From NCBI RefSeq assembly GCF_014203355.1, contig NZ_JACHIR010000001.1, positions 2,172,038 through 2,236,037 of the forward strand: DNA of 64,000 nucleotides, read 5' to 3'. The position numbers were made by a program, and so were the translations under genes. Under the pieces are notes generated by a model. The model saw only the letters and a program-made list of their open reading frames with translations, had not been told where the DNA came from and did no database searches. This document shows, piece after piece, positions 1 through 64,000 of this stretch (positions within the stretch are counted from its first letter, which is position 1; each line of letters starts with the position of its first letter). The stretch is from Kutzneria kofuensis (GTDB lineage: Bacteria; Actinomycetota; Actinomycetes; Mycobacteriales; Pseudonocardiaceae).

Positions 1-989
1 GACGAGCCGCCGGCCAGCACCAGCACCAGGTACAGCAGCGCGCCGACACCGAGGTAGATGCGGTACATGTTCTTGCGGCCGATGGCGTCCGAGGTGGACG
101 ACCACACGAACCGGCCGAGCATGTTGGTCAGCGACAGCAACGCGACGAAGCCGGCCGCCGGAGCGGGACTCACCTTGAAGAAGTCGACGATCATCGGCGA
201 CGCCTTCTCCAGGATGCCGATGCCGGCGGTCACGTTCAGGCACAGCACCAGCCACAGCAGCCAGAACTGCGGTGTCTTGATGGCGTTGGACGCGCTCACG
301 TTGTTGGTGGTGATCAGCTTGTGCGCGGTGGCCTGCGACGGGTCCCAGCCGGCCGGCTTCCAGCCGTCGGCCGGCACCCGGACCAGGAACACGCCCATCG
401 CCATGAAGAGCGCGTAGACGACGCCGTGCACCGCGAACGTCTCCGCGATGCCCGAGGTGGAGGTGCCGAAACCGGCCAGCATGGCGGTCGACCAGGGTGA
501 TGCGATCAACGCTCCGCCGCCGAAGCCCATGATCGCGATACCGGTGGCCATGCCCGGACGGTCCGGGAACCACTTGATCAGCGTCGACACCGGCGAGATG
601 TAGCCGATGCCCAGACCGATGCCGCCGACCAGGCCGTAGCCCACGACGACCAGCCAGAATTGTGACGTCGCCACGCCGAGCGCGGCGATCAGGAACCCGG
701 CGCCGAACGCGACGGATGCCACCGCCATCGCCCACCGCGGTCCGTTGCGTTCGACGAGCGTGCCGCCGAAGGCCGCCGACAGGCCGAGCATGACGATCGC
801 CAGCTGGAACGGCAGGCCGCTCTCCACCCCGTTCAGGTGTAGCGCCTTCTCCAACGGCGTCTTGAACACGCTCCACGCGTAGGCCTGTCCGATCGACAGG
901 TGCACGGCGAGCGCGGAGGGTGGTACGAGCCAGCGGCTCCATCCCTCCGGCGCTACCGTGCGCGAGCGATCAAGGACCCCGAGTCCCAT
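1..989 (-). CDS. Oxalate/formate-type MFS transporter (OFA family), C-terminal end outside window
   Basis: About 330 N-terminal residues of a major facilitator protein are visible; the C-terminus lies beyond base 1. Reading in from the ATG at 989, the protein begins MGLGVLDRSRTV and continues through a series of hydrophobic helices. A glycine-rich helix (GYGLVGGIGLGIGYISPVST) and the following KWFPDRPGMATGIAIMGFGG stretch are typical of the oxalate:formate antiporter group. The start is supported by a GGGAGGA ribosome site about 10 bases upstream. The gene diverges from fdhD, a formate dehydrogenase maturation factor, so formate or oxalate is a reasonable substrate guess. The family call is fairly secure; the substrate is inferred from context only. 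Confidence 0.82.
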   Translation of the reverse strand, partial: MGLGVLDRSRTVAPEGWSRWLVPPSALAVHLSIGQAYAWSVFKTPLEKALHLNGVESGLPFQLAIVMLGLSAAFGGTLVERNGPRWAMAVASVAFGAGFLIAALGVATSQFWLVVVGYGLVGGIGLGIGYISPVSTLIKWFPDRPGMATGIAIMGFGGGALIASPWSTAMLAGFGTSTSGIAETFAVHGVVYALFMAMGVFLVRVPADGWKPAGWDPSQATAHKLITTNNVSASNAIKTPQFWLLWLVLCLNVTAGIGILEKASPMIVDFFKVSPAPAAGFVALLSLTNMLGRFVWSSTSDAIGRKNMYRIYLGVGALLYLVLVLAGGS

Positions 990-1137
990 CTCCACTGTCC
1001 TCCCAGATAGTTGAGAATGGAACCTATTGGGATCGGGTGTGACTCGGCACGGCCGAGTGGCGCACGTAACGACGAACGGCACCGCTGACGCGCCGAACGG
1101 AATGTACCGAAGACTTACGAAACTGGGAGGTTCCGAA

Positions 1138-1962
1138 ATGGGAAGGGTGACGGTCCGACGGCCGGTGCTCAGGCTCTCCCACCAGGGCGAACGCCATCGT
1201 CCAGATGCACTAGCGGCCGAAGAACCACTCGAATTGCGTATTGACGGAAAAGCGGTCGCGGTGACGATGCGAACACCGGGCAACGATGTGGAACTGGCCC
1301 ACGGTTTTCTGCTCACCGAGGGCGTGATCGGTGATCGTGAAGACATCTCCGCGGCGCGCTACTGCGCCGGAACCGGTCCCGACGGACGAAACACCTACAA
1401 TGTGCTCGAAATCTCACTTTCGCCCGGAGTCGCACCGCCGGATGTGGGCGTGGAGCGCAACTTCTACACCACTTCCTCCTGCGGCGTGTGCGGCAAGGCC
1501 GCCCTGGACGCCGTCAAGTTGCGTACCCGCTACGCCCCCGCCGACGACGACTGCGCCGTCTCCGTCGAGGTGCTCACGACGCTGCCCGACAAGTTGAGGG
1601 CCGCCCAGAAGGTCTTCGACTCCACCGGCGGCCTCCACGGCGCCGGCCTGTTCACCACCGACGGCGAACTCCTCGTCGCCCGGGAGGACGTCGGCCGACA
1701 CAACGCCGTGGACAAGGTGATGGGCTGGGCGGTCCAGTCCGGCTTGGTGCCCCTCCGCGGCTGCGTGCTCATGGTTTCCGGCCGCGCCTCGTTCGAACTC
1801 GTTCAGAAGGCCGCCATGGCCGGCGTGCCCGTCCTCGCCGCCGTGTCCGCCCCGTCGTCACTGGCCGCCGAGCTCTCCGACGAACAGGGCATGACCCTCA
1901 TCGGCTTCCTCCGCGGCGACTCCATGAACGTCTACACCGGCGCCCAGCGCGTGCTCCGCTGA
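1138..1962 (+). CDS. fdhD: FdhD, sulfurtransferase for formate dehydrogenase maturation
   Basis: A 274-residue FdhD/NarQ-family protein. In the family it passes sulfur from a cysteine desulfurase to the molybdenum cofactor of formate dehydrogenase in the cytoplasm. The catalytic CGVC loop is present (C115 and C118), as are the conserved [12 protein letters not shown] segment (about 53-64) and the late [12 protein letters not shown] motif. The ATG at 1138 is preferred over upstream in-frame starts because GGGAGG lies 8 bases before it and because family similarity begins there. It diverges from an OFA-type transporter, which supports a formate-linked role. No formate dehydrogenase subunit lies in this window, so the enzyme it serves must be elsewhere. 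Confidence 0.93.
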
Positions 1963-2158
1963 CAACCTCCATCCGGACGGAGACGACCACTTCGCCACAA
2001 CCGAGCAGTCCGCCGACAACGATCACTTCGCCGCCGCACAGCGCGTCGGCGGATGACCACCTCGCCGCCGACCCCTGCCTCGGCGGATGACCGCTACGCC
2101 GCCGCACACCTCCCCGGCCGTCACCGACCGCTCCGCCGACGAAAACCACTTCGCCAAC

Positions 2159-2353
2159 GGTCACCCCTCGACCGACGAAAACCGCTCCACCGGCGGTCAC
2201 CCCTCGACCGACCAAAGCCGCTCCACCGGCGGTCACCCCTCAACTCGCTCCACCGGCGGTCAACTCTCAACTGACGAAAGCCACCTCGCCGGCGGTCAAC
2301 CCTCAACCGACGAACTCCGCCCCACCGGCGGCAGCCCTTCGACCGACGAAAAC
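2159..2353 (+). repeat. 36-bp degenerate tandem array (array A)
   Basis: Units begin at 2159, 2195, 2231, 2258, 2294 and 2330. Each starts GGTCA(C/A) and contains CTC(G/A)ACCGACGAAA followed by CGCTCCACCGGC. Four are 36 bp, the third is 27 bp, and the last is partial. All length changes are multiples of three. One forward frame would read Gly-His-Pro-Ser-Thr-Asp-Glu-Asn-Arg-Ser-Thr-Gly repeats, but it has no credible start. The CGACGAA..CGCTC core resembles the 18-bp arrays elsewhere in the window. Confidence 0.85.
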
Positions 2354-2371
2354 ACCCCGTGGGCAAGTGGT

Positions 2372-2388
2372 TGTGAACTGGGTTCACA
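2372..2388. promoter_or_regulatory. 17-bp palindrome TGTGAAC-N3-GTTCACA upstream of lpdA
   Basis: Two perfect 7-base arms flank TGG, ending 77 bases before the lpdA start. The same arms with another 3-base centre occur at 24528-24544. The spacing and symmetry look like a dimeric regulator site; the regulator is unknown. Confidence 0.55.
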
Positions 2389-2465
2389 GGCAATTCGGGG
2401 TGTGTCGGGGGCGACAGCTTGAACGTCACATCGGAGGCGGGCGTGCCGCTGACTAGGGTTGGACC

Positions 2466-3866
2466 ATGAGCACACACTTCGACGTCGTGGTGGTGGGGGC
2501 CGGTCCCGGCGGGTACGTCGCGGCGATCCGGGCGGCTCAGCTCGGGCTGCGAACGGCGATCATCGAGGACCGGTACTGGGGCGGCGTCTGCCTGAACGTG
2601 GGCTGCATCCCGTCCAAGGCACTGCTGCGCAACGCCGAACTTGCGCACCTGCTGACCGGTGAGGCCGAGGCGTTCGGCATCCACGCCGAGGGCGGCATCA
2701 CCCTGGACTTCGGCGCCGCGTTCCAGCGCAGCCGCAAGGTCGCCGACGGCCGGGTCAAGGGCGTCCACTTCCTGATGAAGAAGAACAAGATCCAGCAGTT
2801 CTTCGGCTGGGGCACGTTCACCGACGCCAACACGATCCAGGTCGCGCTCACCGACGGCGGCCAGGAAACGGTCACGTTCGACAACTGCATCCTGGCGACC
2901 GGCGCGACGACCCGGTTGCTGCCCGGCACGAAGCTGTCCGAGCGGGTCGTGACGTACGAGGAGCAGATCCTCAGCGACAAGCTGCCGGGCAGCGTCATCA
3001 TCGCCGGCGCGGGCGCGATCGGCGTGGAGTTCGCGTACGTCATGCACGGCTACGGCGTCGACGTCACGATCGTCGAGTTCCTGGACCGGCCCGTCCCGCT
3101 CGAGGACGAGGAGGTCTCGGCCGAGCTGGCCAAGCGCTACCGCAAGCTCGGCATCAAGGTGCTCACCTCGACCAGGGTCGACGCTATCGACGACTCCGGC
3201 GAGAAGGTGCGGGTCACTGTCAGCAAGGACGGCCAGCAGCAGGTGCTGGAGGCCGACAAGGTGCTGCAGGCGATCGGCTTCCAGCCGCGGGTCGAGGGCT
3301 ACGGCCTGGAGAAGACCGGCGTCCGGCTGACCGAGCGCGGCGCGGTCGACATCGACGCCCGCGGGCGCACGAGCGTGCCGCACATCTTCGCCATCGGCGA
3401 CGTCACCGCGAAGCTGATGCTCGCGCACGCGGCCGAGTCGATGGGCATCGTCGCGGCCGAGACGATCGCCGGCGCGGAGACGATGGAACTCGACTACGTG
3501 ATGATTCCTCGCGCCACCTTCTGCCAGCCGCAGATCGCCAGCTTCGGCTACACCCAGAAGCAGGCCGAGGAGAAGGGCTTCGACGTCAAGGTGGCCAAGT
3601 TCCCGTTCACGGCGAACGGCAAGGCGCACGGCATCGGCGAGCCCGGCGGCTTCGTGAAGATCATCGCGGACGCTCGGTACGGCGAGCTGCTCGGCGCGCA
3701 CATGATCGGCCCGGACGTGACCGAGCTGCTGCCGGAGCTGACGCTGGCTCAGCAGTGGGACCTGACGGTCAACGAGGTCGCGCGCAACGTGCACGCGCAC
3801 CCGACGCTGAGCGAGGCCGTCAAGGAGGCCGTGCACGGCCTGGCCGGACACATGATCAACTTCTGA
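2466..3866 (+). CDS. lpdA: Dihydrolipoyl dehydrogenase (E3)
   Basis: A 466-residue class I pyridine nucleotide-disulfide oxidoreductase that reoxidises dihydrolipoamide in 2-oxoacid dehydrogenase complexes using FAD and NAD. The N-terminal Rossmann motif [13 protein letters not shown], the redox disulfide in [13 protein letters not shown] (C42/C47), the second nucleotide-binding loop [13 protein letters not shown] and the C-terminal HAHPTLSEA dimer-interface His-Glu dyad are all present. Length is normal for E3. The ATG at 2466 fits the family N-terminus. It stands alone, with the 36-bp array and a 17-bp palindrome upstream and a strong hairpin downstream shared with convergent clpX. Other E3-like reductases are possible, but the motif set fits Lpd well. 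Confidence 0.94.
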
Positions 3867-3872
3867 CACGCG

Positions 3873-3910
3873 GAAGGCCCGCGCACCCCGGGGAGGGTGG
3901 GCGGGCCTTC
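3873..3910. terminator. Hairpin between convergent lpdA and clpX
   Basis: GAAGGCCCGC (3873-3882) pairs perfectly with GCGGGCCTTC (3901-3910), and an inner CACCC/GGGTG stem extends it. It lies just after lpdA and can serve either strand. No long U-run follows. Confidence 0.7.
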
Positions 3911-4010
3911 GCGGATGGTGTGGGTGGGCGGGCGCTCGCGGATGGTGCCTGTGAGCGGGTCCTGGCGGTTCGTGTCGAACGGACCGGTCTTCGCGGAACC
4001 GACGGTTCCG

Positions 4011-5291
<1,281 letters not shown>

Positions 5292-5501
5292 GACCGCTGA
5301 CCTCTGTCCCCTCCGGTGGACCGGCTACTGCCGGCTCACCTGGCTGTCACGATGGCCCGACCCACACCGATGGGTCGCGCACGTTCCCCACGACGGTACC
5401 CGCCCGCGATCGCGAGCGGGAGGACCAGCGGGCCCCGACCGTGTCGAACCAGGCGATTACTAGCCAGATTCGGCGTGTCGGCCGGGGTCGCGGCCCCGGT
5501 T

Positions 5502-6131
5502 TCAGCTCTGCGCGGACAGCTTCCGGTACGGCAGCACCTCGTCGACGATGCCGTAGGCCCTGGCCTCCTCGGCGGTCAGGATCTTGTCCCGGTCGATGTC
5601 CTCGGCCACCTGGTCGGGCGTCTTGTTGGTGTGCCGGGCCAGCGTGGTCTCCAGGGCGCGGCGCACCCGCTGGATCTCGTTGGCCTGGATCTCCAGGTCG
5701 GACACCTGGCCGTAGAGGCCCTCGGTGGCCGGCTGGTGGATCAGGATGCGGGAGTTCGGCAGCGCGCGGCGCTTGCCGGGGGTGCCCGCGGCCAGCAGCA
5801 CGGCGGCCGCGGAGGCGGCCTGGCCGAGGCACACCGTGACGATGTCCGGGCGCACGTACTGCATGGTGTCGTAGATCGCCATCAGCGAGGTGAACGAGCC
5901 GCCGGGCGAGTTGATGTACATGATGATGTCGCGGTCGGGGTCGACCGACTCCAGGTACAGCAGCTGCGCCATCACGTCGTTGGCGGACGCGTCGTCGATC
6001 TGCACGCCGAGGAAGATGATGCGCTCCTCGAACAGCTTGTTGTAGGGGTTGGACTCCTTGACCCCGTAGCTGGTGCGCTCGACGAACGACGGCAGCACGT
6101 AGCGGGACTGGAGTGGCTGGTACTGGCTCAC
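5502..6131 (-). CDS. clpP2: ClpP2-type protease subunit
   Basis: A 209-residue serine protease subunit of the ClpXP/ClpCP barrel. The N-terminal segment [20 protein letters not shown] and the Ser loop [14 protein letters not shown] match actinobacterial ClpP2 rather than ClpP1. Predicted catalytic residues are S107, H132 (LIHQP) and an Asp near 182 (DRDK). In mycobacteria and streptomycetes, as I recall, clpP1 sits between tig and clpP2; here tig is directly upstream with only 148 bases between, and those hold a terminator. Actinobacterial ClpP2 generally works as a hetero-complex with ClpP1, so a clpP1 elsewhere is expected. ATG at 6131. Confidence 0.95.
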
Positions 6132-6228
6132 TGATGACTCCTGGCTTCGCTTGTCGCTTGGTCGAGCTGGCGGGTCGGGGGCCGGTGTTCCGGCGGGCGG
6201 CCCGCGGCTGGCTTGCTTCCGACTTTAA

Positions 6229-6270
6229 CGAACGCGGGCGGCGCCGACGTCCCGACGCCGCCCGCGTTCG
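6229..6270 (-). terminator. Intrinsic terminator after tig
   Basis: A perfect 15-bp inverted repeat (6229-6243 with 6256-6270, arms CGAACGCGGGCGGCG and complement) has a 12-base loop. On the minus strand it is followed by TTAAAG. It lies between tig and clpP2, so clpP2 probably has its own promoter. Confidence 0.8.
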
Positions 6271-6279
6271 CTCAGGGCG

Positions 6280-7641
6280 TCACTCCTGCTCGGCCGCCTC
6301 GTCGGAGGCCTCGGCCGCGGCCGGCCCGCCGAACAGTTCTTCCAGGTCGACGGTGTTGCCGGAGGCGTCGGTCACGGTGGCCTGGCGGACCACGGAGGCC
6401 AGCGCCTTGCCGCGGCGGACGTCGGCGAAGATGGCGCCGAGCTGGCCGGCCTGCTGGGCCCGCTGGACGTACTCGTCGGGGCTGATGCCGAAGCGCTGCG
6501 CCTGGTAGACGATCCGCTCGGACAGCTCGGCGTCGTTGACCTGGACCTTCTCCGCGTCGGCGACGGCGTCGAGCACGAGCTGGGTCTTGACGGCCTGCTC
6601 GGCGGCGGTGCGCAGCTCGGCGTCGAACTCCTCGGGGGTCTGGCCCTGCTCCGTCAGCCACTCGTTGAAGCGGGCGTCGTCGTGGTCGAAGGCGTGCACC
6701 GCGTCGTGCTTGCGGGTCTCGACCTCGGCGGTGACGACGGCCTCGGGCAGCGGCACCTCGGTGACCTCGAGCAGGGCCTCCAGGACCTTGTCGCGGGCCT
6801 GCACGCCCTGCTGCATCTTGTTGACCCGGCCCAGCCGCTCGCGCAGGTCGGCCTTGAGCTCGTCGAGGGTGTCGAACTCGCTGGCGAGCTGGGCGAACTC
6901 GTCGTCGGCCTCGGGCAGCTCGCGCTTCTTGATGTTGTCGATCTTGACGGTGACCTCGGCGTCGCGGCCCTCGTACTCGCCGGCCACGAGCTTGGTGGTG
7001 AAGGTCTTGGTCTCGCCGGCGTTGGCGCCGATCAGGGCGTCGTCGATGCCCTCGACCAGCTGGCCCGAGCCGATCTCGTAGGACAGGCCGGTGGTGCGGG
7101 CCTCCTCGACCTCGGTGCCGTCGACGGTCGCCGACAGGTCGACGGTCACGAAGTCGCCGTTCTCCGCCGGCCGGTCCACGCCGGTGAGCGTGCCGAAGCG
7201 GGCGCGCAGCTCGTCGAGCTGCTTGTCGACGTCCTCGTCGCTGATCTCGATGTCGTCCACGCTGACGGCGAGCTCGCCGAAGGCGGGCACCGTGATCTCC
7301 GGCCGGATGTCGACCTCGGCCGTGAACGCCAGGTGGTCGCCGTCCTCGATCTTCGTGACCTCGATGTCGGGCCGGCCGAGCGCGCGCACCTCGCCCGCGT
7401 TGACCGCCTCCATGTACTTGGCCGGGATCGCCTCGTTGACCACCTCGTCCAGGACGGGCGCGCGGCCGATGCGCGACTCCAGCACGCGCGGCGGCACCTT
7501 GCCCTGACGGAAGCCGGGGATGCGGACCTGGCCCGCGAGCTTGCGGTAGGCGCGGTCGAAGTTCGGCTTCAGCTCGTCGAACGGCACCTCGACGTTGATC
7601 CGGACCCTGGTCGGGCTCAGCTGCTCGACGGTGCTCTTCAA
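6280..7641 (-). CDS. tig: Trigger factor, ribosome-associated chaperone
   Basis: A 453-residue trigger factor. The ribosome-binding N-terminal domain (KSTVEQLSPTRVRINVEVPF, with the GFRQGKVPP signature near residues 43-51) is followed by an FKBP-like prolyl isomerase domain and a helical C-terminal chaperone domain. The C-terminus is acidic. The start is a TTG at 7641: GAGGAG lies about 8 bases upstream and the protein then begins exactly where trigger factors begin. An ATG further upstream would add 17 residues unlike the family. It precedes clpP2 and clpX as in other actinobacteria, but is separated from them by a terminator. Confidence 0.93.
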   Translation of the reverse strand: MKSTVEQLSPTRVRINVEVPFDELKPNFDRAYRKLAGQVRIPGFRQGKVPPRVLESRIGRAPVLDEVVNEAIPAKYMEAVNAGEVRALGRPDIEVTKIEDGDHLAFTAEVDIRPEITVPAFGELAVSVDDIEISDEDVDKQLDELRARFGTLTGVDRPAENGDFVTVDLSATVDGTEVEEARTTGLSYEIGSGQLVEGIDDALIGANAGETKTFTTKLVAGEYEGRDAEVTVKIDNIKKRELPEADDEFAQLASEFDTLDELKADLRERLGRVNKMQQGVQARDKVLEALLEVTEVPLPEAVVTAEVETRKHDAVHAFDHDDARFNEWLTEQGQTPEEFDAELRTAAEQAVKTQLVLDAVADAEKVQVNDAELSERIVYQAQRFGISPDEYVQRAQQAGQLGAIFADVRRGKALASVVRQATVTDASGNTVDLEELFGGPAAAEASDEAAEQE

Positions 7642-7951
7642 CGTGGTCTCCTCGTACGAACAAATGCGTGCACAGTGCTCCCGACCGCACAACGCCCCGG
7701 GATTGGATACCCAAGTCTAGGTCGGCCAGGAAGCGCCGGACTCCCGACCCCCACGCCACCCTCCGCCGGGAAGGGGACGGCGGGCAACAGCAGCGGATGC
7801 AAGACGGCTGCGGCAGACCAGCGCCGCCGAAACGAGCACACGAGGACGAGCGTCCGTCGACGAGAGCCTGCCCACCCAAAGGCGTGCGGCGGAGCAACCC
7901 GCAGCAGAAGCAGCGGGCAAGAAACACGCAGACGCACCCCGCACGACGACA

Positions 7952-8028
7952 GGGTGTAGGCCGCAGGCCACACCCGGGGGTCCAGGGGGCGGAGCCCCCT
8001 GGCTTGGGGCCTGGGGCGAGAGCCCCAG
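7952..8028. repeat. Three consecutive GC-rich palindromes
   Basis: Hairpins are at about 7952-7975 (GGGTGT..ACACCC with an inner GGCC), 7982-8002 (CCAGGGGGC-GGA-GCCCCCTGG, perfect) and 8011-8028 (CTGGGGC-GAGA-GCCCCAG, perfect). From memory, similar GGGGGC..GCCCCC palindromes are frequent in actinomycete spacers. They may act as backup terminators or be a dispersed repeat. Confidence 0.75.
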
Positions 8029-8053
8029 AAAACACCCCCGGCGATAACAGCGA

Positions 8054-8073
8054 AGGGGGCCCGAAGGCCCCCT
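8054..8073 (-). terminator. UUCG-loop hairpin after tRNA-Pro
   Basis: Read on the minus strand, AGGGGGCC-TTCG-GGCCCCCT forms an 8-bp stem with the extra-stable cUUCGg tetraloop. It ends about 20 bases past the 3' end of tRNA-Pro. Confidence 0.7.
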
Positions 8074-8093
8074 GAGCACAGTTCACCCAATCG

Positions 8094-8167
8094 TCGGGGT
8101 GGCGGGATTTGAACCCACGGCCCCTCGCTCCCAAAGCGAGTGCGCTACCAAACTGCGCCACACCCCG
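8094..8167 (-). tRNA. tRNA-Pro (anticodon TGG)
   Basis: The minus strand folds as a 74-nt cloverleaf. The acceptor stem is CGGGGTG (8161-8167) with CACCCCG (8095-8101) and discriminator A. The anticodon loop TTTGGGA, with TGG, is flanked by CTCGC/GCGAG, and the T-arm contains GGTTCAAATCC. No CCA is encoded. It diverges from tRNA-Gly. Confidence 0.95.
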
Positions 8168-8221
8168 TTCGCGCCGTCTTGGCGATGGCGCGTGCATGAG
8201 AGTAGCGCGACCCGCTAAGCT

Positions 8222-8257
8222 CCCGCATGCACCCGGTCGATGTCGGGTGCATGCGGG
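8222..8257. repeat. 14-bp inverted repeat overlapping the tRNA-Gly 5' end
   Basis: CCCGCATGCACCCG (8222-8235) pairs perfectly with 8244-8257, leaving an 8-base loop. The right arm includes the first five bases of tRNA-Gly (8253-8257), so in a precursor this hairpin would compete with the acceptor stem. Confidence 0.8.
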
Positions 8258-8323
8258 TGTAGCTCAATGGCAGAGCCCCAGCCTTCCAAGCTGGTCATGC
8301 GGGTTCGATTCCCGTCACCCGCT
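8253..8323 (+). tRNA. tRNA-Gly (anticodon TCC)
   Basis: A 71-nt cloverleaf. The acceptor stem is GCGGGTG with CACCCGC (8316-8322) and discriminator T. The anticodon loop CTTCCAA, with TCC, lies between CCAGC and GCTGG, and the T-arm has GGTTCGATTCC. No CCA is encoded. Confidence 0.95.
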
Positions 8324-8369
8324 CTTCTTTTCTCTTCCACGCCGGCCGTCAGTGTGTCGAGCGCCACAG

Positions 8370-9098
8370 TCATCGGGTGGTGAGGACGACTGCGGTGGCG
8401 TCGTCGCGGTAGCCGTCCTCGGTTTCACGGGCGGCGGCGACGATGGTGTCGGCGAGTGTCTCGGGGTTGTCCTGGTGTTCGCGGACGAGGGCTTCGAGTT
8501 CGTCGTGGGGCACGGTGTCGAGTCCGTCGCTGACGAGGAGCAGGAGTTCGTCGGTGGGCGCGGAGGAGACGGCGACATTGGTGACGGTGGCGCTGGAGAG
8601 GGTGACGCGGACCCAGCTGTCGTGCAGGGGCGCGAGGTCGGCGACGCCGTTGCCGCGGAGGTAGGCGCCCATGGTGTGGGGGTCGGTGCGCCGGTGGAGG
8701 TGGCTGCCGTCCCAGCTGTAGGCGTGGGAGTCTCCGACCCAGGCGAGGTGGGTGGGCCGCCCGGGCACGGCGAGGGCGAGCACGATGACGCCGTCGGGCA
8801 TGTGGTGCTGGACCCCGGGGTCTTCCACGAGCGCGGCGGCGGCGAGCACGCCGGCCAGGGCTCCTTTGGTGGCGCCGATGCGCACGGCGCTCTCGGCTAA
8901 CAGCCGCATGGTTGCGGCGCCGCCGGGGTCGTTGCCGATGCCGTCGACGACGGCGGCGACGACCACCCCGGTGGATGCCTGGAAGAGCGCGGCGGCGTCC
9001 ATGTTGTGGTCACGGACGCCACGCCGGGTCGCGGTGGCCGCGCGCCGGCCGTGGGACAGATCGTGCGCTGTGCTCAACCTCAACCTCGTTTCCGTCAA
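8370..9098 (-). CDS. PP2C-family serine/threonine phosphatase
   Basis: A 242-residue metal-dependent phosphatase of the PPM/PP2C family, probably cytoplasmic as no signal or membrane segment is seen. Metal-binding motifs appear in order: an RDHNMD segment near 29-34, VVDGIGN with D52, WVGDSHAY with D123, LVSDGLD near D181, and RDDATAVVL near 221-229. It is about the minimal length for the fold and has no sensory domain. It lies about 50 bases beyond trpS, past a strong terminator, so it probably has its own promoter. The substrate cannot be told from sequence. Confidence 0.85.
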   Translation of the reverse strand: MTETRLRLSTAHDLSHGRRAATATRRGVRDHNMDAAALFQASTGVVVAAVVDGIGNDPGGAATMRLLAESAVRIGATKGALAGVLAAAALVEDPGVQHHMPDGVIVLALAVPGRPTHLAWVGDSHAYSWDGSHLHRRTDPHTMGAYLRGNGVADLAPLHDSWVRVTLSSATVTNVAVSSAPTDELLLLVSDGLDTVPHDELEALVREHQDNPETLADTIVAAARETEDGYRDDATAVVLTTR

Positions 9099-9102
9099 AA
9101 GA

Positions 9103-9138
9103 ACTGGCGGCGCACCGAATGTTCGGTGCGCCGCCAGT
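9103..9138 (-). terminator. Strong terminator after trpS
   Basis: A 17-bp perfect stem (9103-9119 with 9122-9138) has a 2-base centre and is followed on the minus strand by TCTTTT. It lies 8 bases beyond the trpS stop. Confidence 0.9.
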
Positions 9139-9145
9139 GGTCGGT

Positions 9146-10156
9146 TCAGCGCAGGCCGACGAGTTCCATGGCTCGGTTGAGGGTGACGTCGGCGACCTCG
9201 GCGGCCTTCTCGGCGCCGTCGGAGAGCACCTTCTCCAGGTAGCCGGTCTCGCCGTGGATCTCGTTGAACCGGGTCTGGATGGGCGCGATCTTGTCGAGCA
9301 CCAGCTCGGCGAGGTCCTTCTTGAGGGTGCCGTAGCCGTTGCCGTCGAACCGGTCGAGGGTTTCCTCGCGGGTGGCGCCGGACAGGGCCTCGTGCAGCAC
9401 GAGCAGGTTGTCGACGCCGGGCGACAGGTTCTCGCGGTCGACGGCGGAGCCGGCGTCGGTGACGGCCCGCATGATCGCCTTGCGGATCTTCTTGGGGTCG
9501 TCGAGGAGACCGATGGCGTGGCCCTCGTGGGTCTCGGCCTTGCTCTTGCTCATCTTGGACGTGGGGTCGTCGAGGCCCATGATGCGCGCGCCGCTCTTGC
9601 GGATGAGCGCGTCCGGAATACGGAAGCAGTCACCGAACATCGAATTGAATCGGTTGGCGATGTCCCGGGCGAGTTCGATGTGCTGACGCTGGTCGTCGCC
9701 GACGGGAACGAATTGCGCCTGATAGAGAAGAATGTCCGCCGCCATCAGCGCCGGATAGGTGAGCAGCCCGCCGCTGGGGTTGGCGCCCTGCGACTTGGAC
9801 TTGTACTGGGTCATCCGCTCCAGCCAGCTGACCGGGGTGACGCAGTCGAAGATCCAGCCCAGGGTGGCGTGCGCGGGCACCTTGGACTGCAGGAACAGCA
9901 CGGACCGCTCCGGGTCGAGGCCGCAGGCCAGGTAGAGGGCGACGATCTCGCGGATGCGCCGGCGCAGGTCGTCGGCCCTGATCGCCTCGGGAATGGTGAG
10001 GGCGTGCAGGTCGGCGATGAAGAAGAAGTTCTCGTACCGGTCCTGCTCCTCGGCCCAGACGCTGAGCGCACCGATGTAGTTGCCGATGGTCAGGTTGCCG
10101 GTCGCGGTGATACCGGACAGCACCCTTGGCTTCGCCTGCGCTGCGGCGTCCGTCAT
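9146..10156 (-). CDS. trpS: Tryptophanyl-tRNA synthetase
   Basis: A 336-residue class I synthetase that charges tRNA-Trp. The HIGH-equivalent ATGNLTIGNYIGA is near the N-terminus and the KMSKS loop (TSKMSKSKA) is in the C-terminal half. Tryptophan-pocket and dimer segments (LLTYPALMAADILLYQ, VPVGDDQRQH) are intact. The ATG at 10156 is preferred because GAGGGA lies about 6 bases upstream; an in-frame ATG eight codons earlier lacks one. The length is standard for the bacterial enzyme. A strong terminator follows. It diverges from the quinoprotein-like gene. Confidence 0.95.
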   Translation of the reverse strand: MTDAAAQAKPRVLSGITATGNLTIGNYIGALSVWAEEQDRYENFFFIADLHALTIPEAIRADDLRRRIREIVALYLACGLDPERSVLFLQSKVPAHATLGWIFDCVTPVSWLERMTQYKSKSQGANPSGGLLTYPALMAADILLYQAQFVPVGDDQRQHIELARDIANRFNSMFGDCFRIPDALIRKSGARIMGLDDPTSKMSKSKAETHEGHAIGLLDDPKKIRKAIMRAVTDAGSAVDRENLSPGVDNLLVLHEALSGATREETLDRFDGNGYGTLKKDLAELVLDKIAPIQTRFNEIHGETGYLEKVLSDGAEKAAEVADVTLNRAMELVGLR

Positions 10157-10345
10157 CTCTATCCCTCTATTCAACGGCACATTTACGGGTGAATTCTACC
10201 CTCCGGATGCGCCGCGAATTCGTCGACCTACGAAAGTAGGCCGGACGGCTACTTAGGTGGGTGTGACCGGGGACTTTGTCCGCTGGTGGCCGGTCACGCA
10301 GCGCGGTGGGATGGGCACCGACAGCTGACCTGGGGAGGGATTCGC

Positions 10346-11899
10346 ATGTCACGACGGTCCTTGGCGGCCGGTGTCGCCGCGCTGTGCGCGCTGGCGCTGA
10401 CCGCGGGCACCGGTTCGGCCCATCCGTCCGGCGACTGGCCGACCTGGACGAAGGATCTGAGCGGTTCGCGTTTCAACGGCAACGAGCACCGCATCACCCC
10501 GGCGACCGTCGGGAAGCTCAAGCTGAAGTGGGCGTTCAGCTATCCGGCGGTGCCGGGCGCGACGCCGCACAGCCAACCCGCGGTGGTCGACGGCACGCTG
10601 TACTTCGGCGGCGAGGACGGCAACTTCTACGCGGTGGACGCCAAGTCCGGGGCGACGAAGTGGACGTTCAGCCTGCCGCCGAACGACATCGTGCGCGACG
10701 GCCCCTCGGTGGCGGCCGGCCGCGTGTACTTCGGCGACGTCACGAGCACCGTTCGTGCGCTCGACCAGCGCACCGGCCGCCTGCTGTGGCAGTACCGGAC
10801 GGACGCCACTCCGGCGTCGGTGGTGACGAGTTCGCCGATCTACTTCGAGGGCCACATCTTCGTCGGCACTTCGAACGGCGAGAACAGCACGAACGACGTG
10901 AGCGTGCCGTGCTGCCGGTTCCGCGGCCACGTCGACTCGATCGACGCGGCCACCGGCAAGCTGGCGTGGCGCTACTACACAGTTCCGCCGCCTCAGCAGA
11001 TAGGAACCTGGCCGAGTGGTGCGGCGCGCTACGAACCGTCGGGCGTCGGCGTGTGGGGTTCGCCGGTCGTCGATCCGCGCACGCACACGCTGTATGTCGG
11101 CACGGGCGAGAACTACTCCGGTCATGGCGGCGATTTCGACACGCTGCTGGCGCTGGACACGTCGAACGGCCGGGTCCGCTGGAAGCAGCAGGTCCAGCCG
11201 TACGACACCTGGCGGCAGCTGTGCAACGACCCGAGGTACGCCGACGACTACTGCCCGGTGCCGAAGGGCGGCGCGCTCGACTGGGATCTCGCCTCGTCGC
11301 CGAACCTGTTCACGGTCGACGGGCGCGAACTGGTTGGTGTCGGCCAGAAGAGCGGCGTCTACCACGTATTCGACGCACATACGGGCCAGGCGGTGTGGCG
11401 CCGCTCGCTGTCCACGCCGATGCCGGGCGGCGGCTTGTCCGGCATCCAGTGGGGTACCAGCTTCGACGGCAAGCGCCTGTACGTGGCAACGATGATGGCC
11501 GATCCCGGCACGCTCTACGCCTTGGATCCGGCGACCGGCGCGGAGCTGTGGCACACGCCGAACCCGGCGGACGGCTGCACCACCGGCGGCGCCGCGCACT
11601 ACCCGGACATGTGCACGCCGTCCTTCATCCCGGCGGTCACGACGTCGCCCGGTCTCGTCTACGAGGGCAGCGCCGACGGCAAGATGCGGGTGTTCGACAG
11701 CAACACCGGCAAGGTGCTGTGGACCTACGACACCATCCGGGACTTCGACGGCGTGAACGGCCTACCCGGCCACGGCGGCGCGATCTCCGGTGGCGGTGGC
11801 GCGGTCGTGGCCGACGGCATGGTGTACGTGCAGACCGGCTATTGGATGGCGCCGTACCCGAGTGATCGCGGCCACGCGCTGCTCGCGTTCGGGCTGTAG
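10346..11899 (+). CDS. Secreted PQQ-type beta-propeller protein
   Basis: A 517-residue exported protein with an N-terminal signal peptide (about 1-25, with a hydrophobic AAGVAALCALALTA core). Repeated propeller blades follow, of the form GxLYxxDxxTGxxxW (for example LYFGGEDGNFYAVDAKSG). It has an adjacent cysteine pair at C189-C190 (VPCCRF), reminiscent of the vicinal disulfide in quinoprotein alcohol dehydrogenases, and a WDLASSPNLF segment like their catalytic-Asp region. No haem c CxxCH motif is seen. A pyrroloquinoline-quinone-dependent alcohol or polyvinyl-alcohol dehydrogenase is possible; a non-catalytic propeller is the alternative. The ATG at 10346 has GGGGAGGGA just upstream. Confidence 0.75.
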   Translation: MSRRSLAAGVAALCALALTAGTGSAHPSGDWPTWTKDLSGSRFNGNEHRITPATVGKLKLKWAFSYPAVPGATPHSQPAVVDGTLYFGGEDGNFYAVDAKSGATKWTFSLPPNDIVRDGPSVAAGRVYFGDVTSTVRALDQRTGRLLWQYRTDATPASVVTSSPIYFEGHIFVGTSNGENSTNDVSVPCCRFRGHVDSIDAATGKLAWRYYTVPPPQQIGTWPSGAARYEPSGVGVWGSPVVDPRTHTLYVGTGENYSGHGGDFDTLLALDTSNGRVRWKQQVQPYDTWRQLCNDPRYADDYCPVPKGGALDWDLASSPNLFTVDGRELVGVGQKSGVYHVFDAHTGQAVWRRSLSTPMPGGGLSGIQWGTSFDGKRLYVATMMADPGTLYALDPATGAELWHTPNPADGCTTGGAAHYPDMCTPSFIPAVTTSPGLVYEGSADGKMRVFDSNTGKVLWTYDTIRDFDGVNGLPGHGGAISGGGGAVVADGMVYVQTGYWMAPYPSDRGHALLAFGL

Positions 11900-11916
11900 G
11901 CGGGCACGCCGGTTCA

Positions 11917-11947
11917 GGGTGGGCTGGTGGCGCACAACCAGCCACCC
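11917..11947 (+). terminator. Hairpin after the quinoprotein-like gene
   Basis: GGGTGGGCTGGT (11917-11928) pairs with ACCAGCCACCC (11937-11947), with one bulged base. It lies 18 bases past the stop and overlaps the first codons of the adjacent decayed gene. No U-run. Confidence 0.45.
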
Positions 11948-12726
11948 GGCCGGCTGTCGACCGTCGGGTTCTCCCGCAGCGTCCTGTTCGTCGTGAACAC
12001 GGTCGCGTCGGCCAACCGCCTGCTCGCTCGGGCTCCGCTTTCGGCACCTGGCCGACGTTTCTGCGGAAGCCCCTCATCGAACTGCCGCCGGGCCACCGCG
12101 TGGCGGCAGTGCTGCATCCGCATGTCTGGCACGGCCACAGTCCGCATCAGGTCCGGTCCTGGTTGGCCGATTGCGTCCGCGCCGGCCTCATCCTGATCCC
12201 ACTGCTGGAGGGTTGGCGGGCAGCGTTGATCGCGGCCGACGTCGTCGGTCGTCACGATGCCGTCACCTGCTACGCCGCCGCGATCGGCAAGCCCGTTGCC
12301 CTCGCGGCTTTCGACGAGCACGAGATCGTCAACGGCACTGCGGTGTCCACAATGGGCGATCTCGCCGGCCACCAGCCTGCTCCGGTCGCTTTTCTATCAA
12401 CGACTCGGTCTGTCCGAACCGGACAGCGCCATCGCCGAGCCGCTGACCGTCGACGGCCTGCACACCGGCATCGGCATCCTGGCATTCACCGTCACAGCGG
12501 ACATCGCCCCAGACTCAACGGTCCGTCTGCGCCGACGCCGCATCGACGTGCGGCCGATTCCCGCCGGCCCATCACATCTGGTCGTGCATGCTGATCATCC
12601 GATCCGCGAACACCGCACCAACGCCGACATCCTGTTCACGGAACGAACGGACAACCTGCCAGCGCTGTTCGCGCAGGCGCCCGGCTCCCGAATGGTGGTG
12701 TCCACAACCACCAGCACCACGGCGAT
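11927..12726 (+). pseudogene. Decayed actinomycete-specific gene (internal deletion plus frameshift)
   Basis: Pieces of one protein appear in different frames. An N-terminal part (GTG at 11927) reads MAHNQPPGRLSTVGFSRSVL and FVVNTVASANRLL. A middle/C-terminal part, from about 12045, includes VAAVLHPHVWHGHSPHQVRS, WLADCVRAG and EGWRAALIAADVV. After about 12365 the likely continuation SLLRSLFYQRLGLSEPDSAI lies in another frame. From memory, an intact family of roughly 500-residue actinomycete proteins of unknown function starts with a RSVLFVVHTVTS-like segment and has the same HPxVWxGH / EGWRAAL region. If so, a few hundred central residues are missing here. Function is unknown. Confidence 0.65.
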
Positions 12727-12736
12727 TCGCGGCCAC

Positions 12737-13038
12737 GAACGACCGGTTCGGCTGCCTCGTTCTCCCCGAGCCCGGCCAACGCACGACCGAGTTCCAGCTG
12801 ACACTTGGCCTTGTTGTCCGTCTCGGCCGTCAGCTCGAAGTGGTGCTGCGCCAGCACGATCTCGTCCCGACCGGCCGCGAACTCGCCGAGCACGAGCAGC
12901 GCCCGGCCACGCTGCAACCGCAACAGCGCGAACTCCCGAGGGTCGTCGGCGTTCGCGGGCAGCCTGGACGATCACCCGGTCGATCGTCTCGACCTGGATG
13001 ACCGCCCCCGAGATGTTGCCCGACGCCTGGTTCGCCAC
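12737..13038 (-). pseudogene. Remnant of an AfsR-like/TPR regulator
   Basis: On the minus strand, an ATG at 13038 begins MANQASGNISGAVIQVETID, which looks like the N-terminus of actinomycete NB-ARC/TPR regulators. The reading then breaks near 12965. In the next frame comes a clear helical-repeat segment (DDPREFALLRLQRGRALLVL, then LGRALAGLGENEAAEP), which ends near 12737. The central ATPase region is absent, so this is a truncated, frameshifted relic. It faces the other decayed gene, suggesting the two were neighbours that eroded together. Confidence 0.6.
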
Positions 13039-13067
13039 GCCCGGAGACTACCGATGATCAACAGCGG

Positions 13068-13541
13068 CTAGACCGGCCTCGACCGGTACTCACCCACGAC
13101 GACGAGTGCGAACAACGCGATCGTGATGACGTGCACGCTGGTGCACCACTCGCAGATCTTGCCGATCACGGCCAGTTCCACGGCGACCAGGTAGACGACG
13201 AAGAGCAGGCCGACGCCGACGCCGGCCAGGCGCAGCCAGCGGACGGCGGGCAGCTCGGAGCGCCAGGCCCAGGGGGTGGTCAGCACGGTCATCGGCACGA
13301 AGTAGACGAGGCCGAGCACGGCGACGGGGATCCCGAGGATCACCGACTGCGGGCTGGAGGTGACCTGCGCGCAGTTGATCACCGAGTTGGCCTGGCAGAC
13401 CAGGGTGGCGTTGTCGGTGTAGTGGCTGATCGTCATGTAGATCGCCACCGCGAGCCCGGCCAGCGACAGCACCAGCGTGCTGACGACCAGCCACCTCGGG
13501 TAGACGCTCGTCGACTCCGACGCCTCCGTGCCAGCGGACAT
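13068..13541 (-). CDS. VKOR-family membrane thiol oxidoreductase
   Basis: A 157-residue integral membrane protein of the vitamin K epoxide reductase family. In bacteria these couple a quinone to disulfide formation in exported proteins. The active-site CEWC is C130/C133 (KICEWCTSVH), and the shuttle cysteine pair is C49 and C57 (LVCQANSVINCAQV). About four hydrophobic helices are visible (near 17-38, 66-88, 102-126, 134-150). It lies 18 bases after the amidohydrolase gene on the same strand, so all three genes may be one transcript. A partner periplasmic thioredoxin is not fused to it. Confidence 0.9.
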   Translation of the reverse strand: MSAGTEASESTSVYPRWLVVSTLVLSLAGLAVAIYMTISHYTDNATLVCQANSVINCAQVTSSPQSVILGIPVAVLGLVYFVPMTVLTTPWAWRSELPAVRWLRLAGVGVGLLFVVYLVAVELAVIGKICEWCTSVHVITIALFALVVVGEYRSRPV

Positions 13542-13559
13542 GGTCGCAGGATACGTGGA

Positions 13560-14684
13560 TCACGCGGGAACGGTCAGGCCGTACGCACGGCAACAGTTGC
13601 CGGCGGCAAAATTGACCGCGAGACGTTCCCCGTCGGCGGCGGTCATCACGTCGTCGGCGATCCATTCGTCGATCAGCCGGCCGAGCGCCCGCCGCCACAG
13701 CGTCGCGCCGAGATAGTGGAGTTCGGGCAGTCCGTAGCCGTCCGACGAGAAGCAGACGGACCCGAACGGCGCGAGTTCCAGGAGTTCGGCGAGAACGGCG
13801 CCCGCGCGGTCACCCACATAGGGGACGGCGAGTCCGACGTCGACGAGCACGTGCGGGAACACGTGCGCGAGGTAGCCGGCGTGGCGGTGGAACGGCCAGG
13901 TGTGCAGCAACGCGATCGTGGCGCCGGTCGACTTCGTGGCGTGCAGGAAGTCGCCGAGCAGCGCCGGGTCGGCGCGGTGCAGCCGGACGTCGTCGTCGCC
14001 GAAGCCGGTGTGCAGTTGCAGCGGGACGTGCAGCTCGGCGCTCAGCCGGGCGCCGAGGTGCACCAGCCAGGCGAGCAGGATCGGGTCGTCCAGTCGCCCG
14101 CCGCCCCATCGGAGCCAAGCGCTTGCGGCGGCCGCGACCTCGACGTCCGTCGGCGGCTCGGCCGGCAGCTCGAGGCCGGTCCGGTACGCGACGACGCTCT
14201 TCAGCCCGACGACGCCCGCCTCGATTGCGTCGCGAATCTCGTTTTCGACGAAATCGAGGAAGTCGGCGACATTCACTTCGTCGGCGGCGACCCGCTCGGC
14301 GACGGACTCCAGGCGGAGCACCTCGAACGCCTCGCCGCCGGCGATGTCGGCGAAGTCCGCCGGTTCGGTCAACGGCGTGTCGGGCGTCGACAGACCGGTG
14401 TCCACCAGCCAGGACCGCACGCCGGCCGCGCCGAGCAGCCGGGAGCTGACCCGCCGCCACCCCCACTCGGCGCGGCGTTGCAGATAGTCGTCGACGGAGC
14501 AGTGCGCCGGCAGCCCGAGCTGCGGCGCGCACCAGCGGCGGACGGCCAGCCCGAGCATCGAGTCGAAGGAGTTCGTCGAAATCGAGGATTCCGTCAGCAA
14601 TCCAGCAAACCGTTCACGGTCAAGGTCGCCGGCGACGACGCCGTGGCAGTGCTGGTCGACGAGAACGAGGTCGTCGGTCACCAC
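13560..14684 (-). CDS. Amidohydrolase-family protein, FluG N-domain-like
   Basis: A 374-residue metal-dependent hydrolase. The metal-binding HxH is at H12/H14 (VDQHCHG), with further likely ligands in PLQLHTGFGDDD, LLHTWPFHRHAGYLA and SSDGYGLPE. The TIM-barrel order fits the amidohydrolase-2 group. The start overlaps the stop of the upstream glutamine-synthetase-like gene: GTG codons at 14681 and 14684 both fit, and I chose 14684. Fungal FluG joins such a domain to a glutamine-synthetase domain in one chain, so these adjacent genes look like its split counterpart. A role in making or cleaving a gamma-glutamyl amide is inferred; the substrate is unknown. Confidence 0.82.
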   Translation of the reverse strand: MVTDDLVLVDQHCHGVVAGDLDRERFAGLLTESSISTNSFDSMLGLAVRRWCAPQLGLPAHCSVDDYLQRRAEWGWRRVSSRLLGAAGVRSWLVDTGLSTPDTPLTEPADFADIAGGEAFEVLRLESVAERVAADEVNVADFLDFVENEIRDAIEAGVVGLKSVVAYRTGLELPAEPPTDVEVAAAASAWLRWGGGRLDDPILLAWLVHLGARLSAELHVPLQLHTGFGDDDVRLHRADPALLGDFLHATKSTGATIALLHTWPFHRHAGYLAHVFPHVLVDVGLAVPYVGDRAGAVLAELLELAPFGSVCFSSDGYGLPELHYLGATLWRRALGRLIDEWIADDVMTAADGERLAVNFAAGNCCRAYGLTVPA

Positions 14685-14686
14685 CG

Positions 14687-16054
14687 CTACCACCGCCAAC
14701 GGGTGAGGGCGGCCAACTCGGCCGGCGAAGTGTCCGCGAACCGCTCGGCCTCGCCGCGGCGGACGGTCAGCACACTGTCGTGCAGGACCTCCCCCATCGC
14801 GGCGGCGAGCACGGCCGACGACGCGAAGGCGTTCGCGGCCGCCGCCGGCGACTCCGGCAGCCGCAGCACGCCGGCCGCGGTCCGGACGCTCTCGTCCACC
14901 AGCGCCGGATCGCCGGTGATCGGCGGCGGCAGCCGGAGTCCTTCGTCGACGCCAGCCAGACCGGCGGCGATCACGGAGCCGACGACCAGGTACGGGTTCG
15001 CCGTCGCGTCGAAGCACTTGACCTCGGCGTTCGCAGCGGAAGCCCCCGTCCCGGTCACGCCGGTGACGAACCGGATCGCCGCCTCCCGGGTCTCGCGCCC
15101 CCATGCCTGCCACACGCCCGCCCACCGCGACGGCGCCGCGCGCAGGAAGCTGGCCGGATTGCCGGCGCCGACCGCGATGAGCGCCGGCAGCTCACGCAGC
15201 ACTCCGGCGAGGAAAGCCTCGCCGACCGGCGGCAGTCCGAACGGTCCGCTGCCGCCGCTGAACTGGTCCACAACAGACAGGTGCAGGTGTGCGCCGCTGC
15301 CCACGGTGTCGGGGGTGATCGCCGGCGCGAAGCTGGCTCGCCAGCCGTTCAGATGACTGATTCGCCTGATCGTGTGACGGACCAGCAGCACGTCGTCGGC
15401 CGCGCCGACCGGGTCGTTGGGCTCGACCGACACCTCCAGCTGGCCGTCGGCGTACTCGGGGTGGAACTGCTCGACGCTGACGTCCTGCGCCCGCAGCGTC
15501 GCCAGCAGCTCGCGGCCGTAGTCGGCGATCTGTTCCAGCCGGATCGCGCCGTACGCGGGTCCGTCGAACACCGGCGTCACGGCGTCGCCTGACCCGGTCG
15601 CCAACACCCACTCCGTTTCGAACGCCATACGCAGCTCGAGCCCACGTGCCGCGGCCGCCTCCACCTGTGCCGCCGCGAACGCCCGCTGGCATGCCTCGAA
15701 CCTGTCACCCTCCTGGCGGAACTTGTCGGCCGGCGCCCACGCCCAACCGGTCTGCCCGGCCAGCGGCACGATCCGGGACAGGTCCGGCACCAGCCGGAGA
15801 TCGCCGTCGGGGCCGCCGAGGAACCGGCCCTGCACCATGATGTCGTCGAAACAGAAGGTCTCGAAGCACGGCGACGCCCCCACGCCGAAGCGCACGGCGG
15901 CGGCCAACTTCGGCAGCGGCACCGTCTTCACCCGTGCGATGCCGGCGTTGTCCACGAAGGACAGCGCGACCACCTCGACGTCCTGCGCGCGCAGCCGCTC
16001 CACGAGCGGGTCGACCTCGGGCACATCGGCAGGAATGGTCTCGTTGGTCGCCAT
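14687..16054 (-). CDS. Glutamine-synthetase-like ligase (GlnA4/FluG type)
   Basis: A 455-residue member of the type I glutamine synthetase superfamily. It has the N-terminal beta-grasp region (VVALSFVDNAGIARVKTVPL), the metal-binding FETEWVL and EVSVEP segments, and the substrate loop GSGAHLHLSV. The C-terminal AAPSRWAGVWQAWGRETREA replaces the usual housekeeping GlnA sequence, and no adenylylation-site tyrosine loop is evident. It is shorter and more divergent than GlnA1, which points to gamma-glutamyl-polyamine or -amine ligation. It is translationally coupled to the amidohydrolase downstream. The ATG at 16054 matches the family start. Confidence 0.85.
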   Translation of the reverse strand: MATNETIPADVPEVDPLVERLRAQDVEVVALSFVDNAGIARVKTVPLPKLAAAVRFGVGASPCFETFCFDDIMVQGRFLGGPDGDLRLVPDLSRIVPLAGQTGWAWAPADKFRQEGDRFEACQRAFAAAQVEAAAARGLELRMAFETEWVLATGSGDAVTPVFDGPAYGAIRLEQIADYGRELLATLRAQDVSVEQFHPEYADGQLEVSVEPNDPVGAADDVLLVRHTIRRISHLNGWRASFAPAITPDTVGSGAHLHLSVVDQFSGGSGPFGLPPVGEAFLAGVLRELPALIAVGAGNPASFLRAAPSRWAGVWQAWGRETREAAIRFVTGVTGTGASAANAEVKCFDATANPYLVVGSVIAAGLAGVDEGLRLPPPITGDPALVDESVRTAAGVLRLPESPAAAANAFASSAVLAAAMGEVLHDSVLTVRRGEAERFADTSPAELAALTRWRW

Positions 16055-16154
16055 GGCACGAGTAGTACCCGGCCCACTGCCCCGATACCAGGCCCTTCAC
16101 GTATTGCCGCAGGTCGTCTGACAGAAGACCGCCCAAGCGGTAGCGTTTGCGGCC

Positions 16155-17141
16155 GTGACGTGGCCAAGCGGTGGATCGGGCTACGGGGACAACCAGGCCG
16201 GTGGGCCGGACTCCTCGGGGCCGCAGGGAGTTCCCGGGTATCAGCAGCAGCAGCCGTACGGCCAGCAGGCGCAGTATCCCGGCTATACCTACGGTCAGCC
16301 GCAGTACCCCGGTTACCCGCAGCAGCCGCCGCAGTACCAGCAGCCGTACCAGTCCAACTACGGCGGCTTCGGCATGTACCAGCAGCCGCCGCAGGGGCCG
16401 CCGCCGCGCAACCGCCGCACGCTGACGATCGTGTTGTCGCTGGTCGGCGTGCTCGTGCTGGCCGGTGTCGTGACGACCGTCGTGCTGCTGACCCGCAACG
16501 GACAGCCGCAGGCCGGCGAACGCACCCAGCAGGCGTCTGCCCCGCCGACCACGTCCGCCAGCCGCAAGCCGCTGGACCCGCGCGTGCAGGGCTGGCAGGT
16601 CGCGGTGTCCAACCGCCGCAACGTCGCCTACGACATCCCGAAGTCGCAGTGGACCAAGGACGACCCGGACGCGATCGCCGGCATGGGGCCGTCCGACGGC
16701 GACTTCGTCACCGGCACCGGCGCGGCGTACTACATGAAGGGCTACTGCGCCGGCCAGTCCGGCTCGGTGCGGGCGGGCACCGCCGTCACCGCGAGCGACA
16801 ACCAGGGCCCCGACCAGTCCTCGCCGGACACCGCCAAGCACTGGGCGACCGTGGCCTACAAGGCGGACTCGGGCCAGGCGCCGGACGTGAAGATGGAGCC
16901 GTCGAAGCAGATCAAGATCGCCGACGGCAAGATCACCGCCACGCTGTCGGTCGCCGACGTCACGACGCCGCAGTCGACCAACCCGTGCACGCCGCCGAGC
17001 GCCAAGGTGTACGCCGCCGCCGTGAAGACGTCGGACACCGGCTCCGTGATCCTGGTGCTGTTCGCCGACCAGGGCGTGCCCAACGCGCTCAGCGACGACG
17101 ACGCCATGAAGATCATGGCGACGATGCGGCCCAGCGGCTGA
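16155..17141 (+). CDS. Single-pass membrane protein with Pro/Gln/Tyr-rich N-terminus
   Basis: A 328-residue protein of unknown function. Residues 1-85 are low-complexity, with repeated YPGY, QQPY and QQPPQ words, and are presumably cytoplasmic. A basic RNRR precedes one transmembrane helix (about 90-112). A Ser/Thr-rich linker and an extracellular domain follow (about 140-328), with two cysteines (near 196 and 275) that could pair. This layout is common among actinomycete sensor-like or lipoprotein-like surface proteins. The GTG at 16155 starts the open frame. It diverges from the glutamine-synthetase-like gene and faces proS. Confidence 0.8.
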   Translation: MTWPSGGSGYGDNQAGGPDSSGPQGVPGYQQQQPYGQQAQYPGYTYGQPQYPGYPQQPPQYQQPYQSNYGGFGMYQQPPQGPPPRNRRTLTIVLSLVGVLVLAGVVTTVVLLTRNGQPQAGERTQQASAPPTTSASRKPLDPRVQGWQVAVSNRRNVAYDIPKSQWTKDDPDAIAGMGPSDGDFVTGTGAAYYMKGYCAGQSGSVRAGTAVTASDNQGPDQSSPDTAKHWATVAYKADSGQAPDVKMEPSKQIKIADGKITATLSVADVTTPQSTNPCTPPSAKVYAAAVKTSDTGSVILVLFADQGVPNALSDDDAMKIMATMRPSG

Positions 17142-17162
17142 CCGCCACCGGGCCGCTCGGGC

Positions 17163-18911
17163 TCAGCCCCGGACCAGCCCGACCAGGTGCGCGACGGCCT
17201 CGTCCACGGGGACGTCGCCGCGCTCGCCGGTGGCCCGGTCCTTGACCTCGACGACGCCACTGGCCAGGCCGCGGCCGACGACCACGATGGTCGGCACGCC
17301 GATCAGCTCGGCGTCGGCGAACTTCACGCCCGGCGACGCGGTCCGGTCGTCGAGCAGCACCTCGATGCCGGCCGCGGCCAGCTCGCCGGCCAGCTTCTCG
17401 GCGCCCGCGCGCACCGCGTCGTCCTTGCCGGCGATGACCACGTGCACGTCGGCCGGGGCGACGAGGCGGGGCCACATCAGGCCGCGGTCGTCGAAGTACT
17501 GCTCGGCGATCACGGCGACCAGCCGCGACACGCCGATGCCGTAGGAGCCCATGGTGATCCGGATCGGCTTGCTGTCCGGGCCGAGGGCGTCCAGCGAGAA
17601 CGCGTCCGCGTACTTGCGGCCCAGCTGGAACACGTGGCCGATCTCGATGCCGCGCGCCGCGACCAGGGTGCCCTTGCCGTCGGGCGAGGGGTCGCCCTCA
17701 CGCACCTCGGCGACGTCGACCGTGCCGTTCGGCACGAAGTCGCGGCCGACGACCAGGTCCATCACGTGGTGGTCGGCCTGGTCCGCGCCGGTGATCCAGG
17801 CGGTGCCGGTGACGACGCGGGGGTCGACCAGGTAGCGCACGCCGTTGTCCAGCAGCGCCTTCGGCCCGATGTAGCCCTTGACCAGGAAGGGGTTGGCCGC
17901 GAAGTCGGCCTCCTCCAGCATCGCGACCTCGGCCGGCTCCAGCGCCGCTTCCAGCCGCTTCTGGTCCACCTCGCGGTCGCCGGGCACGCCGATGGCCAGC
18001 AGCTCCCACTTGTCCTCACCGGGGCGGCGGGTCTTGAGCAGCACGTTCTTCAGCGTGTCGGCGGCGGTGAACTCACGGCCGAGGCCGGCGTTGTTGAAGA
18101 AGTCGACCAGCGTGGCGATGGTCGGCGTGTTGGGCGTGTGGTGGACCTTCGCCTCGGGCTTGCCGTCGATCGGCTGCGCCGCGGGCGCCGTGGTGACGAC
18201 CGCCTCGACGTTGGCCGCGTAGTCGGACTCGGTGCTGCGGACGAAGGTGTCCTCACCGGTCTCGGCGACGGCCAGGAACTCCTCGGACGCCGAGCCGCCC
18301 ATGGCGCCGGAGGTCGCCTTCACCACCACGTACTCGAGGCCGAGGCGGTCGAAGATCTTCACGTACGCGTCGCGGTGCGCCTGGTAGGACCGGGCGAGGC
18401 CCTCGTCGTCCAGGTCGAAGGAGTAGGAGTCCTTCATCACGAACTCACGGCCGCGCAGGATGCCGGCGCGGGGCCGCGCCTCGTCCCGGTACTTGGTCTG
18501 GATCTGGTACAGCGTGACCGGGTAGTCCTTGTAGGAGCTGTACTCGCCCTTCACGGTGAGCGTGAACAGCTCCTCGTGGGTGGGGCCGAGCAGGTAGTCG
18601 GCGCCCTTGCGGTCCTTGAGCCGGAAGATGTTGGGGCCGTACTCGGTCCACCGGTTGGTGGCCTCGTAGGGCTCGCGGGGCAGCAGCGCGGGGAACTGGA
18701 TCTCCTGCGCGCCGATCGCGTTCATCTCCTCGCGGACGACGTCCTCGATGCGGCGCAGCACCCGCAGGCCGAGCGGCAGCCACGAGTAGCCGCCCGGTGC
18801 GACGCGACGGACGTAACCGGCGCGGACCAGCAGCTTGTGGCTGGGCACCTCGGCGTCCGCCGGGTCCTCGCGCAGGGTGCGCAGGAACAACGACGACATC
18901 CTCGTGATCAC
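17163..18911 (-). CDS. proS: Prolyl-tRNA synthetase
   Basis: A 582-residue class II synthetase of the bacterial type. Motif 1/2 regions ([20 protein letters not shown], and the [17 protein letters not shown] loop) are followed by an editing insertion of about 180 residues (about 230-410), motif 3 ([17 protein letters not shown]), and an anticodon-binding domain. The start is a GTG at 18911 ([15 protein letters not shown]) with GAGGAG 8 bases upstream. An internal ATG four codons later is the alternative. It converges on the preceding membrane-protein gene and diverges from the VOC gene. Confidence 0.95.
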
Positions 18912-19031
18912 GGCTCGGGCTCCTCGTACGGGATCGATGAAAGTACAGAGCGTAGAGAACGCGAGGGCAGGCTTTCCAACCGGTTGCCGGGAACGGCCGG
19001 TTCCGGCCGCCGCGCCGATTACCGTCTGCGC

Positions 19032-19385
19032 ATGGCACTGAGGATCCGCATGGTCACCATCGACTGCCTGGACACCCACAAGCTGGCGGAGTTCTGGGTC
19101 GCGGCGCTCGGCGCCGAGATCATTCACGAGGTCGACGACGGCGACATGCTGGTGCTCGCCTCCGAGGGCAACGTCGACATCGGCCTGCAGCGCGTCGACG
19201 AACTACGCGAGGGCAAGAACAGACTCCACATCGACCTGGGCGCCCCGGACCGGCCGGCCGAGGTGGCCCGGCTGGTCGCGCTGGGCGCGACCGTGGTCGA
19301 GGAGCACACGTACCCGGGCATGGCGTGGAGCGTCCTACGGGATCCGGAGGGCAACGAGTTCTGCGTCGGCTCCCGCAACGGGTGA
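19032..19385 (+). CDS. VOC-superfamily (glyoxalase-like) protein
   Basis: A 117-residue single-domain protein of the vicinal-oxygen-chelate fold. The start [20 protein letters not shown], the central LHIDLGAPD and the ending [15 protein letters not shown] follow the glyoxalase-6 pattern. The metal or substrate chemistry is undetermined: members range from antibiotic-binding proteins to dioxygenases. It ends one base before the stop of the convergent kinase gene. No obvious Shine-Dalgarno is seen near the ATG at 19032, which I chose because similarity to the fold begins there. Confidence 0.75.
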
Positions 19386-19386
19386 G

Positions 19387-20337
19387 CTACCAGCGGGTCC
19401 GATGCACGATCCAGGCGAGCGCGGCGGCGGCCGCGCGAGCCTGGTAGGGCCGCAGCCCGACGCAGCCGGTCGGCTCCGGCAGCCGACTGGACAGCTCCCA
19501 GCGGCCGGCCAGCGCCGCGGCGAATCCCGTGATCGCCCAGGCCGGCACCTTCGCCAGCACCGGCCGGCCCAGCACCAGCCGCTCGGCGTCGCCGGGCGCG
19601 TGGCCGGCCATGATCAGCTGCGGCACCATCGTCACGGTGTCGAGCCAGGCCGCGCCCTTGGACGGGTAGGACCAGTCCACGAGCAGCACCCGGCCGTCCT
19701 CGACCCGTCGGATCATGTTGTCGACCCGTAACTCGTTGTGCAGCAGCGTGTCGCCCTCGGCCCACGGCTGCCACGCCGTCTCCATCGCCGCCAGCGAATC
19801 GAGGTTCGCCTGCGCCCACGGGGCCAGGTCGCCGACCGCCGCCGACCTCAACGACGTCCACCCACACAACATGGGTGCCAGGTCGTCGAGGACGCTCGGC
19901 ACGTCGTCGAGCGGACACGGCGTCAGCGTCCGCGACGCGCTGCCCAACGCCGACAGCACCGCCGCGAGGTCCGGCGACCCCGGCCGCAGGTTCGGCTCGC
20001 CGCCGTCGACGTCGGTGAGGACGAGCGCGACCCACTGGCCCTCGACGACGTGCAGCAGTCTCGGCGACGGCACGTTCTCCGGGAGCCGGGAGACGACCGA
20101 CGCCTCGGACCGGTAGGCGCCGGCGAGCGGATGGTCGGCCGGCAGCGCCTTGACGAAAACGCGGCGCCCGTCGGCGAGCAGCAGCCGGGACGCGAGGCCG
20201 AGGGTGAAGCCGCCGGCCTGGCTGAGCGCCCGGACCACGGGAGCGCCGATCTTGTGCTCGATGACCTCGCGCACCCGGCCCGGCACGTCGGCCCAGGTCG
20301 GTCGGGTGTGGCGGGAGCCGTCCACGATGGCCGTCAC
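19387..20337 (-). CDS. Aminoglycoside-phosphotransferase-fold protein
   Basis: A 316-residue APH/choline-kinase-fold protein. It has an N-lobe with RRVFVKALP (probable ATP-contact Lys), a catalytic loop of the form LLHNELRVDNM (H..E/D....N) and a metal-binding LLVDWSYPSKGAAWLD motif. The catalytic loop departs from the usual HGDLH..N: Glu-Leu-Arg replaces Asp-Leu-His, so activity on small molecules is uncertain. Such genes are frequent in actinomycetes, and most are not proven resistance enzymes. It lies 66 bases past the flavoprotein gene, at the end of a four-gene minus-strand run. Confidence 0.75.
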   Translation of the reverse strand: MTAIVDGSRHTRPTWADVPGRVREVIEHKIGAPVVRALSQAGGFTLGLASRLLLADGRRVFVKALPADHPLAGAYRSEASVVSRLPENVPSPRLLHVVEGQWVALVLTDVDGGEPNLRPGSPDLAAVLSALGSASRTLTPCPLDDVPSVLDDLAPMLCGWTSLRSAAVGDLAPWAQANLDSLAAMETAWQPWAEGDTLLHNELRVDNMIRRVEDGRVLLVDWSYPSKGAAWLDTVTMVPQLIMAGHAPGDAERLVLGRPVLAKVPAWAITGFAAALAGRWELSSRLPEPTGCVGLRPYQARAAAAALAWIVHRTRW

Positions 20338-20403
20338 GCGGGCCGCCCCCAGCAGGTCACCTGATCATCTTACGGTGACCGTGTCCGGGGTCACCCGCTC
20401 GGC

Positions 20404-20958
20404 TCATGGGCGGGTGGAGTTCACCGCGTCGAGCACCGCGTGCCACGGGATCGGATGCCACTCCCCCGATCGAGGCTCGGTCAGCGGCCAGACGTCCTCG
20501 CCGTCCACGAGGTGCACGCCGGCGGCCCTCAGGGCGGCGATGTGTCCGGGCCAGGCCGGGTGGCGGACGTGGGCGGCGTTGACGCACGGGAAGACGACAA
20601 CCTCGACGCCGTCGATGCCGATCGCCTCCGAGACCTGCGTGAGCGCCTGGTTGTCGCCGAAACCGAGGGCGAGCTTGGCGACGGTGTTGGCGGTGGCCGG
20701 CGCGACGACGTACGTGTCGACCGGCGGATGCGGCTTCGGCTCGCCGGGCAGCCGTGATTCGACGCGAAGGGGAAGTCCGGTGGCTTTCTCGATTTCGTCG
20801 ACGAGGCCGGCGTCGCGGAACCACCGGCCGGCGGTTGGCGTCAGCGTGACGCCGACCCGCCAGCCGGCGTCCAGCGCGGGACGGACGAGCCCGTCGAACA
20901 GGCCCTCGACGCCGCCCGCGCCGGACGCGACCACACCGAGCATGGGAGATTCAGCCAC
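20404..20958 (-). CDS. Flavoprotein of the HFCD family
   Basis: A 184-residue FMN-binding flavoprotein of the family that includes phosphopantothenoylcysteine decarboxylase and lantibiotic decarboxylases. The Rossmann-like start VVASGAGGVEGL and the APATANTVAKLALGFGDNQA segment, a variant of the PASANT motif, support flavin binding. The His expected in catalytic HFCD decarboxylases is not obvious at the N-terminus, so decarboxylation is not assured. It starts 23 bases after the sedolisin gene and is likely cotranscribed with it. Confidence 0.75.
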   Translation of the reverse strand: MAESPMLGVVASGAGGVEGLFDGLVRPALDAGWRVGVTLTPTAGRWFRDAGLVDEIEKATGLPLRVESRLPGEPKPHPPVDTYVVAPATANTVAKLALGFGDNQALTQVSEAIGIDGVEVVVFPCVNAAHVRHPAWPGHIAALRAAGVHLVDGEDVWPLTEPRSGEWHPIPWHAVLDAVNSTRP

Positions 20959-20981
20959 TCGGCCAGGCTAGATCGTTCTTG

Positions 20982-22148
20982 CTAGAGCGCACCGACGCCG
21001 TTCGGCGACCCCAGTCCCGTCGGGGCGTCATAACCGTCCAGACCGGTGCACAGGTAGTCCCCGCCGCAATAGCCGTTCGAGCCGCCGACCACATCGAACA
21101 GCTTGTCGGCGTGCGTGTACAGCGACGAGGCGTCGGTGATCTGGCTGCCGTTGCCGGCCAGGCCGATGATGCCGGCGATGAACGGCGATGACGCGCTGGT
21201 GCCGCCCACGGTGATCCAGCCGGCCTGTGTGCCCAGCCCGTACGTGTCGTACACGGCGAGCCCCGGATCGGTGTCGGCGACCGCCGCCACATCGGCGACG
21301 GTCCGCATCCCGCAGTTGGCGTCGTGCTGCCACGCCGGCTTCGGGATCCACGCCGAGCAGCCGCTGCCCGCACGCGACCAGGCCGTCTCCGTCCAACCGC
21401 GGGCGTTGTCGGCCTTGGCCAGCGTGGTGCCGCCGACCGCGATCACGTTCGCCAGCGACGCCGGGAACGACGCCGGCTGGAAGCCGTAGTCGCCGCTGGA
21501 CGCGAGGATGGCGACGCCCGGGTGCTGGTAGTGCTTGGCGTCGGCGTCCATGCCGTTGAACTCGTCGGTGCCGTAGCTGTTGGACACCGCGCTCGCGCCG
21601 GACCTCGCCGCCGTGTCCTCGGCCGCGCCGAGGTTCTCCGAGGTGGGGGTGTCCGCCTCGACCAGCAGGATGTGGCAGTCGGGGCAGGCCGCCGACACCA
21701 TGTCCAGGTCGAGCGAGATCTCCACGCCCCAGTTCGGACTGCCCGTCGGCAGCGGCGAGGCGGCGCCGCGCTGGTTCACCTTCTTGAAGCAGCCGTTCGC
21801 CGTCGTGCACGCCGGCAGCCCGAACTGCTGCCGGTACGTGGCGAGATCCGCCTCGGCGTTCGGATTGTCGTACGCGTCGACGATCGCGATCGTCTGCCCC
21901 GCGCCGCCGGTCGACGGCAGTTTGTACGCACTCCGCAAATCCGCCGGCCCATACCCCTCCGGCGTCGCGTTCGGGCCGAACGCGTGCGTGGAGCGGTAGA
22001 GGGCAAAACAGTGCATGGTCGGCGTGGTGGAGTTCGTCGTCGACGTGCACGCGGTGTGCATGGTGGTGTCGGGCGCGGCGACGGCCATCGCCGGCAAGCC
22101 GAGCGTCAGCAGCGCACCGGCGAGTACGGCCGCACGAAATCGGTTCAT
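20982..22148 (-). CDS. Secreted sedolisin-type (S53) serine-carboxyl peptidase
   Basis: A 388-residue exported protease with a signal peptide (about 1-25, AVLAGALLTLGLPAMAVAA). Catalytic residues follow the sedolisin pattern: E143 and D147 (WGVEISLDLD), oxyanion Asp D220 (ASSGDYG) and nucleophile S328 in GGTSAS-SP. The large N-terminal activation domain common in sedolisins is essentially missing: only about 50 residues precede the catalytic domain. Eight or more cysteines suggest disulfides. The ATG at 22148 has AGGGGAG just upstream. It lies 14 bases after the large secreted protein gene. Confidence 0.88.
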   Translation of the reverse strand: MNRFRAAVLAGALLTLGLPAMAVAAPDTTMHTACTSTTNSTTPTMHCFALYRSTHAFGPNATPEGYGPADLRSAYKLPSTGGAGQTIAIVDAYDNPNAEADLATYRQQFGLPACTTANGCFKKVNQRGAASPLPTGSPNWGVEISLDLDMVSAACPDCHILLVEADTPTSENLGAAEDTAARSGASAVSNSYGTDEFNGMDADAKHYQHPGVAILASSGDYGFQPASFPASLANVIAVGGTTLAKADNARGWTETAWSRAGSGCSAWIPKPAWQHDANCGMRTVADVAAVADTDPGLAVYDTYGLGTQAGWITVGGTSASSPFIAGIIGLAGNGSQITDASSLYTHADKLFDVVGGSNGYCGGDYLCTGLDGYDAPTGLGSPNGVGAL

Positions 22149-22162
22149 CGTGACTCCCCTGG

Positions 22163-24346
22163 TCAGCTCTGGACGCCCGGCACGGAGAACGCGCTGGTGA
22201 CGGACTGGGTCAGCGAGTTGCCCGCGACGTCGGTCGCACTGACGCGCAGCGAGACGTCGCCGCCCGTGGTGGACGCCGGGTTGGTCCACTGCGAGCGGTA
22301 GTGGCCGCCGCCGAGATCCGCCAGGAACGTCGGCGTCCACGTCGCGCCGCCGTCGAACGACACCTGCACGTCGGCCTTGGCGAACGGCAGGTTCGTGCCG
22401 CCCGGGGCGTGCCCGAACGTGACGACGACCTGGTCGGGGCCGGCCGGTGCGGTGCCGTCCAAACCGGCCTTGAGCTGGTAGGAGGCCGTCACCAGGGGCA
22501 GCGCCGAGCAGTCGGTGGCCTTGCCCGTGCTCGGGTCACAGACCCAGCCGTCCGGCACGGTCTGCGCGCCGGAATGCGCCGAGCCGAAGGTCCACTCGCT
22601 GTGGCTGACCGTGGACTGGTGGAACCAGGGCGCGGTCCGCGTCTGGTCGTAGACGATCTTGTAGTCGGCCTGCGCGCCGGGCACGGCGACTTCGCCGCCG
22701 GTGACGTCCTTCGCGTCGATCAGCGCCTTCCCGCCGGAAAGCAGCTGGAAGTGCGAGGTCGACACGGTGCCCGTCGTCGGCGCGTCGAGGTAGAGGGCGT
22801 GGCCGTCGCTGTCCAGCACCGGCACCAGGGTGACGCGCATCGTGTCGTCACGCCGGCAGGCCGCGCACAGCCAGGAGGTCGTGCCCGCCGGCGGCACGCT
22901 CAGACCCGGTGCCAGCGGACCTCGCAGCCACTCGACCGGCGTCGTCGTCTTCGCCGCGAACTGGAGGAGGCCGCCCGGGGTGAAGCCGCCGCCAGTGGTC
23001 ATGCTGGCGAGGACCGCGTCGCTGTAGAGCAGCTCGGGGCCGCCGAGGACGTACTCGGTGCGCTGCAGTGGGGCCGTGAACGGCGCGAACTGGCCGAAAC
23101 CGAAGACCTCGTAGGGCAGGAAGATGATCCGGGCCAAGCCCTCCTGGCGGCCCGGCTTGTCGCTGTAGTAGCTCTCCTTCAGCGTCGCCAACTGGTCCGC
23201 GGTGACCTTGTAGTGCTGGTTCGACCCCAGCGCACCGGCGTTGTCGATCTTCAGGTCGTAGCTGTAGGGGTTGGCCGTGCCGGCCGGGGACTCGCTGTGC
23301 GTCTGCACGTTGAAGTGGAAGCCGCCGACCTTCACCGGCGCCGACGGCGCGACATAGGCGGTTCCGTTGCCGACTGCGAAGCCGTAACCCTGCGACCCCA
23401 TGGCCTGCGCGCTGCGGAAGTACTCCAGCGACTCGGATATGAGGTTCGACGGCTTCGGCGTGCTCACGGTGATCTGCGACGTCGCCTTGCTGGCGTCAAC
23501 GGTGACCGTCTGATCGCCCGACACCACCTGATCGCCCGACACCACGAAGTCCTGCACGACGACCCGTACCGAGGTCACTTGGCCGGCCGAGTCGAACGTC
23601 GGGAACCACGCCACCAAGCCGTAGTTGCCGGCCGGCACGCTCGCCCGCGCCTCGCCGGCCGTGCTGTACGGGAAGGCGTTGAAGTTGCGGCCGTCATCGG
23701 TGTTGATCAGACCGAGGGCGGCGTCGACCGTCGTGTTCGCACCGTTCACGGTGAGGACCCGGACCGTGTGCATCGGGAAGTTCGGGTGCACCTGCTGCGG
23801 CGCCCCCTGCGCGGCTAACCGCACCGAGTTGGCCGTGCCGAACAGCGGGCCGCGCGTGGCGAAGTGGTTCTTCGCGTCGCGTCCCGCCTGCGCCGCCAGC
23901 GCCGCGCCGAACGCCGCCCCCGACTCGGCGGTCACCTTGCCGTCCAGCACTCCCGGCGCGGCACCGGCGACCTGCACCGGGACCTGGTCCGTGATGCCGT
24001 CCCGGATCAGCGCCGACACGTCGAACAGCGACCGGTCCAGGGAGGTGCCCAGATACGGCAGCGCCGTCGCCGGGATGACGTAGAGGTCACCGTCCACGCG
24101 CTGGTTCACGAAGTCGCCGGTGGAGCCCGGCCTCGGCACCACCGTCGCCGTCTGCCGGCCACCGACGTCCTGCACGACCACGCGGTCGCCGGTCACCAGC
24201 GTCACCGTATGGGTGGAGTCCGCGCTGGTCACCGGCGCCGCCTGCGCCGTCGGGGCCAGGCCGGCCACCACCGCCGCCGCGACGCCCAGCACCGCTGGTG
24301 TTCTGCGTAACCAGGGAGATCGACGACCGCCGTCCGTATGCCGCAT
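22163..24346 (-). CDS. Large secreted protein resembling subtilase flanking domains without a protease domain
   Basis: A 727-residue exported protein with a signal peptide (about 1-37). After it comes HTVTLVTGDRVVVQDVGGRQ, which resembles the N-terminal region of actinomycete S8 peptidases. No Asp/His/Ser subtilase motifs follow; the chain goes straight into beta-rich modules and ends in an Ig/FN3-like segment (VQVSFDGGATWTP, LRVSATDVAGNSLTQSV). It may be a substrate-binding or inhibitory partner of the sedolisin encoded 14 bases downstream, or a relic that lost its protease domain. The ATG at 24346 has GGAGGG 7 bases upstream. Confidence 0.72.
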   Translation of the reverse strand: MRHTDGGRRSPWLRRTPAVLGVAAAVVAGLAPTAQAAPVTSADSTHTVTLVTGDRVVVQDVGGRQTATVVPRPGSTGDFVNQRVDGDLYVIPATALPYLGTSLDRSLFDVSALIRDGITDQVPVQVAGAAPGVLDGKVTAESGAAFGAALAAQAGRDAKNHFATRGPLFGTANSVRLAAQGAPQQVHPNFPMHTVRVLTVNGANTTVDAALGLINTDDGRNFNAFPYSTAGEARASVPAGNYGLVAWFPTFDSAGQVTSVRVVVQDFVVSGDQVVSGDQTVTVDASKATSQITVSTPKPSNLISESLEYFRSAQAMGSQGYGFAVGNGTAYVAPSAPVKVGGFHFNVQTHSESPAGTANPYSYDLKIDNAGALGSNQHYKVTADQLATLKESYYSDKPGRQEGLARIIFLPYEVFGFGQFAPFTAPLQRTEYVLGGPELLYSDAVLASMTTGGGFTPGGLLQFAAKTTTPVEWLRGPLAPGLSVPPAGTTSWLCAACRRDDTMRVTLVPVLDSDGHALYLDAPTTGTVSTSHFQLLSGGKALIDAKDVTGGEVAVPGAQADYKIVYDQTRTAPWFHQSTVSHSEWTFGSAHSGAQTVPDGWVCDPSTGKATDCSALPLVTASYQLKAGLDGTAPAGPDQVVVTFGHAPGGTNLPFAKADVQVSFDGGATWTPTFLADLGGGHYRSQWTNPASTTGGDVSLRVSATDVAGNSLTQSVTSAFSVPGVQS

Positions 24347-24527
24347 AGGTTTCCCTCCGTCGCATGGACCCGGGCCGACGCCCACGAACGGGCATCACGA
24401 CGGTTCGTACACGAGCAACCACATCCCGTTGCGCGGCGTCGGTCGCCTTCCACTCGGACAGACCAGCGATGACAGCCGTGTCAGACCCGATCGGCCGCCC
24501 CGAATGAGCTGCCCGCAGCAACAAATC

Positions 24528-24544
24528 TGTGAACTCTGTTCACA
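24528..24544. promoter_or_regulatory. Second copy of palindrome TGTGAAC-N3-GTTCACA
   Basis: The arms are identical to 2372-2388, with centre TCT. Here one more base pair (C/G) extends each side. It lies about 180 bases upstream of the large secreted-protein gene (minus strand). Confidence 0.55.
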
Positions 24545-24807
24545 GCAGTTCCGCCGAAGTCGAGCAGTTCACACGTACTTCCCGACTTCGTCGGCCAACA
24601 CCACGACGAACCCTCACACCTCGATGATCGACGCGCCCGATCCCGACGAACCCGACCAGACCGCCCGCCGAGCACCACTCAGCTCGCCCCGTACACGAAC
24701 CCCCACGCCGCACACCCACCCTTCGCCGCACGTGCCCCACCGCACGACGCGCGCCTCACCGGACGAACTCGTGCCCCCGGTCGGACCGGCGCTCGCCAGC
24801 CGAACTA

Positions 24808-24879
24808 GTGCTCGTCGACGAAATACTCTTCGCCGACGAAGCAGAGCTGCTCGACGAAGTGGAGCTGCCCGGCGAAGGT
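24808..24879 (+). repeat. 18-bp degenerate array (B1), four units
   Basis: Units start at 24808, 24826, 24844 and 24862. Each carries (C/G)GACGAA or GGCGAA at unit positions 9-15; the third is GAGCTGCTCGACGAAGTG. The forward frame would read a Leu/Phe-x-Asp-Glu-type hexapeptide repeat, but no start or ribosome site supports translation. Confidence 0.75.
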
Positions 24880-24969
24880 CTCGCCGGACCGACAAGCTTC
24901 TCCACACCGGACTTCTCGCGCCAACGTCTCGGCGCCGACGGCCGCTCGATCCCAACGGCCTGCTCCAAG

Positions 24970-25095
24970 CCGACCGACTTCCACCACGCCGACGGCGTGC
25001 CCCATGCCGACGGTCTTCACCAGGCCGACGGCCTTCACTGCGCCGATGGCCTTCACTGCACCGCCAACCTTCACCGCGTCGATGAACGTCGCTGC
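24970..25095 (+). repeat. 18-bp degenerate array (B2), seven units
   Basis: Units start at 24970, 24988, 25006, 25024, 25042, 25060 and 25078. The best four share GCCGA(C/T)GG followed mostly by CCTTCAC. The third-order divergence grows toward the right end. It has the same unit length as B1, C and D, but a different sequence. Confidence 0.8.
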
Positions 25096-25191
25096 GACGA
25101 CGACGTCGAGGATGTAGCAGATCGAGATGCGCGCCAGCGTTCCCTACGCGGCCGCAGGACGCTGCGGGCCACGCGGACCCGCCCGCTCCGC

Positions 25192-25277
25192 TCAACGCGA
25201 GTCAACCTCGTCAACTCGAATCAACATTGTCAACACGAGTCAATGTTGTCCACAGTCGTCAATGTTGTGCTTGTGGA
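25192..25277 (+). repeat. Phased TCAAC array (19-bp unit) with a perfect DnaA-box 9-mer
   Basis: TCAAC, or a one-base variant, starts at 25192, 25202, 25211, 25221, 25230, 25240, 25249 and 25259. The spacings alternate 10 and 9 bases, giving a 19-bp unit with two half-sites. TTGTCCACA (25246-25254) matches the actinobacterial DnaA-box consensus and TTGTCAACA (25227-25235) is one base off. CAACATTG/CAATGTTG also forms inverted repeats (25222-25229 with 25241-25248). Confidence 0.75.
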
Positions 25278-25290
25278 CGACGGCAGGCCG

Positions 25291-25740
25291 TCAGGACTCC
25301 CGGAACTCCTCGTCGGCGATCTCGGCCATGCGGCGGATAAGGCTGTCGAGCAGGCGAAGTTCGTCAACTTCGAGGCGAGACAGCAGCCGGCGGTACTGAG
25401 CGCTGCCGGCGTCCACGACGCTGCCGACGAGCTTGTGGCCCTCGGCGGTGAGCTCGAGCAACCGGACCCGGCGGTCGGAAGGGTCCTCGCGGCGGGAGAC
25501 GAGCCCCTGAGCGGCCAGCCGGTCGACGATGCCGGTGACGGTGGCCAAGCTCACGCCCATCTCGGCGGTCAACTCCTGCCCGGCCGTCGGACCCCGTCGG
25601 GCCAGCGTGAGCAGCACCTTGAGCTGACGCATCGTGAGGTTGAGCGACATCAGCGGGTTGGCCCGCGCGGCGCCGAAGACCCGGCCCAGCGACCGCTGCG
25701 TCGCGGTGATGCTGGCGATGAGCTGCTCCTTGTCCTCCAT
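25291..25740 (-). CDS. MarR-family transcriptional regulator
   Basis: A 149-residue winged-helix repressor. The DNA-binding core (about 35-100) has MRQLKVLLTLARRGPTAGQE, a recognition helix around VSLATVTGIVDRLAAQGLVS and the wing REDPSDRRVRLLELTAEG, the classic MarR DxRxxR signature. It diverges from an RND pump gene across a 160-base gap that contains a 10-bp-arm inverted repeat. By analogy with other MarR-pump pairs, it probably represses the pump and is released by a small-molecule ligand. ATG at 25740. Confidence 0.93.
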   Translation of the reverse strand: MEDKEQLIASITATQRSLGRVFGAARANPLMSLNLTMRQLKVLLTLARRGPTAGQELTAEMGVSLATVTGIVDRLAAQGLVSRREDPSDRRVRLLELTAEGHKLVGSVVDAGSAQYRRLLSRLEVDELRLLDSLIRRMAEIADEEFRES

Positions 25741-25846
25741 GGACGGTTACCGATCACCCTTCGTCACGCCGCTGTGACGGCACGGGGCCATTTCCAGCGA
25801 TCCCCTCGAACCTGAGAGAAGTATCAGCGACCGGCCCGGTCGCACT

Positions 25847-25881
25847 GTTAGCCTTGGGCCAAATGTTAGGACAAGGCTAAC
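25847..25881. promoter_or_regulatory. Inverted-repeat operator between MarR and the RND pump
   Basis: GTTAGCCTTG (25847-25856) and CAAGGCTAAC (25872-25881) are perfect 10-base arms separated by 15 bases, ending about 20 bases before the pump ATG. They are AT-rich relative to the surroundings. This is the likely MarR binding site; occupancy would cover the pump promoter or ribosome site. Confidence 0.7.
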
Positions 25882-25901
25882 CAATTCCGCAGAGAGCTGC
25901 C

Positions 25902-28900
25902 ATGACCTTCCTGACCAGACTCAGCCTCGCCAACCGCGGCCTGGTGGCCCTGGTGGCGCTCATCGCCCTGGGCTTCGGCGCGTGGGCGATCCCGTCACTG
26001 CAAAGACAGCTGCTGCCGTCGCTGGCCTTCCCGGCCGCGGTCGTGGTCTCCCAGTACCCGGGGGCCTCCCCCGAGATCGTGCAGGACCAGGTCACGAAGC
26101 CGATCGAGGACGCGCTGCGCAGCGTCCCCGGCCAGACCCAGCTGACCTCGACCTCCAGCCAGGGCTCGTCCTCGGTCACCGTGCAGTTCGACTTCGGCAC
26201 GGACCTCGACAACGCGGTCAACAAGATGTCGCAGGCGGTCAACCAGATCGCCCCGCAGCTGCCGACCAACGTCAAGCCGAACGTGATCGTCGGCAACACC
26301 GACGACCTGCCCGTCATCGTGCTCGCCGCCTCCTCCGACGCCGACCAGCAGCAACTCGCCGCGAAGCTGACCAGCACGGTGGTGCCGGAACTGCAGGGCA
26401 TCACGGGCGTCCGCGAGGCCAACGTGACCGGCGCGCGGGACAAGGTCGTCACGATCAGCCTGGACAACGCCAAGCTCGCCGCCGCGGGCCTGAGCGCCAC
26501 CGCGGTCACGAACGCTTTGCGCGCCAACGGAACCCCGACGCCGGCCGGCACGCTGACCCAGGGCAACCAGACCCTGACCGTGCAGATCGGACAGCGCCTG
26601 TCCTCCGTGGACGACGTGCGCAACCTCTACCTGACGCCGACGACGCCCGCCCTGCCGGGACGGCCCGCGCCGCAGCCGGTCAAGCTGGGCGACGTCGCCC
26701 AGGTGACCGAGGATCTCGCGCCGTCAACGTCCCTGACCCGCACCAACGGCAAGGACAGCCTGGGCGTTTCCGTCACCAAGACTCCCGACGGCAACGCCGT
26801 CGACATCTCCAACCAGGTGCGCGACAAGATCTCCCAGCTCGAGGCCGATCTCGGCGACAACGCCAAGCTGACGGTCATCCAGGACCAGGCCCCGGCCGTC
26901 AACAAGGCGGTCGAGGGCCTGACCGAGGAGGGCCTGCTGGGCCTGGCCTTCGCGGTCGTGGTCATCCTGATCTTCCTGCTGTCGGTGCGCTCCACCATCG
27001 TCACCGCGGTGTCCATCCCGCTCTCGGTGGTCATCGCGCTGATCGTGCTGTGGACGACCAAGACCTCGCTGAACCTGCTCACGCTCGGCGGCCTGACCAT
27101 CGCCATCGGACGTGTGGTCGACGACTCGATCGTGGTGCTGGAGAACATCAAGCGCCATCTCAGTTACGGCGAGGACAAGAAGCGCGCGGTGCTGGACGGC
27201 ACCCGTGAGGTCGCGGGCGCGGTCACCGCGTCGACGTTGACCACGGTCGCCGTGTTCGCGCCGATCGCCGTGGTCGGTGGTCTCGTCGGCGAGCTGTTCG
27301 CACCGTTCGGATTGACGGTCACGGTCGCGTTGCTGGCCTCGCTGCTGGTGGCGCTGACGATCGTGCCGGTGCTCGCCTACTGGTTCCTCAAGCCCGCCAA
27401 GGAAGGCACCGATCCCGAGGAGGCGGTGCGCAAGGAGCTGCGCAACCCGCTGCAGCGGATGTACGTGCCGGTCATCCGGTTCGCCACTCGCCGCCGGTTG
27501 ACCACGGTGCTGATCGCGATCCTGATCATGTTCGGCACGCTCGCGATGGGCGCCGGCCTGAAGACCAACTTCCTCGACGGCTCCGGCGAGAACACCATCA
27601 ACGTCTCGCAGGCGCTGCCGGTAGGCAGCAGCCTGGCCACCACGGACGCAGCGGCCAAGCGCGTGGAGTCGGCTATCCAGGGCGTCGACGGCGTGCAGAC
27701 CTACCAGGTCACGGTCGGCTCGGGCGGCGGCTTCCTCGGTTTCGGCGGCAACAGCGGCACGTCCAAGGCCAGCTACGCGATCACGATCAAGGACGGCGCC
27801 GATCTCGACACCGTGCAGAACTCGTTGCGGGACAAGCTGAACGCGCTGCCGGACGCCGGCAAGATCACGGTCGGCGCCGGTGGTGGCGGCGGGGGCTTCG
27901 GCGGCAGCTCGCTGCAGGTCGTCGTGCAGGCGTCTGACGAGAACGTGCTGCGCACCGCGTCGGACGCCGTGCAGAAGACCATGTCCGGCATCTCGGGCGT
28001 CACGGACGTGACCAGCGACCTGGTCAACAGCGCACCGGAGGTCCACGTCTCGGTCGACCGGCAGGCCGCCGCCAAGCAGGGCCTGAGCGACTCGACGATC
28101 GGCCAGGCGGTGCAGGCCCAGCTGGCCGGCAGCCAGATCGCGCAGTTGACGTTGAACGGCACCTCGGAGAACGTGGTGCTGCGCACCGGTTCCGCGCCGG
28201 GCGACCTCGACGCGCTCAAGGCGCTGCCGCTGCCGGGCACGACCGGCGTGGTCCGGCTCGACTCCGTCGCCACGGTCCAGCAGACCAACGGCCCGGTGCA
28301 GATCAAGCGCATCGACGGGGCGCGCAGCGCCACCGTGAGCGGCACGGCCGACAGCGCCAACACGGGCGCGATCAGCGCCGACCTGACGCAGAAGTTGAAG
28401 GACACCAAGCTGCCCGCCGGCGCGACCTACTCCATCGGCGGTGTGAGCCAGCAGCAGAGTGACGCTTTCGGCAACCTCGGCATCGCGCTCGCGGTTGCCG
28501 TCGCACTGGTGTTCCTGATCATGGTCGCGGTGTTCCGCAGCCTGATCCAGCCGCTGGTTCTGCTGGTGTCCATCCCCTTCGCGGCCACCGGCGCGATCGC
28601 GGCGCTGCTGATCAGCGGCATCCCGCTCGGCCTGCCGTCGCTGATCGGCGTGCTGATGCTGATCGGCATCGTGGTGACGAACGCGATCGTGCTGATGGAT
28701 CTGATCAACAAATATCGCGAGGACGGCATGAGCATCGCCGACGCGGTGGTGGAGGGCGGTCGCCGCCGGCTGCGTCCGATCCTCATGACCGCGGCGGCGA
28801 CGATCTTCGCGCTGCTGCCGATGGCCCTCGGCCTGACGCAGAGCGGGGCGTTCATCTCGCGTCCGCTGGCGGTGGTGGTGATCGGCGGCCTGGTCAGTTC

Positions 28901-29039
28901 CACGCTGCTGACGCTGCTGCTGGTGCCGACGCTCTACACCATGGTGGAGAACACCAAGGAGCGGTTCCGCAAGCGCCGCGAGGCGAAGCGGAACCGGGCC
29001 GCCGAGCCGGAGCGGCCGGAACTGGTCAACGCCAAGTAG
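25902..29039 (+). CDS. RND (AcrB/SwrC-like) efflux transporter
   Basis: A 1045-residue proton-driven pump of the hydrophobe/amphiphile-efflux type, in the plasma membrane. It shows the two-fold repeat typical of the family: a helix at about 13-30, a large porter domain, and helices 2-6 with FAVVVILIFLLSVRS and GLTIAIGRVVDDSIVVLENI (the conserved VDD proton-relay region). A second porter domain has a Gly-rich loop near 605-660, and further helices end near 1020. The C-terminal tail is basic. Gram-positive RND proteins of this kind act without an outer-membrane channel; no adaptor gene is nearby. It diverges from marR and is followed by a strong terminator. Confidence 0.93.
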   Translation: MTFLTRLSLANRGLVALVALIALGFGAWAIPSLQRQLLPSLAFPAAVVVSQYPGASPEIVQDQVTKPIEDALRSVPGQTQLTSTSSQGSSSVTVQFDFGTDLDNAVNKMSQAVNQIAPQLPTNVKPNVIVGNTDDLPVIVLAASSDADQQQLAAKLTSTVVPELQGITGVREANVTGARDKVVTISLDNAKLAAAGLSATAVTNALRANGTPTPAGTLTQGNQTLTVQIGQRLSSVDDVRNLYLTPTTPALPGRPAPQPVKLGDVAQVTEDLAPSTSLTRTNGKDSLGVSVTKTPDGNAVDISNQVRDKISQLEADLGDNAKLTVIQDQAPAVNKAVEGLTEEGLLGLAFAVVVILIFLLSVRSTIVTAVSIPLSVVIALIVLWTTKTSLNLLTLGGLTIAIGRVVDDSIVVLENIKRHLSYGEDKKRAVLDGTREVAGAVTASTLTTVAVFAPIAVVGGLVGELFAPFGLTVTVALLASLLVALTIVPVLAYWFLKPAKEGTDPEEAVRKELRNPLQRMYVPVIRFATRRRLTTVLIAILIMFGTLAMGAGLKTNFLDGSGENTINVSQALPVGSSLATTDAAAKRVESAIQGVDGVQTYQVTVGSGGGFLGFGGNSGTSKASYAITIKDGADLDTVQNSLRDKLNALPDAGKITVGAGGGGGGFGGSSLQVVVQASDENVLRTASDAVQKTMSGISGVTDVTSDLVNSAPEVHVSVDRQAAAKQGLSDSTIGQAVQAQLAGSQIAQLTLNGTSENVVLRTGSAPGDLDALKALPLPGTTGVVRLDSVATVQQTNGPVQIKRIDGARSATVSGTADSANTGAISADLTQKLKDTKLPAGATYSIGGVSQQQSDAFGNLGIALAVAVALVFLIMVAVFRSLIQPLVLLVSIPFAATGAIAALLISGIPLGLPSLIGVLMLIGIVVTNAIVLMDLINKYREDGMSIADAVVEGGRRRLRPILMTAAATIFALLPMALGLTQSGAFISRPLAVVVIGGLVSSTLLTLLLVPTLYTMVENTKERFRKRREAKRNRAAEPERPELVNAK

Positions 29040-29050
29040 GTCAACGCACA

Positions 29051-29090
29051 CGGCTGTGGGGCACGGGAATTCCGTGCCCCACAGCCGTTT
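29051..29090 (+). terminator. Strong intrinsic terminator after the RND gene
   Basis: A perfect 16-bp stem (29051-29066 with 29072-29087) has loop GAATT and is followed by TTT. It is placed between convergent genes and could work in both directions. Confidence 0.9.
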
Positions 29091-29123
29091 CTCGGGCACG
29101 CGACGGACCACGACGCCGTACGG

Positions 29124-29492
29124 TCAGGCCGCGGGCACCTTGTCGAAGAAGCCGCTGATCCCGCCGACCTGCCCGTCCTCGGTCAGCGCCAGCACGTCGG
29201 TGCCGATCACCACGGACTCTTCGCCGCCCTCGGGCACCAGCTCCCAGGTGAACCGCAGTACGTCGTGATGGGCGTCCACCTCCCCCAACGGCCGGAACCG
29301 ATGCCCCGGAAACCGCTCGTGCACGCCCCCGATGACAGCTGCGAGTCCGTCGGGACCGCTCACGTCGGCGATCGGGTCGACGAACCGGCAGGCAGCGGTG
29401 AGCAGCTCGGCGGCGGCCTTGGCGCGCAGTGCCCCATCGGACTGGTTCCAGATCTCCAGGTAGCGCCGGGCCACAACGTTCGCGTCGGTCAT
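29124..29492 (-). CDS. SnoaL/NTF2-like small protein
   Basis: A 122-residue protein with the cone-shaped NTF2/SnoaL fold pattern: an N-terminal helix (ANVVARRYLEIWN), the FVDPIAD segment, and strands VLRFTWELVPEGG and VVIGTDVLALTEDGQVGGIS, ending FFDKVP. Members are polyketide cyclases, isomerases or simple ligand binders. No catalytic dyad can be assigned with confidence. The ATG at 29492 has an AAGGAA ribosome-like site about 9 bases upstream. It is transcribed away from the Eis-like gene. Confidence 0.75.
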   Translation of the reverse strand: MTDANVVARRYLEIWNQSDGALRAKAAAELLTAACRFVDPIADVSGPDGLAAVIGGVHERFPGHRFRPLGEVDAHHDVLRFTWELVPEGGEESVVIGTDVLALTEDGQVGGISGFFDKVPAA

Positions 29493-29622
29493 CTCGATCG
29501 TTCCTTCCCTTGTCCCGCTTGTGTTCTCCCAGCCTGACAGTGGGCGGCGCGGTGGTCGATTACCTCCGGCGTCATCAAAAAACGGCTCGCGCCGACGGCC
29601 CGACCGGCGTACGAAGTCGGCT

Positions 29623-30846
29623 ATGACCGCATCGCCGCTGGTGACCCGCACCCTCACCGCCGAGGAGATCCCGGCGTTCATCGACGTGGTCTTCCGGGCC
29701 TTCCTGGACGACCCGGCTCCGGAGAACGTCGCGGCCGAGACCGCCCAGCTGGAGCCGCACCGCACGCACGGCGTCTTCGACGGCGACGAGCTCATCGGCG
29801 GCGGCACCATGCTCACCAAACGCATGACGCTGCCCGGCACCGGTCCACAGCCGGTCGCCGCGGTGTCCTGCGTCGCCGTCGCACCGGACCATCGCCGTCG
29901 GGGCGCCCTGACCCGATTGATGCGCGCACAGTTGCATTCCCAGCACGAAAGTGGCGACGCGTTCGCCGCGCTGTATGCCTCCGAGGGCGCTATCTACGGC
30001 CGTTTCGGCTACGGCCTCGCCGGTCACCGCGCCGCCTTCGCGGTGCCCAGGGGTGCGGCGTTTCAGTCCACTGTAGACATCAGTGACGGGCGGATTCGTG
30101 AGGTGGACAAGGAAACCGCGCTGCCGCTGATGCATCACCTGCACGGCAAGGTGGCACCGACGCGCGTCGGCTGGGTGGACCGCACCAAGGCGTCGTGGCA
30201 GGTGCTCCTCGCCGAGAACGCTGAGCAATTGCGTAGCGAGGATGCCACGAAGTGGCGGTACGCCATCCATCCGGAGGGCTACGCGATCTACCAGGTGAGG
30301 CGGAACTGGAGTTCCCGCAAGCCACAACACGAGGTGCACGCCAAGGAGGTGCTGGGCGCCACGCCGCAGGCGTATGCGGCGCTGTGGCGGTACCTGCTCG
30401 ACATCGACCTGACCACGGTCGTCCGGGGCGATGCCGCCACGGACGACCCGATCATCCACATGCTCAGCGACGCCGCCGACAACGGTCGGCAGGTCACCGA
30501 CGGCCTGTGGGTGCGGATCGTCGACATCGACCGCGCGCTGCCGTTGCGCACCTACTCCGCGCCGGTCGACGTCGTGCTGGCGGTCGAAGACACCCTCTGT
30601 CCGTGGAACGCCGGCACCTGGCGAATCGTCGCCGAGGCCGATGGGCCGGCGACAGTCACCCGCACCGACGCCGAGCCGGACCTGGCGCTGAGCGCCCGCG
30701 AACTCGGCGCGGTGTTCCTCGGCGGCACCACCGTGCAGGAACTCGTTGCCGCACAACGCGTCCGCGAGCTCACGCCGGGCAAGGCGCGGGCCGCGTCGCG
30801 GGCGTTCGCCGGCGACCACCAGCCGCACTGCCCGGAGAAGTTCTGA
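29623..30846 (+). CDS. Eis-like GNAT N-acetyltransferase
   Basis: A 407-residue protein with the tripartite Eis layout. An N-terminal GNAT domain has the acetyl-CoA loop VAVAPDHRRRGALTRLMRAQ; a second GNAT-like domain and a SCP2-like C-terminal domain (about 300-407) follow. The chain ends PHCPEKF: Eis enzymes use the C-terminal carboxylate, often of Phe, in catalysis. Mycobacterial Eis acetylates aminoglycosides and peptides; the substrate here is unknown. The ATG at 29623 is chosen by alignment with the family start; no strong ribosome site is seen. Confidence 0.85.
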   Translation: MTASPLVTRTLTAEEIPAFIDVVFRAFLDDPAPENVAAETAQLEPHRTHGVFDGDELIGGGTMLTKRMTLPGTGPQPVAAVSCVAVAPDHRRRGALTRLMRAQLHSQHESGDAFAALYASEGAIYGRFGYGLAGHRAAFAVPRGAAFQSTVDISDGRIREVDKETALPLMHHLHGKVAPTRVGWVDRTKASWQVLLAENAEQLRSEDATKWRYAIHPEGYAIYQVRRNWSSRKPQHEVHAKEVLGATPQAYAALWRYLLDIDLTTVVRGDAATDDPIIHMLSDAADNGRQVTDGLWVRIVDIDRALPLRTYSAPVDVVLAVEDTLCPWNAGTWRIVAEADGPATVTRTDAEPDLALSARELGAVFLGGTTVQELVAAQRVRELTPGKARAASRAFAGDHQPHCPEKF

Positions 30847-30949
30847 CCTTCAGGACAGCTGATCCTTAAGGAACCGACAGGCAGGAACCGGAACCTCCGC
30901 CGCGAACCGAGTCGTTGCCGTCACGTAGGCACGAACAAGGAGGAACGTG

Positions 30950-31036
30950 ATGGGCTTCTACCTCGTCGCGGTGGTAGTGGTCGGTGTGCTCGGCGCCTTC
31001 TGGGCCGGGCGGTCGCCGGACGCGACCAAGAAGTAG
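30950..31036 (+). CDS. 28-residue single-helix membrane peptide
   Basis: A short reading frame encodes MGFYLVAVVVVGVLGAFWAG followed by RSPDATKK: one transmembrane helix and a short charged tail with two terminal lysines. AGGAGG lies about 6 bases before the ATG, an unusually good ribosome site for this window. That is the main reason to believe it is translated. Function is unknown. It may accompany the membrane protein starting at 31144. Confidence 0.6.
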   Translation: MGFYLVAVVVVGVLGAFWAGRSPDATKK

Positions 31037-31143
31037 CTGTCCGTCGCATCACACCGGCCGGTCGGCCGGCCAGGAACCCAGGCGGTAGCTTTCCCGTTGT
31101 CCGATTGCGACGGATTCACCCTCGTTGGAAACCGGGAGGCACC

Positions 31144-31983
31144 GTGACCGCGCTCGTCGTGATCCTGCTCGTGGTGATCATCGGCGTAGCCGTGCTCGTC
31201 TGGCGCCAGCGCGCGGCGACCGGCCAGCGCCTGGAGGACGCCAAGGCGGACGCCCGCCGCTGGGTGGAGCGGCTCGGCGGCCAGGTGCTCAACCTGACCG
31301 GCACCAACGACGCCGCCAAGCAGGCACTGGCCGACGCCGGCGAGCGCTACACCGCCGCCGGCTCGCAGATGGAGCAGGCGCGCACCGTCGAGCAGTGCCG
31401 GCTGGTCACCCAGACCGCTCAGGAAGGCCTGTACTACGTGCGGGCCGCCCGCACAGCGATGGGCCTCGACCCCGGCCCCGAGCTGCCCGACCTCAACGGC
31501 CAGAGCCGCGCCGGCAAGGTCACCGGCGACCGCCGGGTCGAGGTGGAGGGCCACGAGTACGAGGCGTCGGCGTTGCCCGGCGCGGGCACCCCGCACTACT
31601 ACCCCGGCGGCTACGTCGCCGGCCGGCCGGTGCCGCAGGGCTGGTACAGCGAGCCGTGGTGGAAGCCGGCGCTGGTCGCCGGCGCGTGGGGCATCGGCGC
31701 CGGCCTGCTGTTCAACGCCATGTTCTCCGGTATGCACAGCATCCCTTACGCGGCGGGCGGCTGGGACAGCGGCGGTTGGGACGGCGGCGGCTTCGATGGC
31801 GGCTACGACGGCGGCCAGGGCTTCGGCGACTTCGGTGGCGATCAGGGTCAGCAGGCCGACTGGAACGGCGGCGACCAGGGTGGCGGCGACTGGGGCGGTG
31901 GTGACTGGGGTGGCGGTGACTGGGGTGGCGGTGACTGGGGTGGCGGCGGCGACTGGGGTGGTGGCGGCGGCGACAACTGGTGA
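31144..31983 (+). CDS. Membrane-anchored protein with Gly-Asp-Trp repeat tail
   Basis: A 279-residue protein of unknown function. A hydrophobic N-terminal helix (TALVVILLVVIIGVAVLVW) anchors it. A helical, Ala-rich segment follows (about 25-115) that could form a coiled coil, then a second hydrophobic stretch near 175-195 (VAGAWGIGAGLLFNAMFSG). The last 70 residues are almost only Gly, Asp, Trp, Gln and Phe, with GGGDW units repeated five or more times, coded by near-identical 12-base repeats. The GTG at 31144 has GGGAGG 5 bases upstream. Confidence 0.75.
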   Translation: MTALVVILLVVIIGVAVLVWRQRAATGQRLEDAKADARRWVERLGGQVLNLTGTNDAAKQALADAGERYTAAGSQMEQARTVEQCRLVTQTAQEGLYYVRAARTAMGLDPGPELPDLNGQSRAGKVTGDRRVEVEGHEYEASALPGAGTPHYYPGGYVAGRPVPQGWYSEPWWKPALVAGAWGIGAGLLFNAMFSGMHSIPYAAGGWDSGGWDGGGFDGGYDGGQGFGDFGGDQGQQADWNGGDQGGGDWGGGDWGGGDWGGGDWGGGGDWGGGGGDNW

Positions 31984-32042
31984 CCGCCAGGCCCGGTGAC
32001 GCCCGGGTGCCGGTCAGCCGGCCGGCGCCCCGCCGGTGATCG

Positions 32043-32849
32043 TCAGGCCGGCTGGCAGGTAGGGCACCAGTAGAGGTTGCGGCCGGCCAACTCCTTGGTG
32101 GCCACCGGAGTTCCGCAGACCAGACAGGGCTGACCGGTGCGGCGGTAGACGTACACCTCGCCGCCGTGCCGGTCCTGCCGCGGCGCCCGACCGGTCACCT
32201 CCGGGTCGTGCTCCGGCCGGACGGTGTCGATCCGCCCGACCTTCACGCCGTACCGCATCAACTCGACGAGATCGGCCCAGATCGAGCCCCACAGCTCGCG
32301 GTCCAGCTGCCTGCCCGCCAGCATCGGGTCGATGCCGTGCCGGAACAGCACCTCGGCGCGATAGACATTGCCGACGCCGGCCAGCACCGCCTGGTCGAGC
32401 AGGAGCGCGGCGACCGACACCCGGGACTTCGAGATCCGCCGCCACGCCCGCTCCGGATCGGCGTCGCGACGCAGTGGATCCGGTCCGAGCCGGGCGAACA
32501 ACGCCTCGACTTCGTCGTCCGTCAGCAATTCGCACGCGGTCGGGCCGCGTAGGTCCGTGCCGTGGGTTTCGCCGAGCATGCGCATCCGGACCATGCCGGT
32601 GACAGCCGGCTCCGGACGGGTGAACTCGGTGAACGTCCCGTACAGGCCGAGGTGGACGTGCACGGTCGAGTCCGGCCCGTACCGGTGCAGCAGGTGCTTT
32701 CCCACGGCTTCGGCACTCTCGAGCACCCGCCCGTCGACCGTCGCCGCGCCGGTGAACTTGCCTTGTGGACTGCTGACCTGCACCTTCTCGCCGGCGTACC
32801 GGCGCTGGTGCAGCCGGGCGAGCCGGTGCAGCGTGTGACCCTCCGGCAT
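32043..32849 (-). CDS. nei: Fpg/Nei-family DNA glycosylase
   Basis: A 268-residue base-excision repair glycosylase/AP lyase. The N-terminus MPEGHTLHRLA provides the Schiff-base proline (P2) and E3. The helix-two-turn-helix region is followed by a C-terminal zinc finger with CLVC and CPTC pairs. The MPEGH rather than MPELPE start, plus the sequence overall, places it with endonuclease VIII. Its start overlaps the rpiB stop by one base (TGATG), indicating coupled translation. The same gene pair occurs in mycobacteria, as I recall. Confidence 0.93.
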   Translation of the reverse strand: MPEGHTLHRLARLHQRRYAGEKVQVSSPQGKFTGAATVDGRVLESAEAVGKHLLHRYGPDSTVHVHLGLYGTFTEFTRPEPAVTGMVRMRMLGETHGTDLRGPTACELLTDDEVEALFARLGPDPLRRDADPERAWRRISKSRVSVAALLLDQAVLAGVGNVYRAEVLFRHGIDPMLAGRQLDRELWGSIWADLVELMRYGVKVGRIDTVRPEHDPEVTGRAPRQDRHGGEVYVYRRTGQPCLVCGTPVATKELAGRNLYWCPTCQPA

Positions 32850-33322
32850 CAGCTGGCCGGCAGCTCCGGCGCGGTGCCGGTCCGCTCGTACTCGGCCAGG
32901 ATGTCGATGCGGCGCTGGTGGCGCTCGACGCCGGAGAACGACGTGGCCAGGAACGCCTCGACGATCTCCGTGGCCTCCTCGACGGTGTGCATGCGCGCAC
33001 CGATGCCCACAACCTGGGCGTTGTTGTGCTCCCGGGACAGCTTCGCGGTCTCGGTGTTCCACGCCAGCGCGGCCCGCGCGCCCGGCACCTTGTTGGCGGC
33101 GATCTGCTCGCCGTTGCCGGAGCCGCCGATCACCACGCCGAGGCTGCCCTCGTCGGCGACCACGCGGCTGGCGGTGGCGATGCAGAAGGCCGGGTAGTCG
33201 TCCTCGGGGTCGTAGGCGGCGGGGCCGATGTCGACCACGTCGTGTCCGCTGGCCGCGAGGTGCTTGACCAGGTGGGACTTCAGCTCGTAGCCGGCATGGT
33301 CTGAACCCAGGTAGACGCGCAC
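32849..33322 (-). CDS. rpiB: Ribose-5-phosphate isomerase B
   Basis: A 157-residue LacAB/RpiB isomerase interconverting ribose 5-phosphate and ribulose 5-phosphate in the pentose phosphate pathway. It has the GSDHAGYELK start, the phosphate-binding GGSGNGEQIAANKVPGARAA loop and the ARMHTVEEA segment. The start is a GTG at 33322, placed so that the protein begins VRVYLGSDH as in relatives. A mycobacterial-type RpiB uses Glu rather than Cys as the general base; E75 in GSGNGEQ fits. It is coupled to nei. Confidence 0.94.
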   Translation of the reverse strand: MRVYLGSDHAGYELKSHLVKHLAASGHDVVDIGPAAYDPEDDYPAFCIATASRVVADEGSLGVVIGGSGNGEQIAANKVPGARAALAWNTETAKLSREHNNAQVVGIGARMHTVEEATEIVEAFLATSFSGVERHQRRIDILAEYERTGTAPELPAS

Positions 33323-33400
33323 GGTCAGAGTTTGCCACCCGGTGGGCGGCGGGGAGTAATTCAGCTGCCGGTACGTGAGGTGCACGCCACACTCCGTCGG

Positions 33401-34150
33401 GTGACCGACGACGTTTTCCGCCAGGACGGATACCGGCTGCGCCTGGAATGGGGCGAGAACGGCGTTGCGGCGCTGGCGTCGAGCTGCGCGGTTCTGGTCA
33501 TCGTCGACGTGTTGTCCTTCACGACGGCGGTCGACATCGCGCTGGATCGCGGCGGTCGGGTGCAACCTGTGCGAAGAGGAGATGTTCGTACGCTTTCCTC
33601 CGCGCGGTCGGCCGGCGCCGTCCTCGCCGGCGACCAGAAGTGGACGCTCCGGCCGTCGTCGTTGCTCGACCTGCCGGCCGGCACGCTGCTCGCCCTGCCG
33701 TCACCCAATGGGGCGACGTTGTGCACGCAGGCGGCCGCCGCCAGCGCGACCGTCTTCGCCGCTTGTCTGCGCAACGCCGAGTCCGTTGCGCGCGAAGTCG
33801 AGAAAGTCGCCGACGGACAGCCGATCGGCATCGTGCCGGCCGGCGAGCGGTGGGGCGTCACCGCCGGCCCGCTGCGTCCCGGCATCGAGGACCTGCTCGG
33901 CGCGGGCGCCGTCGCCGCCGCGCTGCTCGCGACGAACTCCAGCGGCGCGTCGCCGGAGACCAGGTTGGCGGCGAGCTGCTTTTCGCACGAAATCGAGAAT
34001 GTCGTCGAACTTCTCCGCGGCTGCGCGTCCGGTCGTGAGCTGACGGCCGACGGGCACACCGCCGACGTCGAGCTGGCCGCGGCGGTCGGCAGCAGTTCGT
34101 GCGCACCGGTGCTCAGCGACGGAGTGCTGACCAACAGACTGTCCGCATGA
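33401..34150 (+). CDS. comB: ComB-like 2-phosphosulfolactate phosphatase family protein
   Basis: A 249-residue protein of the ComB family. In methanogens ComB dephosphorylates 2-phosphosulfolactate in coenzyme M synthesis; the bacterial role is mostly unproven. Signature segments are VIVDVLSFTTAVDIALDRG, LAGDQKW and LPSPNGATLCTQA. The GTG at 33401 is used because upstream frame sequence is not family-like. It overlaps the following metallo-beta-lactamase-fold gene by four bases (ATGA), so the two are coupled. It diverges from rpiB-nei. Confidence 0.85.
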   Translation: MTDDVFRQDGYRLRLEWGENGVAALASSCAVLVIVDVLSFTTAVDIALDRGGRVQPVRRGDVRTLSSARSAGAVLAGDQKWTLRPSSLLDLPAGTLLALPSPNGATLCTQAAAASATVFAACLRNAESVAREVEKVADGQPIGIVPAGERWGVTAGPLRPGIEDLLGAGAVAAALLATNSSGASPETRLAASCFSHEIENVVELLRGCASGRELTADGHTADVELAAAVGSSSCAPVLSDGVLTNRLSA

Positions 34151-34971
34151 GTGCGCGCTGGATCGAGGTCGCCGACGGAGTCCACGTCCGTCGGCACGAG
34201 GAGCTGGACCTGTCACTCGGGTTGGTCGTCGGCGACGACGCCTGCCTCGTCGTGGACACCGGCGGCGACGAGGCGCAGGGCGCCGAGTGGGCGGCGGCCG
34301 TGCGCGCCGTGACGCCGCTGCCGTGGACGGTCGTGCTCACGCACGCCCATTTCGACCATGCCTTCGGCACTCAGGCGTTCCTCCCCTGCCCGGTGCTGGC
34401 CCATCCGAACTGCGTCGACGAACTCGTCGTCGAGGGCGCCGAGGACAAGGACAAATGGGCCGCACACTACGACGCCCAGAACCAACCGGAAATCGCCGCC
34501 AACATCCGCGCCACCCGGATCGCGCTGCCGAACACGTTGGTGTCCGAACGAACTGCGGTCGACCTCGGCGGGCGAACCGTGGAAATCGCCCAGTTCGGCC
34601 GCGGGCACACCGACCACGATCTGGTGCTGCGGGTGCCGGACGCCGATGTCGTGTTCGCCGGCGATCTGGTGGAGAACGGCGCGCCGCCGGCGTTCGAGGG
34701 TTCGTTCCCGGCGTCGTGGCCGACCGCGCTCGCCGGACTGCTCGATCTCACCGGTCCGGACACGGTCGTCGTGCCGGGGCACGGCGAGCCGGTCGACGCG
34801 GCGTTCGTTGCCGCCCAACGAGCCGAGATCGCGGCCGTCGTCGAGCTCACGCGGGCGCTGACCGCCGGGTCGGTCACGCTCGAGGACGTGTTCCGTGACT
34901 CACCGTTCCCGGCCGAGGCCACCCGTAGGGCCATCGGAAGGTTGACGGGGCGTAACCGTTCCGCGCGGTAA
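34147..34971 (+). CDS. Metallo-beta-lactamase-fold hydrolase
   Basis: A 274-residue MBL-superfamily enzyme. Metal ligands are in LTHAHFDHAFG (HxHxDH), GRGHTDHDL, FAGDLVENG and VPGHGEPV, the complete binuclear zinc set. There is no signal peptide, so it is a cytoplasmic hydrolase, for example of a thioester or lactone, rather than a secreted beta-lactamase. Its start overlaps the comB stop (ATGA), suggesting a shared pathway, though none is known that links them. Confidence 0.88.
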   Translation: MSARWIEVADGVHVRRHEELDLSLGLVVGDDACLVVDTGGDEAQGAEWAAAVRAVTPLPWTVVLTHAHFDHAFGTQAFLPCPVLAHPNCVDELVVEGAEDKDKWAAHYDAQNQPEIAANIRATRIALPNTLVSERTAVDLGGRTVEIAQFGRGHTDHDLVLRVPDADVVFAGDLVENGAPPAFEGSFPASWPTALAGLLDLTGPDTVVVPGHGEPVDAAFVAAQRAEIAAVVELTRALTAGSVTLEDVFRDSPFPAEATRRAIGRLTGRNRSAR

Positions 34972-35029
34972 CAGGTCCCTTCACCGAAGGCATTGCCCCG
35001 AACAGTCGATAGCCACCGCGAGCCTGACC

Positions 35030-35040
35030 GACAAACTGTT
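35030..35040 (+). promoter_or_regulatory. Motif GACAAACTGTT upstream of the first FAD reductase
   Basis: This 11-mer lies 104 bases before the reductase start. The identical 11-mer occurs at 36586-36596, ahead of the cytochrome b operon. It is a candidate shared regulatory element. Confidence 0.4.
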
Positions 35041-35143
35041 ACCTAACGGCTATCGGAGCGCGATCCGGTGTGCCGGTTGCAGGATCACACGTGCGGTCGG
35101 GGCCGGCGTGGCGGACACCACGCGGTGAGCGAGGACGTAGTCG

Positions 35144-36475
35144 GTGAACCGACGAGATCGCATCGTCGTAGTAGGGGCTGGAGCGGCGGGCTTGAGAGCC
35201 GCTGAACGGCTGCGTGAACTCAGGTTCGAGGGTGAGGTGGTGATGGTCGGCAACGAGCCACACCGTCCTTATCACCGACCTGAGCTGTCCAAGCAGTTGC
35301 TGACCGGGAGAGTGCATGCCGACCAGTTGACGCTGGCCGCCTACACCGATGTCGACGCGCGCTGGCGGCTGAACACCGCGGCTCGCGGCGTCGACACCGG
35401 CAAGCGGGTGCTCGCGCTGCCCGGCGGCGAACAGCTCGCCTACGACGGCCTGGTGATCGCCACCGGCATGGAGTCCCGGCACCTGCCTGGTGCCCCCGTC
35501 AGCGACCCGCGCGTGCACCAGCTGCGCACCCTCGACGACGCGACCCGGCTTCGTGAGGCGCTGTCCGCCGACAAAGAGCCGGTCGTCGTGATCGGCGGCG
35601 GCTTCACCGGCTGCGAGGTCGCGGCCAGCGTCCGAGCGCTCAAGCGGCGGGTGACGATCGTGACCCACGGCCCGACGCTGATGGCCGGCGCTCTGCCGCC
35701 CGAGCTGTGTGACGGCATCACCCGTCTGCACCAGAGCAAGGGTGTCGGCCTGGCGCTGGGCGTGAAGGTGCTGCACTGGCTGCCACAGGACAACGGCATC
35801 GCGATCCACCTGTCCGACGGGCAGGTGCTCGTCGCCGGGCACGTGGTCATCGCGGTCGGCGGCCTGCCGTCGGTGTCCTGGCTGCGTGGCTCGAAGATCC
35901 CGCACGACGAGCGTGACGGCGTGTACTGCGAGCCGACCTGCCACGTCGTCGGCTCCGCCGACGTGGTGGCCGCCGGTGACGTGGCGTGCTGGCCGAACCT
36001 GCGGTTCGACGATGTGCCCAGGCGCGTCGAGCACTGGCTGAACGCGGTCGAGATGGGCCGGGCGGCGGCGGAGAACCTGCTGCTGGGGCCGTCGCGGGCG
36101 CCGGTGTTCGCCCCGCTGCCGCGGTTCTGGACCGAACAGCACCGGATGAAGGTGCAGGTCGCGGGCCAGCCGCAGCTGGGCGGCGAGCACGGGCGGCTCG
36201 GCCCGGGCAGCCTGGCGTCGGCGCGTGCGGACGGACTGGTCGGGCTGACCACCGTCGACCGGCCGCGCGAGTTCAACCGCCTGGTGGCCGGGCTCGACAA
36301 CCGCCGACCGAGCCCGACGGCAAGGAGAAAACGAATCCAGGAACCGGTTCCAACCGGCCGGGAACCGATGCCTCGAGCAGGAGAACCGATGCGTCCGCCA
36401 CCGAAGTCAACCCCCTTGGTGTCGAACTACCTGCCCGCAGGCGTCACGCTCACACCAACTTCTACAAGAACATAG
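35144..36475 (+). CDS. FAD/NAD(P) ferredoxin-reductase-like protein (paralogue 1)
   Basis: A 443-residue flavoprotein of the ferredoxin/rubredoxin reductase type. FAD- and NAD-binding Rossmann motifs are RIVVVGAGAAGLRAAERLRE and VVVIGGGFTGCEVAASV, and the FAD C-terminal motif is DVVAAGDVACWPN. It is clearly paralogous to the reductase at 37647-38996, sharing the EPTCHVVG..DVVAAGDVA..WPNLRFD.VPRRVEHWLN region. Its last 70 residues are Pro/Arg-rich and appear disordered. The GTG at 35144 begins the domain. The partner acceptor is probably the ferredoxin nearby. Confidence 0.88.
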   Translation: MNRRDRIVVVGAGAAGLRAAERLRELRFEGEVVMVGNEPHRPYHRPELSKQLLTGRVHADQLTLAAYTDVDARWRLNTAARGVDTGKRVLALPGGEQLAYDGLVIATGMESRHLPGAPVSDPRVHQLRTLDDATRLREALSADKEPVVVIGGGFTGCEVAASVRALKRRVTIVTHGPTLMAGALPPELCDGITRLHQSKGVGLALGVKVLHWLPQDNGIAIHLSDGQVLVAGHVVIAVGGLPSVSWLRGSKIPHDERDGVYCEPTCHVVGSADVVAAGDVACWPNLRFDDVPRRVEHWLNAVEMGRAAAENLLLGPSRAPVFAPLPRFWTEQHRMKVQVAGQPQLGGEHGRLGPGSLASARADGLVGLTTVDRPREFNRLVAGLDNRRPSPTARRKRIQEPVPTGREPMPRAGEPMRPPPKSTPLVSNYLPAGVTLTPTSTRT

Positions 36476-36510
36476 ACAACCGAATTCGTTAGTTCCGCTA
36501 ACCAGGAACG

Positions 36511-36615
36511 ATGTACTACCCGACAGCTGCTCCGTTCGGCCGTACGGATTACTCCCCCGGAGGTCTGGAGGCGGCTGTCACCACAGACAAACTGTTTAAC
36601 CATGACCAACAATAA
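36511..36615 (+). CDS. Possible 34-residue leader ORF before the cytochrome b operon
   Basis: An ATG frame reads MYYPTAAPFGRTDYSPGGLE and ends TDKLFNHDQQ. It is preceded by a weak AGGAA ribosome-like sequence and lies inside the spacer upstream of the cytochrome gene. Codon choice is not strongly actinomycete-like. It may be spurious; a leader peptide is the alternative. Confidence 0.2.
   Translation: MYYPTAAPFGRTDYSPGGLEAAVTTDKLFNHDQQ
36586..36596 (+). promoter_or_regulatory. Motif GACAAACTGTT upstream of the cytochrome b operon
   Basis: The second copy of the 11-mer at 35030-35040, here 126 bases before the cytochrome start. Both copies are followed by T/A-rich sequence containing AAC. 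Confidence 0.4.
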
Positions 36616-36721
36616 GTGACAATCGGACATCCGACCCGGAGCATGGCCCCGACCACACGGCCCACCCCGTTGCTCCGATCGGACCACCCCGAGCATCACG
36701 GCCGTCCGGGAGGCGTCTGAG

Positions 36722-37342
36722 GTGTCGACGCAGTTGATAACGTTGACGCAGTTGATTACTTCGCCGACAGTGCACTCGGCGCACGATTCAGGTGTGCGTC
36801 AGGTGGCCGCGCTTTCGGCCCGGTTGGCCTATGCGTTGATGTGCTTGACCCTGGTCTGGGGAATTTTCACCGCCACCGGATGGGTCACGAAGCTGACAGG
36901 ACGACAGGCCGTTCGAAGCAGCCACATGATAATGGCGACGTTCACGCTGGCCTTCGGTGGACTGCACGCGGCATGCTTCCTTTTCCTCACCGATTCCGAC
37001 GAGATCTTCAGTTGGGTCAACATCACGATCCCGATCCTGGAGGGCGGCCAGCTGCGCTGGGCGTTCGGCATCCTCGGGCTCGAGGTGATGACCGCGATCC
37101 TGATCTCGACGGGACTGGTCAAGTTCTTCGTCTACCGGAAGTGGCTGCGCTTCCACCAGCTGGCCTACATCGCGGTGGGCATCACCATCGTGCACTCCTG
37201 GCTCGGCGCAGTGGCCAACGGTCACCTGTCCATCGTCTGGCTCGGCGGCCTGACCCTGATGATCCCGACCGTCGTGCTGGCCGTCCTCCGCTTCGTCCCC
37301 AGCAAGAACCTCGTCGGAGCAGGTGTGCTCAGCGGCGGCTAG
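36722..37342 (+). CDS. Five-helix b-type cytochrome (ferric-reductase-like domain)
   Basis: A 206-residue membrane protein with about five helices (near 31-52, 67-89, 112-134, 141-163, 170-191). Two histidine pairs, H68/H82 and H145/H158, are spaced 14 and 13 residues apart on helices 2 and 4, as in bis-haem ferric reductase or NADPH oxidase membrane domains. It lacks the fused FAD/NAD domain of those enzymes; the following ferredoxin and FAD reductase presumably supply electrons. The GTG at 36722 has GGGAGG 8 bases upstream. The first 13 codons are coded by a 9/18-bp repeat, which is unusual. Confidence 0.8.
   Translation: MSTQLITLTQLITSPTVHSAHDSGVRQVAALSARLAYALMCLTLVWGIFTATGWVTKLTGRQAVRSSHMIMATFTLAFGGLHAACFLFLTDSDEIFSWVNITIPILEGGQLRWAFGILGLEVMTAILISTGLVKFFVYRKWLRFHQLAYIAVGITIVHSWLGAVANGHLSIVWLGGLTLMIPTVVLAVLRFVPSKNLVGAGVLSGG
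36724..36755 (-). repeat. Phased TCAAC array over the cytochrome b start codon
   Basis: On the minus strand, TCAAC (once TCGAC) recurs four times with exactly 9-base spacing (plus-strand GTCGA at 36724, GTTGA at 36733, 36742 and 36751). It overlaps the GTG start and the first codons, and reads as two 18-bp near-copies on the plus strand. Confidence 0.65.
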
Positions 37343-37419
37343 CGGGCCCCCCGAACGTCCCGCCCCGCCCGCCACGCGGTTACCCCGAACCCGCCTCTTG
37401 AGAAAGGACTGCTGGCCCG

Positions 37420-37650
37420 ATGAGTCCTCGTCGCGCTCTGCACGGCAGCTCCCTGACGATCAGCGTGAACAACGGTCGCTGCCACCTCTACGGCACCTGC
37501 CAGTACGAGGCCCCGAGTCTGTTCGAACTGACCGAGGACGAGCGGCTGCGCTACGTCACCGAGGTGATCCCCGAGTACGCCGACCAGGCCCGCGCCGCCG
37601 CGATGGCCTGCCCGATGCGGGCTATCCAGCTGTCCGGGGAGCGACTGTGA
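37420..37650 (+). CDS. Single-cluster [3Fe-4S]-type ferredoxin
   Basis: A 76-residue ferredoxin. Its three cysteines, C21, C27 and C64 (GRCHLYGTCQYEAP and AMACPMRAI), fit the [3Fe-4S] type often paired with actinomycete cytochromes P450, in which the second cysteine of a [4Fe-4S] motif is replaced. No P450 gene lies nearby, so the neighbouring membrane cytochrome is the likelier acceptor. Its stop overlaps the reductase start by four bases (GTGA), so the two are translationally coupled. ATG at 37420. Confidence 0.9.
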   Translation: MSPRRALHGSSLTISVNNGRCHLYGTCQYEAPSLFELTEDERLRYVTEVIPEYADQARAAAMACPMRAIQLSGERL

Positions 37651-38996
37651 GCAGGATGGAACGGATCGTCATCGTCGGGGCCGGGCTGACCGCGCTGCGC
37701 GCCGCCGAGCGGCTGCGCGAGCTGAAGTTCGACGGCGAAGTGGTGATCGTCGGCGACGAGCCGTACAAGCCGTACCACCGGCCGGCGCTGTCCAAGCAGC
37801 TGGTCACGGGCAAGCTGTCCACCAAGGACCTGTTCTTCCCCGCCTACCACGACATCGACGCGATCTGGCGGACCAGGACCCGGGCGCACAAGCTGGACCA
37901 CGGCCGGCACGTCGTGCACCTGCCCGGCGGCGAGGAGCTCAAGTACGACGGTTTGATGATCGCCACCGGCGTCGAGGCCAGACATCTGGCCGGCGCGCCT
38001 CGGCACGACCCGCGCGTGCACGCCCTGCGCACGCTCGACGACGCCATCGCGATCAAGGAGACCCTCACCCGCTCCAAGGGCCGTGTCGTGGTCATCGGCA
38101 CCGGCTTCACCGGCTGCGAGTTCGCCTCCAGCTGCCGTGAGATGAACCGGGACGTCACCATCATCGGCCGGTCCAAGACCCTGTTCGGCAAGGCCCTCGG
38201 CCCCGAACTCGGTGCGGCCATCGGCGACCTGCACCGCCGGCACGGCGTCGACCTCGCGCTCGGCGTGGACATCCGGCACTGGGCGACCGGCCCCGAGGGC
38301 GTCGCGATCGTGCTGTCCAACGAGCGGCTGATCACCGCCGCCTGCGTCGTCCTGGCGGTCGGCAGCATGCCGTCCACCGACTGGCTGGCCGGCTCCGGGC
38401 TGGTGCTGGAGGACGGCGTGCTGTGCGAGCCGACCTGCCACGTGGTCGGCGCCTCCGACGTCGTCGCCGCCGGGGACGTCGCCCGCTGGCCCAACCTGCG
38501 GTTCGACGGCGTGCCGCGGCGGGTCGAGCACTGGCTGAACGCGATCGAGATGGGTCGCGCCGCCGCCGAGAACCTGCTCGCCGGCAAGTCCCGGGCCAAG
38601 CCGTTCACGCCGCTGCCCCGATTCTGGTCCGAGCAGCACCACGTGCGCATCCAGGCCGCCGGCATCCCGGCCATCGGCCAGCAGACGATGTACCTGAGCA
38701 CCCGGCCCAACGGCTCCGAGCGGTCCATCACCGGGTACATCCGCGCCGGCAAGCCGGTCGGCATAGTCGGCCTCAACCAGCCGCGCACGATGATCCACCT
38801 GACCCGGCAGCTCGACCAGAAGCTGCGGCCGATGGTGCCCAGCGAGCGGGTCCGCAACTCGCGCCGCACGCCGGTCGAGAACCCGACCGCGGCGAACGCG
38901 GAGACGCTGAGCGAGCGCACCCCGGGCGCCGGCAAGATCGACGTGAACGAGCTGTCGGCCCGGCTCAAGACCCCGGCCATGCGCAACGGGCGTTGA
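37647..38996 (+). CDS. FAD/NAD(P) ferredoxin reductase (paralogue 2)
   Basis: A 449-residue reductase expected to pass electrons from NAD(P)H through FAD to the adjacent ferredoxin. It has Rossmann motifs RIVIVGAGLTALRAAERLRE and VVVIGTGFTGCEFASS, an FAD motif DVVAAGDVARWPNLRF, and a long, polar C-terminal extension (about 395-449) beyond the standard fold. The GTG at 37647 overlaps the ferredoxin stop. It is paralogous to the gene at 35144 across its whole length apart from the tail. A strong terminator follows, closing the cytochrome-ferredoxin-reductase operon. Confidence 0.9.
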   Translation: MSRMERIVIVGAGLTALRAAERLRELKFDGEVVIVGDEPYKPYHRPALSKQLVTGKLSTKDLFFPAYHDIDAIWRTRTRAHKLDHGRHVVHLPGGEELKYDGLMIATGVEARHLAGAPRHDPRVHALRTLDDAIAIKETLTRSKGRVVVIGTGFTGCEFASSCREMNRDVTIIGRSKTLFGKALGPELGAAIGDLHRRHGVDLALGVDIRHWATGPEGVAIVLSNERLITAACVVLAVGSMPSTDWLAGSGLVLEDGVLCEPTCHVVGASDVVAAGDVARWPNLRFDGVPRRVEHWLNAIEMGRAAAENLLAGKSRAKPFTPLPRFWSEQHHVRIQAAGIPAIGQQTMYLSTRPNGSERSITGYIRAGKPVGIVGLNQPRTMIHLTRQLDQKLRPMVPSERVRNSRRTPVENPTAANAETLSERTPGAGKIDVNELSARLKTPAMRNGR

Positions 38997-39011
38997 TCTG
39001 ACGGTCACGGT

Positions 39012-39044
39012 TTGTGGCCCGTCCCGGCGCGGGACGGGCCACAA
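39012..39044 (+). terminator. Terminator after the cytochrome b / ferredoxin / reductase operon
   Basis: A perfect 14-bp stem (39012-39025 with 39031-39044; arms TTGTGGCCCGTCCC and complement) has a GGCGC loop, 15 bases past the reductase stop. Confidence 0.85.
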
Positions 39045-39103
39045 CCGCGCCCGCGGCAGGTAGCCTCTGCCGAGCACATACCTGCCGGTGGAGGCGTGTG
39101 GCG

Positions 39104-39739
39104 ATGACGGGACAGTTGCGGGCGGACGCGAAGCGCAATCGCGACCAGATCCTGGCCGCCGCTCGCGACCTGCTGGTCAACCAGGGCGTCGGCGTCCCCA
39201 TGGAGGAGATCGCCCGGCACGCCGGCGTCGGCGTCGGGACGCTCTACCGGCGGTTCCCCGACCGGATCGCGCTGCTGCGGGCGCTGTCCGTGCACACCGT
39301 CGAGCACATGACCGACCTCGCCCGCACCGCCCTGCGCACCGAGCCCGACGCCTGGACCGCCCTGAGCCGCTTCGTCCGCGAGTGCGTCGCCCTCCGGCTC
39401 GGCGCACTCCGGTCCATCGTCGACCCGCAGCTGCACACCGCTCTCCACCAGAGCGACGAGGTCCGCTCCGCGCGCAAGGACCTGCTCCGCATCGTCGAGC
39501 AGATGATCGACGCCGCGCAGCGCGACGGCTCCATGCGCACCGACGTCGGCGTCGTCGACGTGGCCATGCTGGTGTCGCTGCACCTCAAGCGACCGTTCGA
39601 CGTGCCCGGCGTCCTCGCCGAGGAGATGGACGCCCGCCTCACCCAGCTGATGCTCGACGGCCTGCGCCCCGGCTGCGCGACTCCCCTGCCGGGCAAGCCC
39701 ACCAGCTTCGCCGACGTCGAATGGCATGCCGACCACTGA
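39104..39739 (+). CDS. TetR-family transcriptional regulator
   Basis: A 211-residue repressor. The N-terminal helix-turn-helix (about 10-57) contains RNRDQILAAARDLLVNQG, VPMEEIARHAGVGVGTLYRR and FPDRIALLRAL, a textbook TetR start. The C-terminal ligand/dimer domain is not diagnostic of the ligand. The ATG at 39104 has GGTGGAGG about 9 bases upstream; a GTG two codons earlier is too close to that site. It lies after the redox operon terminator and might regulate it, but no matching operator is obvious. Confidence 0.9.
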   Translation: MTGQLRADAKRNRDQILAAARDLLVNQGVGVPMEEIARHAGVGVGTLYRRFPDRIALLRALSVHTVEHMTDLARTALRTEPDAWTALSRFVRECVALRLGALRSIVDPQLHTALHQSDEVRSARKDLLRIVEQMIDAAQRDGSMRTDVGVVDVAMLVSLHLKRPFDVPGVLAEEMDARLTQLMLDGLRPGCATPLPGKPTSFADVEWHADH

Positions 39740-39756
39740 CCACCTCAGCGCACGCA

Positions 39757-39891
39757 ATCGAGCAGTCCGTCGAAGTTGAGAAGTTCGGCGAAGTTGAGAA
39801 GTTCGACGAAGACAACGTTCGTGCGGCTTCGTGCGCACACGAGAAGCCCGGCGAACTCGAGCAGTTCGTCAAAGTCGAGCAGTTCGTCGAC
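39757..39891 (+). repeat. 18-bp degenerate array (C) between convergent genes
   Basis: Units are at 39757, 39775 and 39793, then after a gap at 39856 and 39874. The plus-strand consensus is GTNGAG(C/A)AGTTCG(T/G)CGAA, whose complement TTCGACGAACTGCTCGAC matches array D. It lies between the 3' ends of the TetR and DsbA-like genes. Confidence 0.8.
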
Positions 39892-39988
39892 AACCAGCTG
39901 CTCGCGCGGGGGAGCAGGACCTCGACCACAAGGTCGGGCGCGGCTGCCGCGAGGAGTGCGGCGGCCGCGCCCGAGCTGAGGGAACGGG

Positions 39989-40618
39989 TCAGGAGAAGTC
40001 CGGCGACTCGGTCCGGGTCCTCTTGAGCTCGTAGAAGTGCGGGTAGCCGGCGAGCAGCCGAGCGCCCTCGAACACGCGGACGGCCTCCTCACCACGCGGG
40101 ATCTTGGACAACACCGGCCCGAAGAACGCGACGCCGTTGACGTGGATGACAGGCGTGCCGACGTCCATGCCGACCGGGTCCATGCCGGCGTGGTGGCTGG
40201 CCTTCAGCTCCTCGTCGTACTCGGTGCTGGTCGCGGCCTCCGCCAACTCGGCGGGCAGACCGACATCGGCCAGCGCCAGCTTGATGACCTCGTCGAAGTC
40301 CTTGACGCCCTCGTTGTGGATCCGGGTGCCCATCGCGGTGTACAGCGGCAGCAGCACCTTGTCGCCGTGGTGCTTGGCGGCGGCGATGGCCACCCGCACC
40401 GGCCCCCAGGCGCGGTCGAGGAACTCGCGGTACTGCTCGGGCAGGTCGCGCCCGTCGTTGAGCACCGAGAGGCTCATCACATGGAAGTCCAGCTCGATCT
40501 CGCGGTGCTCGGCGACCTCGAGGATCCACCGGGACGTGATCCAGGCCCACGGGCACGCGGGATCGAACCAGAAGTCGACCTTCACCTTCTCGTCCGAGAA
40601 GGACGGCACTGCGGTCAT
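39989..40618 (-). CDS. DsbA-family thiol oxidoreductase, Rv2466c-like, with CPWA active site
   Basis: A 209-residue cytoplasmic thioredoxin-fold protein closely resembling mycobacterial Rv2466c, a mycothiol-linked reductase that, as I recall, has a CPWC motif. Here the motif is C22-P-W-A25 ([18 protein letters not shown]), so the second cysteine is missing and only a monothiol mechanism would be possible. The cis-Pro loop ([20 protein letters not shown]) is intact. The ATG at 40618 follows a GGAGAT ribosome-like site. It diverges from pepN, the arrangement seen in mycobacteria. Confidence 0.88.
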
Positions 40619-40833
40619 CAGCACATCTCCACGGCTCACGCCGGCCCGGCCTGCCCGGGCCCACACACATAGAGGCAACCATCGAGGGGCGTCCGGTCTT
40701 CCCGTCCGGCGATTACGACGGATCCTGGCAGCGCGGCGACCACGTCACGTGATTGGATGCGGAGACCCCTGCCCACCCCCGGTGGCGAACAACAGCCACC
40801 CGGACCCCCGACATCCACAGATGAGGTGACCCA

Positions 40834-43383
40834 GTGGCCGCGCCGAACCTCACCCGCGACCAGGCCCAGCAGCGCGCGGCGCTCCTCGAGGTCCAGTCCT
40901 ACGACATCGCACTGGACCTGACCGGCGACGGTCCCACATTCGGGTCGACGACTACCGTGCGCTTCCGCAGCCGCACGGCCGGCGCGTCGACCTGGATCGA
41001 CCTCGTCGCGGGCGAGGTGCAGTCCGCCGTGCTCAACGGCGTGGAGCTCGACGTTTCCGGCTATCGGGACGAGGACGGCATCGCCCTGCCCGAGCTGGCC
41101 GAGCAGAACGAGCTGGTGGTGCGGGCGCAGTGCCTGTACACGAACACCGGCGAGGGCCTGCACCGCTTCGTCGACCCGGTCGACAAGGGCGTCTACCTGT
41201 ACACCCAGTTCGAGACGGCCGACGCGAAGCGCATGTTCACCTGCTTCGACCAGCCGGACCTGAAGGCGGTCTACGACATCACGGTGACGGCGCCGAAGGA
41301 CTGGAAGGTGATGTCCAACGCGCCGTCGGCCAGCGTCGAGGAGGTCAACCCGGAGACGTCCCGGCATGTCTTCGAGACCACCAAGACCCTGTCGACGTAC
41401 CTGATCGCGCTGGTCGCCGGCCCGTACGCCGAGTGGCGCGACGAGTACACCGACGACGAGGGCAGCATCCCGCTGGGCCTGTACTGCCGCGCGTCGCTGG
41501 CCGAGCACATGGACCACGAGCGCCTGTTCACGCAGACCAAGCAGGGCTTCGACTTCTTCCACCGCGCGTTCGGCGTGCGCTACCCGTTCGGCAAGTACGA
41601 CCAGGCGTTCGTGCCGGAGTTCAACGCGGGCGCGATGGAGAACGCCGGCCTGGTGACCTTCCTGGAGGACTTCGTCTTCCGCAGCCGGGTCACCCGCTAC
41701 ATGTACGAGCGGCGCTGCGAGACGGTACTGCACGAGATGGCGCACATGTGGTTCGGCGACCTGGTCACCATGCGCTGGTGGGACGACCTGTGGCTGAACG
41801 AGTCGTTCGCCACCTGGGCCAGCGTGCTGTCGCAGGCCGAGGCCACCGAGTACACGCACGCCTGGACGACGTTCGCCAACATCGAGAAGTCCTGGGCGTA
41901 CCGGCAGGACCAGCTGCCCTCCACCCACCCGGTGGCGGCGGACATCGCGGACCTGCAGGCGGTCGAGGTCAACTTCGACGGCATCACCTACGCCAAGGGC
42001 GCCAGCGTGCTCAAGCAGCTGGTGGCCTACGTGGGCCTGGACAACTTCCTGGCCGGGCTGCGGGTGTACTTCGCCAAGCACGCGTGGGGGAACGCCACCC
42101 TGGCCGATCTGCTCGCGGCGCTGGAGGAAGCGTCCGGCCGCGACCTGTCCTGGTGGTCGGCACAGTGGCTGGAGACCACGGGCCTGAACCTGCTGCGGCC
42201 GAAGTTCACCGTCGACGGGGACGGCCGGTTCAGCGAGTTCGCCGTGCTGCAGGGCGGGGCCCGCCCGGGTGCGGGCGAGCTGCGCACGCACCGGCTGGCG
42301 ATCGGCGTCTACGACGACGACCCGGCGACCGGCAAGCTGGTCCGCACGCACCGCGTCGAGCTGGACGTGACGGGTGAGCGGACCGAGGTGCCGGACCTGG
42401 TGGGCGTGCCGCGCGGCAAGCTGGTCCTGGTCAACGACGACGACCTGACCTACTGCACGATGCGGCTGGACAACGACTCGCTGGCCACGCTGGTGGACCG
42501 GATCGCGGACATCACCGAGCCGCTGCCGCGCACGCTGTGCTGGTCGGCGGCGTGGGAGATGACCCGTGAGGCGGAACTGAAGGCCCGCGACTTCGTCACG
42601 CTGGTGCTCGGCGGCATCCGCTCGGAGACCGAGGTCGGCGTGGTGCAGCGGCTGTTGCTGCAGGCGCAGACGGCGATCTCCTCGTACGCGGACCCGGCGT
42701 GGGCGCCGCAGGGCTGGCAGCGCTTCACCGAGACGGTGCTGGAGCTGGCCCGTGCCGCTGAGCCGGGCTCGGACCACCAGCTGACGTTCGTCAACTCGCT
42801 GTCCGGCTCGTCGCTGACCGACGACGTCGTTGCGGTGCTGCGCGGCTGGCTGGACGGCAGCGACCCGCTGCCGGGCCTGGTGGTGGACACCGACCTGCGC
42901 TGGCGGCTGCTGCAGGCGCTGACGGCGCACGGCGCGGCGGGCGAGGCCGAGGTGCGCGCCGAACTGGAGCTGGACCCGACGGCGGCCGGTCAGCGGCACG
43001 CCGAGCGGGCGCGGGCGCTGGTGCCGACCGAGGCCGGCAAGGCCGAGGCGTGGCGCCGGGCCGTGCACGACGACGAGCTGCCGAACGCCGTGAACGAGGC
43101 GATCATCTACGGCTTCTCGCACCCGAGCCAGAAGGAGCTGCTCGCGCCGTACGCGGAGAAGTACTTCGCCGACGTCGCGGACGTGTGGCGGCGGCGGTCG
43201 AGTGAGCGGGCGCAGCCGACGGTGACGGGCCTGTTCCCGTCGTGGGCGGTGGCCGAGTCGACCGTGCAGGCGGCCGACGAGTGGCTGGCCGAGGAGCGCC
43301 CGCCGGCGCTGCGCCGGCTGGTGTCCGAGGGCCGGGCCGGCATCGTGCGGGCGCTGGCGGCCCGCGAGTTCGACCGGTCCTGA
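40834..43383 (+). CDS. pepN: Aminopeptidase N (M1 family)
   Basis: An 849-residue zinc aminopeptidase that releases N-terminal residues from peptides in the cytoplasm. The GAMEN exopeptidase motif is at 266-270, the zinc-binding HEMAH at 300-304, and the third ligand Glu about 19 residues later in NESFATWAS. The C-terminal ERAP1-like helical domain is complete. The length fits the actinobacterial/Streptomyces type. The GTG at 40834 is used. It diverges from the DsbA-like gene and ends in a strong terminator before the convergent DUF5130-like gene. Confidence 0.96.
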   Translation: MAAPNLTRDQAQQRAALLEVQSYDIALDLTGDGPTFGSTTTVRFRSRTAGASTWIDLVAGEVQSAVLNGVELDVSGYRDEDGIALPELAEQNELVVRAQCLYTNTGEGLHRFVDPVDKGVYLYTQFETADAKRMFTCFDQPDLKAVYDITVTAPKDWKVMSNAPSASVEEVNPETSRHVFETTKTLSTYLIALVAGPYAEWRDEYTDDEGSIPLGLYCRASLAEHMDHERLFTQTKQGFDFFHRAFGVRYPFGKYDQAFVPEFNAGAMENAGLVTFLEDFVFRSRVTRYMYERRCETVLHEMAHMWFGDLVTMRWWDDLWLNESFATWASVLSQAEATEYTHAWTTFANIEKSWAYRQDQLPSTHPVAADIADLQAVEVNFDGITYAKGASVLKQLVAYVGLDNFLAGLRVYFAKHAWGNATLADLLAALEEASGRDLSWWSAQWLETTGLNLLRPKFTVDGDGRFSEFAVLQGGARPGAGELRTHRLAIGVYDDDPATGKLVRTHRVELDVTGERTEVPDLVGVPRGKLVLVNDDDLTYCTMRLDNDSLATLVDRIADITEPLPRTLCWSAAWEMTREAELKARDFVTLVLGGIRSETEVGVVQRLLLQAQTAISSYADPAWAPQGWQRFTETVLELARAAEPGSDHQLTFVNSLSGSSLTDDVVAVLRGWLDGSDPLPGLVVDTDLRWRLLQALTAHGAAGEAEVRAELELDPTAAGQRHAERARALVPTEAGKAEAWRRAVHDDELPNAVNEAIIYGFSHPSQKELLAPYAEKYFADVADVWRRRSSERAQPTVTGLFPSWAVAESTVQAADEWLAEERPPALRRLVSEGRAGIVRALAAREFDRS

Positions 43384-43393
43384 TCCCGAACGC

Positions 43394-43431
43394 GAAGAAG
43401 CCCTCCCGGACTGGTCCGGGAGGGCTTCTTT
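43394..43431. terminator. Terminator after pepN, possibly bidirectional
   Basis: A 15-bp stem (43397-43411 with 43414-43428) has a 2-base centre, is preceded by GAA and followed by TTT. It sits between convergent genes. Confidence 0.9.
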
Positions 43432-43444
43432 CGTCAGGTCGGAT

Positions 43445-43930
43445 TCAGCGGCGCGGCGCCGGGCCCGCCTGGTCGGTCAGCATGCGCAGGCCGCTGACCA
43501 GGCCGCCGGCCAGGTTGCCCTCCTTGAAGGAGGCCACCATGCTCATCACGGCCAGCTTGCAGCCGCGGTCGGGCAGCCGGCGGTGCGACTCCTCGCCGGT
43601 CACGATCTCGACGGCGCGCTGCCCCGGCGACACGGCGATCAGCACCGCGTGTGTGGGCCGCGGGGTCTGCGCGTGCAGCTCCTCGGCGGCCTTGCGGGTG
43701 TCGTCACCGTCCAGCTCGCCCAGGTAGACGCTGAAGTCGAGGCCGGTCTCCCGGCTGGACAGGGTCAGCGCCTCGTCCAGCTGCGCCAGCTCGGAGGAAC
43801 GGAACGGCAGGGTCGGCGGCTTGGGCTTCTGCTCGGTGGCGACCGAGATCCGGCCGTCGGCCATCAGTGCCTCGCCGTAGCCGAGCTCGACGTCCTCGGC
43901 GTCCCGCTGCACGATCTCACCAGTTGCCAC
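43445..43930 (-). CDS. DUF5130-like protein (Rv2468c-like)
   Basis: A 161-residue conserved actinobacterial protein. Recognisable segments are LSSRETGLDFSVYLGELDGD, HAVLIAVSPGQRAVEIVTGE and a helical end LAVMSMVASFKEGNLAGGLV. The middle resembles TPM/YgcG-type domains. No signal peptide or transmembrane helix is seen. The start is a GTG at 43930, five bases past GGGGAGG; a GTG two codons earlier abuts that site. The start overlaps the end of the CtaJ-like gene upstream, so they are coupled. Confidence 0.8.
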   Translation of the reverse strand: MATGEIVQRDAEDVELGYGEALMADGRISVATEQKPKPPTLPFRSSELAQLDEALTLSSRETGLDFSVYLGELDGDDTRKAAEELHAQTPRPTHAVLIAVSPGQRAVEIVTGEESHRRLPDRGCKLAVMSMVASFKEGNLAGGLVSGLRMLTDQAGPAPRR

Positions 43931-44180
43931 GGGCACCTCCCCGTGCGGTCGGCGCGGGCTCGCCGGCCTCGCCCTGCTCCAGCGCGGTGTGCGCGGAGGG
44001 GGCGTGGGCGCCGACGCCCGCGGGGTTGGCGGTCCACCACACTGGCGCGTAACCCCACTCCTGGCCTGCCTGGTACCGGGGGGTACGCGCGAACTTAGGC
44101 CACAGCGTCAGCAACGCGATCACGCCGTACACGCACAGCGGGATCAGCGCGAAGACGAGGAGGGTGTCCACGACGTTCAC
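43917..44180 (-). CDS. ctaJ: Small membrane protein resembling cytochrome aa3 subunit CtaJ
   Basis: An 87-residue protein with one N-terminal helix (LLVFALIPLCVYGVIALLTL), a basic WPKFARTPRYQAGQEW segment and a polar tail. Between pepN and the HNH gene, mycobacteria encode, as I recall, a small protein described as an accessory subunit (CtaJ) of the bcc-aa3 supercomplex, and this gene's position and layout match. That identification rests on memory of synteny and general layout. It overlaps the following DUF5130-like gene by 14 bases. ATG at 44180. Confidence 0.65.
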   Translation of the reverse strand: MNVVDTLLVFALIPLCVYGVIALLTLWPKFARTPRYQAGQEWGYAPVWWTANPAGVGAHAPSAHTALEQGEAGEPAPTARGGARGNW

Positions 44181-44397
44181 GGGGACCTACGGTAGCCGAG
44201 CCCTCCGCACCGCGCGTCACCGGCCGTCCTGGTCTGGGGCGATGCCCACGCCCGAACGGGCAGGATCCGCGGCGAAGTGACCACACCGTTGCCGATGACA
44301 GGGCGTGAAAGTGATCATCGGCACGCACTCTTGTGGCCGAACGTGCTGCGCCGAACGGACCCGGGGTCAGCGACACGAATGCCGCCGGTTTGGCGGC

Positions 44398-44426
44398 TTG
44401 TCCTGACCGGCCAATCAAGATTAGCT
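44398..44426 (+). promoter_or_regulatory. Possible promoter for the GIRVN-repeat peptide gene
   Basis: TTGTCC (44398-44403) and TTAGCT (44421-44426), separated by 17 bases, resemble -35/-10 elements. They lie about 70 bases before the peptide start. This is a weak, pattern-based call. Confidence 0.3.
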
Positions 44427-44498
44427 TTCACCTATACGGGTCTTGCGGAGCAATGGCCTTGCCTGAAAGCCACCCCGAACCTCCCAGGAGGGCACGCC

Positions 44499-44768
44499 AT
44501 GTACACGCCGAACCTCCCCACCACGGTCGCGACTGTCACCCGATCGAGTGAAGAGATGCGTACCGTGCTCACGCTGGTGTCGGGCATCCGGGTGAACAAG
44601 TCCACCCTTGTCCACCGTGGCATTCGGGTGAATGGCCGCGACGGGATCCGCGTCAACCGCGAGGGCATCCGCGTGAACCGGGACGGGATCCGCGTCAACC
44701 GGGCCGCCGCCGACCGAGCGGGGATCCGGGTGAACCGGGACGGCATCCGGGTCAACCGCGCGGCCTGA
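44499..44768 (+). CDS. 89-residue peptide with seven GIRVN repeats
   Basis: This small protein belongs to no family I recognise. Residues 1-28 (MYTPNLPTTVATVTRSSEEM, then RTVLTLVS) are leader-like. From residue 29 to the end, GIRVN recurs seven times (29, 41, 49, 56, 63, 75, 82), mostly as GIRVNR(D/E) in 7-8 residue steps. There is no Cys, and almost no Ser or Thr in the repeats. AGGAGG lies 7 bases before the ATG, the best ribosome site in the region, and a 13-bp-stem terminator follows the stop by 12 bases. It is therefore a complete, isolated transcription unit. A multi-core peptide precursor or a repetitive structural protein are both possible. No maturation enzyme is adjacent, though a prolyl oligopeptidase is encoded 0.9 kb away. 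Confidence 0.8.
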   Translation: MYTPNLPTTVATVTRSSEEMRTVLTLVSGIRVNKSTLVHRGIRVNGRDGIRVNREGIRVNRDGIRVNRAAADRAGIRVNRDGIRVNRAA

Positions 44769-44780
44769 TCACAGACTTCC

Positions 44781-44824
44781 AACGAGTGGCGGCCCGGGTG
44801 GAAACGCCCGAGCCGCCACTCGTT
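44781..44824. terminator. Terminator after the GIRVN peptide gene
   Basis: A perfect 13-bp stem (44781-44793 with 44812-44824; arm AACGAGTGGCGGC) has an inner CGGG/CCCG pairing. It lies between the peptide gene and the convergent HNH gene and could serve both. Confidence 0.85.
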
Positions 44825-44862
44825 CGTCGAAGAACTGGTTTACCTGGACGAACCGCTCCGGC

Positions 44863-45546
44863 TCACGCCGCGGGCTCGCCCAGGTATGGCAGCCATTGGG
44901 GGTCGGCGTCGGCCACGCCCGCGAGCAGCCGCCAGTGCGGCCCACGCGGCGCGGTCGGCACGACCAACAGCCTCCATCCCAGTTCGGACAGCATCTTGTC
45001 GGCCTTGCGATGGTTGCACTTGGCACAGCAGGCCACGCAGTTGGTCCAGCTGTGGGCACCCCCGCGCGAGCGCGGCACGACGTGATCGATAGTCTCTGCC
45101 CGCCCGCCGCAGTACGCGCAGCGGTAGCGGTCCCGGTGCATCAGCCCGGCCCTGGTCAGCGGCACCCGTCCGCGGTAGGGGACCCGGACGTAGCTGGACA
45201 GCCGGATCACCGAGGGCACCACGACGCTGGCAGTGGAGGAATGCAGGATCAGACCGGCCGAGTCACCGTGCACGACCTCGGCCTTGCCACACACCACCAG
45301 CACCACGGCCCGCCGCAGCGGTAACGCCGTCAGCGGCTCGAACGTGGCGTTGAGCAGGAGCACCCGCCTTCGACCCCAACTCGGCCCTCCCGGCGCACCA
45401 CGCGCCCGGTCCTGGCCGACCCGGTCCGGATCCACGCTGGATACGTGGCCGCTGACCTGGGTCTGGGCAGGAATTTGAGACAGAGGGACCCGCGGCGCCA
45501 CTCCCGATCTGGGGGCGCCGATCGGAGTCGGTTGTCGGTCGGGCAC
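44863..45546 (-). CDS. HNH endonuclease (Rv2469c-like)
   Basis: A 227-residue protein with a C-terminal HNH domain. The zinc CxxC pairs are CAYCGG and CAKCNHRK, and the catalytic segment is TIDHVVPRSRGGAHSWTNCV. A central domain (VLLLNATFEPLTALPLRRAV) is typical of the widespread actinobacterial HNH proteins of unknown role. The GTG at 45546 has GGAGG 7 bases upstream; earlier frame sequence is poor. The first 50 residues look disordered. It diverges from the prolyl oligopeptidase gene, with a 14-bp palindrome between them. Confidence 0.88.
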   Translation of the reverse strand: MPDRQPTPIGAPRSGVAPRVPLSQIPAQTQVSGHVSSVDPDRVGQDRARGAPGGPSWGRRRVLLLNATFEPLTALPLRRAVVLVVCGKAEVVHGDSAGLILHSSTASVVVPSVIRLSSYVRVPYRGRVPLTRAGLMHRDRYRCAYCGGRAETIDHVVPRSRGGAHSWTNCVACCAKCNHRKADKMLSELGWRLLVVPTAPRGPHWRLLAGVADADPQWLPYLGEPAA

Positions 45547-45610
45547 GCGACCACCTCCACCGGTGCAGCCATAGTCGACCACACTTGACCCGTTCAACGC
45601 ACGTGTGATG

Positions 45611-45624
45611 CATGACATGTCATG
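45611..45624. promoter_or_regulatory. 14-bp perfect palindrome CATGACATGTCATG
   Basis: It is centred in the 152-base gap between divergent HNH and prolyl-oligopeptidase genes, 65 bases before the HNH start and 75 before the peptidase start. A regulator dimer could use it to control both. Confidence 0.5.
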
Positions 45625-45698
45625 AACCCGTCGTGAAATCCATGGTGAACCGTGGCCTAACGGCGATCGTTTTCACCTAGGTCGCTACCCTTCGGCAG

Positions 45699-47825
45699 AT
45701 GACGGAGGCTCTCCCCCATTCGACGGCGTCCTATCCACCGGCCGAGCGGCTGCCGCTCGTGGAGGACCTGCACGGTCACGCTGTGTCCGACCCCTACCGC
45801 TGGTTGGAGGACCCGGCCGACGAGCGCACCATCGCCTGGTCGGCGGCACAGGACGCGCTCACACAGTCGTGGCTGACGGCGCTGCCCGGCCGTGACGCGC
45901 TGCGCGGGCGGCTGGAGCGGCTGATGGCGGCCGGCAGCGTGGGAGCACCCGTCTGGCGTAACGGCCGCGCGTTCTTCACCCGCCGCGACCCCGGCCAGGA
46001 CCACGCCGCGCTGTGGCTACGTGAGCGTGACGGCAGCGAGCGCGTGCTGCTCGACGTCACCGCCCTCGACCCGTCGGGTCGCACCACCCTGGACACGTGG
46101 TCGCCGAGCCGTGAGGGTGCCCGGCTGGCGTACCAGATCTCGGTCGGCGGAAACGAGGAGTCGCTGCTGCACGTCCTGGACGTGGACAGCGGTGAGCTGC
46201 TCGACGGCCCGATCGACCGCTGCCGGTACAGCTCGGTCGGCTGGCTGCCCGGCGGCGAGGAGTTCTTCTACGTCCGCCGGCTGCCCAAGGAGGAGGTGCC
46301 GGCGGGTGAGGAGATCTTCCACTACCGCGTGTGGCGCCACCGCGTCGGCACGGACGCCGCCTCCGACGTCAACGTGCACGGCGACGGCATGGACCCCACG
46401 TACTACTTCACGCTGCACACCTCTGAGGACGGCCACTGGCTGATCGTCGACGGCCGTCGCGGCACCACGCAGCGCGAGGCCGTGTGGATCGCCGACCTCA
46501 CGGCTGACGAACTCGTGATCAACGAGGTCGTGCCGGACGAGGGTGGCGCGCGCTGCAACGCGTGGGTCGCCGGCGACGGCCGCCTGTACCTGCTGACGAC
46601 GTTGGACGCCCCGCGCGGGCGGCTGTGCGTCACTGACCCGCGCCGGCCCGGCCGTGAGCACTGGACCGAGCTGGTAGCCGAAGAGGCCGACTCCGTGCTG
46701 GAGAACGCCGAGTGGGTACGCGGCGCGGATGAGGGCGCCCACCTTGTGCTGCAGCGCACCCGACACGCCGTGTCGGAACTGCACCTGCACGAGCCCGCGA
46801 CCGGCGTGCACGTGGGAGAGGTGCCGCTGCCGAGCAAGGGCAGCCTGCACGGGCTCACCATGACTGACGCGCGGACCACTGGCCGCGAGGGCGTCATCTG
46901 GTTCGGCTGGACCGACTTCACGACGCCGACGTGCGTGCGCACCTACCGTCTCGGCGCTGACGACACCGAACTGTGGGCAGCGGCGCCCGGTGCGGTCGAG
47001 GTGTCGGACGTGCGTACCGAGCAGATCGAGTACGTCTCCAAGGACGGCACCGTCGTGCGCATGTTCGTCGTGTCGCAGCACGGTCGCCCGAACCAACCGC
47101 TGCCGACGCTCATCACCGGCTACGGCGGCTTCGCCCTCACGCGTCGTCCCGGCTACAACAGCAACGCCCTGGCCTGGGTGCAGTCCGGCGGCGTGTGGGT
47201 CCTCGTGTCGCTGCGCGGCGGCGGCGAGGAGGGCGAGCAGTGGCACCAGGCCGGCATGCGTGACCGCAAGCAGAACGTGTTCGACGACTTCCACGCCGCC
47301 GCCGAGTACCTCATCCGCCGCGGCTGGACCACGCCGGAGCAGTTGGCGATCACCGGCGGCTCCAACGGTGGTCTGCTTGTCGGAGCGGCGTTGACCCAAA
47401 GGCCGGAGCTGTACCGCGCGGTGGTGTGTTCCGCACCACTGCTGGACATGGTGCGCTACGAGCGGTTTCTGCTGGGCAGGCTGTGGGCGGAGGAGTACGG
47501 CAGCGCCGCCGTGCCCGACGAGCTGGCTTGGCTGCTCGCCTACTCCCCGTACCATCGGGTGATCGAGGAGGTCGAGTACCCGGCCGTGCTGTTCGCCGTG
47601 TTCGAGTCGGACAGCAGGGTGGACCCGAACCACGCCCGCAAGATGTGCGCAGCGTTGCAGCACGCCACCAGCGCGGACCCCACCAAGCACCCGGTGCTGA
47701 TCCGCCGCGAGACCGAGGTCGGTCACGCGGCCCGGTCGGTGTCGCGCAGCGTGGCGCTCGCCGTCGACGAACTCGGCTTCCTCGCCCATCAGGTCGGCTT
47801 GGAGCTGGAGGAACTGACTACATGA
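45699..47825 (+). CDS. Prolyl oligopeptidase (S9A) family peptidase
   Basis: A 708-residue serine peptidase with no signal peptide, so probably cytoplasmic. An N-terminal entry PVEDLHG-type segment (VEDLHGHAVSDPYRWLED) leads into a seven-bladed propeller (about 70-430) and an alpha/beta-hydrolase domain. Catalytic residues are S555 (GGSNGG), D642 (SRVDPNHA) and H676 (VGHAARS). The family cleaves peptides shorter than about 30 residues; some members process modified peptides. It overlaps the MscS gene by four bases (ATGA) and is coupled to it. ATG at 45699. Confidence 0.92.
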   Translation: MTEALPHSTASYPPAERLPLVEDLHGHAVSDPYRWLEDPADERTIAWSAAQDALTQSWLTALPGRDALRGRLERLMAAGSVGAPVWRNGRAFFTRRDPGQDHAALWLRERDGSERVLLDVTALDPSGRTTLDTWSPSREGARLAYQISVGGNEESLLHVLDVDSGELLDGPIDRCRYSSVGWLPGGEEFFYVRRLPKEEVPAGEEIFHYRVWRHRVGTDAASDVNVHGDGMDPTYYFTLHTSEDGHWLIVDGRRGTTQREAVWIADLTADELVINEVVPDEGGARCNAWVAGDGRLYLLTTLDAPRGRLCVTDPRRPGREHWTELVAEEADSVLENAEWVRGADEGAHLVLQRTRHAVSELHLHEPATGVHVGEVPLPSKGSLHGLTMTDARTTGREGVIWFGWTDFTTPTCVRTYRLGADDTELWAAAPGAVEVSDVRTEQIEYVSKDGTVVRMFVVSQHGRPNQPLPTLITGYGGFALTRRPGYNSNALAWVQSGGVWVLVSLRGGGEEGEQWHQAGMRDRKQNVFDDFHAAAEYLIRRGWTTPEQLAITGGSNGGLLVGAALTQRPELYRAVVCSAPLLDMVRYERFLLGRLWAEEYGSAAVPDELAWLLAYSPYHRVIEEVEYPAVLFAVFESDSRVDPNHARKMCAALQHATSADPTKHPVLIRRETEVGHAARSVSRSVALAVDELGFLAHQVGLELEELTT

Positions 47826-48808
47826 CCGGGCAGGGCAACAACGTGGTCGCGGCGGCGAGCTGGTTCGCCGACAACTGGCCGTTGTTAGTCACTGGCGCCA
47901 TCCAAGTCGTGGTCATCGTGGCGCTCGCCGTGGTGATCCGGCTGGTGGTCCACCGGATGATCGACAAGTTCACCCAGGGCAACGGCGACATGCCCCCGCT
48001 GCTCAAGCCGTTGAAGGAGCGGGCCCAGCAGCTGCCCGCGCCGCAGCGGTCGGAGCGGCGCCGGCAGCGGGCCATGACCATCGGCTCGGTGCTCAAGTCG
48101 CTGACCACGTTGTTGACCTACGGGATCGCGTTCCTGACGATCCTGACCCAGCTCGGCTTCAACATCACGCCGATCATCGCCTCGGCCGGCGTGCTGGGTG
48201 TCGCGATCGGCTTCGGCGCGCAGTCGCTGGTCCGTGACTTCCTGTCCGGCGTCTTCATGATGCTGGAGGACCAGTACGGCGTCGGCGACGTGATCGACGC
48301 CGGGCAGGCCAGTGGCACCGTCGAGGCCGTCGGCCTGCGGGTGACCACGCTGCGTGACGTCAACGGCACCGTCTGGTACGTGCGCAACGGCGAGATCGTC
48401 CGCATCGGCAACTCCAGCCAGGGCTTCGCCGTCGCCGTCGTGGACGTGCCCCTCAACCACGGCAACGTGGACGACGCACTGGCTGTGCTGGGCGAGACCG
48501 CCGAGGCCGCGGTGCAGGAGGCGCCGCTCGCCGACGACGTGATGGACGCGCCGCAGGTGCTCGGCATCGAGAAGGTCACCCCGGAGGGCCTCACGCTGCG
48601 GCTGACCGTCAAGGTGCGGCCCGGTCGGCAGTGGGCGACGCAGCGGGCGCTGCGGGCCCGGGTCATGGCCGCTTTCGTGGCCGCCGGCATCGAGCCGCCG
48701 TTCGTGCGCACCCCGCCCAAGGTGGAGGACGAGCCCAAGAAGCCGGCGCCGGCCCGGCCGCGCGCCAACGGCTTCGACGACACCAAGTCGTCCGACCTGG
48801 GCGGCTGA
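47822..48808 (+). CDS. MscS-family mechanosensitive channel
   Basis: A 328-residue small-conductance channel. A first helix (VTGAIQVVVIVALAVVIRLVV) precedes the pore-lining helix region GVLGVAIGFGAQSLVRDFLS, the MscS hallmark. A cytoplasmic beta-domain follows (VGDVIDAGQASGTVEAVGLR, TLRDVNGTVWYVRNGEI) and a C-terminal alpha/beta domain. A Pro/Lys/Arg-rich tail ends the chain. It relieves turgor on osmotic downshock in known members. It is coupled to the upstream peptidase and 21 bases ahead of the haemoglobin gene. Confidence 0.92.
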   Translation: MTGQGNNVVAAASWFADNWPLLVTGAIQVVVIVALAVVIRLVVHRMIDKFTQGNGDMPPLLKPLKERAQQLPAPQRSERRRQRAMTIGSVLKSLTTLLTYGIAFLTILTQLGFNITPIIASAGVLGVAIGFGAQSLVRDFLSGVFMMLEDQYGVGDVIDAGQASGTVEAVGLRVTTLRDVNGTVWYVRNGEIVRIGNSSQGFAVAVVDVPLNHGNVDDALAVLGETAEAAVQEAPLADDVMDAPQVLGIEKVTPEGLTLRLTVKVRPGRQWATQRALRARVMAAFVAAGIEPPFVRTPPKVEDEPKKPAPARPRANGFDDTKSSDLGG

Positions 48809-48829
48809 GGTTCGCCCGCGAGTGCGAGG

Positions 48830-49222
48830 ATGAAAGACGTGGGAACGCCGCAGAACTTCTACGAGGCCGTCGGCGGCGAGGAGACGTTCCGCCGCATCGT
48901 CGGCCGCTTCTACGCCGAGGTCGCCAAGGACGAGGTGCTCCGCCCGCTGTACCCGGAGGAGGACCTCGGGCCGGCCGAGGAACGTCTGCGGCTGTTCCTG
49001 ATCCAGTACTGGGGTGGTCCGCACACGTACTCCGACCAGCGCGGGCACCCCCGGCTGCGGATGCGGCACGCACCGTTCACGATCGGCCCGATCGAGCGGG
49101 ACGCCTGGCTGCGGTGCATGCGGATCGCCGTCGACGAGGAGCGGCTGCCCGAGCCGGAGCGCACGCAGCTGTGGGAGTACCTGGAGATGGCGGCGAACAG
49201 TCTGCTGAACACCTGGGTGTGA
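48830..49222 (+). CDS. glbO: Group II truncated haemoglobin
   Basis: A 130-residue 2/2 haemoglobin of the GlbO group. It has [20 protein letters not shown] at helix A/B, the [19 protein letters not shown] segment with group II distal-site Trp/Tyr features, and the proximal His in MRHAPFTIG. In mycobacteria it binds O2 and CO and is linked to respiration or peroxide defence. It follows MscS closely and may share its transcript. ATG at 48830. Confidence 0.94.
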
Positions 49223-49324
49223 GGTCCCGGTGAGAACGATCACTGGGCGGCTGACCACGGTTTTCCGCCTGGCGTAACCCATTAGGGGACAACCAATCCC
49301 GGACGGATGGCAATATGACACCCC

Positions 49325-50920
49325 GTGCGACGATCCGCTGACGTTCATGCCGAGATCGCCGAGAAGTCGGCTTGGTGGCGCGACGCGGTCTTCTACCAGG
49401 TGTACGTCAGGTCCTTCGCGGACTCCGACGGCGACGGCGTCGGCGACCTGGAGGGCATCCGGTCCCGGCTGGGCTACCTGGAGCTGCTCGGGGTCGACGC
49501 CCTCTGGCTGACGCCGTTCTACCGGTCGCCGATGGCCGACCACGGCTACGACGTCGCCGATCCGCGGGACGTCGACCCGCTGTTCGGCGACCTGGCCGCG
49601 TTCGACCGGCTGGTCGCGGACGCGCACAACTGCGGCATCAAGGTCACCGTCGACCTCGTCCCCAACCACACCAGCGACCAGCACGAGTGGTTCCAGGCCG
49701 CGCTGCGGGCCGGGCCCGGCAGCCCCGAGCGCGAGCGGTACCACTTCCGGGAGGGTCGGGGCGGCGACGGCTCGCTGCCGCCGAACAACTGGACCAGTGT
49801 GTTCGGCGGGCCCGCGTGGACGCGGGTCGCCGACGGGCAGTGGTACCTGCACCTGTTCGCGCCGCAGCAGCCCGACCTGAACTGGACCCATCCCGAGGTT
49901 CGGGCCGACCTTGAGCGCACCCTCCGGTTCTGGCTCGACCGTGGCGCCGATGGTTTTCGTATCGACGTCGCCCACGGCATGGCCAAGCCGTACGGGCTGC
50001 CCGACATGGACCCTCGCGCCGAGATCGGCGCCGGCGTGCTGCACGACAACGCGCTCGATCCCCGGTTCGACGACGACGGCGTGCACGAGATCCACCGGAT
50101 GATCCGCAAGGTGCTCGACGAGTACCCGAACGCGATGGTCGTCGGCGAGATCTGGGTCAAGGAGAACGAGCGGTTCACCCGCTACCTGCGGGCCGACGAA
50201 CTGCACCTCGGCTTCAACTTCCGCTTGGTGGAAGCCGAGTTCGACGCCGACTCCGTGCGGTCCGCCATCGACTCCTCGCTGGCGGCCGTCGCCTACGTCG
50301 ACTCCCCCGCCACCTGGACCCTGTCCAACCACGACGTCGTCCGGCACGTCACCCGCTACGGCGACGGCTCGCTGGGCCAGAAACGGGCCAGGGCCATGGC
50401 CCTGGTCGAGCTGGCGCTGCCCGGCGTCGTGTACGTCTACAACGGCGAGGAACTCGGGCTGCCCAACGTCGAGCTGCCCGAGTGGGCGTTGCAGGACCCC
50501 ATCTGGCTTCGCTCCGGGCACACCGAGCGTGGACGCGACGGCTGCCGCGTGCCGATCCCCTGGGAGGGTGATCAGCCGCCGTTCGGCTTCTCGTCCGGGG
50601 TCGCCACCTGGCTGCCCATGCCGCACGAGTGGGCTGGGCTCACCGTCGAGTCCCAGCTCGAGGACCCCGGTTCCATGCTGTCCCTCTACCGCCAGGCACT
50701 GGAGCTCCGGAAGACCCATCCCGCCTTCGGCGGCGAGAGCCTCGAGTGGTACGGCGCTCCCCCCGGCTGCTTCGCCTTCCGTCGCAAGGGTGGCGGTCTC
50801 ATCTGCGCCCTGAACACCGGCAGCGCCCCCGTGCCACTGCCGCCGGGCCAGGTCCTGCTGGCCAGCGGTCCGATGGCCGCCGACCAGCTGCCACCGGACA
50901 CCGCCGTCTGGCTGGTCTGA
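49325..50920 (+). CDS. aglA: GH13 alpha-glucosidase
   Basis: A 531-residue family-13 glycoside hydrolase. It has the TIM-barrel start DAVFYQVYVRSFADSDGDGV (oligo-1,6-glucosidase-like), nucleophile D214 (GFRIDVAHG), acid/base E275 (VGEIWV) and D337 (LSNHDVVRH). A C-terminal beta domain is present. There is no signal peptide, so it acts on intracellular oligosaccharides such as maltose or related glucosides. The start is the GTG at 49325. The position next to glbO matches mycobacterial aglA, as I recall. Confidence 0.93.
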   Translation: MRRSADVHAEIAEKSAWWRDAVFYQVYVRSFADSDGDGVGDLEGIRSRLGYLELLGVDALWLTPFYRSPMADHGYDVADPRDVDPLFGDLAAFDRLVADAHNCGIKVTVDLVPNHTSDQHEWFQAALRAGPGSPERERYHFREGRGGDGSLPPNNWTSVFGGPAWTRVADGQWYLHLFAPQQPDLNWTHPEVRADLERTLRFWLDRGADGFRIDVAHGMAKPYGLPDMDPRAEIGAGVLHDNALDPRFDDDGVHEIHRMIRKVLDEYPNAMVVGEIWVKENERFTRYLRADELHLGFNFRLVEAEFDADSVRSAIDSSLAAVAYVDSPATWTLSNHDVVRHVTRYGDGSLGQKRARAMALVELALPGVVYVYNGEELGLPNVELPEWALQDPIWLRSGHTERGRDGCRVPIPWEGDQPPFGFSSGVATWLPMPHEWAGLTVESQLEDPGSMLSLYRQALELRKTHPAFGGESLEWYGAPPGCFAFRRKGGGLICALNTGSAPVPLPPGQVLLASGPMAADQLPPDTAVWLV

Positions 50921-51131
50921 TCGGACTCGACTCAGCCGGCTACTCGCCAGCCGTTGGCGTCCCTGTTTCCGGATGTCTACGGCCGGCTCCACGGCCCTCC
51001 GACCAAACCGGTGTTGGCCAGCCGGCCCTCCACCTCCGTCCAGGCACCTGTCGCCGCCGAGCCCCGGCTGGCCCGGCACCGTTCACCGGCAGTTACACCC
51101 GCGTTGGCACATGACGGTTAGCTTGCGCGCC

Positions 51132-52967
51132 ATGAGTGACTCAAGTCGTCGCAGTTTCCTGCGCGGTGCTGGGCTCATCGGTGCGGGTGTGGCGGCGACC
51201 GGCGCGCTCGGCGCCGTGTCCGCTGCCGCCACCCCGTCGTCGGCAGCCGGATGGTGCCCCGATCCGAACGATCCGCGCTTCACGCTCGTCGTCATGCCGG
51301 ACACCCAGTACCTGTTCGACGAGGATCGCGGCGACGCCGCGCCCCTGGACGCCTCGCTGCGCTACGTGCTCGACGGCGGCGAAGACAACGTTGTGTTCCT
51401 GTCGCATCTCGGCGACCTCACCGAGCACGGCGAGGCCGGCGAGATCGCCCAGATCGGCCACTCGTTCCAGGCGCTCGACCACAACCGCGTCGGCTACAGC
51501 GTGCTCGCCGGCAACCACGACGTGAACTCCTCCACCGACGACCAGCGCGGCAGCACCCCGTGGCTGTCGACGTTCGGCCCGCAGCGGTTCCGTAGTTCGC
51601 CGACATTCCGCGGTTCGTCGAAGGACGGCTACAACAGCTACCACGTGTTCCGCGGCGGCGGCCGCGACTGGCTCGTCCTCGCCCTGGACTGGCGGCTGTC
51701 GCCGGCCGGCTTCGACTGGGCGCGGTCGGTGATCCAGCAGCACCCGAAGACGCCGGTCATCCTCACCACCCACGAACTCGCCTACGCCGACGAATCGGGC
51801 CAGGCCTCGCTGTCCGACTACGGGCAGCGGCTGTGGGACCAGCTCATCAACGACAACGACCAGATCTTCCTCACCCTCAACGGCCACTTCTGGCCGCCCG
51901 GGCGGGCCGTGCTGCGCAACAAGGCCGGGCACGACGTCCACGTGCACATCACCAACTACCAGGACCACTACTACGGCGGCAGCGCCATGATCCGGCTCTA
52001 CCGCTTCGACCTGGCCCGCAACGTCATCGACGTGTCCACCATCTCGCCGTGGCTGCTCTCCCAGAACTCGGCCCGGCTCAACGAGCTCGACCGGCGGGAG
52101 ATCGAGCTGACCGGGCCGGTCAACCGGTTCACGCTCGACATCGACTTCACCGCCCGGTTCAGCGGCTTCGCCCCCGGGCCGCCGCCGGTCTCCCGGCCGG
52201 CGCGCGATGTGCTGATCCCCGGCACGCTCGCCTACTGGCGGTTCGACAACGGGCCCGCCGCCGGCACGCCCTTCGCTGACGGTCTGGTGCAACGCGACCT
52301 CTCGGGCCACGGCAACGACCTGGTCCGGGTGACCATGCCCGGCAGCAATGCATCAGCCTTGACCTGGTCCGCCGACTTCCACTCCGGCGCTCCCGCGCAC
52401 GGCAGCCTCCGCTTCGACGGCGGCAAGAACCCCGGGCACGGCGCGTATCTGAAGACCGTCGACGGCGCACCCCTCAATTCCGCCGACTTCCAGCACGGCT
52501 ACACCATCGAGGCGTTCGTCAAGGTTCCCGGCGACTTCAAGAACGGCCTCCACGCCTGGTGCGGCATCTTCTCCCGGCTATGCCGCGGCCGCGACGCCGG
52601 CAAGACCTGCGACGACCCGCTCGAGCCCGCCGCCACCTTGGCGCTGTCCGACGGCGCCCAGTTCCAGTGGGCCGTCTTCCCGCTCAACCAGGCCGGCATC
52701 TCCACCTGCTGGGGTCACGAGCTGCCACTCGACCAGTGGTGGCATGTGGCTCTTGTCAACAGTGGTCAACACACGTCAATGTTCGTCGAGGGTTGTCAAG
52801 TATTGAGGAACCCCAAGACTCCCGCCGTCGGCATCTCCGGCACCGGCAACTGGCTGCTCGGCGCCTACGACTACGACCTCACCGTCGACCAGGGCTTCTA
52901 CGGCTGGATCGGTGATGTCCGCATCGTCAACCGAGCCCTGTCAGTGCACGAGTTCATGCTCCGCTGA
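51132..52967 (+). CDS. Tat-exported metallophosphoesterase with LamG-like domain
   Basis: A 611-residue exported protein. The twin-arginine signal SSRRSFLRGAGLIGAGVA is followed by a calcineurin-like phosphoesterase domain (about 45-290) with VVMPDTQY, SHLGDLTEHG, LAGNHDV, TTHELAY and NGHFWPPGR supplying metal ligands. A concanavalin/LamG-like domain occupies about 370-611 (LAYWRFDNGP...FYGWIGDVRIVNRAL). Substrate unknown; a surface phosphodiesterase is likely. Codons near 52750-52815 are unusually AT-rich for this gene and coincide with a phased TCAAC array. The ATG at 51132 puts the Tat motif at the N-terminus. Confidence 0.88.
   Translation: MSDSSRRSFLRGAGLIGAGVAATGALGAVSAAATPSSAAGWCPDPNDPRFTLVVMPDTQYLFDEDRGDAAPLDASLRYVLDGGEDNVVFLSHLGDLTEHGEAGEIAQIGHSFQALDHNRVGYSVLAGNHDVNSSTDDQRGSTPWLSTFGPQRFRSSPTFRGSSKDGYNSYHVFRGGGRDWLVLALDWRLSPAGFDWARSVIQQHPKTPVILTTHELAYADESGQASLSDYGQRLWDQLINDNDQIFLTLNGHFWPPGRAVLRNKAGHDVHVHITNYQDHYYGGSAMIRLYRFDLARNVIDVSTISPWLLSQNSARLNELDRREIELTGPVNRFTLDIDFTARFSGFAPGPPPVSRPARDVLIPGTLAYWRFDNGPAAGTPFADGLVQRDLSGHGNDLVRVTMPGSNASALTWSADFHSGAPAHGSLRFDGGKNPGHGAYLKTVDGAPLNSADFQHGYTIEAFVKVPGDFKNGLHAWCGIFSRLCRGRDAGKTCDDPLEPAATLALSDGAQFQWAVFPLNQAGISTCWGHELPLDQWWHVALVNSGQHTSMFVEGCQVLRNPKTPAVGISGTGNWLLGAYDYDLTVDQGFYGWIGDVRIVNRALSVHEFMLR
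52756..52806 (+). repeat. Phased TCAAC array inside a coding region
   Basis: TCAAC or variants start at 52756, 52766, 52776, 52786 and 52796, with exact 10-base spacing. TTGTCAACA (52753-52761) is one base from a DnaA box. Nineteen bases from 52765 match 25229-25247 at 17 positions. The codons used here (TCA, CAA, AGT, TGT, GTA, TTG, AGG) are rare in neighbouring genes. Confidence 0.6.
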
Positions 52968-53052
52968 CCACCCGTCGACTTCGCCGGCCGCCCCAACTCC
53001 GCCGGCGAAGTCGACTCCGTCACCGCAGTCCAACCTCGCCGACCCGCCCAAC

Positions 53053-53124
53053 TCCGTCGAACTACTCAATGTCGCCGAACTGCTCGACCTCGGTGGACTG
53101 CTCGACTCCGTCGGCCGGCTGGAT
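53053..53124 (+). repeat. 18-bp degenerate array (D) between convergent genes
   Basis: Four units start at 53053, 53071, 53089 and 53107. The clearest is GTCGCCGAACTGCTCGAC. The consensus NTCGNCGAACTGCTCGAC equals the reverse complement of array C. It lies between the phosphoesterase stop and the convergent Rv2474c-like gene. Confidence 0.8.
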
Positions 53125-53139
53125 TTCGTCAGAATTTCG

Positions 53140-53775
53140 TCAGACCAGTAGCGGCAGCAACGCGTGACGTCGACGAACCACCGCGCCGAAACGGGCATCG
53201 ATGCGCAGCCAGGCATCGGTCGCGGTCACGCGCACGTTTCCGCCCATGTCACCGGATCCCAGGAACCCCATCCCGGACAGTGCGAACAGGCAACGCAGCG
53301 GGATCTTGACGTCCAACCCGCTGCCGCTGACGGTCAACACGGTCTGGTCCAGCAGCGATGCCGGCGGCGTGCCATGCGGCCCGGAGTTCTCCCGCGCGAC
53401 TGCCACTCCCTGGTCGGCCAACTCGGTCATAACGGCCACCGGCAGGTCGTCCACCTGCTTCCATCCCTCCGCCGGAGGGAGGGCACTGCGCCACATCAGG
53501 TCCTTCGACGCACCCGGATCCACCCGGTCACCTCGCAGGATGGCCAGGCCGGCGAGCAGTTCACTGCCCGCGACCGCCACGTCGGACGGCGTCACCGAAC
53601 CAGCAACCGTTCGAGTCGCCAACACGTCGAACGGCGTCGCCACCCACGCCTCGACACGGTCCTCGCCGCGGTTGCGCAGACGTACGATCCCCTGCTGGTC
53701 CAGGCGCACCGCTCGGGCCACGAACGCGCCGAGGTCGTCGCGCTCCGACGGGTCGGCGAAGATCAGCTCAGCCAC
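53140..53775 (-). CDS. Conserved actinobacterial protein (Rv2474c-like), unknown function
   Basis: A 211-residue soluble protein with no domain I can name. The N-terminal half (DLGAFVARAVRLDQQGIVRL, VEAWVATPFDVLATRTVAG) and the C-terminal segment LRCLFALSGMGFLGSGDMG are the most conserved-looking parts. Its place beside a thioesterase gene and gdh matches mycobacterial Rv2474c by synteny from memory. The GTG start at 53775 overlaps the upstream thioesterase gene by eight bases, so translation is coupled and a related role is likely. Confidence 0.75.
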   Translation of the reverse strand: MAELIFADPSERDDLGAFVARAVRLDQQGIVRLRNRGEDRVEAWVATPFDVLATRTVAGSVTPSDVAVAGSELLAGLAILRGDRVDPGASKDLMWRSALPPAEGWKQVDDLPVAVMTELADQGVAVARENSGPHGTPPASLLDQTVLTVSGSGLDVKIPLRCLFALSGMGFLGSGDMGGNVRVTATDAWLRIDARFGAVVRRRHALLPLLV

Positions 53776-54205
53776 GTGCGCCCCCGGAATGCCAGCTCGC
53801 GAGAAAGTCCCGCTCGGCGTCGGTCAACCGCCGGGGCCGTGTCTCTTCGACGTCGTAGGCGCAGATCAGCGTCTCCGCCGTGACCGCCACCGTCGACGAA
53901 CCGTTTCCCCCGGTTCGGACGGCGTAGTCCAACATGAACGACGAAGCCTTCAGGTCGCGCACGGACATCTCGATGTCGACCGATCCCCCGTCGAACACCA
54001 GGGGAATGCGGTAGTCCACGGCCAGCTTCACCACGACCATGCCCCGGGACATGTCGACAAGCCCCTGACGAGCGGCTTCGGTGAAGACCAGCGCGACTCG
54101 CGCCTCTTCCAGGAGGGTGACCGTATTCGCGTGGTTGACGTGCCCGTAGGCATCCATGTCGGACCACCGCGGTCGCACCTGCGCGACGAAGACACCCAAC
54201 GACAA
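53768..54205 (-). CDS. Acyl-CoA thioesterase (hotdog fold)
   Basis: A 145-residue 4HBT-type thioesterase. The start VRPRWSDMDAYGHVNHANTV carries the catalytic Asp/Asn region (WSDMDAYGHVNHA), and the long central helix is LLEEARVALVFTEAA. It would hydrolyse acyl-CoA or a related thioester; the chain length is unknown. It is coupled to the downstream Rv2474c-like gene. ATG at 54205. It lies beyond the gdh terminator, so it is probably transcribed separately from gdh. Confidence 0.9.
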   Translation of the reverse strand: MSLGVFVAQVRPRWSDMDAYGHVNHANTVTLLEEARVALVFTEAARQGLVDMSRGMVVVKLAVDYRIPLVFDGGSVDIEMSVRDLKASSFMLDYAVRTGGNGSSTVAVTAETLICAYDVEETRPRRLTDAERDFLASWHSGGARG

Positions 54206-54294
54206 CGCCTCCCTGGCTGATGCCCAGATTCAGCATTCGATCCTACTCAGCCAGCTCGGAGACCTATTTCGCGGACAGCGGCCACACACGACGA

Positions 54295-54326
54295 GGCCCC
54301 GCCGGCAACGTTTCGCCGACGGGGCC
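54295..54326 (-). terminator. Hairpin after gdh
   Basis: GGCCCCGCCGGC (54295-54306) pairs with GCCGACGGGGCC (54315-54326), with one mismatch and an 8-base loop. It lies about 20 bases past the gdh stop on the minus strand. Confidence 0.7.
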
Positions 54327-54344
54327 ACCATCGATCATTCGACG

Positions 54345-57300
54345 TCAGCGGATCATGCTGCGCACCTGCCGCGCCGCCACCGAGAGCGTCGCCAGGTCGA
54401 GCCGACCGACCCGGCTGATCTCCTGGAGCGCCGCCCGCGCCCGGCTCAGCCTCGACGCGTTGGACTGCTCCCAGTTAGCGATCTTCACCTCTGGGCTCTC
54501 CCCGGGGTCGCTGTGCCGAAGCACGTCGAGGGTGATCGCCCGCAGCGAGTAGTACAGGTCGTCACGCAACGCCAGCCGAGCGAGCGCGTGCCAGCGGTTG
54601 CCGCGTTCCAGCGCGCTGACCGAGCTGAGCATCTGGTCGATGTTCAGGTGCTCCGACAGCGCGTAGTAGAGCTCCGCCGTCTCCTGGTGCGTGCGCTCCA
54701 CGCCCAGCCCCTCGCGCTCCGCCAGCTCCGCGACCTCGCTGATGTCCAACAGGCCGTACGTGTAGAGCAGCGCGGCGACCCGCTCCGCCAGGTCCCGGGG
54801 AGCGCCCTGGTCGAGCAGCCGCTGCGCGTGCTCGACGACGATCTCCCGCTCGCGGCCACGCAGCAGCGTCAGCGCCTGGGGCGCCAGCTCGCTCACCATC
54901 ACCGAGAAGCGGTTGATCTCGGCGCCCACGGCCAGCGGCTGCGGGCGGTTGGACAGCAGCCACCGGGACGCGCGGTCGAGCAGCCGGCGCGTCTCCAGCA
55001 TCAGCGAGTCCTGGAGATCCGTGGAGACCTTGTTGTCCAGCGCGTCGATCTCGCGCCAGATCTGCGGCAGGCCGAAGACGTTCGTCACGACCGCGTACGC
55101 CCGGACCGCGTCGGTCGCGCTCGCCCCGACCTCCTCGGCCAACCGGAACGCGTACGAGATGCCGCCTCCGTCGACGACCTCGTTGACCAGCAGCGTCGTG
55201 GTGATCTGCTTGCGCAGCGGGTGCGAGCCGATCGCGTTGCCGAACTGCTCCCGCAGCTTGCTCGGGAAGTACTCCGGCAGCCGCCGCACGAAGACGTCCG
55301 AGTCGGGCAGGGTGCTGGCCAGCACCTCGTCCTTGATCGCCAGCTTGACGTGTGCGAGCAGCGTCGCCAGCTCAGGCGAGGTCAGCCCTTCGCCCGCCTT
55401 CTCCATCGCCTTGAACTGTGAACTTGACGGCAGTGCCTCCAGTCGACGGTCCAGACCGTGGTTCGCCTCCAGGTCGTCTACCAGCCGCGCGTGCACCGAC
55501 AGCATCGGCGCCGCGTGCGCCCGGCTGACACCCAGCACGCTGTTCTGCCAGTAGTTGTCGCGGAGCACCAGCGTGCCGACCTCGTCGGTCATCTCCGCCA
55601 GCAGCTCGTTGCGCTGTTCACGGTCCAGCTGTCCCTCGGCGACGAGGTGATCCAGCAGGATCTTGATGTTGACCTCGTGGTCGGAGCAGTCGACGCCGGC
55701 CGAGTTGTCCAAGGCGTCGGTGTTGACCCGGCCGCCCGCTCGGGCGAACTCAATCCGGCCACGCTGCGTCAACCCCAGGTTGCCGCCCTCGCCGATGACC
55801 TTGACACGCAGATCGGCGCCATCCACCCGAACGGCGTCGTTCGCCTTGTCGCCGACCTCCGCGTGAGATTCGGTCGCCGACTTCACGTACGTCCCGATGC
55901 CGCCGTTCCACAGCAGGTCGACCGGCGCCAGCAGGATCTTCTTGATCAGGTCGGTGGGGGCCAGGTGCTCGACGTCGCCGTCGATGCCCAGCGCCTCCTT
56001 GATCTGCGGGCTCAGCGGGATCGACTTGGCCGTCCGCGACCACACCCCACCGCCCGCGCTGATCAAGTTGCGGTCGTAGTCGTCCCACGACGAGCGCGGG
56101 AGTTCGAACAACCGCTTCCGTTCGGCGAACGACGACGCCGCCACCGGGGTCGGGTCGAGGAACACGTGCCGGTGGTCGAATGCGGCGACCAGTCGGATGT
56201 GCTCGGACAGCAACATGCCGTTGCCGAACACGTCGCCGGACATGTCACCGATGCCGACGACGGTGAACTCCTGCGTCTGCGTGTCGACGCCCAGTTCCCG
56301 GAACGCCCGCTTCACGCTCTCCCACGCGCCCTTGGCCGTGATACCCATCTGCTTGTGGTCGTAGCCCACCGAGCCGCCGGAAGCGAACGCGTCGCCGAGC
56401 CAGAAGCCGTACTTGCCGGCGACCTCGTTGGCGATGTCCGAGAACGTCGCGGTCCCCTTGTCCGCCGCGACGACCAGGTAGGTGTCGTCGCCGTCGTACC
56501 GGACGACCTGCGGAGCAGGGACGACCGTGCCCGCGTCGAGGTTGTCGGTCAGGTCGAGCAGGCCCGAGATGAACATGCGGTAGCAGGTGATGCCTTCGGC
56601 CAGGAACGCCTCGCGGTCCAGGCCCGGGTCGCCCTTGGGGGCCGGCGGTCGCTTCAGAACGAATCCGCCCTTGGCACCGACCGGCACGATGACGGCGTTC
56701 TTCACCGCCTGCGCCTTGACCAGGCCCAGGATCTCGGTGCGGAAGTCCTCCCGACGGTCGGACCAACGCAGACCGCCTCGGGCGACCGGGCCGAACCGCA
56801 GGTGGACGCCCTCGAAGCGGGGCGAGTACACGAAGATCTCGAACCGCGGCTTCGGATCAGGCAGCTCAGGCAGCGTCCGGGAATCCAGCTTGAACGCCAG
56901 GTACGGCCGCACGTCACCGCCGGCGTCGCGAACGAAGTAGTTGGTCCGCAGCGTCGCGTTGATCAGTGAAAGCAGCTGGCGCAGGATCCGGTCCGCGTCG
57001 AGGCTGGTCACCTCGTCGATCAGCTCGGTGATGTCGGCGGTCAACGCCGTGACTACGCGGGCGCGGGTCTCGTCCGACAGCGCCGGGTCGAATCGCGACT
57101 CGAACAGCCGCACCAGCGCCTCGGCGACGTTCGTGTAGCGCAGGACCGCGTCCTCGATGTAGTCCTGGCTGTACGGGATGCCGACCTGGCGCAGGTACTT
57201 CGCGTACGCCCGGAGCACCGAAGCCTGCCGCCAGCCGAGCCCGGCGCGCAGCACGAGGGCGTTGAAGCTGTCGACCTCCGCCTCGTCGCGCCACGCCGCC

Positions 57301-59315
57301 GCGAACGCGTCCTGGAACAGGACGCGGACGGTGTCCAGGTCCTGCGTGGCGAGCCGTTCCAGCACGGCCTGCTCCATGCGCAGACCGAAGTCGAAGATCC
57401 AGCACTGGGTGCCGTCCTCGCGCTGGATCTCGTAGGGCCGCTCGTCGACGACCTCGACGCCCATCCGCTGCAGAACCGGCAACACCTGCGACAGAGTCAC
57501 CCGCGCGCCGGCCAGGTACAGCTTGAACCGCCGCTCCCCGGGCTCGGCGTCTGCCGGCAGGTAGAACGACATGTCCAGGTCACCCTCGGACAGCCGCTGG
57601 ATCCGCCGCAGGTCGGCGAGACCTTCGGTGGCGGTGAAGTCTTCCTTGTAGCTTTCCGGGAATGCCATCGCGAAGCGCTGGCCTTGCTCGGTGGCCGACT
57701 CCGCGCCGAGCTGGTTCGCCTGATCCGAGGCCTGCTCGGGCTCACTGTGCTCGGACAGGATCGCGTCCGCCATGCGGTCGTCCCAGTTGCGAGTGGCTTC
57801 ACCCAGCAGGGACTGAATGTGAGCCGCATTCGGCTCCGTCGCCTCACTCGGATCCGTGTGCACCATGAAGTGCACACGGGCCAACGGGCTCTCGCCGATC
57901 AGCGCGCTGTACTCGAGGTTCTTGCCCTGCAGTTCGGCCAGCAGAACTTCCTGCATCGCCAACCGCGAAGTCGTCGTGTACCGGTCACGCGGCAGGTAAA
58001 CCAGGCACGAGTAGAAGCGCCCGTACGGGTCGCGGCGCAGGAACAGCCGCAGCCGGCGACGCTCGGCCAGTGCGAGCACGCCCGTGGCGATGTCGTACAG
58101 CGTGTCCGCGTCGGTGGAGAACAGCTCGCTGCGCGGGTAGTTCTGGATGACCTCGAGCATGCGTTGGCCGGAGTACGACTCCAGCGGGAAGCCCGCTCGA
58201 TGAATGACGTTACGGACCCGCCGGCTGATCACCGGGATGTCCAACACGTCTTCGTGCAAAGCCGACGTGGTGAACACGCCGAGGAACCGGTGCTCGCCGC
58301 TGACGTTGCCTTCGGCGTCGAACGTCTTCACGCCGACGTAGTACGGGTACATCGAGCGGTGCACCGCGGACGGCGCACTCGCCTGCGTCAACACCAGCAA
58401 CTCCGGCGCCAGCGCCTGCGCTGCCGTGTCCGGGCCCGCGGTCAAGCTTCGCGCCGCCAGGCTGTCCTGACGCAGTACGCCCAAGCCGGAAGCGAGAACC
58501 GCGCGCAACGCCGGCTCTTCGCCACCAGCGGGGTCCTCGACGAGCTCGTACTGGCGGTAGCCGATGAAGGTGAAGTGCCCCTGCGCCAGCCACCGCAGCA
58601 GGCTCGTGCCGTCGGCTGTCTCCTCCGCGTCGAGCGGCGGCGGCGACTGCTCCAGCTGGTCCGCGAGCTGACGGGCCGTACCCGCCATCTTGTCGGTGTC
58701 CTCGACGACCTCCCGGACGTCGTTGACCACCGAGATGAGCCGGTTCTCGAGCTCGCGACCCCGATCCGCGTCCGTGATGAGGTCGACCTCGATGTGCATC
58801 CACGACTCGGCGAGCGTGTCCGCCGGCGGGTCACCCGGGTCCGCCTCCGGCAGCACCTCGCGGAGCTCGCCCGTCACGTCCCGGCGCACCACCACGATCG
58901 GGTGTACGACGCGGTGCACCTGGATCCCGCTGCGGATCAGCGCCGACGAGATCGAGTCGACCAGGTAGGGCATGTCGTCGGTGACGATCTGCACGACCGT
59001 CACCGGGCACGTCCACCCGTCCTGCGAGCGGGTCGGGTTGAGGATGCGAACCACGGGCCGGCCGGGGACGCGGTTGTCCGCAAGCTGGTAGGTGGATCGC
59101 ACCGCGCCGACCAGATCGCTCGGATCGTCGTCGATGACTTCTTCGGCGGGCACGTAGCGGTAGTAGAGGCGGATCAGTTCTGCGAGTTCCGGAGCAGCGG
59201 CGACCGCGCCGCCGATCAGCTCATCGCGTACCTGTTCGGGACTGTCCAGCCGGTCTTCGCGGCTCACGCCAGTGTTGGCGGTCGCAGGGCGGGACGGGGC
59301 TCCAGTCGAGGTCAT
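54345..59315 (-). CDS. gdh: NAD-dependent glutamate dehydrogenase, 180-kDa class
   Basis: A 1656-residue glutamate dehydrogenase of the large L_180 class. It oxidises glutamate to 2-oxoglutarate and ammonia with NAD. Long N-terminal regulatory regions (about 1-700, including ACT-like segments such as CPVTVVQIVTDDMPYLVDSI) precede the catalytic core. The core contains RWSDRREDFRTEILGLVKAQ, the Lys-containing PVGAKGGFVLKRPP, and the nucleotide-binding GIGDMSGDVFGNGM. A C-terminal helical part follows. Mycobacterial Rv2476c has similar length and neighbours, as I recall. The ATG at 59315 is chosen where similarity to relatives begins; earlier frame sequence is implausible. Confidence 0.94.
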   Translation of the reverse strand: MTSTGAPSRPATANTGVSREDRLDSPEQVRDELIGGAVAAAPELAELIRLYYRYVPAEEVIDDDPSDLVGAVRSTYQLADNRVPGRPVVRILNPTRSQDGWTCPVTVVQIVTDDMPYLVDSISSALIRSGIQVHRVVHPIVVVRRDVTGELREVLPEADPGDPPADTLAESWMHIEVDLITDADRGRELENRLISVVNDVREVVEDTDKMAGTARQLADQLEQSPPPLDAEETADGTSLLRWLAQGHFTFIGYRQYELVEDPAGGEEPALRAVLASGLGVLRQDSLAARSLTAGPDTAAQALAPELLVLTQASAPSAVHRSMYPYYVGVKTFDAEGNVSGEHRFLGVFTTSALHEDVLDIPVISRRVRNVIHRAGFPLESYSGQRMLEVIQNYPRSELFSTDADTLYDIATGVLALAERRRLRLFLRRDPYGRFYSCLVYLPRDRYTTTSRLAMQEVLLAELQGKNLEYSALIGESPLARVHFMVHTDPSEATEPNAAHIQSLLGEATRNWDDRMADAILSEHSEPEQASDQANQLGAESATEQGQRFAMAFPESYKEDFTATEGLADLRRIQRLSEGDLDMSFYLPADAEPGERRFKLYLAGARVTLSQVLPVLQRMGVEVVDERPYEIQREDGTQCWIFDFGLRMEQAVLERLATQDLDTVRVLFQDAFAAAWRDEAEVDSFNALVLRAGLGWRQASVLRAYAKYLRQVGIPYSQDYIEDAVLRYTNVAEALVRLFESRFDPALSDETRARVVTALTADITELIDEVTSLDADRILRQLLSLINATLRTNYFVRDAGGDVRPYLAFKLDSRTLPELPDPKPRFEIFVYSPRFEGVHLRFGPVARGGLRWSDRREDFRTEILGLVKAQAVKNAVIVPVGAKGGFVLKRPPAPKGDPGLDREAFLAEGITCYRMFISGLLDLTDNLDAGTVVPAPQVVRYDGDDTYLVVAADKGTATFSDIANEVAGKYGFWLGDAFASGGSVGYDHKQMGITAKGAWESVKRAFRELGVDTQTQEFTVVGIGDMSGDVFGNGMLLSEHIRLVAAFDHRHVFLDPTPVAASSFAERKRLFELPRSSWDDYDRNLISAGGGVWSRTAKSIPLSPQIKEALGIDGDVEHLAPTDLIKKILLAPVDLLWNGGIGTYVKSATESHAEVGDKANDAVRVDGADLRVKVIGEGGNLGLTQRGRIEFARAGGRVNTDALDNSAGVDCSDHEVNIKILLDHLVAEGQLDREQRNELLAEMTDEVGTLVLRDNYWQNSVLGVSRAHAAPMLSVHARLVDDLEANHGLDRRLEALPSSSQFKAMEKAGEGLTSPELATLLAHVKLAIKDEVLASTLPDSDVFVRRLPEYFPSKLREQFGNAIGSHPLRKQITTTLLVNEVVDGGGISYAFRLAEEVGASATDAVRAYAVVTNVFGLPQIWREIDALDNKVSTDLQDSLMLETRRLLDRASRWLLSNRPQPLAVGAEINRFSVMVSELAPQALTLLRGREREIVVEHAQRLLDQGAPRDLAERVAALLYTYGLLDISEVAELAEREGLGVERTHQETAELYYALSEHLNIDQMLSSVSALERGNRWHALARLALRDDLYYSLRAITLDVLRHSDPGESPEVKIANWEQSNASRLSRARAALQEISRVGRLDLATLSVAARQVRSMIR

Positions 59316-59481
59316 TTTCAGGCGGCTCCACGCTATCCGGCGCCTCGGTGCGCCGGGACCGTAGTCCACCCTAGATGGGTCGCCGCACCGCAAACGCCTA
59401 GGGGTTGCAGCTGAATCGAACCGTGTGACGGGAGCCACCGATAAACACACGGAGGTTACTGACGAGTTCGTTTTCGCCTGG

Positions 59482-62400
59482 TCAGCGTTCCGGCGGCGTC
59501 CACGTCCAGTCCGACCAGTCGCGTTCCGGCTCGACCGGCCGCGGATCATGATCGGCTACCGGTCGGTCCTCGCGGAACGTCGACGGCCTCCAGTCACTCA
59601 GGCTTGACGTGTCAACCCGCGGCGGCTGGTCGTCCCTGTCCGAAAGGACCCAATCAGACAACATCGGCGGTTCGGACGAAGTGCTCGGCACCTCGATCCG
59701 GTCGTCCGGCTCGGGCTGTCGGTGTCGCGAGCCTGACCGTTCCGGCTGCCAGTCATATTGATCGACAGTCGACGGATCCTTGGACGGCCGAGAAGCTGCC
59801 GGCTCATCCTCGAAGTGCGTGTGCACAGCGTGTTCTGTCGACTCGAAGGCGACCAAAGCCTCGGCCAAAAGATCCGCCAACTCCGAACGCGGCCGTCGGC
59901 CTTCGGGCACCGTCGACCGCTCGTCGACAGTCCGATCGGCCACAGCTGAATCGACGTCGACACCAACTGTCACAACGGCGGCATCTGACTTGGAGGCACC
60001 CTCCGGCTCACGCTCAACGCCACGGTCCTGCCCCAAGACCTCATGCGGCAAACCGGCATGAGTGGTGAACGGAACCGTGCCGGCATCCGTCCCACCGCCG
60101 ATTTCCATTGACTGCACCTCAGGAACGCGCGGCATCTCTGCCATTCCAGCAGCCTGCGCGTCCTCTGCTTGAGCTTCTGGCTGCGGAGAAGGCGGTGGAA
60201 CTTCCGCGGACTCGACGGCAAGCGCTTTCTTCGCGGCACGGGCCGACGGCGCCTCGAGCCGCCACCGCCCTGAATCAGCGCGAAGTTCGTCGACGATCTC
60301 GCTGCGTTCGAAGGACTCGGCGCGACGGCGCCTGCCGGCCGTAGCTGGCTGCTCAGGCGGTGGCTGAACGGCCGGCTCCGGCGCTGCTGGCGCCTCTGCT
60401 TCGGGCGGTTCCGGTGCACGCCGCCGCCCACCTGTGCCAGCGGCAGCCAGCAACTCCACCAACGAGGCCAGACCAGGGCGGTTCGTCTCGTCGTTGGCAT
60501 GCCGCGACTGCGGCGTCTTCCCCGATCCGGTTTCACGATCTTCGGCTCGACGCCGCCCACCGGTTGATTCCGTCCGGGGTGGCTCAGCTGTGGTCGAGGT
60601 CGATTCGGCCGCAGCGCGGAAGAACGCTGCCAGCGCGCCGGGCACCTGGGTGCGCTCTCGTTCCGAGACCTCGGTTCCGTCCGAAAACATGCTCGCGGAC
60701 TTCGCCACGTCCACTGGGGCGGACGGCATCCCGACGTTGCCCATCCGCCATCGGTCAGCTGCCTGAGCCCAGGCGGACGACAACCCCGCGGGTTGTTCGT
60801 CGGCGCGCCTCACCCGCCGGCGAGGCAGGTCGTCCGAAGGCGCCGGTGTCGGACGAAGTGCAGGATCGACCCGCTCGACCGGGACTTCCGTTGCCGAAGC
60901 AGTCCCACGACCACTCAGGTCGACAGCACTACTAGTGACGTCGCTGTTCCGCGCCTGCGAGAGCGCCCGGTCTGCGTCGGTCAACAGCGCTTCACCGCCG
61001 CTTCCGGGACGGTATTCAGCAACGCCCGTGGTCATCGTGACGGCCAAGCGTGGCGATACCTCGGACCTGAGCTCTTCGGCCCAGCGCTGCGCTTGATCAC
61101 GTGTCGTGTCCGGCAGAAGCACGGCTAGTTCATCACCAGCAGTTCGGCCGACCGCCGCCTTGCCAGGAGCCGTGTCCCGCACGCGATCCGCGATCTTGCG
61201 CATGACCTGCTCATCCACAGCAGCCGCGCCGGTGCCATTCGCCGCTGCGATATCAACATCCAACAACACCAAGGACAATGTGTGGTCGATGTAGCCACCG
61301 TTGACGACAGCGTCGATCTGCTGGCGGAAGCCATTGCGGTCCAACAGCCCGGTGACCGCATCGGTGTCCGGAGTCGGTCGTGGGCTGACTGCCTGCGGCT
61401 TGATCAAGCTCGCGAGTTGTTCCCTGAGCCCTGCGCTCTCACGGTGTGCAGCAGCGAACTCTTCGGCAAGCTTCGTTCGAACGGTGTACAAGGCGGCGGT
61501 CCGACGGCGCTCCGCCGTGTGAGCGCTACGCAGGCAGGTCAACGCCTCAGCGAGTTGTCCCGCCATCTCATGGACGTGCGACAACGCCAACATGCTCTCG
61601 GACAGCAGCGGATCGAGCTGGTGCCGGCCGGCACTGTCGGCGACGTCGAGAAGCAGATCGTTCGCGATGCTGGTTCGGCCTGCCGGCAGGTGGACGCGCG
61701 TTGCCAACGCCAACTTGAGCCAACCCACCGCGGCCGCTGACGGCGCCCGCACGGGGCGTTCCAGAAGTTCCTGGGCTGCCGCCACCGCCTCCTGCAGCTG
61801 TTCGGAATCCATCAAGGCGCAGACGAGTTCCAGCACCAGTCGACTGGCGACGTACCCCGAATCAGCTGCCGCATCGCCCAGCTCGCCGAGCAAAGCGAGG
61901 CCATCACGCGCCGCCTCAACTGCCGCCTTCAGGTCACCCCATCGACGATGCTGACGTGCCGCGGACGCACGAAGCAACGCTCGGGACAGCAACTTAGCGT
62001 CGGCGTCGAGGCTCGCATCCTCGCCGTACAGCCGGTCGGCCTGGTCTAGCGCGTCCGTGAGCTCCTTGCTCCGTCCGATCAGCACCAGACAGTCGGTCAG
62101 CGCGACGAGGGCCGACGCCCGAACTTCTGTCGGCACGCCTTCGGCCCGCAGAACCGGCTTGAGCACACCGAAACCGGTCAGCGGAACACCGGCGGCGCGA
62201 GCACAAGCCGCTAGCTCGACGCGGAGGCGCCAAGCGAGCTCGACATGGTTGCCTGCCTCAGCAGCTTTGAGGGCCGCGACCGCGCGCTCGACCGCCTGGA
62301 CGCCCTTGTCCAGCCGGTTGAGGGCGAAAACCGTGAGCGTCTCCGCCCTCAACCGTTCCAAATCATCCCGGCGGCCGGTGGCGAGTGCGGACGCCCGCTC

Positions 62401-62505
62401 GCTGAGCACCAGACTCAGTTCTGGAGCCCGCCAACGCAGCTGCCAGGCAGGCACGCTGAGCGTGCCAACCTCCGCATCCGCCTGCGCCTCGCCACTGCCG
62501 GCCAC
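59482..62505 (-). CDS. TPR-like protein with degenerate GGDEF domain and long disordered tail
   Basis: A 1007-residue protein. Residues about 30-365 are all-helical, TPR-like repeats. A GGDEF-fold domain follows (about 380-530; DAVTGLLDRNGFRQQIDAVV, LSLVLLDVDIA). Its signature is AGDEL instead of GGDEF, so cyclic-di-GMP synthesis is doubtful. Residues about 560-1007 are low-complexity, rich in Pro, Glu, Arg and Ser, with three GGRRRA/GRRRRA motifs. Its GTG start at 62505 is 14 bases after the ettA stop, so both are probably one transcript. A signalling scaffold is a reasonable guess. Confidence 0.8.
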   Translation of the reverse strand: MAGSGEAQADAEVGTLSVPAWQLRWRAPELSLVLSERASALATGRRDDLERLRAETLTVFALNRLDKGVQAVERAVAALKAAEAGNHVELAWRLRVELAACARAAGVPLTGFGVLKPVLRAEGVPTEVRASALVALTDCLVLIGRSKELTDALDQADRLYGEDASLDADAKLLSRALLRASAARQHRRWGDLKAAVEAARDGLALLGELGDAAADSGYVASRLVLELVCALMDSEQLQEAVAAAQELLERPVRAPSAAAVGWLKLALATRVHLPAGRTSIANDLLLDVADSAGRHQLDPLLSESMLALSHVHEMAGQLAEALTCLRSAHTAERRRTAALYTVRTKLAEEFAAAHRESAGLREQLASLIKPQAVSPRPTPDTDAVTGLLDRNGFRQQIDAVVNGGYIDHTLSLVLLDVDIAAANGTGAAAVDEQVMRKIADRVRDTAPGKAAVGRTAGDELAVLLPDTTRDQAQRWAEELRSEVSPRLAVTMTTGVAEYRPGSGGEALLTDADRALSQARNSDVTSSAVDLSGRGTASATEVPVERVDPALRPTPAPSDDLPRRRVRRADEQPAGLSSAWAQAADRWRMGNVGMPSAPVDVAKSASMFSDGTEVSERERTQVPGALAAFFRAAAESTSTTAEPPRTESTGGRRRAEDRETGSGKTPQSRHANDETNRPGLASLVELLAAAGTGGRRRAPEPPEAEAPAAPEPAVQPPPEQPATAGRRRRAESFERSEIVDELRADSGRWRLEAPSARAAKKALAVESAEVPPPSPQPEAQAEDAQAAGMAEMPRVPEVQSMEIGGGTDAGTVPFTTHAGLPHEVLGQDRGVEREPEGASKSDAAVVTVGVDVDSAVADRTVDERSTVPEGRRPRSELADLLAEALVAFESTEHAVHTHFEDEPAASRPSKDPSTVDQYDWQPERSGSRHRQPEPDDRIEVPSTSSEPPMLSDWVLSDRDDQPPRVDTSSLSDWRPSTFREDRPVADHDPRPVEPERDWSDWTWTPPER

Positions 62506-62519
62506 GATCGATTGCCGCC

Positions 62520-64000
62520 TCAGTCCCGTGTCAGCTTCCGGTAGGTCACCCGATGCGGGCGGGCCGCGTCAACACCCAGCCGGTCGACCTTGTTCTTCTC
62601 GTAGCCCTCGAAGTTGCCTTCGAACCAGAACCACTTCGCCGGCTGCTCCTCGGTGCCTTCCCAGGCCAGGATGTGCGTTGCGACGCGGTCGAGGAACCAC
62701 CGATCGTGGGAGATGACCACGGCGCAACCGGGGAACTGCTCGAGCGCGTTCTCCAGTGAACCGAGCGTCTCGACGTCGAGGTCGTTGGTCGGCTCGTCGA
62801 GCAGGATCAGGTTGCCGCCCTGCTTGAGGGTCAGCGCGAGGTTGAGACGGTTGCGCTCACCACCCGACAGCACACCGGACGGCTTCTGCTGGTCAGCACC
62901 CTTGAAACCGAAAGCGCTGACATAAGCCCGAGACGGCATTTCGGTCTGACCCACCTGGATGTGGTCAAGGCCGTCGGACACGACCTCCCACACCGTCTTC
63001 TTCGGGTCGATGCCGGCGCGGTTCTGGTCGACGTAGGACAGCTGCACGGTCTCGCCGATCCGAACCGTGCCCGAATCCGGCTTCTCCAGGCCGACGATGG
63101 TCTTGAACAGCGTGGTCTTACCGACGCCGTTCGGCCCGATCACGCCGACGATGCCGTTGCGCGGCAGGTCGAACGAGAGGCCGTCGATGAGGACGCGGTC
63201 GCCGAAGCCCTTGCGCAGGTCGTTCACCTCGACGACGACGCTGCCCAGGCGCGGGCCGGGCGGGATCTGGATCTCTTCGAAGTCGAGCTTGCGGTTCTTC
63301 TCGGCCTCGGCAGCCATCTCCTCGTAGCGCTGGAGACGGGCCTTCGACTTCGCCTGCCGGGCCTTGGCACCGGACCGCACCCAGTCCAGCTCGTCCTTGA
63401 GGCGCTTCTGAAGCTTGGCGTCCTTCTTGCCCTGGACGGCGAGGCGCTCGGCCTTCTTCTCGAGGTAGGTGGAGTAGTTGCCCTCGTAGCCGATCACCCG
63501 GCCGCGGTCCACCTCCATGATCCACTCGGCGACGTTGTCCAGGAAGTAGCGGTCGTGGGTGACGGCCAGGACTGCGCCGGCGTACTGGGCGAGGTGCTGC
63601 TCGAGCCAGAGCACGCTCTCCGCGTCCAGGTGGTTGGTGGGCTCGTCGAGGAGCAGCAGGTCGGGCTTGCTCAGGAGCAACTTGCACAGCGCGACCCGGC
63701 GGCGCTCACCACCGGACAGCTGCGTGACGTTCGCGTCGGGCGGCGGGCACCGGAGGGCGTCCATGGCCTGTTCGAGCTGCGAGTCGAGGTCCCACGCGTT
63801 GGCGTGGTCAAGCTCCTCCTGGAGCTTGCCCATCTCCTCCATGAGCTCGTCGGAGTAGTCCGTGGCCATGAGCTCGGCGATCTCGTTGAAGCGGTGCAGC
63901 TTCACCATGATGTCGCCGACACCCTCCTCGACATTGCCGAGGACGGTCTTCTCCTCATTGAGCGGCGGCTCCTGCTGGAGGATGCCCACGGTGTAGCCGG
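62520..64000 (-). CDS. ettA: EttA, ABC-F translation factor (N-terminus beyond window)
   Basis: About 490 C-terminal residues of an ABC-F ATPase that gates the ribosome E-site according to energy state. Visible parts are the first ABC domain's signature LSGGERRR and LLLLDEPTNHLD, the basic inter-domain linker (RSGAKARQAKSKARLQRYEE), and the second domain's GPNGVGKTT, LSGGERNR and LILLDEPTNDLD. The C-terminus ends KLTRD. The beginning of domain 1, including its Walker A, lies beyond base 64000. The EttA assignment follows the MGILQQEPPL and FEGNFEGYEKNK segments. Confidence 0.95.
   Translation of the reverse strand, partial: GYTVGILQQEPPLNEEKTVLGNVEEGVGDIMVKLHRFNEIAELMATDYSDELMEEMGKLQEELDHANAWDLDSQLEQAMDALRCPPPDANVTQLSGGERRRVALCKLLLSKPDLLLLDEPTNHLDAESVLWLEQHLAQYAGAVLAVTHDRYFLDNVAEWIMEVDRGRVIGYEGNYSTYLEKKAERLAVQGKKDAKLQKRLKDELDWVRSGAKARQAKSKARLQRYEEMAAEAEKNRKLDFEEIQIPPGPRLGSVVVEVNDLRKGFGDRVLIDGLSFDLPRNGIVGVIGPNGVGKTTLFKTIVGLEKPDSGTVRIGETVQLSYVDQNRAGIDPKKTVWEVVSDGLDHIQVGQTEMPSRAYVSAFGFKGADQQKPSGVLSGGERNRLNLALTLKQGGNLILLDEPTNDLDVETLGSLENALEQFPGCAVVISHDRWFLDRVATHILAWEGTEEQPAKWFWFEGNFEGYEKNKVDRLGVDAARPHRVTYRKLTRD

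Follow-up and report, generated by a model that had tools for sequence, protein, structure and literature searches.

A family of pentapeptide-array proteins encoded beside an HNH gene in Kutzneria kofuensis and other Pseudonocardiaceae

In the 64,000-nucleotide stretch of the Kutzneria kofuensis genome analysed here (the window), a small gene on the forward strand encodes 89 residues with seven GIRVN units. This open reading frame, which had been predicted from the DNA of this Kutzneria genome, was confirmed from the sequence. Its units follow one another at spacings of seven residues (three times), twelve (twice) and eight (once). The features of the locus are listed below, where the locus counts refer to the relatives described further on.

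43917..44180, minus strand: small predicted membrane-protein gene, divergent neighbour, no Pfam match
44398..44403, plus strand: -35 hexamer TTGTCC; all 65 loci have TTG upstream of the -10 hexamer, at 17 nt in 57 and at 18 nt in 8
44422..44427, plus strand: -10 hexamer TAGCTT; every one of 65 loci has TANNNT, with the CACC of the start-site element following after 0-3 nt
44426..44446, plus strand: start-site element TTTCACCTRTACGGSYCTTGC, probably discriminator and predicted first transcribed bases; 15 of its 22 positions reach at least 1.8 bits in 65 loci that had been selected by a match of 17 or more of 22
44486..44491, plus strand: ribosome-binding site AGGAGG, read from the sequence; across 65 loci GGAGG is preferred from -12 to -8
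44499..44768, plus strand: 89-residue GIRVN-array gene, based on sequence, relatives and codon-position data
44499..44582, plus strand: N-terminal segment of 28 residues, weakly constrained (pN/pS 0.76 in Kutzneria, 0.78 pooled)
44583..44756, plus strand: seven-core GIRVN array, its linkers variable; core differences at codon positions 1/2/3 of 0/0/0.457
44781..44824, no strand assigned: strong inverted repeat that separates the convergent gene pair (-41.6 kcal/mol, z -7.73), with no T-run and not reported by a T-run scanner
44863..45618, minus strand: HNH-endonuclease-family gene (PF14279, PF01844), stable convergent neighbour, start codon uncertain

The five neighbours scanned in the window were the HNH gene, a DUF5130 gene, a prolyl oligopeptidase, an Rv2466c-like nitroreductase and one gene without a match. 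Neither a peptide-modifying or maturation enzyme nor an NLR was found among these five. The PADLOC defence models returned no family for the window protein and three orthologues. The HNH neighbour gave weak matches to 31 PADLOC models, and in the 25 of these 31 that were listed the match ran mainly through the HNH region. The membrane-protein gene adjoins a DUF5130 gene, which also has a TPM-domain match, in family loci and in some loci beyond. Elsewhere in the window (8093-8324), a tRNA-Pro and a tRNA-Gly gene lie close together on opposite strands.

The gene reads as a complete expressed unit, as had been proposed, with its own putative promoter, ribosome-binding site and 3' hairpin. The ATG start is supported by the AGGAGG and by a distance from the conserved start-site element that is much the same in most array genes. 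An in-frame GTG upstream is not needed as a start, since the frame is closed 11-25 codons 5' of the ATG in three orthologous loci (L005, L007 and L011). In the window promoter 18 nt separate TTGTCC from TAGCTT, and by inspection the hexamers match the E. coli consensus at 4 of 6 and 3 of 6 places. A TTG-N17/18-TANNNT pair was present in all 65 loci with the start-site element, compared with 1 of 1320 random upstream positions. A consensus scanner reported no promoter or terminator at the window gene. The inverted repeat is likely the shared transcript end of both convergent genes. The strong terminator of the original prediction stands as a very strong hairpin, yet the hairpin has no T-run and the scanner was silent.

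A search of 60 relatives matched 14 genomes, strongly only in Kutzneria. When the weak matches were read, several of them held arrays of other, equally uniform units. The later loci were picked through the neighbouring HNH gene, which is found in 244 of 249 family genomes, and this avoided a choice by repeat. The resulting set of 70 loci contained 60 taken by HNH place (one of them, L027, from an already-matched genome) and ten from the search of relatives. An array reading frame convergent with the HNH gene was observed in 66 of the 70 and was absent from L031 (genus g3; such labels are those of the search tool) and L068-L070 (genus g64). The 66 array genes were recognised by the motif pattern and an in-frame stop, so that their open frame is partly given by construction. 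In the first set the array was present in 56 of 60 HNH-chosen loci, and all of the four added later (L107-L110) had it as well. It was also present in all six loci chosen by the upstream element (L111-L116); the GVRIS units number only two in L111 and three in L112. Of the 64 loci chosen by HNH only, 60 thus have the array gene at the conserved place; over all loci the count is 76 of 80. At the HNH locus it was found in 37 of 39 Pseudonocardiaceae genera inspected, these being the genera of a total of 46 other than g4, g5, g28, g58, g59, g62 and g68.

Homologues with conserved repeats, for which the original prediction had suggested a search, are therefore widespread. The same counts overturn its picture of an isolated, inserted gene, since the array gene regularly belongs to this neighbourhood. 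We found no sign of a mobile origin when one array (L023) was searched against plasmids and another (L063) against phages. In all ten family loci with the array that were tested, tblastn matched the membrane-protein gene close to the HNH gene. In one Kutzneria locus (L002, genome G005) the HNH orthologue was matched only in part, which suggests a frameshift, a truncation or an assembly error.

Upstream of 65 of the 66 array genes we observed a 22-bp element, TTTTCACCTGTACGGGTCTTGC, with 17-22 matches. It sits directly after TANNNT, and no other stretch of the region compared over these 65 loci is as conserved. Its distance to the ATG is 47-54 nt in 58 of the 65 genes and 31-37 nt in seven, and three of the short-distance genes (L040, L041 and L046) have a second in-frame ATG at 52 nt. 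The single array gene without the element (L006, genome G028) has a TAGCTT upstream, a long divergent N-terminus and an exact repeat of 86 nt. With at most two mismatches the element was matched in 182 of 249 Pseudonocardiaceae genomes, a count that includes a few two-mismatch matches that are likely background (in g3 and g4, for example). A class sample gave matches in 11 of 394 genomes, nine of them outside the family and each of these nine with two mismatches.

When up to three mismatches were allowed in 12 genomes, 11 of them matched at 13 sites, two genomes having a second site with three mismatches; with the pattern reversed as a control there were 12 hits. An operator of a regulon is unlikely, since there is about one true site per genome, both in the 12 genomes and, among the sites listed, in the 249. 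An extensively complementary trans-acting sRNA was not indicated either, as no sufficiently close second copy of the element was present on either strand in the 12 genomes. Folding of 16 of the 5' leaders gave two pairs, with no covariation and no consensus structure, and Rfam returned nothing near its gathering level in 44150-44900. A start-site element that is near-invariant across the family and yet occurs about once per genome is a second, regulatory puzzle.

The array unit stays near [GS]-[VIT]-R-[VI]-x throughout, and all copies in a gene change together by lineage. The prevailing unit is GTRVT in 30 of the 66 genes, SVRIT in 12, GVRIS in 9, GIRVN in 5, GVRIH in 3, GVRVN and GTRIT in 2 each, and GIRVT, GVRIE and GVRVT in one each. 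The copy number ranges from 3 to 51, with three genes having only 3 cores in 49-63 residues. The spacing between units runs from 6 to 40 residues. At least three different values occur in 33 of 66 genes, and the spacing is perfectly regular in 15. Around SVRIT, D precedes in 148 of 180 units and A follows in 129 of 180. We counted 1087 exact five-residue stretches against 26 with one mismatch, where any single mismatch was allowed.

Averaged within the 66 genes, the cores differ per site by 0.040, 0.014 and 0.468 at codon positions 1, 2 and 3, and in every one of the 66 the differences at position 3 exceed those at positions 1 and 2 together. The pN/pS was 0.05 for the cores, somewhat underestimated in pN because cores were picked by pattern, 0.61 for linkers of one to six residues and 0.78 for the N-terminal leaders. 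The leader value ranged from 0.29 to 1.40 over seven groups, seven of eight groups having given comparable pairs. The repeats are thus the constrained part of the protein, as the original prediction implied. It called the N-terminus leader-like; a leader of the RiPP kind was not supported, because this segment evolves almost freely, in Kutzneria as in the pooled set. Its statement that the repeats lack Cys, Ser and Thr applies to GIRVN itself; the linker between units 1 and 2, NKSTLVHR, contains Ser and Thr, and most orthologues have Thr or Ser in their units.

Such uniformity could in principle come from DNA homogenisation. Gene conversion would homogenise synonymous sites as well; therefore we conclude that selection acts on each protein unit. 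Duplication does occur, since 20 of 64 genes contain an exact repeat longer than in any of 30 synonymous shuffles. The other 44, including the window gene, contain none (two short genes were left out of this test). In a quickly built tree of 69 HNH rows, with weak supports (5 of 63 branches starred) and without L002 because of its short HNH match, the unit changed 13 times when 'none' was counted as a state. The minimum possible was 10, the shuffled mean was 36.5 and none of 200 shuffles was as low; without the 'none' rows there were 11 changes. From the sequences, no neutral process that would change the units in unison without homogenising the DNA is apparent to us.

Outside the family we found no array in eight loci of family f8, inferred to be Mycobacteriaceae. 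In the two f8 loci where the membrane gene was matched, the HNH and membrane-gene matches lie 41 and 60 bp apart. Seven further families of the order (f2, f5, f9, f10, f13, f15 and f16), represented by 16 loci, likewise showed no array, the hits of the repeat scan there being judged compositional by eye. Searched across the class, a GTRVG array gave matches in 37 of 345 genomes, mostly through low complexity. When 30 loci from this search were scanned for frames shorter than 450 residues with at least four units, an array was present only in L134, a family member.

Genus g33 (family f4), taken to be Nakamurella, has a sister form. Arrays lie beside the HNH gene in 8 of the 10 genomes listed with the HNH place (G690, G685, G053, G038, G705, G672, which is partly masked, G664 and G679); the other two, G695 and G700 (N. 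multipartita), have none there. Two further genomes, G710 and G730, were found by array search and also have arrays beside the HNH gene. The Nakamurella unit is G-x-R-[VIFM]-G or A-V-R-V-G, repeated mostly every six residues, and the array ends at or near the C-terminus. The upstream element is absent. Over 13 Nakamurella genes the core differences are 0, 0 and 0.257 at the three codon positions. In one gene (L122) the six cores share a single DNA sequence, with no synonymous difference, and in L124 one degenerate unit falls outside the pattern. Tandem array genes occur as two GSRIG genes in L117 (G690) and four in L124 (G664), where the four small paralogous AVRVG-array genes end 286, 485, 684 and 926 nt from the HNH match. 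Place and motif, rather than alignment, mark these arrays as a sister form, which may be homologous or convergent.

The window protein had no credible match in Pfam or NCBIfam (best E 0.68 and 0.62), and a sequence search of solved structures gave a best E of 0.025. Two of ten orthologues had one Pfam match each above cut-off, to PF00132 and to the VgrG-type DUF2345. PF00132 scored 31 bits in L027 (cut-off 27) and 26.6 in L030 and was unlisted for the other eight orthologues and the window protein. The predicted structure of the window protein was poor (pLDDT 54.7, pTM 0.27). For a 12-unit K. buriramensis orthologue the model placed strands on the whole or part of 9 of 12 units, with strands over at least four residues in eight of them, where the pLDDT was 53-73 (pTM 0.39). 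A search of the open-access literature, which leaves preprints and most subscription papers outside its scope, gave nothing relevant to the array motifs among the matches listed. To the best of these profile-library and literature searches, the array family looks undescribed.

On sequence grounds, this is a protein-coding family in which selection is focused on the cores, copy number and spacing are free, and the promoter and start-site element are conserved. Our preferred reading, which we hold tentatively, is that the array is a multivalent linear-motif protein whose many identical pentapeptides are each recognised by a peptide-binding site. Each copy of the unit [GS]-[VIT]-R-[VI]-[TSNHE], GIRVN in Kutzneria, would be a separate ligand. 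Most simply, a bound unit would be an extended strand whose invariant Arg points to one side and whose positions 2 and 4 point to the opposite one. With its valency set by copy number, the chain would then serve as a hub or sponge, and it would be produced from a dedicated, tightly conserved promoter of the housekeeping type. We infer the binding of the cores to a partner, the strand geometry and the hub role. The convergent HNH protein is the sole partner candidate that location suggests, and it is a weak one. The purity of the cores next to free linkers and leaders, the like pattern in Nakamurella, the irregular spacing, the rarity of unit changes and the poor model of the window protein are consistent with a hub. 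The original prediction had also offered nucleic-acid binding. As far as this would work through bulk charge it is not supported, since the net charge of the orthologues runs from -10 to +69. Bulk polyanion binding was rejected on this range, which favours specific recognition over bulk charge.

Several observations count against a hub. The cores are 98% pure, although selection on a single copy should be weak when up to 51 are redundant. The regular spacing in 15 of 66 genes and the flank preference around SVRIT point the same way, and the strands of the K. buriramensis model would favour a beta assembly. A self-pairing beta fibre, meander or solenoid is nearly as likely as the multivalent array. 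Here each core would be a short strand that pairs with its own copies, within or between chains. Only the likeness of the units would then matter, which would keep them identical within a gene and let them drift between lineages. The model with strands on most units argues for this, and together with the comparison with solved folds it made a fibre more probable and a hub less so. However, AlphaFold 2 is reported, in the available excerpt of PMC11795689, to give unrealistic beta-solenoids for perfect repeats. No known structural repeat family, an outcome raised in the original prediction, was matched convincingly, yet the weak matches and this second model keep a beta-structural repeat as the main rival of the multivalent array.

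It is rather improbable that the protein is a multi-core precursor, cut into many copies of one signal or modified peptide. The many exact copies after a short N-terminus, the change of unit in unison by lineage and the tandem paralogues in Nakamurella would fit it. However, the leader is almost unconstrained, none of the five scanned neighbours is a maturation enzyme, no signal peptide was seen by eye and one unit persists throughout whole genera among those sampled. Some residues flanking the cores are favoured, but no cleavage residue around them is invariant. The nearby prolyl oligopeptidase, which had been proposed as a processing partner, was rejected because Pro is absent from the window array and found in only 15 of 66 orthologous arrays.

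A DNA- or RNA-level repeat, such as a binding array or structural RNA that is open by chance, is very improbable. It would account for the tandem repeat and the conserved upstream element, but it is already contradicted by the predominance of third-position differences in 66 of 66 genes, and neither Rfam nor the folded 5' leaders offered an RNA structure. Least probable of all is a functionless minisatellite frame maintained by slippage, to which the range of copy number, the duplications in 20 of 64 genes and the DNA-identical cores of L122 might point, but which is already contradicted by large synonymous differences under near-exact protein identity and by the conserved promoter and ribosome site.

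Up to 51 units per gene keep their five residues despite scrambled synonymous sites, which means that something must read every unit. Once found, this reader would be a new peptide-recognition system in Kutzneria and its relatives, or the array would be a new self-assembling repeat. The natural series GTRVT, SVRIT, GVRIS, GIRVN, GVRIH and GVRIE makes the question testable by swapping units. If true, a hub or a homotypic polymer would represent concerted protein evolution in bacteria without DNA homogenisation.

Known systems resemble the array in part. The Nakamurella arrays (RGGRFG and RGSRIG, for example) resemble RG/RGG-type low-complexity segments, whereas the Pseudonocardiaceae units form no RG repeats and their net charge can be negative. 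The left-handed beta-helix hexapeptide (PF00132) and the VgrG-type DUF2345 share short periodic V/I units, but the regular six-residue period of the hexapeptide repeat is not kept, the spacing being irregular in most array genes and 7, 8 and 12 in the window. The CPAP G-box/TCP10 domain (4ld3, 4bxq) and phage spike beta structures (3pqh) showed 6-8% identity, with Z values typical of comparisons without a clear match. Multi-core RiPP precursors also have a short N-terminus followed by repeated identical segments; the array gene differs in having no conserved leader and no maturation enzyme among the five neighbours. Bacterial amyloid signalling sequences (BASS) occur on NLR and effector proteins of adjacent genes, whereas here the array is nearly the whole protein. 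In style, AfsS (AfsR2) from Streptomyces coelicolor comes nearest, likewise a small actinobacterial protein made mostly of short tandem repeats. In the available excerpt of PMC2267785 it has 63 residues with three 12-residue repeats thought to be crucial and is described as sigma-like; compared by size and repeat layout alone, its three repeats stand against 3-51 five-residue cores here. We rate the mode of evolution of the arrays as outside the kinds compared here. There is about an even chance, in our judgement, that they form a new class of bacterial protein, hub or homotypic strand polymer, which consists almost entirely of exact copies of one pentapeptide, with selection maintaining every copy and whole lineages replacing the unit.
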